A program made the translations under genes and the position numbers. A model generated the notes under the pieces. That model saw only the letters and a list, made by a program, of their open reading frames with translations, did no database searches and was not told the DNA's origin. A stretch of 64,000 nt of DNA. Source: an uncultured Winogradskyella sp. Its GTDB lineage: Bacteria; Bacteroidota; Bacteroidia; Flavobacteriales; Flavobacteriaceae. The DNA is taken from positions 1,297,596 through 1,361,595 of the forward strand of contig NZ_CANMCZ010000001.1 in NCBI RefSeq assembly GCF_947496485.1, read 5' to 3'. Below, piece after piece: positions 1-64,000 of the stretch. How positions within the stretch are numbered: the first letter of the stretch is position 1; each line of letters begins with the position of its first letter.

Positions 1-512
1 ATAATTACTGTTGCTATGCCAATAAATGGAATTATTGTGTTTTTTATCTCATTTTGAGAGTGGTAAATTAAAGCTACAATGACCAATGCAAAAAATAAAA
101 TAGCCCAAAAATAAAATAGCATTGCTAAGGCAATCCAAAAACCCGCATCAAATAGTTTTTTCTTAACATGGAGGTTAGAGTGCAGACTTATTAAACGCCT
201 TAATGCAAAAAATACAAAGAGGTTAGACAACAACAGGTCTGAATGTTTCATAGCCTGAGGAAACATCCCAAAAAGTAATCCAAAAGTCATTATAGCATAA
301 CTGTTTCTTTGAGTTAAGTTGTTTTTAGCAACTATAAAGTCTAAAAGAAAAATTAAAAATAACGTAATTACTAGCTTAGCTGCTGTTACTAATGTGCTAT
401 TAAAATCATTAAAAAGTGATGTGAAGTTTGTAATTACAAAAAGCAAAATGACAAAAACCGCAACTATTATAAAGTTTATAGGCTTAGATTTACTAAAAAT
501 GCTTGTAATCAT
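1..512 (-). CDS. DUF6427 family membrane protein (C-terminus cut by window edge)
   Basis: Reading the minus strand from the ATG at 512-510 gives an uninterrupted frame of 170 codons to the window edge, so this is the N-terminal part of a longer gene. It begins MITSIFSKSKPINFIIVAVF and has several hydrophobic stretches (about residues 12-28, 41-61, 75-85, 95-104 and 125-150), as expected for a multi-pass inner-membrane protein. The N-terminus and its position divergent from DUF6341 and near purD match the flavobacterial DUF6427 family, whose function is unknown. A weak plus-strand frame at 319-540 is its antisense shadow. Confidence 0.8.
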   Translation of the reverse strand, partial: MITSIFSKSKPINFIIVAVFVILLFVITNFTSLFNDFNSTLVTAAKLVITLFLIFLLDFIVAKNNLTQRNSYAIMTFGLLFGMFPQAMKHSDLLLSNLFVFFALRRLISLHSNLHVKKKLFDAGFWIALAMLFYFWAILFFALVIVALIYHSQNEIKNTIIPFIGIATVI

Positions 513-532
513 TAACTCTTTTTGTATTTTTG
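503..532 (+). promoter_or_regulatory. Bacteroidetes-type promoter for DUF6341
   Basis: TTG at 503-505 is followed after exactly 19 bases by TATTTTTG at 525-532, a full match to the Bacteroidetes housekeeping promoter form TTG-N19-TAnnTTTG. Transcription would start near 537-540, shortly before the ATG at 553. The -33 element lies inside the start of the divergent DUF6427 gene. Confidence 0.6.
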
Positions 533-552
533 CTCTGTAAATTTATAAAGAT

Positions 553-780
553 ATGAAGGATTTCTTTTATGGAATACAAGATTTATTTGTTGATGGTCTA
601 TTTGCACCATTTGATGCACTAAGAGCTTTAGAGTTAGAAAGCTGGTTTGGTGCCAACATTATGTCGTGGATTTTTATGGCTATTGGCTTTGTTGCATTTA
701 CCTATTGGATGCTTCAACTAAAAAAATTCAATGATAATAACGAAGAGGATAAAAGCGTTACATCGCACTCTTACCTATAA
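553..780 (+). CDS. DUF6341 family small membrane protein
   Basis: A 75-residue protein starting MKDFFYGIQDLFVDGLF. It has one clear membrane segment (about residues 35-53, SWIFMAIGFVAFTYWMLQL) followed by a charged tail rich in Asn, Asp and Glu. Length, N-terminus and location between DUF6427 and purD fit the flavobacterial DUF6341 family, which has no known function. It is preceded by a good promoter and converges on purD with only four bases between the stop codons. Confidence 0.8.
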   Translation: MKDFFYGIQDLFVDGLFAPFDALRALELESWFGANIMSWIFMAIGFVAFTYWMLQLKKFNDNNEEDKSVTSHSYL

Positions 781-784
781 CAAA

Positions 785-2056
785 TTATAGGTCGAAACCT
801 ATATCCTTACGATAATACATCTTATCAAAATGTAGATTTTCTATACTTTGATAAGATTTTTTTACGGCTTCTTGGTAAGTGTTCCCATAGGATGTAACTG
901 CCATGACTCTTCCGCCAGACGTTACAACTTTGTCGTCTTGCGCTTTTGCGCCAGCGTGAAAAACTAATGAGTCTGTAACGCTTTCAATTCCTGTAATTTC
1001 CTTTCCTTTTTCGTAAGCTTCAGGATAACCACCAGAAACTAGCATAATGGTTGTTGTTGCTCTGTCGTCTATCTCTATGTTTACATCAGACAATGTCTGA
1101 GTCGCCATAGCTTCAAAAATATCGCCCAAATCCGTTTTTAGTCTTGGTAGAACTGCTTCAGTTTCAGGATCACCCATTCTAACGTTATACTCTATCACTT
1201 TAGGATCGTCACCAACTTTAATTAAACCAATAAATATGAAGCCAACGTATGGTAAGTTGTCTTTCTTTAAGCCTTCAACTGTTGGTTTTACAATTTCATT
1301 TTCTATTCTATCTAAAAATCCTTTTGTTGCGAAAGGTACTGGTGAAATCGCTCCCATTCCCCCTGTATTTAGACCTGTATCACCTTCTCCAATTCTCTTA
1401 TAGTCTTTTGCGGTAGGCAAAATTTTATAGTCTTTACCATCCGTTAAGACAAAACAGCTTAATTCAATACCCTCTAAAAATTCTTCAATTACTACTTTGG
1501 TACTTGCTTCACCAAATTTGCCATCAACAAGCATACTTTTCAGCTCAGCTTTTGCTTCATTTAAATCGTTTAGAATTAAAACTCCTTTCCCTGCTGCTAA
1601 ACCGTCGGCTTTTAAAACGTAAGGAGGTTTTAGTGATTCTAAAAATTTATAGCCCTCTTCTACATTTTGCTTTGTGAAACTCTCATAAGCTGCTGTCGGA
1701 ATGTTGTGACGCATCATAAACTCTTTAGCAAACTCCTTGCTGCCTTCTAATTCTGCAGCTGCTTTTTGTGGTCCAATAACTGCTACATTTTTTAAGGCGC
1801 TGTCTTGTAGAAAAAAATCATGAATGCCTTGCACCAAAGGATCCTCGGGACCAACAACAACTAAATCAATATTATTTTGAATAACCGAATTTTTTATAAC
1901 TTCAAAATCCGTAACACCAATATTTAAGTTTGTTGCTATTGCTTCAGTTCCAGAGTTTCCTGGTGCAACAAATAATGCTTTACAACGCTTGCTTTGTGCT
2001 AATTTCCATGCAAAAGTATGTTCTCTTCCGCCAGAGCCAAGTACTAAAATATTCAT
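785..2056 (-). CDS. purD: Phosphoribosylamine--glycine ligase
   Basis: Second step of de novo purine synthesis: joins glycine to 5-phosphoribosylamine using ATP, in the cytoplasm. The 423-residue length is normal for PurD. The N-terminal domain opens with NILVLGSGGREH, the ATP-grasp domain contains KADGLAAGKGV near residue 150, and EYNVRMGDPETEAV in the C-terminal half carries metal-binding Glu and Asn residues. I chose the ATG at 2056 rather than an upstream non-ATG start seven codons earlier, because PurD proteins begin at this MNILVLGSG. A TATTTTTG -7 element lies on the minus strand at 2082-2075. Confidence 0.96.
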   Translation of the reverse strand: MNILVLGSGGREHTFAWKLAQSKRCKALFVAPGNSGTEAIATNLNIGVTDFEVIKNSVIQNNIDLVVVGPEDPLVQGIHDFFLQDSALKNVAVIGPQKAAAELEGSKEFAKEFMMRHNIPTAAYESFTKQNVEEGYKFLESLKPPYVLKADGLAAGKGVLILNDLNEAKAELKSMLVDGKFGEASTKVVIEEFLEGIELSCFVLTDGKDYKILPTAKDYKRIGEGDTGLNTGGMGAISPVPFATKGFLDRIENEIVKPTVEGLKKDNLPYVGFIFIGLIKVGDDPKVIEYNVRMGDPETEAVLPRLKTDLGDIFEAMATQTLSDVNIEIDDRATTTIMLVSGGYPEAYEKGKEITGIESVTDSLVFHAGAKAQDDKVVTSGGRVMAVTSYGNTYQEAVKKSYQSIENLHFDKMYYRKDIGFDL

Positions 2057-2141
2057 GATTAAAATTTGTTTGGGCAAAAATAATTGGTTTTGAGCTTAAA
2101 AAACAATTAATTTACAGAAACCTTAAGGGTAAAAAAACACT

Positions 2142-3452
2142 TTGAGATTATTTGATTTTTCTTTAAAACTAAATGGCTTTGATATTGCTAAGGCCAAATC
2201 TGTTTTATCAAAAATTCAGGCAAAAAATGATGCGGAATTTGAAGCTTATATTGAAAAGAAAAAAAAAGACATTGTTTCATATCACTTAAAACATAATTCG
2301 TTTTATAAAACCTTTGGCAAATCTATAACTATTGAAGACTGGGGTTCAGTGCCGATTATCACAAAGCGTCATTTGCAACAGCCTCTTGAAGATAGGCTTT
2401 CGAAAGGTTATAACATCAAAAACGTCTATTTAAATAAAACGTCTGGCAGTTCTGGTCACCCCTTTATTTTTGCTAAAGACAAATGGTGCCACGCCATGAC
2501 TTGGGCAGAAATTATGAATCGGTTTTCTTGGTATGGCATTGATTTTAATACGTCTAAGCAAGCGCGTTTTTATGGAATCCCACTAGACAAGAAGGGGTAT
2601 TACAAAGAGCGATTGAAAGATTACTTTAGCAACCGATTTCGGTTTTCGGTTTTTGATTTGAGTGATAGTGCGTTCGAAAAAAACTTGGCAAAATTTAAAA
2701 CTTCAAAATTCGAATTTATTAATGGCTATACAAGCCCAATAGTTCAATTTGCAAAGTATTTAAAACAAAAAGACATTGTTTTGACAATGGTTTGTCCGAG
2801 TCTAAAAGTTTGTGTAGTCACCTCTGAAATGCTTTTTGAAGATGATAAGACCCTAATGGAAACTTGTTTTGGTGTACCCATAGTTAATGAATATGGAGCT
2901 TCAGAATTAGATCTAATAGCGTTTCAGAATACCAAAGGTGAATGGCAAGTTAACAGTGAAACGTTATATGTTGAAGTTTTAGATGAACAAAATAATGTTT
3001 TGCCGAATGGAGAAGAAGGCAGAATTGTAATTACGTCTTTCTACAACAAAGCACATCCTTTTATTCGCTACGATATTGGTGATATTGGTTCTCTATCTGA
3101 AAATGGTACAATTAGAAAGCCTATATTAAAACAATTAACAGGAAGAACTAATGATATTGCGATTTTACCTAGTGGCAAAAAAGCAGCTGGACTTACATTT
3201 TATTACATTACCAAAAGTGTTATTGAGAATGATGGTAATGTGTCGGAGTTTGTTGTTGAGCAATCTCGTTTAGACACCTTTAACATTAGTTATGTTTGTA
3301 AAACTGAGCTTTCTGAAGCTAAAAAAGCAACCATAAAAGCTGAAGTAATCCGATATCTCGAACCCAACATAACCATTAATTTTAATCGTGTAGAACAACT
3401 CAAACGCTCTAAATCTGGCAAGTTGAAACAATTCACATCACATATAAACTAA
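2142..3452 (+). CDS. CapK/PaaK-like adenylate-forming enzyme
   Basis: A 436-residue member of the phenylacetate-CoA ligase-like branch of adenylate-forming enzymes, often annotated CapK in capsule loci. Visible motifs are the adenylation loop KTSGSSGHPFIF near residue 100, NEYGASELD near 250, RYDIGDIG near 310 and LTGRTND near 335, with KSGKLKQ close to the C-terminus supplying a likely catalytic Lys. It would activate a carboxylic acid as an acyl-adenylate; the substrate is unknown. The start is TTG at 2142, since no in-frame ATG precedes the conserved N-terminus. It is four bases upstream of a glycosyltransferase and probably co-transcribed, which suggests a role in decorating surface glycan. 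Confidence 0.85.
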   Translation: MRLFDFSLKLNGFDIAKAKSVLSKIQAKNDAEFEAYIEKKKKDIVSYHLKHNSFYKTFGKSITIEDWGSVPIITKRHLQQPLEDRLSKGYNIKNVYLNKTSGSSGHPFIFAKDKWCHAMTWAEIMNRFSWYGIDFNTSKQARFYGIPLDKKGYYKERLKDYFSNRFRFSVFDLSDSAFEKNLAKFKTSKFEFINGYTSPIVQFAKYLKQKDIVLTMVCPSLKVCVVTSEMLFEDDKTLMETCFGVPIVNEYGASELDLIAFQNTKGEWQVNSETLYVEVLDEQNNVLPNGEEGRIVITSFYNKAHPFIRYDIGDIGSLSENGTIRKPILKQLTGRTNDIAILPSGKKAAGLTFYYITKSVIENDGNVSEFVVEQSRLDTFNISYVCKTELSEAKKATIKAEVIRYLEPNITINFNRVEQLKRSKSGKLKQFTSHIN

Positions 3453-3459
3453 GCTATTG

Positions 3460-4620
3460 GTGAAAAAACTAATGATAATAACGAGTTATTTTCCGCCAGA
3501 GATTGGTGCAGCCTCTAACCGTATCTATCATTTAGCACAAGGCTTAAAGGAAGATTACGACGTTAGCGTTGTAACTCCTTTACCCAATTACCCAACTGGA
3601 AAAATTTTTAAAGACTATAGGGGAAAAGCTAGCTATAAAACTGAAGAAAATGGTATTAAAATTAACCGTTTGTGGTTGTACGCCTCGGTTTCCAAAAATA
3701 AGTTTCTTCGTTTATTTGCAATGCTTTCTTATAGTTTTAGCTTGATTTGGTTTTTTATATGGAATAAAATACCGGATAAAGTTATAGTGCAGTCTCCACC
3801 GCTTTTAGTGTCATTTACGTGTGTGTGTTTTTTAAGATCTAAAAAAAGAAAGCTAATACTAAACGTAAGTGATCTGTGGCCAAGCGCAGGGCTTGAATTA
3901 GGTGCTTTGAAGGAAAATTTTAGTTATAAAATTCTTAAAAAACTTGAGGCTTTTAATTATAAGAAAGCGAATCTCATTTTAGGGCAAAGTAATGAGATAC
4001 TCGCACATGTTAAAAATATAACCAACAAACCTGAGTTATTTTTATATAGAAATTTTCCTGAAATAGAAATCCCTAAACTTACTGAAAGGAAATCGCATAA
4101 TGGTAACATAAAAATAGTCTACGCTGGTCTATTAGGTGTAGCTCAAGGTATTCATAGACTTTGTCGTGAATTAGATTATGAGTCAATTGAATTTCATATT
4201 TACGGTTCTGGTGCTGAAGAAGAAGCAATAAAAAAGTTAATTTCATCTCAGAATAAGGCGCCTCTTTATTTCCATGGTAAAGTCACTAGAGATGAATTAC
4301 ATAAAGTCCTCTTGGATTATGATCTTACTATTATACCCTTGTTAAATAGAATTTATGGTTCTGTACCTTCCAAAATATTTGAATACGCTAAACTAGGCTT
4401 GCCAATGCTTTATTTTGGGGGAGGTGAAGGAGAAAGTATTATTGAAGAAAATAAATTAGGTTGGGTTGCAAAAGAAGGTGATTATGGTCATTTAAATAAG
4501 GTCTTGAAAACGATAACACCTGAACATTTAAATGCGGATTTAAAGACGGCCATCCAAAATACAGCTATAGTTCAGTTTGATTTCAAAAAACAGTTAGAAG
4601 CGCTCAAAAAAGTTCTTTAG
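3460..4620 (+). CDS. Glycosyltransferase family 4 (WbuB-like)
   Basis: A GT-B fold sugar transferase of about 386 residues. The N-terminal acceptor domain begins with ITSYFPPEIGAASNRIYHLA, typical of WbuB-type GT4 enzymes. The C-terminal nucleotide-sugar domain has KIFEYAKLGLPMLYFGGGEG with the EX7E-like region. Possible starts are TTG 3457, GTG 3460 and ATG 3472; GTG 3460 is used here because it follows the neighbouring stop at 3452 closely and keeps a KK-rich leader. It overlaps the convergent wcaJ-like gene by four bases. It probably adds a sugar to the repeat unit made by this locus; donor unknown. Confidence 0.87.
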   Translation: MKKLMIITSYFPPEIGAASNRIYHLAQGLKEDYDVSVVTPLPNYPTGKIFKDYRGKASYKTEENGIKINRLWLYASVSKNKFLRLFAMLSYSFSLIWFFIWNKIPDKVIVQSPPLLVSFTCVCFLRSKKRKLILNVSDLWPSAGLELGALKENFSYKILKKLEAFNYKKANLILGQSNEILAHVKNITNKPELFLYRNFPEIEIPKLTERKSHNGNIKIVYAGLLGVAQGIHRLCRELDYESIEFHIYGSGAEEEAIKKLISSQNKAPLYFHGKVTRDELHKVLLDYDLTIIPLLNRIYGSVPSKIFEYAKLGLPMLYFGGGEGESIIEENKLGWVAKEGDYGHLNKVLKTITPEHLNADLKTAIQNTAIVQFDFKKQLEALKKVL

Positions 4621-5972
4621 TAAGCTTTATCGTCACCTTTTACTGCATTAATAAACGTCTGTATGATAATTTTCATATCGAGAAGTAGAGACCAATTTTC
4701 TATGTAGAAAATGTCGTATTTGACTCTTCCTATAATATCCTTATCCGTTTCCACCTCTCCTCTATACCCACTTGTTTGAGCTAAACCCGTAATGCCTGGT
4801 TTCACGAAATGTCTTACCATAAATTTATCGATTTTTTTGGCATACATGGTTGTATGACTTACCATATGTGGTCTTGGACCCACAACTGACATATCTCCAA
4901 AAAGAACGTTGAAGAATTGTGGGAGCTCATCTATACTTGTCTTTCTGATAAATTTACCTACCCCTGTCACACGTTCATCGCCTCTAGTAGCTTGGTATAA
5001 ATGTGCATCTTTATTTGGCATCATAGATCTAAATTTATAGCAATCGAACTCTTTGTAATTAAATCCATTTCTAGATTGTTTAAAAAATACAGGGCCTTTA
5101 GATTCTAACTTTATTAATATTGCTATAATAGGAGTCAACCAAGATAAAACGAATACAACTACAAAGCTGGATAAGATAATATCAAAGCCGCGTTTTAAAA
5201 TTGTATTTACAGAATCTTCTAGTGGAATATTTCTAAGCCTAAGAACAGGTATGTAATCGTAATACTCATAGCGCAATTTTTTAGAGTAAATCTCTTTACT
5301 ATCAGGAATAAACTTTAATATTTTAAGATTATTGTCTGCGAAATCCACAATATCCGCAATTTGAGAATTCGAGAGCTCCGATATAGAACAGTAAATTTCA
5401 TCAATGCCTTCATTGAGAATATATTGAAAGCAACTCTCTATTGATTCGCTTTTGCTTTTAAAATTAAAAGTTTTCTTATGTAAATAACCATACTCTGGAT
5501 TTTTGGTGAAAAAGTTCTCTAAGGCTAATGTTTTTTTGTTTAACCCCAGAACTACTGTCTTTCTATAATTACCACCAAATGATACCCTATACTTTTGAAG
5601 CAAATAATAAATTGCAAATTTAAAAATTGAGATAAAGGCAAAGCAAAGTATCGTGTATTTTACAATTGGTCTAGGGTATATTTTGAATTCGTGATATAAT
5701 CCAGAAAAAGCAAAAACAAATAGCAAAAATAAAACTAATTGCTTAACAATTAATGCAAGGATATTAACCGGTCTAGAGTATCTGTATACTTCGTAAAAAT
5801 TTGAATAAATAGCCAGTAAAACCCAACCAATAGAAATAAATACTGAAAAAATTAAGGGATCTTTACCATTAAGTAAATATAATATTGCCGTTCCATTTAT
5901 AATTGTTAAATCAATTATGTATGAAATAGGTCTTAAATATCCTGAATATCTTCCGTGTTTAAATAAACTCAA
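4617..5972 (-). CDS. Polyprenyl glycosylphosphotransferase (WcaJ/WbaP type)
   Basis: Initiates polysaccharide repeat-unit assembly by moving a sugar-1-phosphate onto undecaprenyl phosphate at the inner membrane. The 451 residues show about four N-terminal membrane helices (residues 15-120), a soluble Rossmann-like middle region, a re-entrant hydrophobic helix near 265-290 after KRGFDIILSS, and the catalytic domain with KQSRNGF, CYKFRSM, DELPQFFNVLFGDMSVVGPR and KPGITGLAQTSGYRGE. The start is TTG at 5972; an in-frame stop 12 bases upstream and no nearby ATG leave no better choice. It is the last gene of the minus-strand polysaccharide run, 129 bases after the WecB-like gene. Confidence 0.93.
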   Translation of the reverse strand: MSLFKHGRYSGYLRPISYIIDLTIINGTAILYLLNGKDPLIFSVFISIGWVLLAIYSNFYEVYRYSRPVNILALIVKQLVLFLLFVFAFSGLYHEFKIYPRPIVKYTILCFAFISIFKFAIYYLLQKYRVSFGGNYRKTVVLGLNKKTLALENFFTKNPEYGYLHKKTFNFKSKSESIESCFQYILNEGIDEIYCSISELSNSQIADIVDFADNNLKILKFIPDSKEIYSKKLRYEYYDYIPVLRLRNIPLEDSVNTILKRGFDIILSSFVVVFVLSWLTPIIAILIKLESKGPVFFKQSRNGFNYKEFDCYKFRSMMPNKDAHLYQATRGDERVTGVGKFIRKTSIDELPQFFNVLFGDMSVVGPRPHMVSHTTMYAKKIDKFMVRHFVKPGITGLAQTSGYRGEVETDKDIIGRVKYDIFYIENWSLLLDMKIIIQTFINAVKGDDKAY

Positions 5973-6101
5973 ATCTATAATTTATGTGCAAAAGAACTAA
6001 CAATAATCGAATATAATATTCTAAAATCAAAAATTCTAGAAAAAAATCACTTGTTAAAAAACTAAGTCTTGAAGATAATGTCTTTAAACATAATTTAGTA
6101 A

Positions 6102-6848
6102 TTATTCCTTTCTTTTTGAAAAGTATTCTCTTATAACTAAGTAAATGAATTTGGTATTACCAATTAAGTACCGTTTCCACATGCGCTTGGGCTCTTGTAG
6201 TAATCGATAGAACCACTCAAAACCCAACTTTTGCATCCATTTTGGCGCTCGTTTTACCTTACCTGCTACAACATCAAAACTACCACCAACTCCCATAATA
6301 AAATTAACCCCTTTTAAAAATGGTCTATTACTGTAAATAAAGTTTTCTTTAGTTGGTGATGATATTGCCACAAATAAAATATCAGCTCCACTACTAGCTA
6401 TATCCTCTGCAATGTCAGACTCCTCCTCTGAGTTAAAATAACCATTTCTATATCCAGCAATTATTTTTGGCGAATAAAGGAGAGAATATTTGTTTATCAC
6501 AGTTTTTACTACAGATTCTTTAGCTCCCAGAAAGAAAATCTTGTAACCTTTCTTATGTGCCAATTTCACCAAATTTTCCATAAGATCAATTCCCGCAACG
6601 CGTTCTTTTAAGGGTTTCTTTAAAATTTTTGAAGCCCAAACAACTGCTTGGCCATCTGCATTAATTAAGTCGCTTTTATTTACACTTTCACGCAATTGCA
6701 AATCTTTTTGCATTAATACTATTTTTCCAGCATTTATAACAACATGATGGATTTGATCATTATTATCAATGGCATTCTCAATAAGATGCAGAGTTTCATT
6801 CATTGAAAAGTTATCAACTTCCGTATTTAAAAATCTCAGTCTATTCAT
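6102..6848 (-). CDS. WecB/TagA/CpsF family glycosyltransferase
   Basis: A GT26 family enzyme of 248 residues. These transfer ManNAcA, ManNAc or glucose to a lipid-linked acceptor at the cytoplasmic face of the membrane. The motif NADGQAVVWASKILKKPLKE carries the conserved Asp-Gly, and the C-terminal VGGSFDVVAGKVKRAPKWMQ through LLQEPKRMWKRYL is highly typical of the family. The start ATG overlaps the end of the upstream alpha/alpha-barrel gene by eight bases, indicating translational coupling. Donor sugar cannot be told from sequence. Confidence 0.92.
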   Translation of the reverse strand: MNRLRFLNTEVDNFSMNETLHLIENAIDNNDQIHHVVINAGKIVLMQKDLQLRESVNKSDLINADGQAVVWASKILKKPLKERVAGIDLMENLVKLAHKKGYKIFFLGAKESVVKTVINKYSLLYSPKIIAGYRNGYFNSEEESDIAEDIASSGADILFVAISSPTKENFIYSNRPFLKGVNFIMGVGGSFDVVAGKVKRAPKWMQKLGFEWFYRLLQEPKRMWKRYLIGNTKFIYLVIREYFSKRKE

Positions 6849-8013
6849 CTTCTAAATTATAATAGCTTAAAGCATAAAACATCCAACCTTGAGCCCAACG
6901 AATATATGGGATTTTAGATGAGATAATTTTCCTCTTTTGATAAATAAAATAACCTTTTTTTGTTTGCATATTATCTAATGTCCAATTCAAAACATTATCA
7001 ACAAGCTCTTTATTTAATTTTAAATTCTTATTCTTATATAGAGTTACAATAAGTTGAGCTGGTGCATGAACGTCAATAGGATAAATCTGATTATTATAAT
7101 ATTTAGACATTCCTTTTTCAGTAAAAAATGTCTTTAAATAATAATCCATCCCTTTATTAATATTGGAATCAAATGTATTATTACCGGATAAATCTTGATA
7201 AATCTTTATACACTCTAAATTGTAACCGGTATGAAAATTATCAATCCATTGATGAAATGGCAGTGTGCCATATGCCCATGAGCCATCTTCGTTTTGTCTT
7301 TTTCGCACATATGAGACTACTGATTTTGCGGTGTTTATAAGGTTTTCATCTTTGGTGTATGTATATACTAAGCTCAATAGTTTAGCCCCTAATAAACCTG
7401 CGTTATAAACTTGTGTATTATCGATGGGTGAGTAAGAAAATGTAAAATCCCCATCTTCATCATAAGATTTGTTTAAATCATTGAGCACAAATTTAGATGC
7501 ACTAATCGCAACATTTAAATAATCATCGTTTTTTGTTATTTTATAAGCTTCAATTAATGCATCCACGATAAATGTAGTAGCTACAACTGTAGGTGTATAT
7601 TTAGGTTGGAAAAAGGCACGTGCTTGCCAATCAAAATTATAGCCCCAACAACTCCCAGAATATCCTTTTGTTTGTAGACTAATTATTTTTTTAGCAAGAA
7701 AATCTATTTTTTCCAGATAAGAATCTTTTTGTTCAATTTTATAAAGATTGCAATAACCGATTAAAAAAAGTCCAAGTCCCTTGGGATTGAAATCTTTTTT
7801 AACCCCAAATAGAGGTCTAAAATTTATAGGGCTTCTTTTAAATAATTGTATCCATGCCAAACGAAATAAACGAGATTTACCTAGTACTGTTTTTTGAATG
7901 ACCCAACTGTTCAGCCCATCATAAGGGTCCCAGCCCTTAAATCCTTCATTTTCACAATAATTTTTTAGTGCCTCTAAACTCTCTTTAACTATCAACTGAA
8001 TGCCCTTGCTCAT
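6841..8013 (-). CDS. Putative alpha/alpha-barrel (glycosidase-fold) protein
   Basis: A 390-residue soluble protein starting MSKGIQLIVKESLEALKNYC. It carries repeated helical pairs with YNFDWQARAFFQPKYTPTVV, NEDGSWAYGTLPFHQWIDNF and IRWAQGWMFYAL, which resemble the six-hairpin glycosidase or lyase-like alpha/alpha toroid. Homologues are sometimes labelled delta-aminolevulinic acid dehydratase, but nothing here resembles the HemB barrel. No signal peptide is evident once the ATG at 8013 is used; a start further upstream at 8079 would sit deep inside the preceding gene. It overlaps the end of that membrane-protein gene by 29 bases. It may process or bind the glycan; activity is unproven. Confidence 0.7.
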   Translation of the reverse strand: MSKGIQLIVKESLEALKNYCENEGFKGWDPYDGLNSWVIQKTVLGKSRLFRLAWIQLFKRSPINFRPLFGVKKDFNPKGLGLFLIGYCNLYKIEQKDSYLEKIDFLAKKIISLQTKGYSGSCWGYNFDWQARAFFQPKYTPTVVATTFIVDALIEAYKITKNDDYLNVAISASKFVLNDLNKSYDEDGDFTFSYSPIDNTQVYNAGLLGAKLLSLVYTYTKDENLINTAKSVVSYVRKRQNEDGSWAYGTLPFHQWIDNFHTGYNLECIKIYQDLSGNNTFDSNINKGMDYYLKTFFTEKGMSKYYNNQIYPIDVHAPAQLIVTLYKNKNLKLNKELVDNVLNWTLDNMQTKKGYFIYQKRKIISSKIPYIRWAQGWMFYALSYYNLEDE

Positions 8014-9205
8014 GATTATAAAAATGAAAACACAATAATAAGAACAAAATTGGAGTATTTGCTTCCAAAATAAATGCATCTGCTAAAAAAACTATAGCAA
8101 ATAATGAAAAAATAAAGAACCAATAAAAACTATGAGAAAATTTGAACTGAAAAAGAACTTTATAAAAATAGAGGTATATCAAAAAACCTATAACACCAAA
8201 AAACAAAAACAAGTCAACAAAACCCATCTCGGTTCTTTGTTCACTAAAGTTTAATCCACCAAACAAAAAATTCCAGAAAGTCCAATCATTTACAATGGTA
8301 GTCGAGTATATTCTAGTAAACAAGTCACTTCTATATGACGTTAAACTCGATAGCAGTCCTTTGGTTTCATATATTGAATACAATACATCGAAAGTCTTTT
8401 GTAAATCTTTCTTAATTGTTATAAATAATAAAAAAGCAAGAAGAGAAACTGGAACACTTAATTGATATGTTATTTTCTTTTTATATCCGCCTAAAAAAAA
8501 AAAATAATATACTATCAGCATTGGTACAAATAGATATATACGCTTTGTACCTATTAGGAAAGAACCAAGTATAACTATAATCAGTTTGAGAAAAATTATA
8601 AGGCTATATTTTTTAAATATTATTTTGTGTAGATAATATAACACCATTAAAATGAAATAAATACTGGTTTGCCCAGACATTGAATAAATCCCCTTGTAAC
8701 CAAAGCGTTTGCCGCTGTCATAAGTTAAAAACATGTCAATACTAAAAATATATCCAATTATTATCGCGCCTAGATTAATAAAAAAAAGAATTTCAAAAAA
8801 CTTTAAAAGTCTTTGAATTGATAGTGCTTCTTTTCTTAAGTCTAAGAATAGAATCAATAGATAGGGGAAAAATAAATACTTTGCTAAGAATATAAAATTT
8901 TCACACAAAATTGCAATGGAGCTATTGTTCGTGAAATAAAAGTGTCCAAGAATATAAATTAACGATAAGGATAGCATTAATTTAATTATGTTAACTTTTA
9001 AATTGTTTTTGAAAGTGATTTTTCGGAATAAGAAAATTAAACATAAAAAAGAAACCAAGACAAAAACAGTTTTAGATAGGGTTGTATATCTAATAAAACT
9101 ATAATCAAAATGCATTGCAATGCGCCTTAATATATCTCCTATAAAGACAATTACTAATAGGAATACATACAGTCTATATTGCGTTTTGATTATAGCTTTG
9201 TTCAT
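7985..9205 (-). CDS. Polymerase/ligase-like membrane protein
   Basis: A 406-residue, very hydrophobic protein with roughly ten predicted membrane helices and a larger loop around residues 280-310 (SLTSYRSDLFTRIYSTTIVN). Its closing helices (GFVDLFLFFGVIGFLIYLYF) resemble O-antigen polymerases or EpsG-like proteins, which vary greatly in sequence. It lies between the amidotransferase and the alpha/alpha-barrel gene. A role as repeat-unit polymerase (Wzy) or glycan ligase is inferred from topology and context only. Confidence 0.65.
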   Translation of the reverse strand: MNKAIIKTQYRLYVFLLVIVFIGDILRRIAMHFDYSFIRYTTLSKTVFVLVSFLCLIFLFRKITFKNNLKVNIIKLMLSLSLIYILGHFYFTNNSSIAILCENFIFLAKYLFFPYLLILFLDLRKEALSIQRLLKFFEILFFINLGAIIIGYIFSIDMFLTYDSGKRFGYKGIYSMSGQTSIYFILMVLYYLHKIIFKKYSLIIFLKLIIVILGSFLIGTKRIYLFVPMLIVYYFFFLGGYKKKITYQLSVPVSLLAFLLFITIKKDLQKTFDVLYSIYETKGLLSSLTSYRSDLFTRIYSTTIVNDWTFWNFLFGGLNFSEQRTEMGFVDLFLFFGVIGFLIYLYFYKVLFQFKFSHSFYWFFIFSLFAIVFLADAFILEANTPILFLLLCFHFYNHEQGHSVDS

Positions 9206-9252
9206 TGAATGATTTAATTATTTCATATTGGATATCGAATTTTTAAACTATT

Positions 9253-11142
9253 TCAATCTATATATGCCTGCATCCACAATTCAATAGTTAATAATTGATA
9301 AATTTGGTATGCATTATCCTCTTTTCCTAATCTATCTCTTTCTATAAGGTTCGATACAAAGTCGTAATTAAAAATGGCCCTATTGTCTATTCTTTCTTTA
9401 GACAATAAATCATCCACCATTGGTTTTAGTTCGTTAGAAATCCATGATCGAATTGGCGCGCCAAACGAGGCTTTCTTTCTATAGATTATATCTTTGTTTA
9501 GAAACTTTTCGGCGGACTTCTTTAAAACATATTTAGTTTGATTATTTTTGAATTTAAATTTACCCGGAATTGACATCGCAAACTCGATTACTTTTTTATC
9601 TATAAAAGGGACTCTTACCTCAACTGAAGCGGCCATTGAAGCCCTGTCAGTGTAGGTTAGGTTTAATCCATTCATAAACATCTGTATATCCGTATTACAT
9701 ACCTGATTAATTATATCACCTTTAAATTTTTCATTAAACTTTTTTTCATGGTATTTAAAAATAAAGTCAATATCACTTTTATCAACATCTTTTAATAAAT
9801 TTTTCAAGCTATTTTTATTATAATAAGAATAGCTCCTCATGTATGCTTCATCTACTGGTAGTGATGCAAAATTTAAAAACCGCTTAGCCCACCTCGTTAT
9901 TATTATTCCTTTCCCCCCAATTTTTACAGGTAAAATATTTATAATTTTTTTAGTTAAATATTTCAATGGTCCCGGCAATTTACCGTATTTTCTAGCATAC
10001 ATTAGTGCCCTATGCCTTTGATATCCAAAAAAGATTTCGTCTGCACCCATTCCTGATAATAGTACTTTCACACCCTTGTCTCTTGCTCTTTTGCAAATAA
10101 GATACGTATTTATGGCTGCCGGATCACCAATTGGTTCATCTAACGTTTTTACTATTTCGGGTAATATTTTTACAATATCTGGAGATAATTCTATCTCATC
10201 ATAATCAAATTTATATTGTTGAGCCAATATCCTGGCGTATTTTTGATCATCGGGCATTTGCTCAACTTTTTTATCTTTAGATGATGTTGTAATTGTATAT
10301 GTAGATAGTTTATTTATATGTTTTGAAGCGATAACCGAGATGAGTGAGGAGTCTACCCCGCCACTTAGAAATGAACTTACAGGTACGTCAGAAATCATGT
10401 GTCGTTGAACACTTTTTTCTAATACATTTTCTAATTTTACTGCTGCTTCTTTTTCGGTTATCGTATTGTTTACTTCTCCCGACAACTCCCAATATTTATT
10501 TATCTTAACTTTCTTATCAGATGAAATTGTCATGTAATGTGCCGGAGGAAGCTTGTACGTGCCTTTGAAAATTGATTCATTGCCTGGAACCCACAAGTAA
10601 TTTAATGCAGAAATTAACACCCTTTTATTGATGGTTTTACTAAATCCCTCTACTTTAGTTAATGTTTTTAGTTCAGAAGAAAAACAGATGTTTTCATTTA
10701 TTAGAGTATAAAATAAAGGCTTAATCCCAAAATGATCTCTTGCTATGAAAGATTCTTTAGTCGCCTTATTATAAATAGCAAAAGAAAACATCCCTTCAAA
10801 TTTGTCAAGACACTTTTCTTTTTCATTAATAAAATAATCCAAGACTACTTCCGTATCAGATTCTGTTGAGAATTTTGAATTGTACGTATTAGTTAAATAT
10901 TGTTTTAAAATTTTATAATTATATAGTTCCCCATTATATATAATAACATATTCACCTTTGTGCAGTGGCTGATTAGCTCTTTCGTTTAAATCGATTATTG
11001 ACAGACGTTGATGTGCCAGTGAAATATACTCATCGCACCAAAAGTCTTGAGAGTCAGGCCCTCTATGCCGTTGTACTTTATTAGCATTGATTGCTAATTC
11101 TTGTAAATTATTAAATCCTATAAACCCTGCAATTCCGCACAT
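9253..11142 (-). CDS. asnB: Asparagine synthase-type amidotransferase (glutamine-hydrolysing)
   Basis: A 629-residue class II amidotransferase. After Met removal the N-terminal Cys2 (MCGIAGFIGF) is the glutaminase nucleophile, supported by HRGPDSQ at 27-33. The synthetase domain has the PP-loop SGGVDSS at 260-266 and LLSGMGADEIFFGYQRH around 365. In polysaccharide loci this family often amidates a sugar acid or other carboxylate rather than making free asparagine. Here it sits between a glycosyltransferase and a polymerase-like gene, which favours glycan tailoring. The asnB symbol refers to the family only. Confidence 0.9.
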   Translation of the reverse strand: MCGIAGFIGFNNLQELAINANKVQRHRGPDSQDFWCDEYISLAHQRLSIIDLNERANQPLHKGEYVIIYNGELYNYKILKQYLTNTYNSKFSTESDTEVVLDYFINEKEKCLDKFEGMFSFAIYNKATKESFIARDHFGIKPLFYTLINENICFSSELKTLTKVEGFSKTINKRVLISALNYLWVPGNESIFKGTYKLPPAHYMTISSDKKVKINKYWELSGEVNNTITEKEAAVKLENVLEKSVQRHMISDVPVSSFLSGGVDSSLISVIASKHINKLSTYTITTSSKDKKVEQMPDDQKYARILAQQYKFDYDEIELSPDIVKILPEIVKTLDEPIGDPAAINTYLICKRARDKGVKVLLSGMGADEIFFGYQRHRALMYARKYGKLPGPLKYLTKKIINILPVKIGGKGIIITRWAKRFLNFASLPVDEAYMRSYSYYNKNSLKNLLKDVDKSDIDFIFKYHEKKFNEKFKGDIINQVCNTDIQMFMNGLNLTYTDRASMAASVEVRVPFIDKKVIEFAMSIPGKFKFKNNQTKYVLKKSAEKFLNKDIIYRKKASFGAPIRSWISNELKPMVDDLLSKERIDNRAIFNYDFVSNLIERDRLGKEDNAYQIYQLLTIELWMQAYID

Positions 11143-11171
11143 AAATTATCGACTAATTTGCTTATAATATA

Positions 11172-12275
11172 TTAATTGAAATCCTTAAAGATCTGGTTTA
11201 TCACTTTAATGAAATTTTCTTCAAATTTTTCTTGAGTATATTTTTGATTGAATTTAGTGTAATTATTAAATCCATGTTCTTTAATTAAATCGGTGTTTTC
11301 AATATAATTAATCATTTCATCACTGACATCTTTTCCACTATTAAGTGGAACTATCTGACCATTTACCTCGCGCTCTATTATTTCTGGTATAGCGCCAACT
11401 GAAGTCGAGATTACCGGAAGCCACATTTGCATAGCTTCGATAATTGATAATGGAAAACAATCATTTAAAGTGGGGAAAACAAATACATCAGATTGAGCTA
11501 ATTGATTATACTTGTCTTTTCCGTATTGTGGCCCTAATATTTCTACCGTATCTATAAGATTATTCTCTTTTACGAAAACATTTAAGTCATCTAATGAGAG
11601 GTCTTGGCTAATATTTCCAATTATTTTTACTTTAAAATTATACTTCTTTTCAAATGTGATTTTAATTGCTTCTAAGAAAATTTTTATACCCTTAGACTCC
11701 ATTAAATTGGATAAAAAAACAAATGTTATTATTTCAGGGATGACTTGTTTTTCAAATTTCACATTCTCAATACCATTATTCAAAATATATGATTCTGATT
11801 TGTATATCCCCTCAATGTCGTAATTCAATAAGTCCGACAATATGATAACTTTAGTGTTTTTAAAAACCCATTCATAAAAAAACTTATTAACTTTTGACTT
11901 TTCTGAATTTTCCTTAATTCCTTTTCCATGTAAATGATATACAATTTTCTTTTTAAAAAGTTTTAGTAACAAAACAAAAAAAATGTCTCTATAAAAAGCA
12001 TATCCTGTAGGAGAAATAGTGAAATAAACTAAATCTATTTTTTTTGATATCAGAACTTTAAAAAGCTTAATGAATGTTGCTATTAAGGACCAAACTTTTG
12101 CTAAACTTGGCCTACCAATTTCCTTGATTTTTTTTACAAAACTCAATGGCACAATAACTAGGTCAAATTCAGAATTTATTAAAGAGCTGTCTATAATATT
12201 TTTATTAATTACAGACACGCCATGGACAGGTGGAGGTAATTGCGCTAAGACTAAAATTTTAGGTTTTTCTTTCAT
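11172..12275 (-). CDS. Glycosyltransferase family 4
   Basis: A 367-residue GT-B glycosyltransferase. The N-terminal half begins with LAQLPPPVHGVSVINKNI, a pattern seen in GT4 enzymes of surface-glycan loci. The C-terminal half has FLSNLMESKGIKIFLEAI and the EX7E-type donor motif in CFPLSIIEAMQMWLPVIS. It sits 12 bases downstream of the O-antigen ligase-like gene and 29 bases upstream of asnB, clearly within the operon. The donor and acceptor sugars are unknown. Confidence 0.9.
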   Translation of the reverse strand: MKEKPKILVLAQLPPPVHGVSVINKNIIDSSLINSEFDLVIVPLSFVKKIKEIGRPSLAKVWSLIATFIKLFKVLISKKIDLVYFTISPTGYAFYRDIFFVLLLKLFKKKIVYHLHGKGIKENSEKSKVNKFFYEWVFKNTKVIILSDLLNYDIEGIYKSESYILNNGIENVKFEKQVIPEIITFVFLSNLMESKGIKIFLEAIKITFEKKYNFKVKIIGNISQDLSLDDLNVFVKENNLIDTVEILGPQYGKDKYNQLAQSDVFVFPTLNDCFPLSIIEAMQMWLPVISTSVGAIPEIIEREVNGQIVPLNSGKDVSDEMINYIENTDLIKEHGFNNYTKFNQKYTQEKFEENFIKVINQIFKDFN

Positions 12276-12287
12276 TCTTATAAAAAA

Positions 12288-13499
12288 TTAATCTTTTGAG
12301 GCTAAGCAAATAAAAAAAGCAAAAAACACTATGCCTTTATTAACAATTAAAAAATTATCCGTTAAGCTTGAAATAGATAATAGAATCAGAATAGTATATA
12401 AATAATAATTCTTCTTTTTAATACTATAATATAATCCATACACTAATAATGTAATAAATAATAAAAGTGTTATAATACCACTTTCTAAGAGGTAATGCAA
12501 AAATTGATTATGAGTTGAAAATTTCTTGTCATACCCAACTTGAAACCCCATCTCTTTGTATTTTTTGTTTAATGTTTTCTGCGCACAACCAACACCTATT
12601 CCGAAAGGGAATGTTTCTTTGATAACATTTAACGTACACTCCCATTTAGCCAGTCTAACATTTAAAGAATTCCAATTTGTATTATGTATATCATCTGTTA
12701 AGTTATATTTGAAAATATCTTTATCAATTCCTTTTGTTTTGATGCTAAAAAAGGTTATGGATAACAGTATGGGAATTAAAAAAAATAGGTAGTACTTAAG
12801 TTTAATTTTTAAATAATATGCTGTTGATATCGATATTACCCCTAAAGCCATATAGGCCGTAAAAGAGTTCATCAAAGCTATAATTAATCCCAAAAATCCA
12901 ATTAAAAGAATAGCCTTTAAACGATGTTTGGAATGAGATTTTTTAATAATAAAAGTTTCGAAAAGTATAACTATAGATAGTGTCAAATATAATGCAAAAA
13001 CCGTCGCGCTTATATTGGCGTTTTCCATTAGTCTGTGATAAGTAAATCGATTTTCTAACACTAAATTTTCAGGATTAAAAACGCTTGTTGTTCCGGTTTG
13101 GATAGAATAATAACCCGCTAAAAGCAATGCATAGAAAAATACCAGTACAACAGAAAGTACAAAAGCATACTTAATTATCTGGATTCTTTTTTCACCAATA
13201 CCCGATAATTGAATAGATATAGGAAATATTAGAAACACTAGATATTTCTCTAGAACTTTAAAGCCAGAGCTTGTGTCACAAGAATAGATTATACTAATTG
13301 TGCTAAAAAAGAAGATTAGTATCAAAAAGTAATTTAGTCTATTTATTTTGAATTGAATTTTCTTATCAATGATACTTAATGCGAAAACAAAAAGCATTAA
13401 AAAAATAGCAATATTATTTGCTAACATTGGAAGTGGCAATGTAAATGCAACTAATGCAAAAGTGTAAAATCTTAAACTTTCTATATTATGCTTCTTCAT
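12288..13499 (-). CDS. O-antigen ligase/polymerase family membrane protein
   Basis: A 403-residue protein with about ten to twelve membrane helices. Between later helices is a periplasmic loop containing GIGVGCAQKTLNKKYKEMGF and then KFSTHNQFLHYLLESGIITL. The HNQFLHYLLESGI stretch is the hallmark of the Wzy_C (O-antigen ligase) domain. It either polymerises repeat units or ligates the polymer to an acceptor in the periplasm. Its start overlaps the end of the upstream polymerase-like gene by 14 bases. Confidence 0.83.
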   Translation of the reverse strand: MKKHNIESLRFYTFALVAFTLPLPMLANNIAIFLMLFVFALSIIDKKIQFKINRLNYFLILIFFFSTISIIYSCDTSSGFKVLEKYLVFLIFPISIQLSGIGEKRIQIIKYAFVLSVVLVFFYALLLAGYYSIQTGTTSVFNPENLVLENRFTYHRLMENANISATVFALYLTLSIVILFETFIIKKSHSKHRLKAILLIGFLGLIIALMNSFTAYMALGVISISTAYYLKIKLKYYLFFLIPILLSITFFSIKTKGIDKDIFKYNLTDDIHNTNWNSLNVRLAKWECTLNVIKETFPFGIGVGCAQKTLNKKYKEMGFQVGYDKKFSTHNQFLHYLLESGIITLLLFITLLVYGLYYSIKKKNYYLYTILILLSISSLTDNFLIVNKGIVFFAFFICLASKD

Positions 13500-14751
13500 T
13501 TTTATATCTTAAAATGTCTGAGTACATAAATATTTCAAAGAATATAATTACCGTAAAATATTCAAACCAATAATCCAGAATAAAGTATGCAAGTAATAGA
13601 AATAAAACAAGCCTACCATATGTAAGGTGTTTATAACTTTTTATTGGGTAGTATAGATAGAATAAGATAAAAAGAACTATCCCTATCAATCCATATTCGC
13701 CAATTATCTTATTGTAAAATGAAAAGGGTTGATTGGCAGTACCGTCTTTATAAGGTCTACTTAAAATTTTCTCATTCCACAACTGAAAGTGATTACTATA
13801 AAATTCGTCTGATGCATATACTAAACTTTCAGGATACCAGCTCACATACTCTCCAGCGGTCATAAAAGCTGTTCTAGAAGAAAATTTCCCAGCACCTGCT
13901 CCAAATAGAAAATTTGGCGTGTCTAAAAGGGCGTGCTCCATGGTCTGCTCAAAAGAAACTATTTTTCTTGCCTGATCTCTTTTTGCGAAAAGTTTTTTTG
14001 TGAGATTTGTTTTAACATATTCTATGTTTTTAGGACTAATGATAGTGAACAATAAAAAGCCAGCAAATACACCTGCAAGAATCCTTAATTTGAATTTAAT
14101 TGGAAGATAAAAAAATGCAAATATTAATATTGTACCTAAGAATAAAACTATTCCACTCATGTAGGTAGTTAAACTTATACATAATAATGCAACTATTGCA
14201 AATTTAATGTTCTTTGTATAGAAAAAATAAATCGAATAAAATGATAGAATTATCATATTAACCGAAGAATTTGTAAAAATACCCTTTATAAAATCACCTG
14301 CTCCCATCGATGATAGAAATGGAATTAGAGAGAAGTGCTCAATTGATAGGTTTATATATTGAATAATTATAAAAAGTATATTTATTTTAAAAAAACCTAT
14401 TAATATTTGCTCTACATCATTTTGAGATAAAGTTTTAAGTAGTCTAGCCACAACTACTGAGCACACAAGCATGAGTACCCATAAAAAAGTTGCTGTAATA
14501 GAATTTATTACATAGTTTAAGGAATAATCATTGTTAAAAAAAAACGAAATCTGAATGAACGAAATAAAAATCATTAAAGTGTAAAACACATCCTTAATTG
14601 GGAAGAATATTTTGTTGCTTTTTATAAAAAATAGCCCCGTAAAACCTAGAAGAACTATTGAAGAAAACTGTAGAATTACATTTCCAATGGATACACCAAA
14701 AAGAAATACAAAGAAGAAAATCTTATATAGTTTTATTTTATTATATCGCAT
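13486..14751 (-). CDS. O-antigen polymerase-like membrane protein
   Basis: A 421-residue polytopic membrane protein with roughly eleven hydrophobic segments and one large loop around residues 255-345 that includes FGAGAGKFSSRTAF and NHFQLWNEKILSRPYKDG. The loop is followed by FSFYNKIIGEYGLIGIVLFI, a Wzy_C-like arrangement. This is the best Wzy candidate along with its downstream neighbour; which one polymerises and which ligates cannot be decided. It begins 56 bases after the first HprK-like gene's stop. Confidence 0.72.
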   Translation of the reverse strand: MRYNKIKLYKIFFFVFLFGVSIGNVILQFSSIVLLGFTGLFFIKSNKIFFPIKDVFYTLMIFISFIQISFFFNNDYSLNYVINSITATFLWVLMLVCSVVVARLLKTLSQNDVEQILIGFFKINILFIIIQYINLSIEHFSLIPFLSSMGAGDFIKGIFTNSSVNMIILSFYSIYFFYTKNIKFAIVALLCISLTTYMSGIVLFLGTILIFAFFYLPIKFKLRILAGVFAGFLLFTIISPKNIEYVKTNLTKKLFAKRDQARKIVSFEQTMEHALLDTPNFLFGAGAGKFSSRTAFMTAGEYVSWYPESLVYASDEFYSNHFQLWNEKILSRPYKDGTANQPFSFYNKIIGEYGLIGIVLFILFYLYYPIKSYKHLTYGRLVLFLLLAYFILDYWFEYFTVIIFFEIFMYSDILRYKNEEA

Positions 14752-14807
14752 ATATTTACACTAACCTTTATCAAAATCAATATTTTTAAATTCTATATTT
14801 CGTTTAT

Positions 14808-15710
14808 TTAATAATTAGTCTGGTTCATTGCCGAATTTAATACACTTTCAATTGAATTACCTTCTTCTAAAATCCCTAAGTGCTTCATTATTATTTTATA
14901 ATGATCAAAAAATAATTGTTCAAAATTCATAATCTCCTCAGCATCTTTTGGTAAATTAAATCCATTTGGCCGATTTAAATAATACAATTTATTGAGCTTA
15001 GCTTTGTTTATGGTGTTTTTATTTTTAAGTGGTAAATAATGCACAGGTTGCCATGGTGGTGTTATAAATTTTTTAATATCTAGATTGTGTTTAGCTCTAT
15101 AGTTTTTATCAATTAACGGTAAATTATAAGAATATAGTCTAATTGGTCTAAGATACGGATAAACAAAACCTTCCGTGTCAACAACGGATAAATCGTCGGA
15201 CCATATTTCTTTTGTGTTTAATTCTTTAAGAATAGCATTTGTCTTTCCGGTACCACGCCAACCCATTATTACATCTACTTTGCCATTGTCTAAAACACTA
15301 GACGCGTGTACGAAAGTCGCATTAGACTCTAATAATAAAATTTGCATAAAAGGTTCTATCAATTCATCTGTAATGTGTCTACCAGGAGTAATTCGTTTAA
15401 AAGGTATTCTGCCTCTCTTAACTTTTGTTGGCACTCCTATATCAAAGCCTTTCTCAGTTCTAACAATAAAGTGTCCGGTGTTAAACACTACAGTTTTATC
15501 GTTAGCAACACAATCCTTACCTAATGAGGTGACATTTTCTATATTGGGTATGCTATCAGTAATTGTAACATTTAAAACTGACTTAGGGTCTTCTAAGGGC
15601 TTGTCAAAGTTCTCGTATATGAGTTTTATAAAATTTAAACAGGACTTAGATAATAATCCTTTAATATTTACATTCACTCTATTTGCAAGTGAAAATTGAT
15701 AGTTGCTCAT
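14808..15710 (-). CDS. HprK-like P-loop protein A
   Basis: A 300-residue protein whose middle carries a P-loop module laid out like the C-terminal domain of HPr kinase: FVHAS at 133-137, a beta strand, the Walker A GWRGTGKT at 150-157, then WSDD at 170-173 followed by YPYLRPIRLY. The His-Ala-Ser, GxGKT and SDD elements together suggest nucleotide binding and possibly phosphotransfer to a Ser or sugar hydroxyl. The first 120 residues match nothing I recognise. Its ATG abuts the stop of a paralogous gene directly upstream. The target is unknown; HPr itself is unlikely in this setting. Confidence 0.7.
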   Translation of the reverse strand: MSNYQFSLANRVNVNIKGLLSKSCLNFIKLIYENFDKPLEDPKSVLNVTITDSIPNIENVTSLGKDCVANDKTVVFNTGHFIVRTEKGFDIGVPTKVKRGRIPFKRITPGRHITDELIEPFMQILLLESNATFVHASSVLDNGKVDVIMGWRGTGKTNAILKELNTKEIWSDDLSVVDTEGFVYPYLRPIRLYSYNLPLIDKNYRAKHNLDIKKFITPPWQPVHYLPLKNKNTINKAKLNKLYYLNRPNGFNLPKDAEEIMNFEQLFFDHYKIIMKHLGILEEGNSIESVLNSAMNQTNY

Positions 15711-16631
15711 TTAAATGTTTTTAATCAAATTAATTGAAGTTTCAATGTTATCTAGACCCTCTTCAACTTCTAATTTTTTTAGAATATAATCACCCCCAAA
15801 TTCTAAATCATAATTCTTAATGCTAATTGAATCATTTTCGCTAAGGTAAAACACTCCTTCTTTTTCCATAGTGTTGGTCTGGTTTATGGACAAATTTAAG
15901 TCTTTGAAGTTTAGATTTGTTAATTGGTTTTTATTTCCACGTTGCATTAAAATAAAATAATCAATCTCTCCTTCAAAAATATTTGGATACCCATTTATTG
16001 TTCTTCCATAAAAACTTATCCTACTCCTAGATGCTTTGCCTGCTCGCATCGGCTCTTCAATTGATCTAACCTTATTGTCTTTAATAAAACAATAATTATC
16101 TGATATTATGTCACAATTAGCTTCACTAGTCATTCTAGAAACTAATGTTGATTTCCCTACTTTACTTCCTGCTGAAACTACGAAAGTTTTGTCGTTAATC
16201 TTAAATACAGAAGCATGGATAAGCCTCCAACCATTCTTGTAATTTATATATTCAATGGGTTCGATGATAGCTGTCCTTATAATTGACATGTATAATTCTG
16301 AAACCCCAACTACGCTTGCTTTTTTATTTATAAATTTATAGAAACTTCTAATAATTGCCCTAGGAAGATTTAGTTTAAATATTGATGTGGTAATAACATT
16401 GTTGTTTTTCTTCCTATTATACTCAAAAAGTGGTGTTTTTAATATGTGACTGGTTAAGTCTTCATTGAAATTTACAACAACTTTATTTTTAGACATTTTT
16501 GGTTTTATAGAGGTCCATTGTTTAAAAAATAGTTTAATATAAAAAGACATAAAAAGACCTTTTTGTATCTCAATGATTATATTATCTGAACTCCATTGAG
16601 TTGAAAATAGAACACAATGTTTCGACTTCAT
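15711..16631 (-). CDS. HprK-like P-loop protein B
   Basis: A 306-residue protein with the same module as its downstream neighbour: LIHAS at 137-141, Walker A GSKVGKST at 155-162, then ISDN at 176-179 and EEPMRAG. The second acidic residue of the usual SDD pair is Asn here, so the two copies may differ in activity. Its start overlaps the flippase stop by four bases and its stop touches the next start, so the pair should be made in equal amounts. Paralogy suggests a heterodimer, but this is inference. HprK-related kinases occur in other exopolysaccharide loci. Confidence 0.7.
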   Translation of the reverse strand: MKSKHCVLFSTQWSSDNIIIEIQKGLFMSFYIKLFFKQWTSIKPKMSKNKVVVNFNEDLTSHILKTPLFEYNRKKNNNVITTSIFKLNLPRAIIRSFYKFINKKASVVGVSELYMSIIRTAIIEPIEYINYKNGWRLIHASVFKINDKTFVVSAGSKVGKSTLVSRMTSEANCDIISDNYCFIKDNKVRSIEEPMRAGKASRSRISFYGRTINGYPNIFEGEIDYFILMQRGNKNQLTNLNFKDLNLSINQTNTMEKEGVFYLSENDSISIKNYDLEFGGDYILKKLEVEEGLDNIETSINLIKNI

Positions 16632-17935
16632 AGTAATTCCATTTTTTTAGTATAAATAAGTGTTAAGACACCAAAACTTAACAAACATCCTAATAATGAG
16701 AATAGGGTCTGCCCAAAAACAAAACTAAAAACAAAAAACAATATTCCAAATAGTATAACAGCATATGACACTGATAGTCTATCTTTTAAATATTTTTTTT
16801 CCTTTAAAGAAATTGCATTTAAAACTGAAACAGTTATTTCTCCTAGTAATACAGAAAAAGCAATTAACACAGGGTAATTACCTATTATAAACCACAATGT
16901 TATGCTTGATATTATAACAACACTTGCAGCAATAATTATATTAACACTGTATTGTTTATCGTCTTTCCTGAGTAATAGTCTTGTGCCTGAGCTTGTTGTA
17001 AATGAAGATATAAATCCCGCAGCGCCCAATACCGTAAAAACTAATCTATAATCAATGAATTTTTTATCAAATAGCATTGGTATTAATACTTTGGGATAAA
17101 ACACTATTACAGCAAAAAATAATATTCCTGCAATTATAGCAAAATAATCTACTTTGATAGAAACGGAAAGTTCTTGAAGTTCTTTAAAAAAAGATTGTAC
17201 AACTAATCTTCTCACTCCTTTGAAAATCATATATAATTTTAAAGCTATGTAGATGATTGCCATGGTCTCATCGTTATAAATATAAGAGGCAACATTTACA
17301 ATCCCTATTCCTAAAAACATAAATGCAAAAGTTGCTACTCCAATATTTATGTTTTTATAATACTCAACTAAGCTACCTAATTTGGGCTTAACAAAGTATC
17401 TAACATCTAGAATCATTGTCACTATAATTCCTGCAACTAAATATGCAGCAGCTAAACTTATGACAAAAAGAAATATTATTAAATCTGGGTAATAAACTGA
17501 GCCAAATATTAATGCTAATGAAGGTATTAAAATTCTAACTAACGCCACAAAGGCTCCTGCTATTGGTTTTCCACGACCATATAATGCAAAATCTGCATTT
17601 AAGGCCAATATTGGAGATAAAAAGAATAAATAGTTTTCGGTATAAAAAAAGCCTGATATACCAAATAAAAACAACAACAAGGAAAGAGTTAAACGCGCAG
17701 ATTGGGTTAAATAGTAGTCTTTCTTCCAATCTTCTGATATTGCCATGTTCCTAGTAGCGGAAAGTTGTAATCCAAAAGCAATTATAGAAATTAAAATTAA
17801 AGTTAGTGAATCAACATTTCCAATAAAAGCAATCGTCTTGCTGCTTACATGTGTAGATATAAACTTTAATGAAAGTAAAGTTACAATATGTCCTAGTCCA
17901 GTTAATGAAATTATTACTACTAGTCTCTTAATCAT
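16628..17935 (-). CDS. Polysaccharide flippase-like membrane protein (Wzx/MATE fold)
   Basis: A 435-residue protein with about twelve membrane helices spread over its length, starting MIKRLVVIISLTGLGHIVTL. Length and topology fit the polysaccharide transporter (PST/Wzx) superfamily, which flips lipid-linked repeat units across the inner membrane. It is followed with a four-base overlap by the HprK-like pair and preceded by 91 bases after rfbD. Assignment rests on topology, length and locus rather than on a sharp motif. Confidence 0.78.
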   Translation of the reverse strand: MIKRLVVIISLTGLGHIVTLLSLKFISTHVSSKTIAFIGNVDSLTLILISIIAFGLQLSATRNMAISEDWKKDYYLTQSARLTLSLLLFLFGISGFFYTENYLFFLSPILALNADFALYGRGKPIAGAFVALVRILIPSLALIFGSVYYPDLIIFLFVISLAAAYLVAGIIVTMILDVRYFVKPKLGSLVEYYKNINIGVATFAFMFLGIGIVNVASYIYNDETMAIIYIALKLYMIFKGVRRLVVQSFFKELQELSVSIKVDYFAIIAGILFFAVIVFYPKVLIPMLFDKKFIDYRLVFTVLGAAGFISSFTTSSGTRLLLRKDDKQYSVNIIIAASVVIISSITLWFIIGNYPVLIAFSVLLGEITVSVLNAISLKEKKYLKDRLSVSYAVILFGILFFVFSFVFGQTLFSLLGCLLSFGVLTLIYTKKMELL

Positions 17936-18026
17936 ACAAAATTACTTTTATTGATTTTTGAACTTATAAGTGGTGTAAACCTGATATGAATAAAATTCCT
18001 TTTTAACATTTTGTTCTTTCAATTAT

Positions 18027-18872
18027 TTATATTTTTTTAACCATTATACGAACACTTTTTTGCCATGTGCTAAGCTCTTCAAAATAACGTTTAGTTTTAT
18101 TAAGACTCAACACGCTATATTTAGGTCGTTTGGCAAGTGTTTTAAAGCTTTCTACTGGTGAAATTTTATCAAGTTTTTCTGCATCTAAATTTCTAACAAT
18201 TTCTTTTGCAAACCTAAACCATGTTGTACTTCCTTTTGCTGAAAAGTTATAAATTCCGTAAGGTAATTTGTCAGTTTCAATTATGTGAAAAATGAAAGCT
18301 GACAAATCTAGACAGCTTGTTGGTGTTCCCTCTTCCCCTGTTGTAATACTTAAAGTTTCATCGTTTTTAATTTTACTGATGATTGTTTTTAAAAAGTTTT
18401 TACCATGTAATGAATACAACCAGGAGGTTCTAATAATATAATACTCTTTTAATTTCTCTTGGACATAAAGTTCTCCTTGTAGCTTTGATTTTCCATATTC
18501 ATTGATTGGGTTTGGTGTATCAATAGTTGTATAAGGTTTCAATTTTTTGCCATCGAAAACGTAATCTGTTGATATATGAATCAATTTTACTTGATATGCT
18601 TTACATACCTTTGCAATGTTTTTTGCCCCTTCTGCATTAATCAAAAATGCATCTTCGATGTTGGTTTCAGCACCTTCTACATTAGTATAAGCAGCACAAT
18701 TGATACAATAATCAAAATCAGCATGTTTAAACGCTTTTGTTAATTTGTTTCTGTCGGTAATATCTAAATCTTTTCTTGAAAAAAAACTTAACTCTAATGT
18801 TTCTCTTGGAGTCAGGTCTTTAATAGTCATACCTAATTGTCCATTAGACCCAAGGACAATAACTTTTTTCAT
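18027..18872 (-). CDS. rfbD: dTDP-4-dehydrorhamnose reductase
   Basis: Last step of dTDP-L-rhamnose synthesis: NAD(P)H-dependent reduction of dTDP-4-dehydro-L-rhamnose. The 281-residue protein has the Rossmann motif VLGSNGQLGMTI at its start, NCAAYTNVEGAE near residue 60, STDYVFDG near 102 and the catalytic YGKSK near 127. TSWLYSLHGKNF follows, as is normal for RmlD. The start ATG overlaps the rfbC stop by four bases. Confidence 0.96.
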   Translation of the reverse strand: MKKVIVLGSNGQLGMTIKDLTPRETLELSFFSRKDLDITDRNKLTKAFKHADFDYCINCAAYTNVEGAETNIEDAFLINAEGAKNIAKVCKAYQVKLIHISTDYVFDGKKLKPYTTIDTPNPINEYGKSKLQGELYVQEKLKEYYIIRTSWLYSLHGKNFLKTIISKIKNDETLSITTGEEGTPTSCLDLSAFIFHIIETDKLPYGIYNFSAKGSTTWFRFAKEIVRNLDAEKLDKISPVESFKTLAKRPKYSVLSLNKTKRYFEELSTWQKSVRIMVKKI

Positions 18873-19414
18873 AGCTTTGCGTTCTTAAATTTAGGTAATA
18901 CTAAATCTTTATCTGAAATAATTAAATCTTGTTTCGGAAGCTTCCAATCTATATTTAAGTCTTTGTCATTATAAATTATTCCTGCTTCCGATTCCTTGTT
19001 ATAAAAATTATCGCATTTATAACTAAAAATTGAATCGTCCTCTAAGACTAAAAAGCCATGAGCAAATCCTCTAGGTATGAATAATTGTATTTTATTGTCT
19101 TCTGAAAGTTCAATTGAAAAACTCTCTTTAAATGTTTCGGAATTTGGTCTTAAATCTACAACAACGTCTAAAACCCTGCCCTTAATAACCCCTACTAATT
19201 TTGCCTGAGCATGTTTCCCTAATTGATAATGTAGCCCTCTTAGGACACCTCTTGAGGATTGTGATTCATTATCTTGAACAAAATTTATATCTAAACCTAA
19301 TGCTTCATTAAAATTTTTCTTATTATAATTCTCTACAAAATAACCGCGTTTGTCATTAAAAACTTGTGGTTTTACGATAAAACATCCTTTGAGTTTTGTT
19401 TCTTTTACAATCAT
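18869..19414 (-). CDS. rfbC: dTDP-4-dehydrorhamnose 3,5-epimerase
   Basis: Converts dTDP-4-keto-6-deoxyglucose to dTDP-4-keto-rhamnose. The 181-residue cupin has QSSRGVLRGLHYQLG, in which the His is the catalytic base, and FIPRGFAHGFLVLEDDSIF in the second half. It is one base downstream of rfbA and overlaps rfbD by four bases, forming a tight rfbBACD unit. Confidence 0.96.
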   Translation of the reverse strand: MIVKETKLKGCFIVKPQVFNDKRGYFVENYNKKNFNEALGLDINFVQDNESQSSRGVLRGLHYQLGKHAQAKLVGVIKGRVLDVVVDLRPNSETFKESFSIELSEDNKIQLFIPRGFAHGFLVLEDDSIFSYKCDNFYNKESEAGIIYNDKDLNIDWKLPKQDLIISDKDLVLPKFKNAKL

Positions 19415-19415
19415 A

Positions 19416-20279
19416 CTATTCCGACAATAGACTTAATAAATGTTTGCCATAGCCACTTTTTATAAGAGGTTTGGCCACTTTTTTAAACTGTTTTTTGTCA
19501 ATATAACCCATTCTGTAGGCCGCTTCTTCTATAGCACCTATTTTTAATCCTTGACGCTCCTCTATGACTTGAACAAATTGAGATGCTTGCATTAGAGATT
19601 TAAAAGTTCCCGTATCTAGCCAAGCTGTACCTTTGTCTAATACACTAACTTTTAATTTTCCTTGATTTAAATAATTCTTGTTAATGTCTGTAATCTCTAG
19701 CTCTCCTCGTTTGCTTGGTTTAATGTTTTTGGCAATTTCAACGACTGAATTATCATAAAAATAAATACCAGGAACCGCATAATTAGACTTTGGTTTTTTG
19801 GGTTTTTCTTCAATGGATACTGCAATGCCTTTTTCATTAAACTCAACAACACCATAGCGTTCTGGGTCATTAACATGATAAGCATAAACTATACCACCAT
19901 CAGGATTATTATTTTGCTGAAGCAAATCTGCCAACCCTGTCCCGTAAAAGATATTATCTCCAAGAATCAATGCCACCTTGTCGTCTCCTATAAAATCTTC
20001 TCCTATGATAAAGGCTTCGGCCAAACCATTTGGCGACTCTTGCACTGCGTACTCAAAGTTACAACCATATTTTTTACCATCACCTAGAAGTTTTTTAAAT
20101 AAAGGTAAATCTTCAGGAGTGGAAATAACTAAAATTTCCCTAATTCCAGACCACATTAGTGTTGAAATAGGATAGTAAATCATCGGCTTGTCGTAAACAG
20201 GCATTAACTGCTTACTTACCGCTAAAGTTAGTGGATGTAATCTTGTGCCAGAGCCTCCTGCTAATACAATTCCCTTCAT
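19416..20279 (-). CDS. rfbA: Glucose-1-phosphate thymidylyltransferase
   Basis: Commits glucose-1-phosphate to dTDP-sugar synthesis by making dTDP-glucose. The 287-residue protein opens with the nucleotidyltransferase signature [16 protein letters not shown], followed by [24 protein letters not shown] near residue 108 with a metal-binding Asp, and [20 protein letters not shown]. Its start overlaps the rfbB stop by one base. Product-feedback inhibition by dTDP-rhamnose is known for the family. Confidence 0.97.
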
Positions 20280-21292
20280 TACTTATTATACTTTTTTAAA
20301 TACCACTCAATAGTTTTTATTATTCCTGTTTCAAAGTTTTCAATAGCAAACCATCCCAATTCATTTTCAATTTTAGAAGCGTCAATGGCATATCTAAAAT
20401 CGTGACCAGGTCTATCCTTAACAAAAGTAATCTGTTTAGAATAAGGCATTTCTTTTGGTCTTATATTATCTAATATATCACAAATTTTGTGCGCTATATA
20501 TAAATTATCCCGTTCGTTTTTACCTCCTATATTATAAGTCTCCCCAGAAATTCCTTTTTGAAAAGCTAAATCAATTCCCCTACAATGATCTTCAACATAT
20601 AACCAATCTCTTATATTTTTTCCATCACCATAAATAGGAATCTGTTCATTGTTAATGGCTTTTTTAATTATAGTGGGTATCAGCTTTTCATCATGTTGCT
20701 TGGGCCCATAATTATTACTGCAATTTGTAGTAACCACATTCATTCCATAAGTGTGAAAATAACTTCTAACAATGAAATCTGAGGACGCTTTGGATGCACT
20801 ATAAGGACTATTAGGGGCATAAGGTGTTTCTTCGGTGAATAAGCCCGTTTTGCCTAATGTGCCATATACCTCATCTGTTGAAATATGATGAAACCTGTGA
20901 TCTTCGCAACCTTCATTGAATGAAAAAGGGGCATTCATCCAGTGATTTTTAGCAATATTCAATAAATTGAATGTACCATATACATTAGTATTAATAAATG
21001 CGTCTGGAGTTTTTATTGAATTGTCTACATGAGATTCTGCGGCAAAATGAATGACACCCGAAAATCGAAACTTTTCAAAAAGGCTATTGATAAGTTTAGT
21101 GTCGCAAATATCCCCTTTGATAAAAGTGTAGTTTTCACTACCCTCAAATTCTTTTAAATTAGAAAGCTTACCCGCGTAGGTAAGCTTGTCTAAATTTACA
21201 ATTTCTATTTCTTTATCCCTTTCTATTAGGTAAGATATAAAATTAGACCCTATGAAACCTGCTCCTCCAGTTATTAAAACTCTGTTATTCAT
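20279..21292 (-). CDS. rfbB: dTDP-glucose 4,6-dehydratase
   Basis: Second step of dTDP-rhamnose synthesis, an NAD+-dependent extended short-chain dehydrogenase. Using the ATG at 21292 gives 337 residues beginning [18 protein letters not shown]. The active-site STDEVYG and the YSASKAS Tyr-Lys pair are present, as is [18 protein letters not shown] chose this start over one eleven codons upstream because the Rossmann strand normally starts at once. It overlaps the Wzz-like stop by eight bases. Confidence 0.96.
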
Positions 21293-22337
21293 AGTTTTTA
21301 ATAAATTTAAAAGCTTTAAGGGCAAGGAAACCTAAAACAAAAAGAATTAATGCTAAGACTGGAAATAAAATGGTATAGCGTTGTCTAATATTGTTGTCTT
21401 TACTTCCAACTTTATCAAACGAAGAAAGAACATCAAAATAAGTGTTTTCTTCAGCAATACTTTTGTCTAAATAATTTAAGGTTCTTCTAATTTCTTGCTC
21501 TTTAAGAAATAGGTCGTATTCTTTGGTTGCTGTTTTTTCTTCTTGAAGTGGTAAAGTCCCAGGAACTGCTAAAGATAAGCTTTGATTTTTTGATTCGTTC
21601 TTTATGACCTCCAAATACGTTTTTTGAATACTATCTAGTCGATCTAATTGCGTGTTTAATGCTTGTCGCTCTAGAAAGGCAACAGTATCCCTTACTTTTT
21701 TTTGATATTTTGAAAAATCATTCTCAAAAGTTTTCCTAAATCCCTCTTCGAGATGTGGGAAAATGTTATTTTTAAATGATCTCGCCTTAATAGCAAATAA
21801 ACTCCCAGATAAAAGGTCTCTGTTTTTCACATATTCTACATAGTTTAATTCATCAACTAATGAAGTGTCTATTGATTTAACATATTCATCATACTCTATA
21901 AACAAATCATTTTGTGTTTCTGGACCAGCTTTTAATTCAAAACCAACTAATTCCTTAACATCAGAACTATCTATTTCAAAAATATTTGATAATTCGGAAT
22001 AATTTCTTGAGCTTATTAATCCATTAAAATAATTAATATTACTAGATAATTTATATTTTGAATCGAAATGCGGTCTGACCACCATGTTCGAATAATAAAT
22101 GGGCTCTTTTACCTTTTTATAAACATAACCCAGAATAGCCGCGATTACCAAAACTATTGCTACCAACTTAAAGTTATCGACTAAAGGTTTTATGGTATAA
22201 ATAATTGCTGAAAATATCCCTTTAAATATCTTTGCTATAAAAGAAAATAAACGTTCAAATAATCGACCAATGGCATTAAATAATTGCCCTAAATCAACTT
22301 CTTCATTTTGAGGTTGCTGTGGTAATTTATCGCTCAT
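21285..22337 (-). CDS. Wzz-like chain-length/export co-polymerase
   Basis: A 350-residue protein with one membrane helix near residues 57-70 (LVAIVLVIAAILGYVY), a large periplasmic region with coiled-coil character (FLERQALNTQLDRLDSIQKT and the stretch after LFLKEQEIRRTL), and a C-terminal helix near 327-345. This is the Wzz/polysaccharide co-polymerase architecture. No Walker motif or Tyr-rich tail is present, so it is not a BY-kinase. The N-terminal 55 residues are longer than usual. It lies three bases after the DUF6909 gene and just ahead of rfbB. Confidence 0.72.
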   Translation of the reverse strand: MSDKLPQQPQNEEVDLGQLFNAIGRLFERLFSFIAKIFKGIFSAIIYTIKPLVDNFKLVAIVLVIAAILGYVYKKVKEPIYYSNMVVRPHFDSKYKLSSNINYFNGLISSRNYSELSNIFEIDSSDVKELVGFELKAGPETQNDLFIEYDEYVKSIDTSLVDELNYVEYVKNRDLLSGSLFAIKARSFKNNIFPHLEEGFRKTFENDFSKYQKKVRDTVAFLERQALNTQLDRLDSIQKTYLEVIKNESKNQSLSLAVPGTLPLQEEKTATKEYDLFLKEQEIRRTLNYLDKSIAEENTYFDVLSSFDKVGSKDNNIRQRYTILFPVLALILFVLGFLALKAFKFIKNYE

Positions 22338-22340
22338 ATA

Positions 22341-24032
22341 TTATGAATTAAATATTTGTTCAAGTATTTTTTTTGTTATTACATAAGTAGGCTTAACACC
22401 TGAGGTGCCTAGTCCGCCAGAAGCTAAAGTACTACCTGTTTCTAATGGATTATCACTAGCATAATAGGCATATCTCACTTTTACATCTTCATTAATACTT
22501 CCTCTTACTTTAGAAGCTGCTTGAATCGCTTTTTGATAATGCGCTCCTTCCATTTCTAAACCAATAACATTCCATGTTGAATTTTTAAAGAACTTCAAGA
22601 TCTCTTTATTTTGAAGTGATGTGCCTAAAACGGTAACCATTGTGCCCTCATATACTGATACTCCACAATCTAACAGATCGTTCTTACTTAATTCGTTTTT
22701 AAACGGATAATTATCTGCAGTACCTTCAAAAATATGCGCGTTCGGAATCATTACATCTCCTTTTCCTCCCTCTAAGATTCCTGCTTTCCCCATTATTGAG
22801 ATAGATTTAACATCTAAATGCACTTTTTTACCATCTGCTTTGATAGGTTTTAAAAACTCATCTAGGGTTTCGTATGCTTGCTCTCCAAAAGCATAATCCA
22901 TAACAAATATTACCGCTTTGTTATCTTTCTGTTCTTCTATATACTTAAATTCTGTTTTAGAGAAATCGATTTTATCTGTGTCAAAAATCTGAACATCAAT
23001 ATTGGTTCCCGAACTATCTTTAATGTAATGCATTCCGTTTTGCAACGCTGATTTTTCTACTTTATTGCGTAATGCTGAATTTTTTGAATCACTCAGCGCT
23101 TCATAGGTTTCAAAAATGTTCTTTTTAGACTCTGATGCTCTAAGAACTCCTTTTGCAAACAATGAATTCATAACACTGTGCATGTTAGCACTTATAATAT
23201 GAATAGGTCGTTCTAATAATCCGTTTTTGTGAAGCACAGACTTAATGGTATCTGCCCATATTTCGCCATGTATGTGATGCCCCAACCTTTCTCTTAAAAC
23301 TGGACTAAATGTTATAGTGCGCTTATTACTATTAATTGTTTCTTCGATTGCAAGTTTGCCCAACCAATAAACTATATGCAGAAGACGCTCTGGTTGATTT
23401 TCAGTGGCAAATTTTGGGTATGCCTGTGTTAGCTCATTAAATGTTCTTCCTAAAATATTCGCTGTATGTGTTATGGCAATTTCTCTCTCTTTTTGTGTGA
23501 GCTTTTTATTTGAATTAACTGCATTTTCTAATTTTTGCCAATCCCTAACTGTTCCTCCATTTTCATCAATAATTACACGTTTGCTTATTTTATGTGATTC
23601 CACAAACAAAAATGTAAGATGCGTTAATATATCGTATATCTCGGACCGACCTCTGGTAATTTCAATGTTCATTTGCTCGTTATCTATGCGATAACAGTTT
23701 CGCCTTCTTTTAGGAGGAATAATAGGTTTAAAATGAGAATTGGCATAACCCTCATCACTTGTGAGATTAATGAAAGTACATTCTTCAATACCTTGAGGCA
23801 AACGATCTACAACATAGAGTAATCCTTCAAGTTCAGCTTTTTCTTCACCAATAGAACCATAAATTTCTGGGCGCAATAGAAGTAACGCCTCTCTTAAGGT
23901 TTCTCCCGAAACTCCCATTGGTTTGTAAAACCCACGATTAAAAAGGTGTCGCATTGTAATATACATGCGTTCTATTGCGCTCGAACTTTCTTGAGCCCTT
24001 GTTCTCTTATGTCTTTTTTTGGTTGTACTCAT
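22341..24032 (-). CDS. DUF6909 family protein with nucleoside phosphorylase-like C-terminus
   Basis: A 563-residue soluble protein. The N-terminal half (KKRHKRTRAQESSSAIERMY onward) is the flavobacterial DUF6909 type, of unknown function. The C-terminal quarter looks like the nucleoside phosphorylase/nucleosidase fold: LEMEGAHY at 492-499 resembles the ribose-binding Met-Glu motif, and YASDNP near 524-529 resembles the catalytic Ser-Asp. It may therefore cleave a nucleoside or nucleotide. A TATATTTG -7 element sits at 24056-24049 just upstream, and only three bases separate it from the Wzz-like gene, so it may head the polysaccharide transcript. Confidence 0.75.
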   Translation of the reverse strand: MSTTKKRHKRTRAQESSSAIERMYITMRHLFNRGFYKPMGVSGETLREALLLLRPEIYGSIGEEKAELEGLLYVVDRLPQGIEECTFINLTSDEGYANSHFKPIIPPKRRRNCYRIDNEQMNIEITRGRSEIYDILTHLTFLFVESHKISKRVIIDENGGTVRDWQKLENAVNSNKKLTQKEREIAITHTANILGRTFNELTQAYPKFATENQPERLLHIVYWLGKLAIEETINSNKRTITFSPVLRERLGHHIHGEIWADTIKSVLHKNGLLERPIHIISANMHSVMNSLFAKGVLRASESKKNIFETYEALSDSKNSALRNKVEKSALQNGMHYIKDSSGTNIDVQIFDTDKIDFSKTEFKYIEEQKDNKAVIFVMDYAFGEQAYETLDEFLKPIKADGKKVHLDVKSISIMGKAGILEGGKGDVMIPNAHIFEGTADNYPFKNELSKNDLLDCGVSVYEGTMVTVLGTSLQNKEILKFFKNSTWNVIGLEMEGAHYQKAIQAASKVRGSINEDVKVRYAYYASDNPLETGSTLASGGLGTSGVKPTYVITKKILEQIFNS

Positions 24033-24059
24033 ATTGAATTTTAACGCTCAAATATAGGG

Positions 24060-25562
24060 TTATTTCGTTAAATTTAGTTTATACATTATGTCGGCAATTT
24101 TTCTGTCGTTAGATAGTCTTGGAATTTTATTTTGTCCTCCTAACTTTCCGATAGATTTCATATAGGTTTGAAATCCTTCTTTTTTGATTTTAGTGATTTT
24201 TAATCGTCTTAATACTTTTCCATTAATTAAATCGAAATAATAACTATTTTGGTGTTGCAATGATTTTTCCAAAGCTTCAATAAAAACATGTTCGTTTTCA
24301 GGTTCATTTTCAAACTCGATAAACCATTCGTGGTATGGTAAACCCTCAGTTGGATTAATTTGTGGAGCAACAGTGAATTCATTTACCGATATAGAAGTAT
24401 CTATACAGGCTTCTTTTAGTGCTTGTTCAACCTCTTTTCCTATAACGTGTTCCCCAAATGCTGAAATAAAATGTTTTATTCTTCCGCTTACGATGACTCT
24501 GTAAGGTTTTAATGAAGTAAATTCTACAGTATCACCAATGTTATAGGCCCAGAGACCAGCTGTTGTCGAAATTATCATTACATAATTAACTCCTAATTTT
24601 ACATCAGCAATAGTAATACGTAAAGGATTATCTTCATAGAAATGTTCCGCTTCTACAAACTCATAAAAAATACCCGAATTAAGCTGAAGCAACATTCCTT
24701 TTTCGTTTTGTTTATCTTGAAAAGCAAAAAAACCTTCACTCGCAGGATACAATTCTATACTATCTACTTTTCTGCCAATTAAATTTTCAAATTTGGCTTT
24801 ATATGGCTCATAGTTAACACCCCCAAAGATGAAAAGATTAAAGTTTTTGAAAATGTCACCAACCTGTTTGTCTGATTTTTCAATGAGTTTTTCAAAATAC
24901 ATCTGAACCCATGAAGGAATTCCTGAAATGATCCTCATATCTTCATTGATTGTTTCCTCTACAATCGCCTCAACTTTAGTTTCCCAATCTTCTATGCAAT
25001 TAGTTTCTAAACTTGGCATTCTGTTTTTTTGAAGATATTTTGGAACATAGTGCGCTACAATACCTGACAAACGCCCTAGTTTTATACCATTCTTTTCTTC
25101 TAGAACGGGACTTCCTTGAAGAAAAATCATTTTACCATCAACAAATTTTGAATTCCCAGTTTCGTTGATGTACATCAAAATTGCATTCCTAGCGGCTTCA
25201 ACATGGGTTGGCATACTCTCTTTAGTGATTGGAATATATTTTGCGCCAGAGGTTGTTCCGGAGGTTTTTGCAAAATAAATAGGTTTCCCTTTCCAAATTA
25301 CATCTTCTTCACCATTTACAACACGTTCTACATAAGGTTTTAACTCTTCATAATCTCTAATAGGAATGGCCGTCTTAAAATCTTCATAGGTTTTTATTTC
25401 ACTGAAATTGTGATCTTTCCCAAAAACCGTGTGCTTGGCTTCTGAAATAAGGTTTTTAAATACGTTATGCTGAGTCTCAACTGGTTTGGATGACCATTTT
25501 TTTATACGCTTCGCAATATATTTTGCAAAGGGTTTAGAAAGTGCTGCTTTAACTGATGGCAT
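24060..25562 (-). CDS. GH3 auxin-responsive promoter family protein
   Basis: A 500-residue member of the GH3 acyl-adenylate/amide-forming superfamily. Motifs include FAKTSGTTSGAKYIPIT near residue 100 (the adenylation P-loop), LYPASEGFFAFQ near 275 and YNIGDTVEFTSLKPYRVIVSGR near 345, ending in a C-terminal domain with ISAFGEHVIGKEVEQAL. Plant relatives conjugate amino acids to hormones; bacterial members have no settled substrate. Its ATG overlaps the M23 peptidase stop by one base, so the two are co-translated. Confidence 0.9.
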   Translation of the reverse strand: MPSVKAALSKPFAKYIAKRIKKWSSKPVETQHNVFKNLISEAKHTVFGKDHNFSEIKTYEDFKTAIPIRDYEELKPYVERVVNGEEDVIWKGKPIYFAKTSGTTSGAKYIPITKESMPTHVEAARNAILMYINETGNSKFVDGKMIFLQGSPVLEEKNGIKLGRLSGIVAHYVPKYLQKNRMPSLETNCIEDWETKVEAIVEETINEDMRIISGIPSWVQMYFEKLIEKSDKQVGDIFKNFNLFIFGGVNYEPYKAKFENLIGRKVDSIELYPASEGFFAFQDKQNEKGMLLQLNSGIFYEFVEAEHFYEDNPLRITIADVKLGVNYVMIISTTAGLWAYNIGDTVEFTSLKPYRVIVSGRIKHFISAFGEHVIGKEVEQALKEACIDTSISVNEFTVAPQINPTEGLPYHEWFIEFENEPENEHVFIEALEKSLQHQNSYYFDLINGKVLRRLKITKIKKEGFQTYMKSIGKLGGQNKIPRLSNDRKIADIMYKLNLTK

Positions 25563-26431
25563 TACTGAAAGTCAATAAAGTTAGTTGGGTTTACAGGGTA
25601 GCCTTTGCTCCAAAGTTCAAAATGCAAATGTGGTCCTGTGGTTAATTCGCCCGTATTACCAGACATGGCTATAACCTCACCTGCTTTCACCAAATCACCT
25701 TGAGCTTTTGTAATCGAGGAATTGTGCTTGTAAACAGAAATTAACTCCCGATTGTGTTCTATTATAACAACATAACCTGTTTCAACAGTCCATTCTGCGA
25801 AGATTACGGTACCGTCTGCAGTAGCTTTTACTGGAGTATTGGCGGCAACAACAACATCTACAGCAAAATGTTTTTCTTCAAAATTATAGCCTTCTGAAAT
25901 TGTGCCATTGACTGGAGGAAATAGTACAAAATTAGATTGGTCCCCAGATGATTCAAATAGATTATATTTATCCTCTTTATCTACTTTTTCTCTAAGTAAT
26001 GAGTCTTCTTTATTTGTTGTTACCTGCAAAGTACCCACATCATTCTTTGCGGCTTGCAAAATAGAATCCCTATTAAATTCTAAAGAAGCAACATCCCCTG
26101 TCAATACCTTTCTGATAGATGCATAATAACGCTTGTTAAGTTCTAATTCGTTAACAAGAGAATCTGTTTTATAATTTAATGTGGTTGCTTGTTTCTTTAG
26201 CCTCGCTGAAGAATAACCTGGAATATATTCTCTCAAAGGCGTGAAAGCTATAAGTAAAATAGTAAAGAAAACAAGAGATATAGCAGAAAGGGAGGTTAAT
26301 ATAAAAACGTTTAGTCTCGTAAGCTTGATGGCAAACCGTTCCTCAAAAGTATCTTCATTTAGAATAACTAAACGATACTTGTGTAGTAACTTTTTGGTGA
26401 ATTTTTTCTCCTTTTTTTTATTTTTTGCCAT
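25562..26431 (-). CDS. M23 family metallopeptidase
   Basis: A 289-residue envelope protein: a Lys-rich cytoplasmic start, a membrane helix at about 33-55 (LTSLSAISLVFFTILLIAF), a coiled-coil stretch around 70-110, and a C-terminal M23 (LytM) domain. Zinc ligands are visible in HFAVDVV and GPHLHFELW (HxH). It probably cuts peptidoglycan cross-links or activates amidases at the cell surface. The ATG at 26431 is preferred to the TTG immediately before it. A TAATTTTG -7-like element lies at 26444-26437. Confidence 0.92.
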   Translation of the reverse strand: MAKNKKKEKKFTKKLLHKYRLVILNEDTFEERFAIKLTRLNVFILTSLSAISLVFFTILLIAFTPLREYIPGYSSARLKKQATTLNYKTDSLVNELELNKRYYASIRKVLTGDVASLEFNRDSILQAAKNDVGTLQVTTNKEDSLLREKVDKEDKYNLFESSGDQSNFVLFPPVNGTISEGYNFEEKHFAVDVVVAANTPVKATADGTVIFAEWTVETGYVVIIEHNRELISVYKHNSSITKAQGDLVKAGEVIAMSGNTGELTTGPHLHFELWSKGYPVNPTNFIDFQ

Positions 26432-26544
26432 CAAAACAAAATTAGTTAAAATCCTTAAATAGCATCATGATAAAGTCTTAAAGTTGGCTTAACAGCGTTA
26501 TTATTAAACTATAATGATTAACTTTACAGTCTAAATCTAATATT

Positions 26545-26727
26545 ATGATATCTAGCAGTATATTTTTAGCGATGGGTCCTTGGCAAATTGTTCTTATAGT
26601 GGTTGCTATTTTACTACTTTTTGGTGGTAAAAAGATTCCCGAATTAATGAGAGGATTGGGCAGCGGAATTAAGGAATTTAAAGACGCAAGTAAAGACGAG
26701 TCAGCAGACGGTAAAGAGAAAGAATAA
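26545..26727 (+). CDS. tatA: Sec-independent translocase TatA/TatE subunit
   Basis: A 60-residue protein with a short N-terminal membrane helix ([20 protein letters not shown]), the [20 protein letters not shown] amphipathic segment and a charged tail, all classic for TatA/E. It would form the pore of the twin-arginine system that exports folded proteins. It stands alone on the plus strand, convergent with DUF4837 (11 bases between stops); tatC is not in this window. Confidence 0.92.
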
Positions 26728-26738
26728 ACTCTTTTTTA

Positions 26739-27719
26739 TTATTTAATTTTTATCGATTTAATCATAGATTCTAGTTCAAATATATAATCTCTTTTTTCTA
26801 ACGAAGGCGCATATACATAGCCGTCAGCTATTAAATAACGATTGTTAATCTTATCTTCAATAGCATAAGTTATAAATGGCCCTCCCATGGTAAAACCTTT
26901 CATTACCCAAATGCCTCTAACTTCATATGCTGGTTTATTATCTATAATAGTTTCAAACATGGAAGGAGCATAGTCGTCTACAACTGCCATATAAATACCG
27001 TCTTCGCCAGGAATTTTAGTTTTAGTTATCTCATCGCGCATCTTTACAATATCTACAATTGTACTGTCCCCCTTGGAAATAGTGCTAATTGGTATTTCGT
27101 AAAGCATTAAATCCATGGTCTTAGTATTAGTAAGACTTTTTCTAATCCAGAAAAAGTCATCTTCTGCTTTACCAATTTTATAAGCTGTTGGGATATCAAT
27201 AGTTATACCTAGCTTTTTTTCCATTTCTTCATCAGCCAATAACGATTTGTTGATTCGTCTGAGTTTTTCCCTAACCTCTTCTTTATTGAAAGCATCTATA
27301 ATCTTTTCCTTGTTTTCTTTTAACTGAATAATAATTTCTTCATTTGTCTTGCCGGTAACAACAGCAACTGTTTGTGGCCTTGCTAAAACATCATTCAGGA
27401 TCTTAGTAGAAGGTTCTTCACTTCCTTTTTCAATTTTAAGTACTATTCTGCTTCGTGCCGCAAAACCATCAAAAACCTGAGGTGGAATTTGTTTCATATT
27501 AAACATTGGTTCGTCTGTTGGTAAGCCATTTAATGGAGATGCAAAAATGTTTCGGATATTCTCCCCAACACTGTCTTCCCATAAAATATTATCTGCCACA
27601 ATTGAGATGGTGTTTAAATTTCCGTTAGATGCAGGTAAATATAACTTACTATCATCTTTCTTTTTATCTCCACAAGCTAATAATACTGCACAAAATAATA
27701 AAGAATATAAAGCTCTCAT
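26739..27719 (-). CDS. DUF4837 family lipoprotein
   Basis: A 326-residue protein with a lipoprotein signal: SLLFCAVLLACGDKKKD places the lipidated Cys near residue 16. The mature part has the DUF4837 pattern, including ADNILWEDSVGENIRNIFAS, MFNMKQIPPQVFDGFA and the C-terminal RGIWVMKGFTMGGPFITYAI. Function is unknown; the family is confined to Bacteroidetes envelopes. It lies 23 bases downstream of the MltD-like gene and is probably co-transcribed. Confidence 0.88.
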   Translation of the reverse strand: MRALYSLLFCAVLLACGDKKKDDSKLYLPASNGNLNTISIVADNILWEDSVGENIRNIFASPLNGLPTDEPMFNMKQIPPQVFDGFAARSRIVLKIEKGSEEPSTKILNDVLARPQTVAVVTGKTNEEIIIQLKENKEKIIDAFNKEEVREKLRRINKSLLADEEMEKKLGITIDIPTAYKIGKAEDDFFWIRKSLTNTKTMDLMLYEIPISTISKGDSTIVDIVKMRDEITKTKIPGEDGIYMAVVDDYAPSMFETIIDNKPAYEVRGIWVMKGFTMGGPFITYAIEDKINNRYLIADGYVYAPSLEKRDYIFELESMIKSIKIK

Positions 27720-27742
27720 AAGTTTAGGTTTTTCTGAGTTAA

Positions 27743-29299
27743 CTATTCAGAAACAATTAATGTTGTTCCTATTTTTAGTTTGTTACCACTAATATCGTTC
27801 CAATCTTTGATATTTTGAACAGAAACTCCAGAAAATTTTTGTGCAATCGTCCAAAGCGAATCTCCAGATTCTACTTTGTAAGTTTGTTTACCGGCAGTAT
27901 TGACTACTTTTTTTGCTGGTTTTGGGGTAGATGAAGAGCTTTGGTTTCTAGGATAAATAGTTAGTCGTTGCCCTATTTTTAAATTGTTGTTTCGTAAACC
28001 ATTCCATTGTTTTAACTGGCTAACTCTTACACCATACTTTCGCGCAATTTTACCAAGATAGTCACCATTTCTTACACGATAACGGATTTTAGTGTCGTTT
28101 TTAAAAAGTTGAGGTAATGGTTTTTCGCGTTGATTAAATTCAGCATTTGCAAATGCATATATTTTATCTTCATTAGTAACAAAAGAACCCACCGCCTCTC
28201 TTGGTAACCTAAGTACATAAGTTTTACCCTCGACCTTTGGTATAATATCTAGTTTGTATGCTGGATTCAAGAACTGTAGTTCTTCAATCTTCACACCAGT
28301 AGTTTCTGCAACATGGTCTAACGAAATCATTTGTTTTACATGAACGGTGTCGGTTTCGATATGCTGGAAAGCTGGTCGTTCTGGTTTAAAACCATGTTCT
28401 TTTGCATATTCAAAAATGTACATAGTTGCCAAAAATGCTGGTACATAACCAGCGGTTTCACGCGGTAGATTCTGTCGAATATTCCAATAATTCTTATAAC
28501 CACCCGAACGTCTTATGGCTTTGTTTACATTTCCTGGACCAGAATTGTATGCCGCTAAAGCCAAATCCCAATCTCCAAAAATGCGATATAAACGTCCTAA
28601 ATATTGTGCAGCCGCTGTGGTCGACTTTATAGGATCACTACGATCGTCAACATAACTACTTACTTGCAGATCGTGTTCTTTTCCTGTTCCATACATAAAT
28701 TGCCATAAGCCCGTAGCTCCTACTCGAGAGCGTGCTCGTGGTTTTAAAGCCGATTCTACAATGGCAAGATATTTCATCTCTAGAGGGATGTTGTAATTGT
28801 CAAACTCCTGTTCGAACATTGGAAAATAAAAATGGCTTAATCCCATTAGTCGCTCTAAAGAATTTCTTCTATGTTTTAAGTAACTTTTAATAACACTTTC
28901 TAGAGATTTATTGTACTCTACATTAAAAGGTGTTCTGGCATTAAGACGGGCTAACCTCGCTTTTAAAGTATCCGTTGGAAGTTCTGGATAATAAACAGGT
29001 TCATATTCTAGCTCAGTAACAGATTTATAAATAGTATCAAAAAGTGAATTACTATAAAGTTCATCAAGCCATTTCTTGTCCAATTCAGCTGCTTCGGGTA
29101 AATCATACAGTTTTTTAACCCTTGAGGAGTCTACAACAGGTGAAATCTTTTTTTTAGAATCAAAAAGTTTCCCATCAATAACAGAGTCTTTGGTAATTAC
29201 AACTACTGGTTGTTTTGCAATACTATCTGTTTTAGTTTGGGAAAACCCACTAAACATAGGTAAGGATAGACAAGCCAGTAAAAATGTCTTAAATGTCAT
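27743..29299 (-). CDS. MltD-like lytic transglycosylase with two LysM domains
   Basis: Cleaves peptidoglycan glycan strands to form anhydro-muropeptides. Starting at ATG 29299 gives 518 residues with a signal peptide (MTFKTFLLACLSLPMFSGFS). The SLT domain has the catalytic Glu in AIVESALKPRARSRVGATGL, then LWQFMYGTG and ALAAYNSGPGNVNKA. Two LysM repeats close the protein: YRVRNGDYLGKIARKYGV and YKVESGDSLWTIAQKF. A start ten codons upstream exists but would spoil the signal peptide. It is co-oriented with DUF4837. Confidence 0.92.
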   Translation of the reverse strand: MTFKTFLLACLSLPMFSGFSQTKTDSIAKQPVVVITKDSVIDGKLFDSKKKISPVVDSSRVKKLYDLPEAAELDKKWLDELYSNSLFDTIYKSVTELEYEPVYYPELPTDTLKARLARLNARTPFNVEYNKSLESVIKSYLKHRRNSLERLMGLSHFYFPMFEQEFDNYNIPLEMKYLAIVESALKPRARSRVGATGLWQFMYGTGKEHDLQVSSYVDDRSDPIKSTTAAAQYLGRLYRIFGDWDLALAAYNSGPGNVNKAIRRSGGYKNYWNIRQNLPRETAGYVPAFLATMYIFEYAKEHGFKPERPAFQHIETDTVHVKQMISLDHVAETTGVKIEELQFLNPAYKLDIIPKVEGKTYVLRLPREAVGSFVTNEDKIYAFANAEFNQREKPLPQLFKNDTKIRYRVRNGDYLGKIARKYGVRVSQLKQWNGLRNNNLKIGQRLTIYPRNQSSSSTPKPAKKVVNTAGKQTYKVESGDSLWTIAQKFSGVSVQNIKDWNDISGNKLKIGTTLIVSE

Positions 29300-29374
29300 A
29301 GGTCTCAAAAATTGATTCTTAATATACAACGCAATTAGAACGTTGGAGACGCTAAAAATAGTATTTTTTTGCTA

Positions 29375-30562
29375 TTAACCTAATATAGCGGCAATTCCAG
29401 GTAAAGTTTTTCCTTCTAAACTCTCTAACATAGCACCACCTCCAGTACTTACATAACTTACTTTGTTCTCAAAACCAAATTGTTTTACGGCTGCAACAGA
29501 ATCACCTCCTCCCACTAAAGAAAAAGCACCATTTTTAGTTGAGTTTGCAATTGAATCTCCTAAAGCGATAGTTCCTTTCGCGAAACTTTCCATTTCAAAA
29601 ACCCCAAGAGGACCATTCCAAAGTATGGTTTTACACTCGTTTACTACCTTATCGAAAATTTCTAGCGATTTAGGACCTGCATCAAGACCTTGCCATCCAT
29701 CAGGAATATGTTTTACATCTACAACTTGTGTATTAGCATCATTACTAAAAGCATCTGCTGCTATTACATCTACAGGTAAATGAATTTTAACACCCTTAGC
29801 TTCGGCTTGTTTTAAAATATCTAAAGCCAATTCCATTTTGTCATCTTCACAAATAGAATCTCCAACACGCCCTCCTTGTGCTTTAACGAAGGTAAATGTC
29901 ATTCCCCCACCAATAATTAAATGATCAACTTTATCTAAAATATTTTCGATAACTGTGATTTTTGAAGATACTTTTGCACCACCAAGAATGGCCAAGACTG
30001 GCTTTTCACCATCTTCCATTACCTTTTTGATACTTTCAATTTCTTTCGCTAAAAGACTTCCGAAGCACTTGTTTTCTGGGAAAAATTCTGCCACAATAGT
30101 TGTTGAAGCATGTGCTCTGTGTGCTGTACCAAAAGCATCGTTTACGTAAATATCTCCAAGTTTAGATAACTGCTCCGCAAAGTCTTTGTTACCTTGTTTT
30201 TCCTCTTCATGAAAACGTAAGTTTTCGAGTAATAAAATTTCTCCTGATTGCAGTGCTACTGCTTTTTCTTCAGCCTCAGGCCCGACACAATTGCTTGCAA
30301 ACTTTACATCAACACCAATAATGTCTTCAATTTTATCTATTATGTGCCTTAAAGAGAATTCCTCTTGTACACCTTTTGGTCGCCCTAAATGCGACATTAA
30401 AACACAGCTTCCACCATCTTCTAAAATTTTAATAATAGTCGGTTTAGCAGACACAATTCTTGTGGCATCTGTAACTTCGAAATTATCATTTAGCGGCACA
30501 TTGAAATCTACTCGGATTAATGCTTTTTTATCTTGAAAGTTAAAATCGTTTAATGTCTTCAT
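29375..30562 (-). CDS. pgk: Phosphoglycerate kinase
   Basis: Glycolytic enzyme interconverting 1,3-bisphosphoglycerate and 3-phosphoglycerate with ATP formation. The 395-residue length is usual. The signature [14 protein letters not shown] is at residues 13-26, with SHLGRPKG near 59, [12 protein letters not shown] near 150, and the C-terminal nucleotide loop [24 protein letters not shown] -7 element is visible at 30588-30581, about 19 bases before the ATG. Confidence 0.98.
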
Positions 30563-30626
30563 TTTTTAAATTTTGAAACACAAATATAAAGATTAGAAAC
30601 ATAAATTTTTTATATAGTTTTGCTTT

Positions 30627-31784
30627 ATGCAATTTTCTGAAGTATTAGGTCAAGAACATATCAAAAACCACCTTACCACAAGTGTTGATAACGGTAGAAT
30701 TGCACATGCTCAATTATTTGTCGGACCAGAAGGTTCTGGCACTCTCCCGATGGCTTTGGCTTATGCTCAATATATACTTTGTGGTAATAAAGATGGGGAA
30801 AATAAGGGCAGAAATGAGTCTTGCAACATAAAGTTCAAGAATTTTTCGCACCCAGATCTTCATTTTGCATTTCCGGTTACAACAAGTGATAAAGTAAAAA
30901 GCAAACCTATTTCTAATTTTTATTTAGAAGAATGGAGACAATTACTAGATCAGCAACCTTATGGAAATCTATTTGATTGGTATAAATTACTTGGCGTAGA
31001 TAATAAACAGGGGCAAATTGGCGTAGACGAAGCCCTAGAAATTGTAAAATCTTTATCCCTTAAATCTTACGAGGGTGGTTACAAGGTAATGTTGATTTGG
31101 ATGGCTGAAAAAATGAACACTCCATCAGCCAATAAGCTTTTGAAGTTAATTGAAGAGCCACCGGAAAAGACTATTTTTATTCTTATTGCAGAAGATGAAG
31201 AGCAAATTATTAATACGATTCGTTCACGTTGTCAAGTATTACATTTCCCTCCATTAGCAGAAGAAGTTATTACAAGAGCCTTAGTTAAGAACTACCATAT
31301 TGAACAATCTATAGCCACCAAAATTGCGCATCAAGCTAATGGTAATTACAATAAGGCTTGTGATTTAATTTATCAAGACAGTGAAGATATTCAATTTGAA
31401 AAATGGTTTGTAATTTGGGTTCGCTCTGCTTTTAAGGCAAAGGGGAATAAAAGTGCAATTAGAGATTTAATGTCTTGGTCTGAAGAAATTGCTAAGACTG
31501 GGCGAGAAACTCAGAAGAAGTTTTTAGCGTTTTGTTTAAATTATTTTAGACAAGCTTTACTGATGAATTATAAAGCTAATGAGTTGGTCTATTTAGAACC
31601 AAAATCTGAAAGTTTTAAGCTAGAAAAGTTTGCACCTTTTGTTCACGATTCAAATATTTTAGATATTTCTGAAGAAATACAAGATGCTATTTATCATATT
31701 GAACGCAATGGCAACTCTAAGATTATTCTTACAGATTTGTCTATAAAACTCACGCGATTATTGCATAAAAAAAGCCAAGCATAG
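30627..31784 (+). CDS. holB: DNA polymerase III subunit delta'
   Basis: Clamp-loader subunit of the replicative polymerase. The 385-residue protein starts MQFSEVLGQEHIKNHLTTSV and continues with AHAQLFVGPEGSGTLPMALA; the P-loop (GPEGSGT at 33-39) lacks the usual Lys, so ATP hydrolysis is unlikely, as in other delta' subunits. SANKLLKLIEEPPEKTIFIL and IRSRCQVLHFPPL are the family hallmarks, the SRC-containing stretch being the sensor region. Its stop is embedded in a strong terminator hairpin. Confidence 0.93.
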   Translation: MQFSEVLGQEHIKNHLTTSVDNGRIAHAQLFVGPEGSGTLPMALAYAQYILCGNKDGENKGRNESCNIKFKNFSHPDLHFAFPVTTSDKVKSKPISNFYLEEWRQLLDQQPYGNLFDWYKLLGVDNKQGQIGVDEALEIVKSLSLKSYEGGYKVMLIWMAEKMNTPSANKLLKLIEEPPEKTIFILIAEDEEQIINTIRSRCQVLHFPPLAEEVITRALVKNYHIEQSIATKIAHQANGNYNKACDLIYQDSEDIQFEKWFVIWVRSAFKAKGNKSAIRDLMSWSEEIAKTGRETQKKFLAFCLNYFRQALLMNYKANELVYLEPKSESFKLEKFAPFVHDSNILDISEEIQDAIYHIERNGNSKIILTDLSIKLTRLLHKKSQA

Positions 31785-31797
31785 AAGCTTGGCTTTT
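31770..31797. terminator. Bidirectional hairpin terminator, holB/ompH
   Basis: A perfect 11-bp stem, AAAAGCCAAGC with GCTTGGCTTTT, around a six-base loop. It ends in T-runs on both strands and contains the holB stop codon, so it should serve both holB and the convergent OmpH-like gene. Confidence 0.85.
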
Positions 31798-31820
31798 GTA
31801 TATATCCAGAGAATAAAGTT

Positions 31821-32384
31821 TTAATTATCTTCTACCTTTTCAGTGGTTTTGGTGGTAGCTTCTTCTGAATCCTTACCATTGTAATCATCATTGATTGCTT
31901 TTGTTACGGCTTCAGAAATATCTTTTTCTTCTTTACCAAACATAACGCTACCAGCACCGTTTTTACCTAAAATAAATGTATATCCATTCTTTTGTCCATA
32001 ACCTTCAACAAATTCATTAACACTTTTAATTACTGAATCCATTTCTTTGCTAAATGCTTGCTCCATTTGTTGCTGCTCGTATTGCAATTGTTGTTGAATC
32101 AGTTGCCATTTTTGGCTGAACTGTTGTGAACCCTCTTGCTGTTTCTTTTGTGACAAGCTACTCAGCTTTAATTGCGTTTGTTGCGCATCTAATTGATAAG
32201 CCTGACCAATACTATCCGTTCTTCTTTTGTAAGCCTCATCCTTTTTCTTGTACTTAGCCTCCATATCGATTTTCATTTGGTAATCTTTAATTACCTGGCC
32301 ATTATCTATAAAAGCGATTTTTTGTTGTTCCTGGCAAGATGCTGCAACAACTAAAACCAATAGACTTAAAATTATTTTCTTCAT
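31821..32384 (-). CDS. OmpH/Skp-like protein with lipobox
   Basis: A 187-residue protein using the ATG at 32384; a TTG four codons earlier is less likely. The signal IILSLLVLVVAASCQ ends in a lipobox-like AASC, so this copy is probably a lipoprotein, whereas classic Skp is soluble in the periplasm. The mature part begins QKIAFIDNGQVIKDYQMK, as in OmpH, then forms a long Gln/Lys-rich coiled coil (residues 40-115), with YTFILGKNGAGSVMFG at the C-terminal core. It likely chaperones outer-membrane proteins. A TACATTTG -7 element lies at 32415-32408. Confidence 0.85.
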   Translation of the reverse strand: MKKIILSLLVLVVAASCQEQQKIAFIDNGQVIKDYQMKIDMEAKYKKKDEAYKRRTDSIGQAYQLDAQQTQLKLSSLSQKKQQEGSQQFSQKWQLIQQQLQYEQQQMEQAFSKEMDSVIKSVNEFVEGYGQKNGYTFILGKNGAGSVMFGKEEKDISEAVTKAINDDYNGKDSEEATTKTTEKVEDN

Positions 32385-32500
32385 TTTATGTTTCAATTTA
32401 ATTTTTGCAAATGTATAAAAGTTAGGCTGTGTTTTGTTAATTTTTTTTAGTATTGATGTTTTCTATTATAACATTTATAGCATATTATTAATTGCTATGG

Positions 32501-32525
32501 AAAAAGAGGCCAAATAAGGCCTTTT
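32501..32525. terminator. Hairpin downstream of methyltransferase gene
   Basis: AAAAGAGGCC and GGCCTTTT form a short stem round AAATAA. On the minus strand it is followed by a T-run, fitting termination of the methyltransferase gene about 70 bases upstream. The rest of the 200-base gap holds the OmpH-like promoter and nothing else recognisable. Confidence 0.5.
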
Positions 32526-32595
32526 AAGCACGCTTAGCATTTTTTCTTTGTTCTTGGTTGTTTTGCTTAGTGATATAAAAATAGAGCTGCTTATA

Positions 32596-33453
32596 TTACG
32601 GATTGTCATTCTTGACGATATAAATATGAGATGAATACTCTTTAGAGCGTCTTGCTTTTAAATTTGAGCGTAATCCAATCCAAAATGCTTTAATAGGATT
32701 CATAAATCCAGATTTATATTTTTCAGAAAGTAGACTGACGTAATAAGCGTCAAAAACCATTGGTAATGTCTTTTCTAATTTTAGATTTTCTTTCTGAAAT
32801 AATTCTGAAATAGAAGTTTTAGAAAAATGCCATAGGTGTCTAGGGACATCATAAGCAGCCCAGAAGTTTTTATAATATTTAGCATCATAACTTTTAAAAT
32901 TAGGAACCGCGATTACCAAAGTTCCGTTTGGCTTTAGAAGGTGTTTGAACAATGTTGTATGCATTTCTAGATTTGGTAAATGTTCTAACACATGCCAGAG
33001 TGTAATTACATCAAAACTGTTAGGGGCTAATTTATCTAAGTGTTCAGTTTCAAAAACGGAGTTATTGGTTTTAGAGTTTGCAATTAGTCTCGCTTGTTCA
33101 TTTGGCTCAATGCCTGTAATATTCCAATTAGAGTTTAAGGCAGTTTGTAAAAAGTCTCCTGTGCCACATCCAATATCTAATAAGTTTTTAGATTCAGAAG
33201 AAAAAGAATTGATGAGCCTTAATTTTTTATTTAAAGAAATTTCCCTCACTTTATGATAAACATATTCTAAAATATTTCTTTGGGAGTCTGTGTGAGATAT
33301 GTAATCTTGGCTATTGTAATAATCTGAAAGTTTATGAGTTTCAGGCTGCGGGAATGTTTCTAGCATATCCAATTCCTTATTATACAGTAGCTGAAATTTT
33401 TCGCCTGAAACAGAATGATCTTTTAAGGTTATGTATATAGGTTTATTATGCAT
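32596..33453 (-). CDS. Class I SAM-dependent methyltransferase
   Basis: A 285-residue protein with a seven-strand methyltransferase core. Motif I is NLLDIGCGTGDFLQTA near residue 90, followed by ITGIEPNEQARLIA, FDVITLWHVLEHLPNLE and NGTLVIAVPNFKSYDAKYYK. The last stretch is typical of Methyltransf_23 enzymes acting on small molecules or glycans, but the substrate is unknown. About 80 N-terminal residues precede the core, where Zn-ribbon partners are often found; no Cys cluster is seen here. Confidence 0.85.
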   Translation of the reverse strand: MHNKPIYITLKDHSVSGEKFQLLYNKELDMLETFPQPETHKLSDYYNSQDYISHTDSQRNILEYVYHKVREISLNKKLRLINSFSSESKNLLDIGCGTGDFLQTALNSNWNITGIEPNEQARLIANSKTNNSVFETEHLDKLAPNSFDVITLWHVLEHLPNLEMHTTLFKHLLKPNGTLVIAVPNFKSYDAKYYKNFWAAYDVPRHLWHFSKTSISELFQKENLKLEKTLPMVFDAYYVSLLSEKYKSGFMNPIKAFWIGLRSNLKARRSKEYSSHIYIVKNDNP

Positions 33454-33460
33454 ATTGTAT

Positions 33461-33490
33461 AGATTCTGAAACGAGTTCAGAATGACAAAA
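33461..33490. repeat. Dispersed inverted repeat, copy 1
   Basis: TTCTGAA (33464-33470) and TTCAGAA (33476-33482) form a 7-bp stem with a five-base loop, preceded by AGA and followed by TGACAAAA. The same element recurs at 41184-41212. This copy lies just upstream of the methyltransferase start and 20 bases from a parS-like site. Confidence 0.6.
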
Positions 33491-33509
33491 ATGAGACACT
33501 AATTTCAAT

Positions 33510-33525
33510 TGTTTCACGTGGAACA
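33510..33525. other. parS-like centromere site 1
   Basis: TGTTTCACGTGGAACA differs from the widely conserved ParB-binding consensus TGTTTCACGTGAAACA at one base. It lies in the short gap between mnmG and the methyltransferase gene, seven bases beyond the mnmG stop. ParB binding is inferred from the match only. Confidence 0.65.
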
Positions 33526-33532
33526 TTTAAGT

Positions 33533-35404
33533 TTATCTACCTAAATAAACCAATAAAACAGAAATATCATTTGGTGAAACACCACTGATTCTAGAAGCCT
33601 GAGAAATAGTAACAGGCTTAATTTCGGTTAACTTCAGCCTTGCCTCCATGCTCATAGATTTTAGTTTATGGTAATCGAAGTCGGCTGGTATCTTTAAATT
33701 CTCAAGTCGATTTAGTTTATCCGCATTGTTCTTTTCCTTCTCAATGTAGCCGGCATATTTTACTTGAATTTCCGTTTGCTCAATGACTTCGGAATCTAAT
33801 TTATTAGTTTGAATATAATTCTCAACAGCCTTAAATTTCCGAACATCATCTGTTGTGATATTTGGTCTTGCAAACAACTTAAACATCTTGTCTTGTTGTT
33901 TTACTGGAGATGAATTTTTAGACTCTAAAACAGGGTTTGCCTCTTCTGGCTTTACACTAGTGTCTTTAAAAAACTGCACAAACGCATCAGACTTTGATTG
34001 TTTTTCCTCCATTCGTTTTAAGCGTTTTTCAGAAGCTAAACCAATTTTATATCCTTTAGGTGTTAATCTAAAATCAGCATTATCTTGTCTTAACAAGGTT
34101 CTATATTCAGCTCGAGATGTAAACATTCTGTATGGCTCTTCTGTTCCTTTAGTGATTAAATCATCAATCAAAACACCTATATATGCTTCATCCCTCTGTA
34201 GCGTGAAAACTTCTTTGTCTTGAACTTGCAAACTTGCATTTATTCCAGCCATCAAACCTTGAGATGCAGCTTCTTCATAACCTGTTGTTCCGTTAATTTG
34301 TCCAGCAAAAAACAATCCTTCAACCAATTTTGTTTCTAGCGTATGCTTTAATTGTGTTGGCGGAAAATAATCGTATTCTATAGCATATCCTGGCCTAAAG
34401 AATTTTACGTTTTCAAAACCAACAACTGAACGTAAAGCTTTAAACTGAACATCCTCTGGAAGTGATGTGGAAAACCCATTTACATAAACCTCAACAGTAT
34501 TCCAACCTTCTGGCTCTACAAATAGTTGATGTCTGTCTTTGTCTGCAAAACGATTAATCTTATCTTCAATCGATGGGCAATATCGTGGCCCAACACTTTT
34601 AATTCTACCATTAAACATTGGTGAGCGATCAAAGCCTTCTCGTAGCAAATCATGAACATGTTCGCTTGTATATGTCATATGACAAGAGCGTTGTTCTTTA
34701 AGTGCGCTCGTAACATCTAAGTATGAAAACTTCTCTGGGTTTTCATCCCCTGGCTGTTCAATCATTTTAGAATAATCTAATGACCTTCCATCAACTCTTG
34801 GCGGTGTTCCAGTTTTCATTCTACCAGAGTCAAACCCAAGATTAACCAATTGTTCCGTGATTCCAGTTGCCGCTCTTTCACCAGCCCTTCCACCACCAAA
34901 ATTTTTATCCCCTATATGAATTAAACCATTCAAGAAAGTCCCATTCGTTAGGACAACAGTTCTTGATTTAACCTCAATACCAAGTGATGTTTTTACACCC
35001 ACTACTTTATTGTTTTCAACGATTAAACCCGAAACCATTTCTTGATAGAAATCGAGATTAGGTGTGCCCTCTAAAAGCAATCTCCAATCTTCAGCAAAAC
35101 GCATTCTGTCGGATTGCACTCTAGGACTCCACATCGCAGGTCCTTTTGACTTATTGAGCATCTTAAATTGAATCGCAGAGGTGTCAGAAACAATCCCGCT
35201 ATATCCGCCAAGCGCATCAATCTCTCTAACAATCTGACCTTTCGCAATTCCACCCATTGCTGGATTGCAAGACATCTGCGCAATGTTTTGAAGATTCATT
35301 GTAATTAACAATGTCTTACTTCCCATATTTGCAGCCGCAGCCGCAGCCTCGCTTCCTGCGTGGCCAGCACCAACCACTATAACATCATAAACATCGTTAA
35401 ACAT
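33533..35404 (-). CDS. mnmG: tRNA uridine-5-carboxymethylaminomethyl modification enzyme MnmG
   Basis: With MnmE it installs the carboxymethylaminomethyl group on U34 of certain tRNAs, using FAD. The 623 residues are full length. FAD binding is shown by VIVVGAGHAGSEAAAAAANM at the start, the conserved SCNPAMGGIAKGQIVREIDA follows at about 45-64, GTFLNGLIHIG near 155, and FAGQINGTTGYEEAASQGLM near 375. The C-terminal helical MnmE/tRNA-binding domain is intact. The gene is bracketed by two parS-like sites. Confidence 0.97.
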   Translation of the reverse strand: MFNDVYDVIVVGAGHAGSEAAAAAANMGSKTLLITMNLQNIAQMSCNPAMGGIAKGQIVREIDALGGYSGIVSDTSAIQFKMLNKSKGPAMWSPRVQSDRMRFAEDWRLLLEGTPNLDFYQEMVSGLIVENNKVVGVKTSLGIEVKSRTVVLTNGTFLNGLIHIGDKNFGGGRAGERAATGITEQLVNLGFDSGRMKTGTPPRVDGRSLDYSKMIEQPGDENPEKFSYLDVTSALKEQRSCHMTYTSEHVHDLLREGFDRSPMFNGRIKSVGPRYCPSIEDKINRFADKDRHQLFVEPEGWNTVEVYVNGFSTSLPEDVQFKALRSVVGFENVKFFRPGYAIEYDYFPPTQLKHTLETKLVEGLFFAGQINGTTGYEEAASQGLMAGINASLQVQDKEVFTLQRDEAYIGVLIDDLITKGTEEPYRMFTSRAEYRTLLRQDNADFRLTPKGYKIGLASEKRLKRMEEKQSKSDAFVQFFKDTSVKPEEANPVLESKNSSPVKQQDKMFKLFARPNITTDDVRKFKAVENYIQTNKLDSEVIEQTEIQVKYAGYIEKEKNNADKLNRLENLKIPADFDYHKLKSMSMEARLKLTEIKPVTISQASRISGVSPNDISVLLVYLGR

Positions 35405-35419
35405 AATTCATTTCCATTT

Positions 35420-35435
35420 TGTTCCACGTGGAACA
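35420..35435. other. parS-like centromere site 2
   Basis: TGTTCCACGTGGAACA is a perfect 16-bp palindrome, extended to 18 bp by flanking T and A, and matches the G/C-rich form of ParB sites seen in several phyla. It lies 15 bases upstream of the mnmG start, so it could also affect mnmG expression. Confidence 0.7.
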
Positions 35436-35487
35436 ATTATCACTTATAAAAATTTGAGTTTGCAAATATACATCGAAAGCGTAATAC

Positions 35488-35898
35488 TTATAGGCGCTTA
35501 ACTAGATAATAATCTTCCTTTGTGCGCATCACCTCTTTATCCTTAGCGGCTTTGTCTTTGTAACCACAATAATGGAGTATGCCATGAATCATTACTCGAG
35601 CCAGTTCGTCTTTAAAGTCTACATCAAAATCTGACGCATTTTCTTTAACACGATCAACAGAAATGTAAATATCTCCGTGTAGTTCTTTTCCTACCGAGTA
35701 GTCAAAACTAATAATGTCCGTGAAAGTATCGTGACTCAAAAAATCAACATTAAGTTGATGTAAATAATCATCCGAACAAAATATATAATTGATCTCGCCT
35801 TCTTTACGGTTTTCCTCTAAAATTGTTTCAGAAATCCATTCTGATAATTGGCTATTGTCCTCTAACTTAAAATCGGTTTCGTAGTGAAAACTAATCAT
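35488..35898 (-). CDS. ybeY: Endoribonuclease YbeY (rRNA maturation)
   Basis: Single-strand RNase needed for 16S rRNA 3' processing and late 70S quality control. The 136-residue protein has the zinc site region RVMIHGILHYCGYKD near residues 105-119, with the first two His of the usual HGxLHLxGYDH; the third His position is Lys-Asp here, as in related flavobacterial sequences. FLSHDTFTDIISFDY is the typical upstream motif. Its start overlaps the end of the DUF4175 gene by eight bases. Confidence 0.92.
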   Translation of the reverse strand: MISFHYETDFKLEDNSQLSEWISETILEENRKEGEINYIFCSDDYLHQLNVDFLSHDTFTDIISFDYSVGKELHGDIYISVDRVKENASDFDVDFKDELARVMIHGILHYCGYKDKAAKDKEVMRTKEDYYLVKRL

Positions 35899-38800
35899 TG
35901 CTCTTTTTAAAATACTCTTGAATCTTCTTCTTAAAATGATTCTGCAAAGGTAGGGCTTGGCGATTTAATATTTCTGTAGTATTAAAATATTGTTTCGCTG
36001 TTGGTATTTGACTAGCATTTGTTTGATTGAATTCTTTGTTGTTGGTTTCCGATTTGCGCTTAGAGTCTTGTCCTTGCATAAAAGTTGCGTTCTCTAATTT
36101 AAGCAGTTGATGTTGTAAATCCATCATCTTTTGAAGTGTTTGATTTGTAAAGCCGGAATTTAATAAATCTAACTCTATATCTTCCATTTGTTTAATTAAC
36201 TGTCCTGCAGATTCTATCTTTCCATCCTTGGCTAATCTATCTTCTAATGCTTGACGTAATTGTTGTTGTTGTTGATAAATTTTAAACAGTTCGCCATTCT
36301 GTTCTTCACTTCCGCCTTCTCCATAACCATCATTCTTCTCACCTTCACCATCGGTTCCGCTACCACCATTTTTACCGTCTTTCCCTTTCTTTCCACCCTT
36401 TCCATTATCTCCTTGCTTCCCATTTTGGTTACCCTCTCCATTCTGATTTCCATTTTCGCCCTTTTGTCCTCCTTCGCCACCTTTTCCTTGTTGTTGCCCA
36501 CTTTTACCGTTCTCTCCGCCTTCTCCGCTTTCACCTTCTTTACCAGACTCTCCGCTTTCCCCAGGCTTTTCGCCTTCTCCTTCTTTTCCTGATTTACCTT
36601 CTTCACCAGCTTTCTCTCCCTCACCTTCCTTACCTTCTTTTCCTTTTTCGCTTTTCTTAACACCTTCTTCCATTTGTTTATTGAGCTCTTCTTGACTCAT
36701 AATAATATCTGGAAGTTGTTGCCCTCCGCCTCCGCCAGAACCTGGTGATGGATTCATAGACATTTCCATATTATCTAGAATATCACTTAAGAAACTCGCT
36801 AACTCATTACTTGCCGTAATCGCATATTGTTGTGAAGACACCCCTTGATACAATCTATTCTCTGTTAGCTGTCCAAGTGCTTTATCTATATTAAAATAAA
36901 CATCTGTGATCTGAGAATTTACTTTTTCTGAAATCTTAGGTTGTCTTAGAGATAAGGAAAACAAACTGTCGTCTATATGCTCAAAGTGCTCTCTAAGATT
37001 ACTTTGATCAATAATATACTTACCATATTTATTATTATTGATATCAATATCGTCAAACGTATTCATAAGTGACTCTTGGTCAAATGAATAGAGTAGCAAG
37101 TTCTCTAGAATCTGTCGCAGGGTGTCTATGTCTTCAGCGGTTTGGTCTCCGCCTCCACCTCCGCCAGACATAGCTTTTTTCATCATTTCACTCATTTGCT
37201 TCATCTTCTTGGACGCTTTCTTTTGATTCTTCTTTGCTTTTTCCTGTTGCTCTTGGGCTTGTTGTGAATTTTGTTCCCCTTCGCTTTGTTCTTGTTTTTC
37301 AAGCGCTTCTTTAGCCTCTTTCTGGTCGAAATTTATTTCATCTTCTAAAAACTCATCTCTTTTAACTCCCATTGGTTTTTGAAGCTGTCGATCCTCGCGC
37401 TTTAATTCATCCAAATCCTTTTGAAGCTTTTCAAATTCTTTGTTCAATTTATCTTGAGCTTCTTTGGTGTTTTCTTTATCATTTTCTGATAGTTTTTCTT
37501 GTTCCTCAGACAATTTATCTAGTTGATTCGAAATTTTTTCAGCCTTCTTCATTACATAAAAACGCTTGGTCAATTCTAAAAGCTGTTTCATGCTACGCTT
37601 CTTGTTCTTATTTTGCTTGGCTAGTTCTTCAAGTTTTTGTGTGAATTCTTCTTTATTAATTTTATCCTTTAACTCTTCAAGTTCTTCTAGTAATTTTTCG
37701 TCTTTTTTGAGTTGCTCTTCATTTTCTTTTAAACGCTCTTTAAGATCCTCTTTGAATTGATCTTCTTCTTTCTTTTCGTTCTGAAACTCTTCTAAATTAT
37801 CCTGAAGCTTTTTGTTGAAGTTTTTCATCAACTGCTCCTGGTTCTTCTGACGTTTTAGAAAATCTTCAAACTTCTTCTTGTCATTAAAATTTAGGCTTTC
37901 CTTTTCTTTTTGAGTTTTAGACAACTCCTCTAGCTTTTTGTCTTGCTCTTGAAGCTTATCAAAAGTTTTACTGATATCTTTTATAGTCTCATTCTGTTCG
38001 TTAAGCTGCTTCTGCTCTTCTTCGTCTTTAGTTAATTTTCTATAACTAAATACAGAGCTTTTTGTGCGCTTATAATTGTGAATGACATCATTATCAAAGA
38101 CCTCGAAATATAATTGGTAGCTTACGCCTTCTTCCAAATTCAACTGATTTGGAAATGCACTTACAAATTCGCTGAAATTTGATTTTGAAATATTAATTGG
38201 CACAACCGCTTTTTTAGATTCATCTTCAGAACGATAATACACCAATTGCAATTTGTTTAAGCCATAATCATCGCTCGCTTGACCATAGAAATACAAACTT
38301 TGATTGTCTATAGAGTCTTTTTGAACCTTAATGCTTAATTCTGGATAAATATCTCTTACAACATTAATATTATAAGCTAAATCCTCATAGTCTATTAAAT
38401 TGTTATTGCTCGTCGTGATGCTGTAGTCGTAATTTTTATACAAACGTTTTGAAGTTTCAAAACCACCATCTTTATTAGTCTTAAAATTTAATGTGTCTTC
38501 TGCGTAAATACGGACCGCTGTTGTTGATTTTGTTTTTGCCCTCCAGGTAACTTTTGTGCCTTCAGGAATCACCGCAGAACCAGTACTTTTTAAAACTTCA
38601 TCCTGTTTTTTAGTGTGTGATGGATAATCTAGAGCCATTTCAAAATTTACAAGATTAGGCGTGTTCACCACCTCTAAAGTATAGGGCTTAGATACTACAT
38701 CATTTGCTGACAAGGTAAACTCAACAGCCTCTTTTGGAAGGCTAAATGTATATTGGAATTCGCTAGGTGCCAATTGCTGTAAAAAGTAAGATTGACCATT

Positions 38801-39493
38801 AAATTTAATCTGAGCATTCTCAGGAATAACATCGCCAACAGTCGAAACATTTAATTTAAAATCTTTGTTTTCAATAGCTTGAAGCGATTCATTAACCACA
38901 AAGAATTGAAATGGTGCTGGTGGCTCATATGCTGTCTGGTAATTTACTACGCGTTCATAGCTGTCGCTAAACCAGTTTATTTTCCCCGTTAAAACGGATA
39001 ATAAAATAATAGCAATTGGAATTGCTGCGTACTTTAAGTATTTGGTGTTTGATTGAAAATTTATTGCCGATTTAAAGGGAATGGGCTGTAATTCTTGCGA
39101 CTTCTGCTCTATGCTGGCAATCAACAAATCGGATTGATGCGGATTTTGGTTTAATTGTAATACATTCAACAGCTTATCATTGACTTCTGGAAAATGATTA
39201 CCTATTAGTTTAGATGCGGTTTCATAGTTAATTCCTTTTCTTAGCTTGAATAAATGTGCGAGAGGAATTGCTATAAATTTGACGAACAAACCCATTTCTA
39301 CTGCAATAAATGTCCAGAATAGAATTGTTCTAGCTGTTGGGTTTAACCAAAGCATATATTCGACAAACAAGGTTATAATAAGATACAATAAACCAATGGC
39401 AAAAAATAAAATGGCGCCTTTAAGCAGTTCATTGGTATAATATCTTTTAATAAACTGTTCTAGTTTACTCTTTATGTTTTCGAAATTGCTCAT
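35891..39493 (-). CDS. DUF4175 family large membrane-anchored protein
   Basis: A 1200-residue protein. Two membrane helices near residues 24-45 and 53-80 and a third near 150-165 are followed by a roughly 300-residue beta-rich region. A long Lys/Glu/Gln coiled coil covers about 490-770, and an extreme Gly/Glu/Lys/Asn low-complexity stretch covers about 943-1065. A helical tail ends the protein. This layout is that of Bacteroidetes DUF4175, function unknown. The low-complexity DNA (36300-36663) is purine-rich on the coding strand and could vary in length between strains. It overlaps ybeY. Confidence 0.88.
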   Translation of the reverse strand: MSNFENIKSKLEQFIKRYYTNELLKGAILFFAIGLLYLIITLFVEYMLWLNPTARTILFWTFIAVEMGLFVKFIAIPLAHLFKLRKGINYETASKLIGNHFPEVNDKLLNVLQLNQNPHQSDLLIASIEQKSQELQPIPFKSAINFQSNTKYLKYAAIPIAIILLSVLTGKINWFSDSYERVVNYQTAYEPPAPFQFFVVNESLQAIENKDFKLNVSTVGDVIPENAQIKFNGQSYFLQQLAPSEFQYTFSLPKEAVEFTLSANDVVSKPYTLEVVNTPNLVNFEMALDYPSHTKKQDEVLKSTGSAVIPEGTKVTWRAKTKSTTAVRIYAEDTLNFKTNKDGGFETSKRLYKNYDYSITTSNNNLIDYEDLAYNINVVRDIYPELSIKVQKDSIDNQSLYFYGQASDDYGLNKLQLVYYRSEDESKKAVVPINISKSNFSEFVSAFPNQLNLEEGVSYQLYFEVFDNDVIHNYKRTKSSVFSYRKLTKDEEEQKQLNEQNETIKDISKTFDKLQEQDKKLEELSKTQKEKESLNFNDKKKFEDFLKRQKNQEQLMKNFNKKLQDNLEEFQNEKKEEDQFKEDLKERLKENEEQLKKDEKLLEELEELKDKINKEEFTQKLEELAKQNKNKKRSMKQLLELTKRFYVMKKAEKISNQLDKLSEEQEKLSENDKENTKEAQDKLNKEFEKLQKDLDELKREDRQLQKPMGVKRDEFLEDEINFDQKEAKEALEKQEQSEGEQNSQQAQEQQEKAKKNQKKASKKMKQMSEMMKKAMSGGGGGGDQTAEDIDTLRQILENLLLYSFDQESLMNTFDDIDINNNKYGKYIIDQSNLREHFEHIDDSLFSLSLRQPKISEKVNSQITDVYFNIDKALGQLTENRLYQGVSSQQYAITASNELASFLSDILDNMEMSMNPSPGSGGGGGQQLPDIIMSQEELNKQMEEGVKKSEKGKEGKEGEGEKAGEEGKSGKEGEGEKPGESGESGKEGESGEGGENGKSGQQQGKGGEGGQKGENGNQNGEGNQNGKQGDNGKGGKKGKDGKNGGSGTDGEGEKNDGYGEGGSEEQNGELFKIYQQQQQLRQALEDRLAKDGKIESAGQLIKQMEDIELDLLNSGFTNQTLQKMMDLQHQLLKLENATFMQGQDSKRKSETNNKEFNQTNASQIPTAKQYFNTTEILNRQALPLQNHFKKKIQEYFKKSND

Positions 39494-39686
39494 TTTGTGT
39501 AATTTCTATACTGTCTAGTACTTTGAATTTATATAACTTACTAATCTACAATTTTATTTCAATAGCTAATTTGATAAATTTGATAAGATTCTGTTAATTT
39601 AGGTGTTTTGAGTGTTAAATTAGGCTCAAAATCAGTAAATCATTAACTTAAAACAAATTCCCGCCTACTTAGGAATAAAAAAATCA

Positions 39687-40730
39687 ATGAAAGACCTTAA
39701 ATATCTAGCTGCATTTTCGATTCCTTTAATTTGTTTGTTGAGTTTAACCTTAAAAGAATACTGGACTTGGGCAACACCTGTTTTTGCTTTTGTTTGCATT
39801 CCCATTTTAGAAGTCATATTTCCTGTGGACACAAACAATCTGAAGCCTGATGAAGCTGACCATAAATTAAAACGAAAACTATTTGATTGGCTGCTTTATT
39901 TAAATTTACCTATAGTATTTGGGCTCGTTCTTTATGGTTTATTTATAACTAAAAACGAAACCTTAGCGACTTATGAATTTGTAGGTTTAATTTTTTCTGT
40001 TGGTATTGTGCTTGGTGTAAATGGTATTAATGTCGCTCATGAACTTGGTCATAGGCAAACCACCAATGAGCGTTTTATCGGTAAAGCGTTGCTTCTGCCC
40101 TCATTCTACATGCACTTTTATATTGAGCATAATTTTGGACACCATTTACACGCTGCAACACCAGAAGATCCTGCAACAGCGCGTTATAACCAAAGCGTAT
40201 ATTCTTTTTGGTTAACCTCAACGGTTCGTCAATATTTCAGTGCTTGGAAAATTCAGAATAAATTGCTGAAGACTAATAAACAATCTTTCTTTTCCTTAAA
40301 AAATGATATGTTTTGGTATGTGGTTTTTCAAGTTATTTACCTAGCTGCAATCGCTCTTGCTTTTGGGATTACAGCTTTAATCTTTGCTTTTTTCGCAGGA
40401 ATTGTTGGTTTTGTTTTGCTCGAAACCGTCAATTATATTGAGCACTATGGATTAATTAGATTTAAAACAAAATCTGGTCGTTACGAACGTGTTAAAGAAA
40501 TGCACTCTTGGAACTCTAACCATGTTATTGGCAGAATTGTACTCTACGAATTAACTAGACATAGCGATCATCATTATAAATCGTCAAAAAAATATCAGGT
40601 TTTAGATTGTCATGATGAAAGTCCTCAAATGCCTTACGGCTATCCGACGTCTATGGTTTTGGCAATGATTCCACCACTTTGGTTTGGTATTATGAATAAG
40701 CGCGTACCTAGAGAGATGGTAGTTGATTAA
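39687..40730 (+). CDS. alkB: Alkane 1-monooxygenase (AlkB type)
   Basis: Integral-membrane di-iron hydroxylase that oxidises medium-chain alkanes to primary alcohols, needing rubredoxin as electron donor. The 347-residue protein has about six membrane helices and all the diagnostic His boxes: HELGH at 118-122, EHNFGHHLHAATPEDPATA at 147-165, NYIEHYGL and LTRHSDHHYKSSKKYQ near 289-304. The match to AlkB rather than a generic fatty-acid desaturase is good. No rubredoxin gene is adjacent. It stands alone, with 193 bases of non-coding DNA upstream where I see no clear promoter. Confidence 0.9.
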   Translation: MKDLKYLAAFSIPLICLLSLTLKEYWTWATPVFAFVCIPILEVIFPVDTNNLKPDEADHKLKRKLFDWLLYLNLPIVFGLVLYGLFITKNETLATYEFVGLIFSVGIVLGVNGINVAHELGHRQTTNERFIGKALLLPSFYMHFYIEHNFGHHLHAATPEDPATARYNQSVYSFWLTSTVRQYFSAWKIQNKLLKTNKQSFFSLKNDMFWYVVFQVIYLAAIALAFGITALIFAFFAGIVGFVLLETVNYIEHYGLIRFKTKSGRYERVKEMHSWNSNHVIGRIVLYELTRHSDHHYKSSKKYQVLDCHDESPQMPYGYPTSMVLAMIPPLWFGIMNKRVPREMVVD

Positions 40731-41086
40731 TCTTCTTTATAATTAAAATATCCAATATATTTGAGATTACTACATTCTTTGATTAATCCGCTATATTTGA
40801 AGTTATAAAGGCAAACAACAGAGTTATAGTGCTCGCTAATAATAGGTATTTGATCACTAAATGTATCAAGATACGAACAGCCTTCTAATTTATCTTCTAA
40901 AGACATCTTTTGATTATTGAAATCCACCTCTTGAAATTGGATGTCTATATAATCAATTTTAAAATCAATCATAAATTTCGAGGTTGAATCACCTTCTTTA
41001 TCAAAAACCTCTTCCATGTACCCACCAAACTCGTTAGCGCCTTTAAAATTTCCAACCCAGATAGATACTTTTCCATATTCTTCCAT
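40727..41086 (-). CDS. Imm22-like immunity protein, no toxin nearby
   Basis: A 119-residue acidic protein whose start KVSIWVGNFKGANEFGGYME, followed by FMIDFKIDYIDIQF and YNSVVCLYNFKYSG, resembles the immunity 22 family that protects against contact-dependent polymorphic toxins. No toxin or Rhs/PAAR gene flanks it in this window: the neighbours are alkB (four-base overlap at the stops) and gltX. It may be an orphan immunity gene guarding against foreign toxins. Identification rests on motif resemblance. Confidence 0.65.
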   Translation of the reverse strand: MEEYGKVSIWVGNFKGANEFGGYMEEVFDKEGDSTSKFMIDFKIDYIDIQFQEVDFNNQKMSLEDKLEGCSYLDTFSDQIPIISEHYNSVVCLYNFKYSGLIKECSNLKYIGYFNYKED

Positions 41087-41149
41087 TAAATAAATTTATT
41101 GAATTTAAATAAGATTTGCTTAAATCATCATTGAATAATCCATATTTCT

Positions 41150-41179
41150 TTGTTCTCAAATCTTATCAAACTATCTTTG
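41150..41179 (+). promoter_or_regulatory. Bacteroidetes-type promoter for gltX
   Basis: TTG at 41150-41152 and TATCTTTG at 41172-41179 are separated by 19 bases, a full match to the Bacteroidetes consensus. Start of transcription near 41185 would place the inverted repeat at 41187-41205 at the very 5' end of the gltX mRNA. Confidence 0.7.
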
Positions 41180-41183
41180 CGCT

Positions 41184-41212
41184 AGATTCTGAAATAAATT
41201 CAGAATGACAAA
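41184..41212. repeat. Dispersed inverted repeat, copy 2 (gltX leader)
   Basis: TTCTGAA (41187-41193) and TTCAGAA (41199-41205) flank a five-base loop, preceded by AGA and followed by TGACAAA, as in the copy at 33461-33490. It fills most of the gltX 5' untranslated region. Confidence 0.6.
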
Positions 41213-41230
41213 TTATTGCTACAACAAGTT

Positions 41231-42745
41231 ATGTCTAAAAACGTACGCGTGCGCTTTGCGCCAAGTCCAACAGGACCTTTACATATTGGTGGTGTAAGAA
41301 CCGCTTTATTCAACTATTTATTTGCTAAAAAGCATGGTGGTGACTTTGTGTTGAGAATAGAAGACACAGATCAAAATCGCTATGTAGATGGTGCTGAAGA
41401 CTATATTGTAGAATCCCTGAATTGGTGCGGTATTCCTTTTGATGAAGGTCCTAGCAAGAATGAGAAATTTGGTCCTTATAGGCAAAGTGAGCGTAAACAT
41501 TTATACAAGCAATATGCAGATGAATTGATAGCCTCTGGTAAAGCCTATTATGCATTTGACACCTCTGAGCAACTCGATGCACACAGAAAAGGTCATGAAG
41601 CTGAGGGTAAAACATTTATTTATAATTGGCATAATCGTGAAAAAGGGCGTTTAGTAAATTCTTTAGTGCTTAGTGAAGCAGAAACTCAAGCAAAAATAGA
41701 AGCTGGTGAGCACTATGTGGTGCGTTTTAAATCTCCGCAAGATGAAACACTTCACTTAAAAGACATTATCCGTGGTGATATTTCTATCGACACAAATGTA
41801 CTTGATGATAAAATTCTTTTTAAAAGTGATGGTATGCCAACATATCACCTAGCAAATATTGTGGATGATCATTTAATGGAAATTACGCATGTGATTCGTG
41901 GAGAAGAATGGTTGCCATCTTTGGCATTACATCAATTATTATATGATGCTTTTGGTTGGGAAGCACCAGAATTTGCGCATTTACCATTGATTTTGAAACC
42001 AACAGGAAAAGGTAAATTAAGTAAACGTGATGGTGATAAGCTGGGCTTTCCTGTGTTTCCATTAGAATATACTGCGCCAGACGGAACCATTTCAAAAGGT
42101 TATAAGGAAGATGGTTATTTCCCAGAAGCTGTCGTTAATTTTCTGGCCTTTTTAGGCTGGAATCCAGGGACAGAACAAGAAATTTTCAGCTTAGAAGAAT
42201 TGATAGAAGCTTTTGATCTAGAGACAGTACACAAAGCCGGAGCGCGTTTTGACCCTGATAAAACAAAGTGGTTTAATCATCACTACATGCAACAACAGCT
42301 AGATTTAGATTTGGCAAAGGAATTTCAATCAAAAAACATTTTACTTTCTGATGTTGATATTAATTACATCGCTTTAGTTGTTGACTTAATTAAAGAACGC
42401 GCCACTTTTGTTAGTGATTTTTGGGAATTGAGTCACTTCTTTTTTATTTCACCAACATCGTATAATGAAAAAGCGGCTAAAAAAGCATGGAAAGAAGATA
42501 CTGATACACTAATGAATGAGTTGGTTTCTGTAATTGAAAAAACCCAAGCTGATTCTGCGGAAACCCTACGAACTTCCATAAAAGAATGGATTACATTCAA
42601 GGAAATTGGATTTGGTAAAGTGATGATGCCTTTAAGACTGGCTTTAGTTGGTGCTTTACAGGGGCCAGATGTCTTTGATATTATGTTTATGATTGGAAAA
42701 CACGAAAGCATTAAGCGTATAGAAATCGCTATCAATTCATTTTAA
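41231..42745 (+). CDS. gltX: Glutamate--tRNA ligase
   Basis: Charges tRNA-Glu. The 504-residue class I synthetase has the HIGH-type motif APSPTGPLHIGGVRTALFNY at residues 9-28 and the KMSKS-type motif as KLSKRDGDKL near 258. The C-terminal anticodon-binding region is helical and intact. The ATG at 41231 is preferred over the in-frame TTG at 41216, which would add five residues without similarity to GltX. A consensus promoter and an inverted repeat precede it. A second glutamyl/glutaminyl enzyme, glnS, lies 4.4 kb away. Confidence 0.97.
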   Translation: MSKNVRVRFAPSPTGPLHIGGVRTALFNYLFAKKHGGDFVLRIEDTDQNRYVDGAEDYIVESLNWCGIPFDEGPSKNEKFGPYRQSERKHLYKQYADELIASGKAYYAFDTSEQLDAHRKGHEAEGKTFIYNWHNREKGRLVNSLVLSEAETQAKIEAGEHYVVRFKSPQDETLHLKDIIRGDISIDTNVLDDKILFKSDGMPTYHLANIVDDHLMEITHVIRGEEWLPSLALHQLLYDAFGWEAPEFAHLPLILKPTGKGKLSKRDGDKLGFPVFPLEYTAPDGTISKGYKEDGYFPEAVVNFLAFLGWNPGTEQEIFSLEELIEAFDLETVHKAGARFDPDKTKWFNHHYMQQQLDLDLAKEFQSKNILLSDVDINYIALVVDLIKERATFVSDFWELSHFFFISPTSYNEKAAKKAWKEDTDTLMNELVSVIEKTQADSAETLRTSIKEWITFKEIGFGKVMMPLRLALVGALQGPDVFDIMFMIGKHESIKRIEIAINSF

Positions 42746-42761
42746 AAAAATACAGTTCAAT

Positions 42762-43439
42762 TTAGAAGGTTATCATAGCTGTAAAAGCTAATAATGATTG
42801 GTTTCCTTTAAACTTATCATTATTTCCAATATCTAGGTCTTGGTCGTTTAATTTGCCTAAGATATTTGTAAAGCCATAAATGTATTGTGCTCGGACTTTT
42901 AACCTTCTTATTCCCAATGATAAACCAACAGCTCCGTTGGCATTGAAATTAGAAATTCCCCTTATATCCTCGGATAATAGATTGTCATAACCCGAAATTA
43001 TATAACCCTCTTTTGAATCATCCTTAAGTTCTAACTCACTATTATATTGCAACATCGGCCCAACATCCAATGTCAAATTATTACTAATTAGTTTTATATG
43101 AAATAAAAATGAAATATTGGCCGTAAACATCTTATATTCAACATATTCATTAGTTAGACTTCCAAGTGGTGAAGCATTAATGTCAACGTGATTCTGAGAT
43201 AATTGAATGTTGTAACTTACATTGTACCACCTGTGTGGAATATCTACTGAGGCTGCCATTCCACCAATAAAACCAGAATTGCTTTTAGTTTCAAAATTAT
43301 CAGTAAGAATATCAAACTGGGTAATTCCACCTTGCAGCCCAATACCATTTTTAATTTTATAATTCTTACGTTGAGCATAACTAAGTGTAACGAAACTTAT
43401 ACAAATAGCTACTAATAGGAGGTGTTTTGTATTTTTCAT
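42762..43439 (-). CDS. Outer-membrane beta-barrel protein (PorT-like)
   Basis: A 225-residue exported protein with a signal peptide (HLLLVAICISFVTLSYAQ) and alternating-residue strands: GIGLQGGITQFDI, GFIGGMAASVDIP, MFTANISFLFHIKL and VRAQYIYGFTNIL, ending in a Phe (AFTAMITF). This is the outer-membrane beta-barrel (OMP_b-brl/PorT) pattern of Bacteroidetes. The role is unknown. A TAGGTTTG -7 element lies at 43469-43462. Confidence 0.8.
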   Translation of the reverse strand: MKNTKHLLLVAICISFVTLSYAQRKNYKIKNGIGLQGGITQFDILTDNFETKSNSGFIGGMAASVDIPHRWYNVSYNIQLSQNHVDINASPLGSLTNEYVEYKMFTANISFLFHIKLISNNLTLDVGPMLQYNSELELKDDSKEGYIISGYDNLLSEDIRGISNFNANGAVGLSLGIRRLKVRAQYIYGFTNILGKLNDQDLDIGNNDKFKGNQSLLAFTAMITF

Positions 43440-43534
43440 GCGATTTCAGAGCTGATTACAACAAACCTAAGTAAAATAATTTAATATTACTTACTTTTAG
43501 TGTTTCGTAATATTTAACCTTAAAAAAACGTGTT

Positions 43535-44473
43535 ATGGGTCAATTTATTCTAGTTCCAATTATATTTTTTGGATTAATCATTTTAATTTCATCATTCTTT
43601 GTGGTGAAACAACAAACTGCCGCCATTATAGAGCGCTTCGGTAAATTTCAAAGTATCCGTCATTCTGGATTACAGCTGAAAATTCCATTAGTAGATCGTA
43701 TTGCTGGCAAATTAAGTCTTAAAATTCAGCAATTAGACGTTATTATAGAAACCAAAACATTAGATGATGTATTTGTTCGTTTAAAGGTTTCTGTACAATA
43801 CAAAGTTATAAGAGATAAGGTCTTTGAAGCCTTCTACAAGCTCGATTATCCGCATGACCAAATTACATCTTACGTATTTGATGTGGTACGTGCAGAAGTA
43901 CCAAAAATGAAATTAGATGACGTTTTTGTACGTAAAGATGATATTGCAATCGCTGTTAAGTCTGAATTAAACGATGCCATGATGGAATATGGTTATGACA
44001 TCATTAAAACCTTGGTAACAGATATAGATCCTGATGCACAAGTAAAAGCGGCAATGAACAGAATTAATGCCGCAGATAGAGAGAAAACTGCAGCTCAATT
44101 TGAAGGTGACGCAGCACGTATTCTTATTGTTGAAAAAGCAAAAGCTGAAGCAGAAAGCAAGCGCCTACAAGGACAGGGTATTGCTGATCAAAGGCGAGAA
44201 ATTGCTCGTGGTTTAGAAGAATCTGTAGAAGTATTGAACAAGGTTGGTATTAACTCTCAAGAAGCCTCTGCGCTAATTGTTGTAACGCAACATTATGATA
44301 CGCTTCAATCTATAGGGCAAGAAACCAATAGTAATTTAATATTATTACCTAACTCACCTCAGGCAGGTAGTCAAATGCTTAATGATATGGTCGCGAGTTT
44401 TACCGCCAGTAACCAAATTGGAGAAGCTATGAAGAACGCTAAAAAAAACAAAAAAGATGATAACTCAATTTAA
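43535..44473 (+). CDS. SPFH/band 7 family membrane protein
   Basis: A 312-residue stomatin/prohibitin-like protein. One N-terminal membrane helix (ILVPIIFFGLIILISSFFVV) is followed by the SPFH domain, with QQTAAIIERFGKFQSIRHSG and TLDDVFVRLKVSVQYKV, and a coiled coil near residues 185-235 rich in Ala, Glu and Lys. Such proteins form ring-like microdomains that protect or organise membrane proteins. No NfeD partner lies next to it; instead it overlaps a small secreted-protein gene by 17 bases. Confidence 0.92.
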   Translation: MGQFILVPIIFFGLIILISSFFVVKQQTAAIIERFGKFQSIRHSGLQLKIPLVDRIAGKLSLKIQQLDVIIETKTLDDVFVRLKVSVQYKVIRDKVFEAFYKLDYPHDQITSYVFDVVRAEVPKMKLDDVFVRKDDIAIAVKSELNDAMMEYGYDIIKTLVTDIDPDAQVKAAMNRINAADREKTAAQFEGDAARILIVEKAKAEAESKRLQGQGIADQRREIARGLEESVEVLNKVGINSQEASALIVVTQHYDTLQSIGQETNSNLILLPNSPQAGSQMLNDMVASFTASNQIGEAMKNAKKNKKDDNSI

Positions 44474-44981
44474 AAAATTAATGTTTGTAATATTCTTAGT
44501 AACAAGTGCTAGTATATTTTCTCAAACAAAGGAAGACGCGTTAAGTGATGCTAAAATCACCTCTAAGGCTACTCTAGAAATGGATTTTAAAACTGTTTTA
44601 AAACATACACTTCCAAAAGTGGTGAACATGATGGGTGGAGAAGAAGCCGCACTTACTTTACTTAAAAGCACTTTTGACACTATGAAAACTCAAGGCTTTG
44701 TCTTTGAAAAAGCTGATATTATCAGTGTTTCGGAAATTGTTGAAGAGCAAGGACAATATCGTTGTGTTATCGAGGGTTACAATCAGATGAAAATGGCCAG
44801 TCAGCGTATTAAATCCAAAAGTTATCTTTTAGGTATTTATAATGAAACTGATGGATATTGGTGGTTTGTTGAAGCAAAGCAGTTAAAAAATAAGGCGATG
44901 TTAGATATGGTTTTGCCAGACTTTGAAACTAATTTAGACATCCCTGATGATGATGTGCAAGTAGAACAAATTGAAGATTAA
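44457..44981 (+). CDS. Secreted protein of unknown function
   Basis: A 174-residue protein with a signal peptide (LMFVIFLVTSASIFSQ). The mature part has LEMDFKTVLKHTLPKVVNMM, QGQYRCVIEGYNQMKMASQR and GYWWFVEAKQLKNK, suggesting a compact alpha/beta fold of the kind found in small periplasmic proteins; I do not recognise a family with confidence. The acidic tail is DIPDDDVQVEQIED. It overlaps the SPFH gene by 17 bases, so the two are probably co-expressed, and is followed by a strong terminator. Confidence 0.75.
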   Translation: MITQFKKLMFVIFLVTSASIFSQTKEDALSDAKITSKATLEMDFKTVLKHTLPKVVNMMGGEEAALTLLKSTFDTMKTQGFVFEKADIISVSEIVEEQGQYRCVIEGYNQMKMASQRIKSKSYLLGIYNETDGYWWFVEAKQLKNKAMLDMVLPDFETNLDIPDDDVQVEQIED

Positions 44982-44983
44982 AT

Positions 44984-45012
44984 AAAAGCCTGAGTTTAAA
45001 ACTCAGGCTTTT
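44984..45012. terminator. Hairpin terminator after SPFH operon
   Basis: AAAAGCCTGAG and CTCAGGCTTTT form an 11-bp stem round a short T/A loop, followed by ATTTTTTA. It lies two bases after the stop of the secreted-protein gene and can also act on the convergent DUF1761 gene. Confidence 0.85.
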
Positions 45013-45032
45013 ATTTTTTAATAGTGTGTTTT

Positions 45033-45515
45033 TTAAACCCATCCGCAAACTATTGCTCCCATAATGGTTAAGGTCAACGTCCAATAACCTGCATTTATAA
45101 AAATATATTTCCAGGATTTACGCTCAAACAAACCATTCATCCCAAATAATGGTAAGACAAAAAAGATTCCTGCCATTGCTCCATGTAAAGCTCCGTGACC
45201 AAATGTTCTGTGAGTGTTTCCATAATCTGCCATAAATGCTCCATATGATGGTAGCGCATTTTCAACTTCGGTACCAACCATTCCTAATGCTCCCATTTGA
45301 TGAATCACCAAAAAATGAGTAAAGAACGAAAGTAAAATGGCAAGAAGCAATGACACGCCAAAAATAACAACCATATTTCCTCCTTTTATTTTCTCTTCTG
45401 TCATACCCGCTTCTTTCATCCATGCATTACCAAAAAGTATAGGATTATACCATAAAAACCCAACAATCGTTGGCACCAATGCAGCAACTAAGACTGCTAA
45501 AAAATTAAATTCCAT
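45033..45515 (-). CDS. DUF1761 family membrane protein
   Basis: A 160-residue protein with four hydrophobic segments, starting VLVAALVPTIVGFLWYNPIL and continuing with FGNAWMKEAGMTEEKIKGGN, a pattern typical of DUF1761. FGHGALHGAMAGIFFVLP and the C-terminal YWTLTLTIMGAIVCGW complete the family layout. Function unknown. It is a single-gene unit between two hairpin terminators. Confidence 0.88.
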   Translation of the reverse strand: MEFNFLAVLVAALVPTIVGFLWYNPILFGNAWMKEAGMTEEKIKGGNMVVIFGVSLLLAILLSFFTHFLVIHQMGALGMVGTEVENALPSYGAFMADYGNTHRTFGHGALHGAMAGIFFVLPLFGMNGLFERKSWKYIFINAGYWTLTLTIMGAIVCGWV

Positions 45516-45554
45516 GTGTTTTGATTTATTAGTTAGTATAATACAATGTACAAA

Positions 45555-45585
45555 AAAACCTCCAAGTTAGTTTTTTGGAGGTTTT
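45555..45585 (-). terminator. Hairpin terminator after glnS
   Basis: AAAACCTCCAA and TTGGAGGTTTT form an 11-bp stem. On the minus strand it is followed by a run of seven T residues, 55 bases beyond the glnS stop, a good intrinsic terminator. Confidence 0.85.
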
Positions 45586-45639
45586 GGTTTATTTATAATA
45601 TGACCTGTTATAACTGATAATTTAGCATCAACTTTTCCG

Positions 45640-47637
45640 CTAAATATCCAAAGCTTCAGCAACTAATAATTCATTTTTATCGTCTTTTGCTTTGTTGATA
45701 AAATCATCAATAGCATCATTTCGTTCTAGACCATTTTTTAGTAACCGTTTTAATGCAATCAATACAGCGATACGAGTCCCTGCTTTTTTCAAAGCCGTCC
45801 CAAATAAAGGCTCTAATTCTTCATAAGAAACATCATTTGCTAATTCTTGTATCTCTGCTTTTACTTTTAATTGCTTTTCTTCAGGCAAGTTGGTGTATTT
45901 TTTTCCTAGTTGTTGAATCACACTTATTGCAGATCGCTTCTGTTGCGGCTTAGGTTGACTATTGGTTTTAGGATTAGCCTTTTGTTTGGCCCAACTATCC
46001 CTTAAACCAACTGTTTTATTAAATACTAACGCACCAGGTTTAGAATCATTATCAACATTAAAATAACCTAGGCGTTGAAACTGAAACTGCTCACCCACAT
46101 TAACATCTACTAAACTTGGTTCTAAATATCCAGTTTTAATCGTTAAAGAATTTGGATTTATAAATCCCATGAAATCTTTATCTGCATGACCATCTGGTGC
46201 TTCGTCACTAAATAAACGATCATATTCTCTTATTTCAGCTTTAATTGCATGCTTTGTAGAGACCCAATGCAGCGTACCTTTTACTTTCTTTGACGTATCG
46301 GTATCATAAGTACAATGAATTTCTTTTATTTCACCGTTACTATCCTTAACAACGTTTTCGGCTTTTATGATAAAGGCATTTTTTAAACGCACTTCACCAC
46401 CTAATTTTAATCTAAAAAACTTGTTACCAGCTTCTTCTTTAAAATCGTCTCGTTCTATGTAAATTTCTCTTGAAAAAGGCACCTTCCTAAATCCAGCAGA
46501 TTCATCTTCAGGATTATTTTCTGCTTCTAACCATTCTTCTTTGTCTTCAGGATAATTTGTAATCACCACTTTAACTGGATCCAAAACTGCCATCACCCGG
46601 TTTGCGCTCTTGTTTAAATCTTCACGAATACAGAATTCAAGAAGTGATACATCAATAATATTTTCGCGTTTAGCAACACCTACTTTTTCTATAAACTGCC
46701 TGATAGAATTTGGAGTGTAACCTCGGCGTCTTAGACCAGAAATTGTAGGCATACGAGGATCATCCCAACCCGAAACCACACCTTCTTCTACTAGCTTGAG
46801 TAATTTACGCTTACTCATAATCGTATAACTAAGGTTTAAACGTGCAAATTCCCGCTGTTTTGGTGGCAAGGGGTATTTATCCTTGCTGTATTCGTATACG
46901 TGATCTCTAAACCAATTATAGAGCTTTCTGTGTGGTTTAAACTCTAAAGAACATAATGAATGTGAAATCTGTTCTAGGTAATCACTTTCACCATGTGTCC
47001 AATCATACATTGGGTATATACACCATTCGTCTCCTGTTCTATGGTGATGTGCATGTAGAATACGATACATAATTGGATCGCGCATCAGCATGTTTGGGTC
47101 TTCCATGTCAATTTTAGCACGCAGTACATGTGTACCAGCTTCAAATTCACCAGCTTTCATGCGCTGAAATAAATCTAGATTTTCTTCAACACTTCTATTT
47201 CTAAACGGGCTATTTGTGCCTACTTGTGTAGGAGTTCCTTTTTGCTCTGCCATAGCTTCTGAAGATTGGCTGTCTACATAGGCTTTGCCATCTTTTATCA
47301 TTTTAACAGCCCAATCGTATAGCTTCTGAAAATAATCTGAAGAATACAATTCGTTTTCCCATCGATAACCTAGCCAAACGATATCGCGTTTAATTGCATC
47401 TACATATTCTTGCTCCTCTTTGATTGGATTGGTATCATCGAAACGAAGATTTACAGGTGCGTTGTACTTCTCACCCAGCCCAAAGCTGATTCCAATAGCC
47501 TTGGTGTGACCAATGTGCAAATACCCATTGGGTTCTGGTGGAAAACGAAAACGAAGCTTGTCTTTTGCTAAGCCGTTTTCTAAATCTTCTTCTATGATAT
47601 GCTCAATAAAATTGAGTGATTTTGTTTCTTCAGACAT
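45640..47637 (-). CDS. glnS: Glutamine--tRNA ligase with C-terminal YqeY-like extension
   Basis: Charges tRNA-Gln directly. The class I signature is FPPEPNGYLHIGHTKAIGIS at residues 28-47 and the KMSKS-type loop is TIMSKRKLLKLVEEG near 273. The core ends by about residue 555. A further 100 residues (after NPKTNSQPKPQQKRSAISV) form a Lys/Glu-rich helical domain of the kind called YqeY in fused GlnS proteins; it may aid tRNA binding. At 665 residues it is about 110 longer than E. coli GlnS. A TAACTTTG -7 element lies at 47662-47655. Confidence 0.95.
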   Translation of the reverse strand: MSEETKSLNFIEHIIEEDLENGLAKDKLRFRFPPEPNGYLHIGHTKAIGISFGLGEKYNAPVNLRFDDTNPIKEEQEYVDAIKRDIVWLGYRWENELYSSDYFQKLYDWAVKMIKDGKAYVDSQSSEAMAEQKGTPTQVGTNSPFRNRSVEENLDLFQRMKAGEFEAGTHVLRAKIDMEDPNMLMRDPIMYRILHAHHHRTGDEWCIYPMYDWTHGESDYLEQISHSLCSLEFKPHRKLYNWFRDHVYEYSKDKYPLPPKQREFARLNLSYTIMSKRKLLKLVEEGVVSGWDDPRMPTISGLRRRGYTPNSIRQFIEKVGVAKRENIIDVSLLEFCIREDLNKSANRVMAVLDPVKVVITNYPEDKEEWLEAENNPEDESAGFRKVPFSREIYIERDDFKEEAGNKFFRLKLGGEVRLKNAFIIKAENVVKDSNGEIKEIHCTYDTDTSKKVKGTLHWVSTKHAIKAEIREYDRLFSDEAPDGHADKDFMGFINPNSLTIKTGYLEPSLVDVNVGEQFQFQRLGYFNVDNDSKPGALVFNKTVGLRDSWAKQKANPKTNSQPKPQQKRSAISVIQQLGKKYTNLPEEKQLKVKAEIQELANDVSYEELEPLFGTALKKAGTRIAVLIALKRLLKNGLERNDAIDDFINKAKDDKNELLVAEALDI

Positions 47638-47702
47638 ATTATTAAAATAGACAACAAAGTTATTAAATATTAGTGTAATATATTTGCTTAAAACTAAATG
47701 CT

Positions 47703-48065
47703 TTGGGAGTTATAAAAGTTGAAAATATACGCATGTTTGCGCATCATGGTTGTTTAAAAGAAGAAACAGCTATTGGTAGTGATTATAGAGTAGATTTAGA
47801 AGTAAAAGCTGATTTATCTTCTTCAGCTGAATCGGATAATCTTAATGATACAGTAGACTATGTGTTTTTAAATAAGGTGGTTAGAGAAGAAATGCTTAAA
47901 CCTTCAAAATTGCTTGAAACTGTTGCACAACGCATACTGAACAGAATTTTTAATGAAGATAAATTAGTGAGTAAAGCAATAGTTGCTGTTAGTAAAATTA
48001 ATCCTCCGATTGGTGGTGATGTTGAAATGGTAACCATTAAAATCTCTCAAAAGCGAAAAAAGTAA
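47703..48065 (+). CDS. folB: Dihydroneopterin aldolase
   Basis: Folate pathway enzyme making 6-hydroxymethyl-dihydropterin and glycolaldehyde. The 120-residue protein shows IRMFAHHGCLKEETAIGSDY, LNDTVDYVFLNKVV and ISKINPPIGGDVEMVTIKI, all hallmarks of FolB; the C-terminal Lys-rich tail is short. The start is TTG at 47703, because no ATG or GTG in frame precedes the conserved MGVIKVENI. It lies between glnS and the tRNA-Cys gene. Confidence 0.93.
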   Translation: MGVIKVENIRMFAHHGCLKEETAIGSDYRVDLEVKADLSSSAESDNLNDTVDYVFLNKVVREEMLKPSKLLETVAQRILNRIFNEDKLVSKAIVAVSKINPPIGGDVEMVTIKISQKRKK

Positions 48066-48115
48066 AGCAATGTAGTTAGAAACCTATATTTTTTTTACAT
48101 TTGCCATCGCAATAA

Positions 48116-48186
48116 GGTGTCGTGGCCGAGTGGCTAGGCAGTGGTCTGCAACACCATCTACAGCGGTTCGAATCCGCTCGACACCT
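48116..48186 (+). tRNA. tRNA-Cys (GCA)
   Basis: The 71-base sequence folds as a cloverleaf: acceptor stem GGTGTCG with CGACACC, anticodon stem GTGGT with ACCAT enclosing the loop CTGCAAC, so the anticodon is GCA at 48148-48150, and a T-arm GCGGTTCGAATCCGC. The 3' CCA is not encoded. It reads UGC/UGU cysteine codons. Confidence 0.97.
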
Positions 48187-48189
48187 CAA

Positions 48190-48220
48190 AAAAAGAGATA
48201 CAAAAAAAGTATCTCTTTTT
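48190..48220. terminator. Hairpin terminator after tRNA-Cys
   Basis: AAAAAGAGATAC and GTATCTCTTTTT form a 12-bp stem round a loop of seven A residues, just four bases after the tRNA. Both strands end in T-runs, so it can also end the convergent membrane-protein gene. Confidence 0.85.
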
Positions 48221-48231
48221 TATTTTAAATT

Positions 48232-48765
48232 TTAAGGCGATTTTTTAATTACTAAATAATCTAGTATTAGAATTATACATAACATTAGTGTTCCTAGCAC
48301 GAATAGCAGGGAACCATAAGGCCAATGTTGTATTTTAAAAAGCAAACCAAATAGAAATGCGGTCAGTCCAATTAATAAGAGGGTGTAGTAAATTACTTTA
48401 ACCAACCCTTTTTTCTTAAATTTTCTGTTTTTAAAATAGAAGATGCCTTCTTCTGCAAACCACCATATAAACAAAACTATTAAACAAATTTCTATAACAT
48501 AAGGAATACTATAAAGGTGGAAAACATTTATTAAATAACTAATTACCCATAATGTAACCAAGCCTAACTTCACATAGTCTAAAGTTATTTTTGACTTCTT
48601 ATTTAAAAACCTGATTATATACATTAGACCAATAGAAATGCCGCTAAAAAACATTAATTCTTTAGAATATGGCCAGTGCATTACTTTAAATAATGCTCCA
48701 ATAATTAGTATAACAAGTGCTAATCTTAAAGGGAGTGTTAGTATTTTCTTATTCACTTCTTTCAA
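48232..48765 (-). CDS. Membrane protein with two GldL-like HWPY motifs
   Basis: A 177-residue protein with five or six membrane helices. It contains ALFKVMHWPYSKEL near residue 24 and LLFKIQHWPYGSLL near 143; the FKxxHWP(Y/G) pattern is characteristic of the membrane part of the gliding protein GldL and small relatives. It lacks the long cytoplasmic tail of true GldL, so a motor role is not supported. The start is TTG at 48765 (GTG three codons later is an alternative); a stop lies just upstream in frame. Confidence 0.7.
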   Translation of the reverse strand: MKEVNKKILTLPLRLALVILIIGALFKVMHWPYSKELMFFSGISIGLMYIIRFLNKKSKITLDYVKLGLVTLWVISYLINVFHLYSIPYVIEICLIVLFIWWFAEEGIFYFKNRKFKKKGLVKVIYYTLLLIGLTAFLFGLLFKIQHWPYGSLLFVLGTLMLCIILILDYLVIKKSP

Positions 48766-48787
48766 AGTATACTTAATCTAAAAGATT

Positions 48788-49444
48788 TTATAGGCCTTCG
48801 AGATATTCTACAAACTTTTTGACTGTTAATGGAGATTCAACTTTAACTTTATGTTCTTTTCTGTATTTTTTAATTTCCTTTTTATAATCTGTATAAACTT
48901 TTTTAAATTGATTTACAGTTTTAATTCTTGTTAGCGTATCGTCTTTTTTAATGAGATATTCAATATCTAAAGTTACTTTATACAGCTTTGGAAGCTCTAT
49001 GTTATAAAGATTACCCTGATTTATTATTGCAGTTAATGCTTTAGAGGAAGATGTTTGTGAAGAACTACCATAACCATTTCTTCCTTCAGTTGATGTTGAT
49101 AAATTACAGTTATACTCAACATATAATTCTATATCAGATTTTAATAAAAGTTCATAAAACTTGTCATCTTTTCTAAAAAACTTTTTGTCCGCTACATAAA
49201 CTGTATCTATTTTAGTAATTATTGTTGAAGAAAGCCCTAATACCTCATCATCTTTTTTTAAGGCAAAATTATTAGCAAGAGCATTGTAATTTAAAACACC
49301 TGTTTGCTTTGAACCATCTTTCATTAGAATATATCCTGGTGCAAACTCACCTAAAACATAATGTTTTGATTGAGCTGATTCATCTTGTGAATATCCAGAA
49401 TAAGTTAACATTACAAATACAATAATACTTAAGTGAAATTTCAT
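48788..49444 (-). CDS. Secreted protein of unknown function
   Basis: A 218-residue protein with a signal peptide (FHLSIIVFVMLTYSGYSQ). The mature part begins with ESAQSKHYVLGEFAPGYILM, contains a Ser-rich insert EGRNGYGSSSQTSSSKALT near 125-143, and ends in a strongly Lys-rich helical stretch (KKVYTDYKKEIKKYRKEHKV). I do not recognise a family. It lies 22 bases upstream of the GldL-like gene and may be co-transcribed with it. Confidence 0.65.
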   Translation of the reverse strand: MKFHLSIIVFVMLTYSGYSQDESAQSKHYVLGEFAPGYILMKDGSKQTGVLNYNALANNFALKKDDEVLGLSSTIITKIDTVYVADKKFFRKDDKFYELLLKSDIELYVEYNCNLSTSTEGRNGYGSSSQTSSSKALTAIINQGNLYNIELPKLYKVTLDIEYLIKKDDTLTRIKTVNQFKKVYTDYKKEIKKYRKEHKVKVESPLTVKKFVEYLEGL

Positions 49445-49470
49445 AAAATCTTGTTTTAAGTTTTCTAAAA

Positions 49471-50154
49471 TTAATCTAATGGATTTACTTTATCAATCTG
49501 TTGTTTACTCTTTTCATATAACTCTGGAAATAATCCTTGGGTAAGTAGCACAACTCCAAAACCAAGAATAACCAACGCTACAATTTTTTTTGTTTTAAAT
49601 ATACGTTTAGGTGTAAGCTTACTTCTTAAACGTTTTGCTGCAGCAATCTTAAAAATATCCGTTACTAAATATGAAATTAGCATCGTTGTAATAAAGATAA
49701 CATCTCCGTTTTCTGAAGTTGTGATTGAGGTGCCGATAACTATAAATCCTAACCATCCCAAGAGAACACCAATATTGATAAAGTTGAGCAAAAACCCTTT
49801 AATAAAAAGTTTGCCGTAGTCTTTTTTTGGAAGCTCAATTCTATGGTGTTCTCTTACAATAGATCGAAAAGATTTTGAGGTTTTTATAAAACTAATTAGT
49901 CCATAAATAACAAGTAAAACACCACCAAAAACCAGTAGTTTAGGATCGTCCTTAATTTTATCTAAAAGTGTATCAGTACTTTTAAAAATTACTAAAATAA
50001 AAACGATATCAGCTAAGATTACACCTAAATCAAAAATTAAAGCACTTGTAAAACCTTTTGTTACACTAGTTTCTAATAGAACAAAAAAAACAGGACCAAT
50101 TGTGAAGGCTAATATTATTCCAAAAGGAATGGCTGTTAAGATATCATCAAACAT
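49471..50154 (-). CDS. LysE family translocator
   Basis: A 227-residue inner-membrane protein with six predicted helices. It starts in LysE/RhtB fashion with IPFGIILAFTIGPVFFVLLE, where the Gly-Pro motif is typical, and continues with FLLNFINIGVLLGWLGFIVI. Such proteins export amino acids or similar solutes; the substrate is unknown. A TACATTTG -7 element lies at 50180-50173, 19 bases before the ATG. Confidence 0.85.
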   Translation of the reverse strand: MFDDILTAIPFGIILAFTIGPVFFVLLETSVTKGFTSALIFDLGVILADIVFILVIFKSTDTLLDKIKDDPKLLVFGGVLLVIYGLISFIKTSKSFRSIVREHHRIELPKKDYGKLFIKGFLLNFINIGVLLGWLGFIVIGTSITTSENGDVIFITTMLISYLVTDIFKIAAAKRLRSKLTPKRIFKTKKIVALVILGFGVVLLTQGLFPELYEKSKQQIDKVNPLD

Positions 50155-50210
50155 GTAAACTTATGGTTTACACAAATGTAATAAAACCAAATAAGAATTT
50201 ACAGATGTAT

Positions 50211-50510
50211 TTAAACAGCAACTTTTACTGCGGTTCCTGTTACAGAAACTATAGGATAGTTACTGGTTGTAAATTCAACTTCCACCTTAATTCCTACAAC
50301 TGCATTTGCCTTAAGTTTCGAAGCATTATCTCTTAAATTTTGAAACGCTTCTTCTTTTATAGTTTCTATGCTGCCCTGTATTTTAGTATAGTATTTGGAC
50401 ATACTAAATCCCATAGCTAAGGTTTCTTTATTAATAGCTACGCCAGTAACAATACCTAAATAATCAATTATCTTATAACCTTCTATTGAATTTGTAGTTG
50501 TTAATATCAC
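50211..50510 (-). CDS. YbjQ/DUF74 family protein
   Basis: A 99-residue protein of the YbjQ (heavy-metal-binding domain) family. It has TTTNSIEGYKIIDYLGIVTG at the start and LKANAVVGIKVEVEFTT, VSVTGTAVKV at the end; these proteins form pentameric rings of unknown role, and metal binding is not established. The start is GTG at 50510, overlapping the preceding zinc-ribbon gene's stop by four bases (GTGA), so the two are translationally coupled. Confidence 0.88.
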   Translation of the reverse strand: MILTTTNSIEGYKIIDYLGIVTGVAINKETLAMGFSMSKYYTKIQGSIETIKEEAFQNLRDNASKLKANAVVGIKVEVEFTTSNYPIVSVTGTAVKVAV

Positions 50511-50758
50511 AGTGATTTATTTTTTAGATGTGCTTCCCATAGGTCTTGTGGGTTGTTTACAGATAATTCAACTTTACCACAAGAGCCACAGATTTTAGCT
50601 TTAAGTGCTCCTTTTTCAAATTTATTAAAAATTATATTATCTGTTTTTTGAATATGCACAGATAAATCTTTGCGCTGGTTACCATGTGCAAAATCTACAA
50701 TTTTAACATCTTGCATAATTTTATTGGATCCACAAGCATTACAGGTATCTCTTTCCAT
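50507..50758 (-). CDS. Small zinc-ribbon protein
   Basis: An 83-residue protein with two Cys pairs: CNACGSNK at residues 6-13 and CGSCGKVEL near 58-66, likely a single zinc ribbon. The middle (MQDVKIVDFAHGNQRKDLSV) is beta-rich. No family is recognised. It is coupled by a four-base overlap to a YbjQ-like gene, suggesting a shared function. The ATG start is at 50758. Confidence 0.75.
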   Translation of the reverse strand: MERDTCNACGSNKIMQDVKIVDFAHGNQRKDLSVHIQKTDNIIFNKFEKGALKAKICGSCGKVELSVNNPQDLWEAHLKNKSL

Positions 50759-50892
50759 AATTTAATATTTAAATTATTAGAGTGTAATTATTGAAAATTG
50801 TTACAAATTTTAAAAGCTTTTGTTTTGCTATAACAGATTATTCATTTATAATTCGAATACGCTTAGTCTGACAGTTTAGCATAACATAATAT

Positions 50893-53094
50893 TTAATCTT
50901 CACTTGGCTTTCCAACCATATAGAAATCTAAATGTTTTTTCACTAAATCTGTATTTTTCACTTTTACGATAACCTCATCTCCAAGTTGATATGTTGTTTC
51001 TGTTTTTCTTCCAACCATAGCATATTGATCTTGGTCAAACTGGTAATGATCATCTTTCATATCTCTTACACTTACCATACCTTCACATTTATTAGATATA
51101 ATTTCTACATAAATTCCCCAATCTGTTACGCCTGAAATCACCCCTAAAAATTCCTCATCTTGGTGATCTTGCATAAAGCGAATTTGCATGTATTTGATAG
51201 AATCGCGCTCTGCTTTAGTGGCAAGGTATTCCATATTACTAGAGTGTTTACATTTATCCTCGTAAATATCTTCGTTAGCGGATTTTTCTCCATCAAGATA
51301 TTGTTGTAATAAGCGATGTGCCATTACATCTGGATAACGCCTAATTGGTGATGTAAAATGACTGTAATAATCGAAAGCTAAACCATAATGTCCTATGTTA
51401 TGAGTAGTATACTCTGCTTTAGACATCGTCCTAATCGTTAGTGTATCTACTAAATTCTGTTCTTTCTTTCCTACAACATCTTTAAGTAAATTATTTAAAG
51501 ATGATGCCACACTTCCTTTATCTCTAAAGTTAAGTTTGTGTCCAAAACGACTTACAACAGTTTGTAACTGAGCTAGCTTTGACTCATCTGGCTCATCGTG
51601 CACACGATATACAAATGTTTTTTGTGGTTTTTGCTTACCAACGAATTCAGATACTTTTCGGTTAGCTAATAACATAAATTCTTCAATCAGTTTATTAGCA
51701 TCTTTACTGGTTTTAAAAAATACTCCAACAGGATTTGCTTCTTCATCTAAATTGAATTTTACCTCCACCTTATCGAAAGAAATCGCTCCTTCTCGCATAC
51801 GTTGTGAACGCATTTTTTTAGCGAGTTCATCCATTTTTAGAATAGCATCAGCTATGGTCTGATCTGTTTTGTAAGCTTTTCCTGTTAATGAAACTTCTTG
51901 TGGAATTTCATTAGTTTTTGATTCTATTACAGCTTGTGCTTCTTCATAAGCAAAACGTGCGTCAGAATAGGTTACAGTTCTACCGAACCATTCGTTTTTA
52001 ATTTCACACTTGTCATTCATTTGAAACACAGCAGAAAAAGTATACTTCTCTTCATGCGGACGTAGTGAACATGCTCCATTAGATAAACGCTCTGGTAACA
52101 TTGGTACCACACGATCTACTAAATAAATAGAAGTAGCACGCTCATAAGCCTCATCATCTAAAACGGTTCCTGGTTGTACATAATGCGATACATCAGCAAT
52201 ATGAATTCCTATTTCATATAGACCATTATCTAATACTGTAAACGATAAGGCATCATCAAAATCTTTAGCATCTTTAGGATCTATAGTAAAGGTTAAATCT
52301 TTGCGCATATCTCGGCGCTTAGCAATTTCTTCTGGTTTTATTGATATATCTAAGTTATTAGCATACGTTTCTACATCGTGAGGAAAATCCATAGGTAAGC
52401 CATACTCTGCCATAATAGAATTAATCTCTGTACTATGATCTCCAGGTTTTCCTAAAACTTCTAAAACCTTACCATAAGGTGAGTCTGCCTTTTCTGGCCA
52501 ATCGGTCAATGATACTAAAACCTTATCACCATCTTCAGCTTTTTTAGTTTTATTAATGGGTACAAAAATATCTTTGTACATCTTAGAACTATCTGGAACT
52601 ACAAAAGCAAAGTTCTTTTTGTCTTGAATTTGAATCGTACCTACATATTCTGTTTTTGCACGCTTAATAATATTTGTAATTTCACCTTCTTGTTTTCCTC
52701 TTCGTTTACGTCTGTAGGCATAAAATTCTACTTCGTCACCGTCTAAAGCTTTATTAATATTATTAGATGCTATAAATACGTCTTCTTCAAAATCGTCTGA
52801 AATAATATAACCATTTCCTTTAGAGGAAAGGTCTAAAATACCTGTATGGTATTCTGTATTAACTATCGCTTTAAACTTGCCGCGTTCAACTTCTTCTATC
52901 TCTTGCTTCGCTTTGAGTTGCTGAAGTTTTTTTATAATCTGGTTGCGGCTACTAGCATCATTAACACCAAGTTTAGCAGCAATTTGTTTATAGTTAAAGG
53001 ATTGGTTTCTGTCTTTTTTTAATATACTTAAGATTGTATTTGTAAGGTTGGAAATCTTATTATTTGATGATCTCCTTTTTTTCTTTTTTGTCAT
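50893..53094 (-). CDS. rnr: Ribonuclease R
   Basis: Processive 3'-to-5' exoribonuclease that degrades structured RNA. The 733-residue protein has an N-terminal winged-helix-like segment (NYKQIAAKLGVNDASSRNQI), cold-shock domains, the RNB catalytic core with LTFTIDPKDAKDFDDALSF (Asp cluster binding Mg) near residue 270, HYGLAFDYYSHFTSPIRRYP near 570, and a C-terminal S1 domain (FLGVISGVTDWGIYVEI). It is full length and stands alone. Confidence 0.96.
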   Translation of the reverse strand: MTKKKKRRSSNNKISNLTNTILSILKKDRNQSFNYKQIAAKLGVNDASSRNQIIKKLQQLKAKQEIEEVERGKFKAIVNTEYHTGILDLSSKGNGYIISDDFEEDVFIASNNINKALDGDEVEFYAYRRKRRGKQEGEITNIIKRAKTEYVGTIQIQDKKNFAFVVPDSSKMYKDIFVPINKTKKAEDGDKVLVSLTDWPEKADSPYGKVLEVLGKPGDHSTEINSIMAEYGLPMDFPHDVETYANNLDISIKPEEIAKRRDMRKDLTFTIDPKDAKDFDDALSFTVLDNGLYEIGIHIADVSHYVQPGTVLDDEAYERATSIYLVDRVVPMLPERLSNGACSLRPHEEKYTFSAVFQMNDKCEIKNEWFGRTVTYSDARFAYEEAQAVIESKTNEIPQEVSLTGKAYKTDQTIADAILKMDELAKKMRSQRMREGAISFDKVEVKFNLDEEANPVGVFFKTSKDANKLIEEFMLLANRKVSEFVGKQKPQKTFVYRVHDEPDESKLAQLQTVVSRFGHKLNFRDKGSVASSLNNLLKDVVGKKEQNLVDTLTIRTMSKAEYTTHNIGHYGLAFDYYSHFTSPIRRYPDVMAHRLLQQYLDGEKSANEDIYEDKCKHSSNMEYLATKAERDSIKYMQIRFMQDHQDEEFLGVISGVTDWGIYVEIISNKCEGMVSVRDMKDDHYQFDQDQYAMVGRKTETTYQLGDEVIVKVKNTDLVKKHLDFYMVGKPSED

Positions 53095-53235
53095 TTATTT
53101 GTAATCATATTCTTTTCCTAAAAGTGTTAGGAATTCTTCATTTTTAACTTAATATAGGTGGAAGTGAAGATATTAAGTTTATGCAAAGCTACGGTTTAAT
53201 TATTTAATAGTGTTTAGCTTAAGTTAAATTAATGT

Positions 53236-53264
53236 AAAAGTGCTGTAAATAATACAGCACTTTT
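53236..53264. terminator. Hairpin terminator after T9SS repeat protein
   Basis: AAAAGTGCTGTA and TACAGCACTTTT form a 12-bp stem round AATAA, 22 bases downstream of the minus-strand T9SS gene's stop, with a T-run at either side. Confidence 0.8.
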
Positions 53265-53286
53265 AATTTTATAAATCCTTCATTTT

Positions 53287-54951
53287 CTATTCTATAATCA
53301 ACTTTTTAGAGCCTTTTCCTTTATTAGTTTCAATCTGAACAACATATAATCCAGCTGCTAATTTTGAAGAATTTATAGTGGTTTCTTTCGATGTTAATAC
53401 TAATTGACCTAGATTATTATAAATACTTGCATTCCTTAGTTCTGCAGTAGTGTTTAATTGAATAGTAAATTGATTTTTAGCTGGATTTGGATAGAAGTTA
53501 AAACTAAAAATATCATTCTCAGTAATATTTAAATTAACCTGATCTATAATAGTCTGGATTTCTGAAGCTGTTGGATTATATTCATTTATAAAAATACCAT
53601 TATCTAAAGCGATACTATAATTAATACCTTCAATTGCACCACTTACTCCATTAATACTATTTAATTGATTTGCAGTAATATTAACTTCATTATTATTACC
53701 AGTAATATCTTCAATTACTTCTAATAATACTTCTATACTAAAAACACGAACATGACCAGATCTAATACCATTTGCATTATCATTACCTGTAGCTCCAATA
53801 GCAACAATACTGCCATTTGAGGATAAGCCTACTGACCGACCTGACAAATCATATTCTGCTTCACCATGTATATCTGGTCCTATCTGAACCCAATTATCTG
53901 ATTCATTCTTATAAATTCGTACAATGCCAGATGAACCATTCCAAATAGGATTATCATATGTTCCACCAATAGCAATAAGGTTACCTTCTGAGGATAAGCT
54001 TATAGAATAACCAAAATGGTCTCTTTCTAATTGACCATCTATATCTGAACCAACTTGAACCCAATTACCTGATTCATTCTTATAAATTCGTACATGACCA
54101 GAATTATAACCATTACCATCATTTTGCTCAGCACCTATAGCTATAATACTGCCGTCTGATGATAAACTTACTGACCAACCAGATCTATCAAAAAGATTCT
54201 CGCCGTCTATATCCGAACCTATCTGAACCCAATTACCAGATATATTTCTATAAACTCGCACATGACCTGGATTAGTTCCTGAATGTAATCCATAAGCATC
54301 ATTGTGAATTGCCCCAATAGCAACAATACTGCCGTCGGAAGACAAGCTTACTGAATGTCCTGACCAATCACCAGCTGCTTCTCCGTCTATATCACCTCCT
54401 AACTGCGTCCAAACATTGTTTTGGTATTTATACACACGTACGTGACCTGAAGCATTTCCATTTCCGTTATTACTTCTAGCTCCAATAGCAACAATACTTC
54501 CATTAAAAGATAAACTTAATGAGATTCCTGAGCCGTCGTAAAAAGATTCTCCACTTATATTTGAACCAATCTGAACCCAATTATTAGATTGATTCTCATA
54601 GATACTTACATGACCTGAATCTAAACCATTAGCATCACTATTAACAGCACCAATAGCTACAATCCTTCCATCTGAAGACAAACTTACTGAATAACCAAAC
54701 CAACCGCCTGTACCATCAATATCTGAACCTATCTGAACCCAGTTACCTGATTCATTTTTATAAACACGTACATGACCAGAGAAATTATTATTTTGTACAG
54801 AGCTAATTGCTACAATATTGCCATCAGAAGATAAACTTATTGAATGCCCAGAACGATCTTCTGCAGTTTCTCCATCAATATCTTGTCCTATTTGTATTTG
54901 ACTAAAGCTTACAGAAGGAATTAAAATTAATACAAGCAATAGTTGTTTCAT
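53287..54951 (-). CDS. T9SS type A sorted surface protein with beta-propeller-like repeats
   Basis: A 554-residue secreted protein. A signal peptide (LLLVLILIPSVSFSQ) is followed by seven repeats of about 55 residues, each of the form (V)QIGSDIDGE then GxSVSLSSDGSIVAIGA then SGHVRVYKNESGNW, which resemble FG-GAP/integrin-type propeller blades. The C-terminal about 75 residues, from FNFYPNPAKNQFTIQL to KGSKKLIIE, are a type A sorting domain for type IX secretion to the cell surface. Near-identical repeats at DNA level may mediate copy-number change. It borders the long non-coding region to the right. Confidence 0.9.
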   Translation of the reverse strand: MKQLLLVLILIPSVSFSQIQIGQDIDGETAEDRSGHSISLSSDGNIVAISSVQNNNFSGHVRVYKNESGNWVQIGSDIDGTGGWFGYSVSLSSDGRIVAIGAVNSDANGLDSGHVSIYENQSNNWVQIGSNISGESFYDGSGISLSLSFNGSIVAIGARSNNGNGNASGHVRVYKYQNNVWTQLGGDIDGEAAGDWSGHSVSLSSDGSIVAIGAIHNDAYGLHSGTNPGHVRVYRNISGNWVQIGSDIDGENLFDRSGWSVSLSSDGSIIAIGAEQNDGNGYNSGHVRIYKNESGNWVQVGSDIDGQLERDHFGYSISLSSEGNLIAIGGTYDNPIWNGSSGIVRIYKNESDNWVQIGPDIHGEAEYDLSGRSVGLSSNGSIVAIGATGNDNANGIRSGHVRVFSIEVLLEVIEDITGNNNEVNITANQLNSINGVSGAIEGINYSIALDNGIFINEYNPTASEIQTIIDQVNLNITENDIFSFNFYPNPAKNQFTIQLNTTAELRNASIYNNLGQLVLTSKETTINSSKLAAGLYVVQIETNKGKGSKKLIIE

Positions 54952-55554
54952 AACAGCTGATTATTAAAGACTTATATTACAATATAAAAAATAAAAACTT
55001 AACAATTAAATGATTACGATAACCTTCATTTAAAATAACATAAAATACACTTATCAACACATATATACATATCATCATTTTTCTTTTAAAATTTTAAAAA
55101 TAAAATGATGGTTATTATAGTCTGTTAATAGTTGCTATAACTTTTTTGAATTTTGTTTTGAGAAGTTAGTTATCAGATTTACTTCATATATAGTTAACAT
55201 TAGTTTTTTATTTAACTGCTTCATTTTAAAGGATATTTAATATTCTATACACAGTTGTTAATAACCGTTGTTAATAGAATTAACTGATATGTTTTTTATA
55301 AAAAACTGTTCATTTCTATATAAAGTCTGTTTATAAAATCACTCCAAAAAAAGGATTAAAAAATTAGGATAAATGAAATTGAATCTGGTTTGTAAAAATT
55401 ATGATATAAACCTAATTTTAGTTTTAAAGATTTGTAAACAGTTATTAACAAGTAATGAGTATAGCTATTAACCGACTTTTATTATTTGTAACTTTGTAAT
55501 TGTAAAATTAATAAGATTTCCGTGTACACGGAAACGATTTAAAATATTAAATAG
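54952..55554. other. Candidate chromosomal origin region (oriC), gene-free
   Basis: The only stretch above 300 bases without a gene; no ORF or RNA is seen in it. It is extremely AT-rich. DnaA-box-like 9-mers occur repeatedly: TTATCAACA (55051-55059), TGTTAATAG (55123-55131), TGTTAATAA (55256-55264), TGTTAATAG (55269-55277), TGTTTATAA (55328-55336), TTATTAACA (55442-55450) and CTATTAACC (55465-55473), all close to TTATTAACA or its complement. The right end has an 18-bp palindrome. Left-side genes run mostly away from it on the minus strand, and parS-like sites lie 20 kb to the left. Origin function is inferred. Confidence 0.5.
55517..55534. promoter_or_regulatory. Perfect 18-bp palindrome upstream of rpiB
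   Basis: TTTCCGTGTACACGGAAA reads the same on both strands with no spacer, 20 bases before the rpiB ATG. Such a site suits a dimeric DNA-binding protein. It could be an operator for the rpiB operon or part of the adjacent candidate origin. Confidence 0.6.
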
Positions 55555-55989
55555 ATGACAATTTCAATAGGAAACGATCACGCTGGTCCAGATTACAAAC
55601 AAGCAATACTAAAACACTTAGAATCTAAAGGACATTCGATAACAAATTATGGAACTGATACTTTAGATAGTGTGGATTATCCAGATTTTGTGCATCCTGT
55701 TGCTAAAGATGTTGATGACAATAAAGTAGATTTTGGTATATTAATTTGTGGTAGTGCTAATGGTGTGGCTATGACGGCAAATAAATACCAAAACGTTAGA
55801 GCTGGTGTGTGTTGGACGAGCGAGATTACAGAATTAACGCGTCTGCATAATAATGCAAATATTATTTGTATTCCAGCGCGTTTTACTTCTATACCTCAAG
55901 CTATAAAAATGGTGGATACTTTTTTAGAAACCAAATTTGAAGGTGGACGTCATCAAAACCGTGTAGATAAGATTCCGGTATCATGTTAA
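55555..55989 (+). CDS. rpiB: Ribose-5-phosphate isomerase B
   Basis: Interconverts ribose-5-phosphate and ribulose-5-phosphate in the pentose phosphate pathway. The 144-residue protein has ISIGNDHAGPDYKQAILKHL at its N-terminus and LICGSANGVAMTANKYQNVR near residue 61, where the Cys is the catalytic base and CGSANG is the anion hole. RpiB, not RpiA, is shown by this fold. The gene starts an apparent three-gene unit (gaps of three and two bases) with a cation transporter and a GNAT enzyme. Confidence 0.96.
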   Translation: MTISIGNDHAGPDYKQAILKHLESKGHSITNYGTDTLDSVDYPDFVHPVAKDVDDNKVDFGILICGSANGVAMTANKYQNVRAGVCWTSEITELTRLHNNANIICIPARFTSIPQAIKMVDTFLETKFEGGRHQNRVDKIPVSC

Positions 55990-55992
55990 TAT

Positions 55993-56907
55993 ATGGGTCA
56001 TTCACATTCTCATAATCATTCACATTCTCACGACCTAAATAGTCGTAATCTTTTAATTTCAATTGTTTTAAATATAATTATTACAGCTGCTCAAGTTGTA
56101 GGTGGACTAATTTCTGGTAGTTTAGCATTACTTAGTGATGCGCTTCATAATTTTAGTGATGTTATATCATTAATTATTAGTTATGTAGCTAATAAATTAG
56201 TAAAACGAAAAGCATCTTTAAGTAGAACTTTCGGATATAAACGCGCAGAGATTTTAGCAGCTTTTATCAATGCCTCAACTTTAATCATAGTCGCCGTACT
56301 TCTTATTATCGAAGCTATAGAACGTTTTAAAAATCCACAAGAAATAGAATCTAATTTAGTGATTTGGCTATCTATAATCGCCATATTAGGGAATGGTTTT
56401 AGCGTACTATTATTAAAGCAAAATGCTGAAGATAACATGAATATGAAAAGTGCCTACCTTCATTTACTTACTGATATGATGGCGAGCGTAGCAGTTTTAG
56501 TTGGTGGTTTATTAATGAAATTTTATCAGATATGGTGGATAGATAGTGTGCTTACTTTCGCTATTGCATTATATCTAATTTGGATGGGTTTTGATTTACT
56601 AAAAGAGTCCACTAAAGTATTAATGCTGTTTACACCAGATGATATACCTGTGGATGAAATTGTAAAAGAAATAAATGCTTTTGAAGACATTAAAAATGTA
56701 CATCATATTCATGTTTGGCAACTAAATGAAGCTGAAATTCATTTTGAAGCACATGTAGATTTTGAAACAGATATTACGCTCTCTGAATTCGATGATATAT
56801 TAAATGAAATAGAAGACCTTCTTTACCATAAGTTTGAAATTAACCATATCAATATCCAACCAGAATTTGGTAAATGTGATGCTAAAGATGTTATAGTACA
56901 GGATTAA
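55993..56907 (+). CDS. Cation diffusion facilitator (CzcD-like)
   Basis: Exports divalent metal ions, usually zinc, against a proton gradient. The 304-residue protein starts with a His-rich segment (GHSHSHNHSHSHDL), a likely metal sensor or shuttle. Six membrane helices follow, with LALLSDALHNFSDV (metal-site His and Asp pattern in helix 2) and AYLHLLTDMMASVAV (helix 5). The C-terminal cytoplasmic domain has VHHIHVWQLNEAEIHFEAHV. It lies three bases after rpiB. Confidence 0.95.
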   Translation: MGHSHSHNHSHSHDLNSRNLLISIVLNIIITAAQVVGGLISGSLALLSDALHNFSDVISLIISYVANKLVKRKASLSRTFGYKRAEILAAFINASTLIIVAVLLIIEAIERFKNPQEIESNLVIWLSIIAILGNGFSVLLLKQNAEDNMNMKSAYLHLLTDMMASVAVLVGGLLMKFYQIWWIDSVLTFAIALYLIWMGFDLLKESTKVLMLFTPDDIPVDEIVKEINAFEDIKNVHHIHVWQLNEAEIHFEAHVDFETDITLSEFDDILNEIEDLLYHKFEINHINIQPEFGKCDAKDVIVQD

Positions 56908-56909
56908 GT

Positions 56910-57353
56910 ATGTTAAAAATAGAAGTAAAAACATTTAAAGAATTAAGTACTCAACAATTATATGATTTACTTCAGCTAAGAAGTGAAGTTTTTGTTGTAG
57001 AGCAAGATTGTGTTTACCAAGATATTGATGGAAAGGATCAAAAAGCACTTCATATTCTAGGGTATAAAGATGAACAACTAGTGGCTTATACCAGATTATT
57101 TCAACCAGGTGATTATTTTAAAGAAGCTAGTATTGGTAGAGTAGTGGTGAAGGAGGAAAAAAGACAATACAAATATGGTTATGATATAATGAAAGCATCA
57201 ATTGAAGCCGTTAAAGATCATTATAATGAAACAAAAATTAAGATTTCTGCACAAACGTATTTGAAACGTTTTTATAACAATTTAGAATTTAGAGAAGTAG
57301 GTGAGGAATACTTAGAAGATGGTATTCCGCATATAGGAATGATAAGATCTTAA
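56910..57353 (+). CDS. GNAT family N-acetyltransferase (ElaA-like)
   Basis: A 147-residue acetyl-CoA-dependent acetyltransferase of the ElaA type. LLQLRSEVFVVEQDCVYQDI and DGKDQKALHILGY at residues 20-54 are the ElaA hallmark; the acetyl-CoA pyrophosphate-binding loop is IGRVVVKEEKRQYKYGYDIM near 80. Substrate unknown. It starts two bases after the cation transporter stop and overlaps the convergent OmpA gene by four bases. Confidence 0.9.
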   Translation: MLKIEVKTFKELSTQQLYDLLQLRSEVFVVEQDCVYQDIDGKDQKALHILGYKDEQLVAYTRLFQPGDYFKEASIGRVVVKEEKRQYKYGYDIMKASIEAVKDHYNETKIKISAQTYLKRFYNNLEFREVGEEYLEDGIPHIGMIRS

Positions 57354-58183
57354 TCAGATTTTTTGTAAACTTTAGTAACTAAAATTTCTACACGCCTATC
57401 TAATTCTGGTGCACCACCTAAAGGTTCTTTACGACGCATACCTACAAACTTCATTCGATAAGGTCTTACCCCTTTTTTAACAAGGTAATCATAGATATAT
57501 TTTGCACGAGCTACAGATAAGTTTCTTTTCTTTGTTTTACGGTCAATAGCATCTCTTTCTCCCTGAGTACAACATACGTGGCCCTCTATAGTAAAGTAAA
57601 TATTTGTACGTTCTGCTAGTATTTCTGCGATTTTATCTAACACAGGTTTAGAGTCTTTTACGAGGTAACTATATCCTGTTCTAAATAATAAGTTGTCTAG
57701 TAAAATTTTATCCCCTTCTTTTAAATCTCCTTTTAATAAACTTTCTGTATTATCTTCTTTTTCTTCTTTAGGTTTAGGGGGAAAAACAGGTTTTACTATA
57801 ATTTCCACTTTACGGTTTAATCCTCTAATTTTATTTAAATCTTCTTCGTGTACGATATTTAATAAAATTTCACCTTTACCATCAACATTTGTTATTACAG
57901 ACTCATCAAATTCGTTATTAGAAAAGACAGACTTAATAGCATCTGCACGTTGTTGAGAAAGAACTAGATTATAATTATCACTTCCTCTATCATCACAAAA
58001 TCCGTATATAGAAATTTTTTCAATATCCATATTTTCTATTTCAGATAAAAAGAGTAATAACCTGCTGTGTTCGGTTTCAGGAATGTCGTGTTTGTCAGTA
58101 TCAAAATACACTTCGTGTTTCAATTCTTCCTGAGAAAAAGCGAATTGGAAACTAAAGCATAAAAAAACAAGTAGGGCTTTCAT
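57350..58183 (-). CDS. OmpA family protein with two OmpA-like domains
   Basis: A 277-residue envelope protein with a signal peptide (LLVFLCFSFQFAFSQ). Two OmpA-C-like modules are visible: residues 25-130 with ISIYGFCDDRGSDNYNLVLS, and residues 165-275 with FTIEGHVCCTQGERDAIDRK and VARAKYIYDYLVKKGVRPYR. Each would bind peptidoglycan near the outer membrane. A linker of charged residues (PPKPKEEKEDNTE) separates them. No barrel domain is present, so it is not a porin. Confidence 0.87.
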   Translation of the reverse strand: MKALLVFLCFSFQFAFSQEELKHEVYFDTDKHDIPETEHSRLLLFLSEIENMDIEKISIYGFCDDRGSDNYNLVLSQQRADAIKSVFSNNEFDESVITNVDGKGEILLNIVHEEDLNKIRGLNRKVEIIVKPVFPPKPKEEKEDNTESLLKGDLKEGDKILLDNLLFRTGYSYLVKDSKPVLDKIAEILAERTNIYFTIEGHVCCTQGERDAIDRKTKKRNLSVARAKYIYDYLVKKGVRPYRMKFVGMRRKEPLGGAPELDRRVEILVTKVYKKSD

Positions 58184-58253
58184 GTGTAATTTTATATCAA
58201 TTTTCTTGCCAATAGAAAATTTATGTGGTGATAAATATAAAAAAAATTAATTT

Positions 58254-59888
58254 TTATCTCAAAATACTGGCATATTGTGATGGGTTATTAAGGATACTCA
58301 ACGCTTTTTTAATTTCAACATTATTAACTGTGTAATATGTATACAGACCTTCACTATAAAAATAACGCTTAATTATTTCATCAGTAATTAAAGCTTTTAA
58401 TTGCGCTTTATTTTCATTTATAGCATTAGACTTATAGTTTTTTAGAGTGGTAATTAAATCATTGTATTCTGACTTTACAACACCATCTAATTCTTCTTCC
58501 TTAGCAACATTAATCGTTTTTTGTAAAGCTTTTTCTGTTTTTGTTTCAAAATTAAAACCAGTTGTCTTTAGATAAGTTTTAAACTTTTTAAAGTCCGAAT
58601 CACTAAGTTTAAAACTCTTTAAGTCCTCTACTTTGTTGCTATAATAATAATTTGTTGCAAAGTTGAACACTAAATTTTCGTTTAAAATAGCTTTTGATAT
58701 AGGTGTTTGTTTAGAAAACTCAACCTCAACATCTGGTTGTACACCACCACCATCAAACACATCTCTGCCGTTTCTGGTTTTAAATGCGGTGTAATTTTCT
58801 TGTTTTGTTCTTGTGGCTTTTCCATTTTCGTCCCTGTTCCAATAATCTAACGCTTGGATACAACGACCAGAAGGAGTATAATATCTAGAAATTGTAATTT
58901 TCATTTGTGTGCCATAGGTTAAAGGCTTTGGTCTTTGTACCAATCCTTTACCAAAACTACGAGTACCAACCACAACAGCTCTATCTACATCTTGTAATGC
59001 ACCAGAAACTATTTCGCTTGCAGAAGCGCTACTGCCATCTACCAATACTACTAAAGGTATTTCTGTATCTACTGGGTCGCGTTTAGTATAATAGGTTTTA
59101 TTGTATTTTTTAACTTTAGATTTAGTAGTTACTACTAATTGGTTTTGAGGCACAAAAATATTAGTGACGTTAACAGCTTCATTTAGTAAACCTCCTGGAT
59201 TACCTCTAAGATCTAAAATCAATTGCGTTGCTCCTTGATTTTTTAAAGCTCTAAGCGCACTTATGGTCTCAGCAGAAGCTTTATTATTAAATTTTCTAAG
59301 TACTATATAGCCTGTTTTATCATCGACCATAGAATAATGTGGTACAGCCTTTATTTCTAAAGATTCTCTTGTAATTTTTACAGTATTGGTTTTCCCCTGT
59401 CTGTTATAAGTTACGGTAACCTCTGTGCCTGCAGCACCTTGTAATAAATTTGCAGCATCATCTTTAAAATCTGCTACGTTCACTTTATCTACTTTTATAA
59501 TTTCGTCACCAGCTTTTAATCCAGCTTTATCTGCGGCATAATTCTTATATGGTTCTACAATGACTAATTTATCTTTTAAGGTTAATACTTTTGCTCCAAT
59601 TCCTGTGTAATCTCCAGCATTATTAATTCTAGCTGCTTCTACATCTTGTTCATTATAGAATTGTGTGTAAGGGTCTAAATCATCTAACATGCTTTTTATT
59701 GCTGTGTCCATTAAATCACCAGGATTAGTGTCATCAACGTAATTCATGTTTATTTCCTTAAAAAGAGTGGTGAAGATTTCTATTTGCTTCGCTATTTCAA
59801 AGAAGTCATTTTTAAAAGCTGTAGTGCTAAAGAATATAATAACTGCTAAAGCAGGAATAGCAATTTTTTTATGTAGTAGTTTTTTCAT
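58254..59888 (-). CDS. S41 family C-terminal processing peptidase
   Basis: A periplasmic serine protease of the tail-specific (CtpA/Prc) family, 544 residues. The N-terminal hydrophobic segment KIAIPALAVIIFFSTTAF is a signal/anchor. A PDZ domain covers about 90-175 (GIGAKVLTLKDKLVIVEPYK), followed by the catalytic core with DLRGNPGGLLNEAVNVTNIF, the Ser in LVDGSSASASEIVSGALQD and the Lys in GTRSFGKGLVQRPK. The start ATG overlaps the rnpA stop by four bases, a common flavobacterial arrangement. Confidence 0.94.
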   Translation of the reverse strand: MKKLLHKKIAIPALAVIIFFSTTAFKNDFFEIAKQIEIFTTLFKEINMNYVDDTNPGDLMDTAIKSMLDDLDPYTQFYNEQDVEAARINNAGDYTGIGAKVLTLKDKLVIVEPYKNYAADKAGLKAGDEIIKVDKVNVADFKDDAANLLQGAAGTEVTVTYNRQGKTNTVKITRESLEIKAVPHYSMVDDKTGYIVLRKFNNKASAETISALRALKNQGATQLILDLRGNPGGLLNEAVNVTNIFVPQNQLVVTTKSKVKKYNKTYYTKRDPVDTEIPLVVLVDGSSASASEIVSGALQDVDRAVVVGTRSFGKGLVQRPKPLTYGTQMKITISRYYTPSGRCIQALDYWNRDENGKATRTKQENYTAFKTRNGRDVFDGGGVQPDVEVEFSKQTPISKAILNENLVFNFATNYYYSNKVEDLKSFKLSDSDFKKFKTYLKTTGFNFETKTEKALQKTINVAKEEELDGVVKSEYNDLITTLKNYKSNAINENKAQLKALITDEIIKRYFYSEGLYTYYTVNNVEIKKALSILNNPSQYASILR

Positions 59889-60262
59889 TTTTCAGAAGTT
59901 TTTTGGATAAATTTCTCAAACAACAATTTCATACTGGTGTTTATTTTATCAAAAGTTGTTCCATCTTTACTAAGGTACAAAATCATAAACGCATAAGATG
60001 CAGAACTATTGTTAAAGTATAAGGGTTTATTAAGCCTGTAAGCTTCTCTAAGAATACGTTTTATTCTATTTCTTGTAACCGCTGTTTTGTGAAGTCGCTT
60101 ACTAACAGTAACTCCAGTTTTTAAGTTGACAGCATTTTCAAATTCAGTTTTAAGGTAAATAAGACGCAATGGAAAAACTGTAATCGCTTTCCCCTCATTA
60201 AACAGCTGCTCAATGTGTTTTTTGCTTTTTAGCTTATCTTTTTTACCGTATTTAAATGACAT
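59885..60262 (-). CDS. rnpA: Ribonuclease P protein component
   Basis: Protein subunit of RNase P, which trims tRNA 5' leaders. The 125-residue basic protein has KKDKLKSKKHIEQLFNEGKA at its start and the signature KTAVTRNRIKRILREAYRL near residues 75-93. It is followed with a four-base overlap by an S41 protease rather than by yidC, and rpmH and dnaA are not adjacent, as is usual in flavobacteria. Confidence 0.95.
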   Translation of the reverse strand: MSFKYGKKDKLKSKKHIEQLFNEGKAITVFPLRLIYLKTEFENAVNLKTGVTVSKRLHKTAVTRNRIKRILREAYRLNKPLYFNNSSASYAFMILYLSKDGTTFDKINTSMKLLFEKFIQKTSEK

Positions 60263-60403
60263 TTTATATTCTTAAAGGATGTAAATTTAGAATAGTATTT
60301 TACTTTACCAAAGCACCACTATATAATCATCATGACAAAAGTCATACTTTAAATCTTTAACAAATAGTACCTTACATAGATTAACTATTATTTTGTAGTA
60401 AAT

Positions 60404-62248
60404 ATGGGACATTTAGATGTTAAACAACTTAAAAGCCCTAAAGATAAAGCATTATATATACACCATCTTGTAAAAGATCTTGAAGCTTTAGATATAATGC
60501 TAAAAAGAGGATTAATTGAAAAGGAACCTATTAGAATTGGTGCCGAGCAAGAGTTTTGCGTTACCCAAAAAGACTTCTTCCCCAACAACAATAGTATTGA
60601 AGTTTTAGAGGCTATAAATGACGACCATTTTACTACCGAAATAGGAAAATATAATCTCGAAATTAATTCAGATCCTTTAGAGTTAAGAGATAATTGTTTT
60701 TCTCAACTGCACCTTCAATTTAAAAAACTTCTAGAAAAAGGATTAGAAGTAGCAAAAACTAAGGACTCAAAAATTGTACTAACAGGCATACTACCTACTT
60801 TAAGGCTGAAGCACATAAAGGATGATTACATGACAGACAAAGCAAGGTATCATGTGCTTAATAATGCCTTAAAATCGTCGAGAAGAGAGGATTTTAATAT
60901 TCACATAAAAGGGGTTGACGAATTAAATCTTATACACGATTGCGTAATGTTAGAAGCATGCAATACGAGTTTTCAAACACACCTACAGATTAATCCAGAT
61001 GAGTTTGTGGACAAATACAACTGGGCACAAGCTATTTCGGGTCCGGTTTTAAGTAGCTGTGTAAATTCCCCTATTTTATTTGGACGAGAACTGTGGGCAG
61101 AAACCAGAATAGCACTTTTCACACAAAGCATTGATACCCGAAGAAATTCTTTCATACACAACGAAAAACAATCGCGTGTGAGTTTTGGTGCTGACTGGGA
61201 AAAAGGCACTGTGACAGATATTTTTAGAGATCACATTTCAAGATTTAGAAGTCTTTTGACTTCTGATGAGCATGACGATAGTTTAGAAAAACTAGAAAAA
61301 GGAGAGATTCCTAAACTCAGAGCACTACAATTGCATAATGGTACAGTTTATAAGTGGAATCGTGTTTGTTATGGTGTTGGAGGCGGAAAGCCGCATCTTA
61401 GAATTGAGTGTCGTTACATTCCTTCTGGACCAACACTTACCGATGAAATTGCCAATATGGTTTTTTGGGTAGGCTTAATGCTTGGCCAGCCAGAGAAATA
61501 CAAAAAAATTCAAGAAAAAATGGACTTTAAAGATGTAAAAAACAATTTCTTTAAGGCAGCTAGAAACGGAATGGAAACCCAATTTAAATGGAATAACCAA
61601 CTTATATCTCCGAAAGCATTAATTATAGAAGAATTTTTACCAATCGCCGAAAAAGGATTAACTAAAGCTAACATAGACAAAGCAGACATCGACAAATATC
61701 TTTCAATAATTAGAAAACGCGTTAACTCTAATAATGGATCTCAATGGATGGTTGAAAATTACAGGAATCTTCAAAAAACGAAAACTAATTTTGAAGCCTT
61801 ACAAAATATTTCTGCATATATGTATAAGCACCAACTCAAAGATAAAACGGTTGATGAATGGGAATTATTTAATCCTGATGAAAATTTAAAGATAGACGTG
61901 AGCCGCATAGTTAAGCACAATATGAACACAAAAATGCTTTTAGTAGACCAAAAGGATAGTTTAGAATTGGTCAGTAATATTATGAAATGGAAAAACATCC
62001 ACCATTTACCAGTTATAAATAAGGAAAAAGAATTAACTGGCTTATTGACATGGACAGATTTAATAAAGCTAGGAGATAAGGACTTACATTTATGTGTAAA
62101 GGACGTTATGACAAAGAACCTAATAACCATATCACAGGAAGCGCCTTTAGAAGAAGCTGAAAAAATTATGAAAGCCCATAAAATTAATTGCTTACCTGTA
62201 GTTAGAAATAAAGAACTACTAGGTATTCTAACTACGAGCGATTTATAA
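60404..62248 (+). CDS. GCS2-like glutamate-cysteine ligase fold protein with CBS domains
   Basis: A 614-residue cytoplasmic protein. Residues 1 to about 490 resemble the carboxylate-amine ligase (GCS2) fold: IGAEQEFCV at 46-54 with a metal-binding Glu pair, GKYNLEINSDPLEL near 82, and GGGKPHLRIECRYIPSGPTL near 330. Residues about 505-614 hold two CBS modules (LLVDQKDSLELVSNIM and VMTKNLITISQEAPLEEA), which usually sense adenine nucleotides. It probably forms an amide bond on an unknown substrate. The AstE-like gene starts two bases after its stop, suggesting ligase and hydrolase act on the same compound. Confidence 0.78.
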   Translation: MGHLDVKQLKSPKDKALYIHHLVKDLEALDIMLKRGLIEKEPIRIGAEQEFCVTQKDFFPNNNSIEVLEAINDDHFTTEIGKYNLEINSDPLELRDNCFSQLHLQFKKLLEKGLEVAKTKDSKIVLTGILPTLRLKHIKDDYMTDKARYHVLNNALKSSRREDFNIHIKGVDELNLIHDCVMLEACNTSFQTHLQINPDEFVDKYNWAQAISGPVLSSCVNSPILFGRELWAETRIALFTQSIDTRRNSFIHNEKQSRVSFGADWEKGTVTDIFRDHISRFRSLLTSDEHDDSLEKLEKGEIPKLRALQLHNGTVYKWNRVCYGVGGGKPHLRIECRYIPSGPTLTDEIANMVFWVGLMLGQPEKYKKIQEKMDFKDVKNNFFKAARNGMETQFKWNNQLISPKALIIEEFLPIAEKGLTKANIDKADIDKYLSIIRKRVNSNNGSQWMVENYRNLQKTKTNFEALQNISAYMYKHQLKDKTVDEWELFNPDENLKIDVSRIVKHNMNTKMLLVDQKDSLELVSNIMKWKNIHHLPVINKEKELTGLLTWTDLIKLGDKDLHLCVKDVMTKNLITISQEAPLEEAEKIMKAHKINCLPVVRNKELLGILTTSDL

Positions 62249-62250
62249 AA

Positions 62251-63435
62251 ATGACAGAAACTAGTCTTAAGACATATAAGAAACAAACTGAAGCAACAAA
62301 TCGAATTTTTCACCATATCGTTGGAGAACATCCTGGATCTACTATGGTTTTTTTTGGAGGAATACATGGTAATGAATATGCCGGAGTTAAGGCCTTAGAT
62401 AGTGTCTTAAAAAACATTAATACCAAAGAGGTGTATGGTGAAATTTATGGTGTTTATGGCAACATAAAAGCATTAGAACAAAATAAGCGATTTCTAAAGT
62501 CTGATCTCAACAGAATGTGGACATTGAAGCAACTAAAAGCATTAAAACACAATGTAGAATTAAACGAGGAGGAACAAGAGCAAGAGGAGCTTTTTTATTT
62601 TTTAAACAAGCTTTTAGCCAAAACAAAAAGCCCTCTTTACTTTATAGATCTTCACACCACATCAAGCAAGTCGCTTCCTTTTATTACTATTAACGACGCT
62701 TTAATTAACAGAAAGTTTTCTAGCTGTTTTCCTGTTCCGATCGTCCTAGGTATAGAGGAGTATTTGGAAGGCCCTCTCTTAAGTTATCTTAATACTTTAG
62801 GTTATGTATCTCTTGGTTTTGAATCTGGTCAACACACAGATCCCAGCGCAATTACTAATTGTGAGGCATTTATACACTTGGCGCTTAAAAACGCAGGGAA
62901 TTTAAAATCTACAGATGCAAAACGCCATGAAAACGAACTAATAAAAGCCACTAAAAAAGTATCCTCAATTTTTGAGGTTATTTATAAATATCACATAAAA
63001 CCCAAAGAAGATTTTGCAATGGAGAATGGGTTCGAAAGTTTTCAAAATATAAAAAAAGGAGCACTACTCGCAATAACCGACGGCATAAAGATATATTCAG
63101 ATTATAACGCTAAATTATTTATGCCTCTATATCAAAAGTCTGGCAATGACGGCTTCTTTATTATAAGATCAATTCCACGATTTTACCTTAAGCTGTCTGA
63201 GCTATTAAGAAAAATACATGCAGACAATTTGTTAACTGTGCTTCCGGGAATTTCGTGGCACAATAAAAACTCAGGAGTTTTAAAGGCAAACCTAAAGGTG
63301 ACACGTTTTATGGCCAAGTCTATTTTTCATCTGTTTGGTTATAGGAACAAACAAGTTGATAAAACACATTTACTATTATATAATCGAGAGCGTGTTTCTA
63401 AAAATGAGATGTATAAGAATGAACAATGGTATTAA
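62251..63435 (+). CDS. Succinylglutamate desuccinylase/aspartoacylase family protein
   Basis: A 394-residue zinc-dependent M14-like amidohydrolase. The metal site is VFFGGIHGNEYAGVKALDSV (His and Glu ligands near residues 36-40) and YFIDLHTTSSKSLP near 130 (third ligand His). IEEYLEGPLLSYLNTLGYVS and GFESGQHTDPS follow as in AstE/aspartoacylase. A C-terminal about 150-residue region has no assigned function. It lies two bases after the GCS2-like gene, and a hairpin terminator ends it. Confidence 0.85.
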   Translation: MTETSLKTYKKQTEATNRIFHHIVGEHPGSTMVFFGGIHGNEYAGVKALDSVLKNINTKEVYGEIYGVYGNIKALEQNKRFLKSDLNRMWTLKQLKALKHNVELNEEEQEQEELFYFLNKLLAKTKSPLYFIDLHTTSSKSLPFITINDALINRKFSSCFPVPIVLGIEEYLEGPLLSYLNTLGYVSLGFESGQHTDPSAITNCEAFIHLALKNAGNLKSTDAKRHENELIKATKKVSSIFEVIYKYHIKPKEDFAMENGFESFQNIKKGALLAITDGIKIYSDYNAKLFMPLYQKSGNDGFFIIRSIPRFYLKLSELLRKIHADNLLTVLPGISWHNKNSGVLKANLKVTRFMAKSIFHLFGYRNKQVDKTHLLLYNRERVSKNEMYKNEQWY

Positions 63436-63438
63436 AGC

Positions 63439-63467
63439 GAAAACCCCATCAACTTGATGGGGTTTTC
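63439..63467. terminator. Bidirectional hairpin terminator
   Basis: GAAAACCCCATCAA and TTGATGGGGTTTTC form a near-perfect stem with minimal loop, three bases after the AstE-like stop and 20 bases from the convergent M1 peptidase stop; T-runs flank both sides. Confidence 0.85.
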
Positions 63468-63487
63468 AGTGTTTGAATTTCAACAGC

Positions 63488-64000
63488 CTATTCTAAAGTT
63501 AATGTATTATTCTCGCGTTTAACATCAGCCATCATCTGGGTACTATCAATTTCTACAGATTTCACAGTTTTGTTAGCTTCAAAAGTATAGGTTGGCATCG
63601 CCCAAGCCCAATCATTAATTATAGTTGCTGAGGTTGGTTTTTCACCTCGCATCATTTGTAGAGGAATATAAAATTCTTCAGTAGAACCATCCGCATATGT
63701 TACAGAAAGATCAATAGGCATAGGCATTAGACCAATACGCTCTAAGGTTATGGATTTTCCCTCAACAGCTTTTACACCATAATCTATGGTGTTTGTGGTT
63801 TGTGCAAAATCAATTAAATACCAATCGAGTTCTAAATCCGTTATACGTTCAGCTGTTCTAACAATATCCATTGGCTTAGGGTGCTTAAAAGAAAAATCAG
63901 TAAAGTATTTTTTAATAGTCTCTTTTAAGTTGCCCTCACCTATAACATAACCTAATTGCGCCATAAAAACAGCCCCTTTACTATATGCTGAAGCTCCATA
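63488..64000 (-). CDS. M1 family metallopeptidase (N-terminus cut by window edge)
   Basis: The frame is open from 64000 to the stop at 63488, giving the last 170 residues of a longer gene; the internal Met at 63964 is not the true start. The visible part starts YGASAYSKGAVFMAQLGYVI, typical of the region after the HEXXH zinc site in Bacteroidetes M1 peptidases, continues with TDLELDWYLIDFAQTTNTID and ends in a beta-domain. The catalytic site itself is outside the window, so activity cannot be checked. Confidence 0.82.
   Translation of the reverse strand, partial: YGASAYSKGAVFMAQLGYVIGEGNLKETIKKYFTDFSFKHPKPMDIVRTAERITDLELDWYLIDFAQTTNTIDYGVKAVEGKSITLERIGLMPMPIDLSVTYADGSTEEFYIPLQMMRGEKPTSATIINDWAWAMPTYTFEANKTVKSVEIDSTQMMADVKRENNTLTLE

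Follow-up and report, generated by a model that had tools for sequence, protein, structure and literature searches.

A conserved AT-rich intergenic element beside rpiB is the probable chromosomal replication origin of a Winogradskyella species

Introduction

Where does the chromosome of a Winogradskyella species start its replication? The question is raised by an intergenic gap of 603 bp (positions 54952-55554) with no open reading frame (ORF) of at least 50 aa, lying in a window of 64,000 nucleotides which was analysed as a whole (bases 1297596-1361595 of contig 1) and which belongs to a 4.11-Mb genome in 33 contigs. Winogradskyella is the label of the seven named relatives closest by rpiB, and the genus was assigned on that ground. 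In a preliminary description of the window this gap was put forward as a candidate replication origin not adjacent to dnaA. Published genomes of the family have been rotated to dnaA, which here lies far from the gap, or have had their origin called at mnmG, and a correct origin is needed for coverage-based growth-rate estimates, origin plasmids and skew studies. According to the available text of two reports, oriC of Mariniflexile and Algorimicrobium was placed at mnmG by Ori-Finder 2022 in agreement with skew (PMC11278836, PMC12843772), and in the Mariniflexile genome dnaA did not fit (PMC11278836). An origin adjacent to rpiB was not found for Flavobacteriaceae in the titles and opening parts of abstracts among the literature matches listed, and DoriC may list the site.

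The intergenic gap and its conservation

The features of the locus are collected in Table 1. The gap was initially described as strongly AT-rich and as the longest gene-free stretch of the window. The former is borne out by an AT content of 79.8% vs 67.8% for the window, whose highest-AT 400 bp (81%) also lie inside the gap; the latter is a fair statement, because the longer stretch without 100-aa ORFs at 50155-50892 carries ORFs of 99 and 83 aa. The strand bias expected around an origin holds on one side: to the left, ORFs of at least 100 aa occupy 43.2 kb on the minus strand and 8.0 kb on the plus strand, but to the right the totals are 4.8 kb plus and 3.3 kb minus, followed in the next 20 kb by 6.9 kb plus and 10.1 kb minus, so that a clear bias is absent on that side.

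Table 1. Features of the window around the candidate origin (mismatches are counted against TTATTAACA)
Feature	Position	Strand	Remark
parS site TGTTTCACGTGGAACA	33510..33525		exact match
mnmG (gidA)	33533..35404	-	between both parS sites
parS site TGTTCCACGTGGAACA	35420..35435		exact match
rnr (ribonuclease R)	50893..53094	-	flanks the element on the left in most loci
FG-GAP repeat protein with T9SS sorting tail	53287..54951	-	between rnr and the element
Intergenic gap with candidate oriC	54952..55554		conserved part about 55051-55450
DnaA box 1, TTATCAACA	55051..55059	+	at most one mismatch in 44/51 relatives
AT-rich tract, probable DNA unwinding element	55060..55105		between boxes 1 and 2; conserved
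Period-3 tract TGA-TGG-TTA-TTA-TAG, DnaA-trio-like	55106..55120	+	beside box 2
DnaA box 2, CTATTAACA	55123..55131	-	adjoins AT tract; at most one mismatch in 48/51 relatives
Near-invariant TATAACTTTTT	55136..55146		beside box 2; holds the top-scoring 9-mers of the alignment
Variant box TAGTTAACA	55191..55199	+	kept as TAGTTAACA in 37/52 elements
Variant box CTATACACA	55245..55253	+	at most one mismatch in 33/51 relatives
DnaA box TTATTAACA	55256..55264	-	at most one mismatch in 47/51 relatives
DnaA box CTATTAACA	55269..55277	-	at most one mismatch in 37/51 relatives
DnaA box TTATTAACA	55442..55450	+	at most one mismatch in 48/51 relatives
rpiB	55555..55989	+	usual right neighbour of the element

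When the gap was used as a DNA query, a match was obtained in 59 of 60 genomes of the genus, own genome included (best E at most 1.3e-17), and in all 52 with a completeness of 90% or more and a contamination of 5% or less; the one genome without a match (G031) is 78% complete. Among the matches listed for the own genome there is a single full one, the others being of 38 and 25 bp, and the element thus appears once per chromosome and is conserved among relatives. Its wider distribution was followed in 80 loci of rpiB relatives, labelled mostly as Flavobacteriaceae or its genera. The core, consisting of box 1, the AT tract, the period-3 tract, box 2 and TATAACTTTTT, could be aligned in 74 of these loci and in the own sequence, with L140, L202, L208 and L209 excluded for having no match and L195 and L212 for too partial a match; BLAST to the element left 6 of the 80 loci without a match. 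Whole-genome searches returned a full element in the genome of L140 (about 8 kb from rpiB, if on the same contig), just 57 and 44 bp in the genomes of L195 and L212, respectively, and no match in that of L208.

The surroundings are less constant than the element. Of 74 loci with an element match, 70 have rnr on its left side, encoded by the minus strand, and the other four showed no rnr on that side. The distance to rpiB is at most 500 bp in 57 loci, 501-1000 bp in nine and more than 1000 bp in eight, one of the last (L212) being a weak 44-bp match. In G004 about 12 kb separate the element from rpiB, and in G010 a gene for a T9SS-cargo-like protein, recognised by eye, stands between them. Neighbouring genes have been gained or lost on both sides while the element stays. 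Genes of the T9SS-cargo type occur on either side of it depending on the species (window 53287-54951; L265 6912-8282; G004:C1 810055-825093), and G004 holds, among the matches listed, a second partial copy of the core at 824991-825093.

DnaA boxes and the core of the element

The six 9-mers resembling a DnaA box that had been reported in the gap all differ from TTATTAACA at no more than one base (55051, 55123, 55256, 55269, 55328 and 55442), in both orientations as claimed, but the one at 55328 is not conserved (at most one mismatch in just 2 of 46 relatives) and was dropped. Dinucleotide shuffles of the gap contain on average 1.92 such 9-mers and reach six or more in 35 of 2000 cases, so the raw count can be taken as modest evidence for a cluster. 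Across the window there is no excess (82 vs 73.7 expected, with 17 of 100 shuffles reaching 82), and this count, being at chance level, was set aside as a signal in favour of a test for clustering. For the latter a DnaA-box matrix was built from five sites of relatives, with the own sequence excluded, and run over 464 kb, the whole window included (11% of the genome). The gap contains five matches, the best other 600-bp stretch two at the two stricter cuts and three at the loosest, and five matches were reached by 0, 0 and 1 of 5000 gap shuffles at the three cuts (matrix rounded); by scan and shuffles alike, clustered DnaA boxes in the gap exceed chance. The commonness of the 9-mer elsewhere had been proposed as a check on the reading: exact TTATTAACA is not enriched across the genome (151 copies vs 188 for a reversed control), but the cluster is unequalled in the 464 kb scanned.

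The alignment of 52 distinct elements, own included, was made from 59 loci in which 380 bp or more were matched (drawn from 30 loci of the genus and the 80 of rpiB relatives), and the box columns are conserved across it. Box 1 matches TTATCCACA perfectly in 16 of the 75 sequences of the core alignment, and the cluster is thereby linked to the classical DnaA box. The variant boxes are looser, that at 55191 lying within one mismatch of TTATTAACA in just 10 of 49 relatives and the position of that at 55245 reading CTATTAACA in 31 of 52 elements. The best-conserved part of the element, TATAACTTTTT at 55136-55146, is no plain DnaA box and is possibly a low-affinity one.

Judged by its sequence, the gap is intergenic and AT-rich, and one of its boxes adjoins an AT tract. 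The tract at 55060-55105 is probably the DNA unwinding element, and an imperfect palindrome (55073-55110, with a self-inverse match of 89% over 38 bp) falls mostly inside it. Contrary to expectation, nearest-neighbour energy shows DNA elsewhere in the window to be less stable than the core AT tract. Between the tract and box 2, T recurs at intervals of three nucleotides (-17 to -5 before the box) with 96-100% conservation in 75 sequences, giving the consensus 5'-TRA-TGR-TTA-TTA-TAG, in which the remaining positions vary more. This period-3 tract may function in the manner of DnaA-trios. In the own sequence, read by eye, in-phase A is found at -6 and -9, is broken at -12 and returns at -15, -18 and -21, a pattern which AT-rich DNA easily gives by chance.

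GC skew, parS sites and dnaA

GC skew was sampled in twenty 20-kb stretches from each of five one-contig genomes of the genus (unevenly in G034, G036 and G042) and scored with the terminus set opposite. The element scored 0.0651, 0.0366, 0.0277, 0.0431 and 0.0499 where the maxima were 0.0655, 0.0456, 0.0336, 0.0439 and 0.0499, that is 80-100% of the maximum, and 4-9% of positions scored as high or higher. Permuted stretches (5000 per genome, neighbouring stretches being non-independent) reached the element score in fractions of 0 in G034, 0.017 in G042, 0.006 in G036, 0.001 in G055 and 0 in G010. The best-scoring diameter, taken as the first of tied positions, was off by 0.02 Mb in G034, 0.72 in G042, 0.37 in G036, 0.47 in G055 and 0.20 in G010, hence by 0.37-0.72 Mb in three of the five relatives, and the mean profile of all five peaks at the element (0.92). 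At dnaA the score is negative in every one of them. The skew check suggested in the preliminary description therefore puts the element at the dividing line in the five relatives but is ambiguous on the own contig, where skew is about -0.08 to the left, about 0 for some 150 kb rightward and then negative again. With values of -0.06 and -0.09 at 250-350 kb to the right, the cumulative minimum of this contig is not at the element; rearrangement could be the source of the pattern. Two stretches of G000:C1 to the right of the element (1600001-1620000 and 1700001-1720000) combine negative GC skew with a prevalence of minus-strand ORFs, contrary to a simple two-arm pattern.

Two parS-like sites had been noted about 20 kb away, and they prove to be the only exact matches to GTTNCACGTGNAAC in the whole 4.11-Mb genome, both 19.6-21.5 kb left of the element; they bracket mnmG. 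In ten chosen relatives and two further named genomes there are 2-3 such sites per genome, and in all 13 genomes examined (own and these twelve) parS lies in the region of the element, 16.4-27.2 kb from it.

Placement beside dnaA/dnaN is a common but not a defining trait of oriC, and the dnaA part of it is not found here: as anticipated, the own dnaA is elsewhere, on a different contig. The gene was searched in 13 other genomes, four of which carry it on another contig than the element and nine of which (G034, G036, G042, G055, G010, G004, G017, G069 and G070) have both on one long contig. In all nine, with contigs taken as circular, dnaA is removed from the element by 71-84% of half a chromosome, these placements sharing ancestry and not being nine independent cases. 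Upstream of dnaA, boxes were looked for by eye only. The DnaA protein exceeds the NCBIfam DnaA cut-off and reads RDHATVLHAC in eight of eight dnaA loci examined (L001, L256-L262), with alanine in place of the usual threonine; by the register of the shared RDHxTV motif this alanine aligns with E. coli Thr435. That position is listed among base-contact positions in the available text of PMC5043019, where alanine at the equivalent place is reported for some Epsilon- and Deltaproteobacteria. It may be guessed that the alanine is linked to the A at position 6 of the boxes.

Discussion

A conserved non-coding element, conserved box positions, skew in relatives and the proximity of parS are independent lines which agree, and this agreement makes it very probable that the chromosome of the Winogradskyella species has its replication origin (oriC) in the gap, as the preliminary description had proposed. 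Like oriC of E. coli and B. subtilis, it is intergenic and AT-rich, has clustered 9-mers in both orientations and an AT tract beside a box, and is placed in the origin region by skew and parS. Unlike them, it lies away from dnaA, has a box on either side of the AT tract, and most of its boxes read YTATTAACA, position 6 being A instead of the C of TTATCCACA.

An origin at or next to mnmG (33.4-35.5 kb of the window), with the rpiB gap as a secondary DnaA-binding site, would agree with the calls that Ori-Finder 2022 gave for two further members of the Flavobacteriaceae and that their authors found to fit GC skew (PMC11278836, PMC12843772; in the available text of the former, oriC and ter are swapped between figure legend and text), and the sampled skew cannot resolve two sites 20 kb apart. 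It is nonetheless very unlikely, for the gaps flanking mnmG measure just 79 and 83 bp, each with a parS site, and outside the rpiB gap no 600 bp of the 464 kb scanned, mnmG region included, holds more than two strict boxes. The published calls may go back to the status of mnmG as an indicator gene or to origin finders reading parS as degenerate DnaA boxes.

The gap could instead be a DnaA-titration or regulatory site and not a start site, since the evidence on it concerns box content and not melting. In E. coli datA is a site of the titration type. Against such a role, which is highly improbable here, skew in relatives and parS place the gap within the origin region, a box adjoins the conserved AT-rich tract, and a competing box cluster is absent from the scanned 11% of the genome. 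The position of the gap upstream of the divergent genes rpiB and rnr in most loci would suit a conserved leader with a regulatory role, or an ncRNA, of either gene, but the element is kept in the eight loci more than 1 kb from rpiB and in the distant arrangements of G004 and possibly L140, and its DnaA boxes point in both orientations. The sole Rfam match to the gap, at 21.8 bits vs a gathering score of 66 (E 0.88), is below threshold and was taken as chance. A leader or ncRNA is an exceedingly improbable explanation.

If the gap is oriC, DnaA would bind the box cluster at 55051-55450, in which the AT-rich and partly palindromic tract is flanked by boxes 1 and 2 pointing towards each other. 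From its anchor on box 2, DnaA would then extend along the period-3 tract and melt the AT-rich tract, at which helicase would be loaded to start two forks, and ParB on the two parS sites would separate the new origins. The arrangement resembles the basal unwinding system (BUS) with its DnaA-trios, as given in the available text of PMC8287927 and PMC10721633, in having a trinucleotide repeat between AT tract and box, of which the box-proximal 5'-TAG equals a 3'-GAT-5' trio. The BUS rule in the former asks for at least three 3'-NAN-5' units (middle adenine) at most 16 bp from a box. The element differs in that its next units (5'-TTA, TTA, TGR, TRA) mostly lack the in-phase middle adenine and that 2 nt separate its tract from the box. 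It is conceivable, though rather unlikely as a whole, that Flavobacteriaceae have a variant orisome, with position-6-A boxes read by an Ala-for-Thr435 DnaA, an unwinding tract of 5'-TNR units (not classic trios) between facing boxes, and dnaA kept terminus-ward so that its dosage drops relative to oriC in fast growth.

As a kind of element such an origin is ordinary and well located, and its wider interest lies in the published mnmG calls and in the terminus-side dnaA. It would give a marine family an origin that is resolved to the base and open to testing, and a terminus-side dnaA common to several genera bears on the role of oriC-proximal dnaA dosage in initiation control. A similar placement is described for Ornithobacterium hominis, a member of another family (Weeksellaceae), in which dnaA is near the terminus and the origin agrees with skew and read depth according to the available text of PMC10353427; the likeness concerns the placement of dnaA far from the origin.
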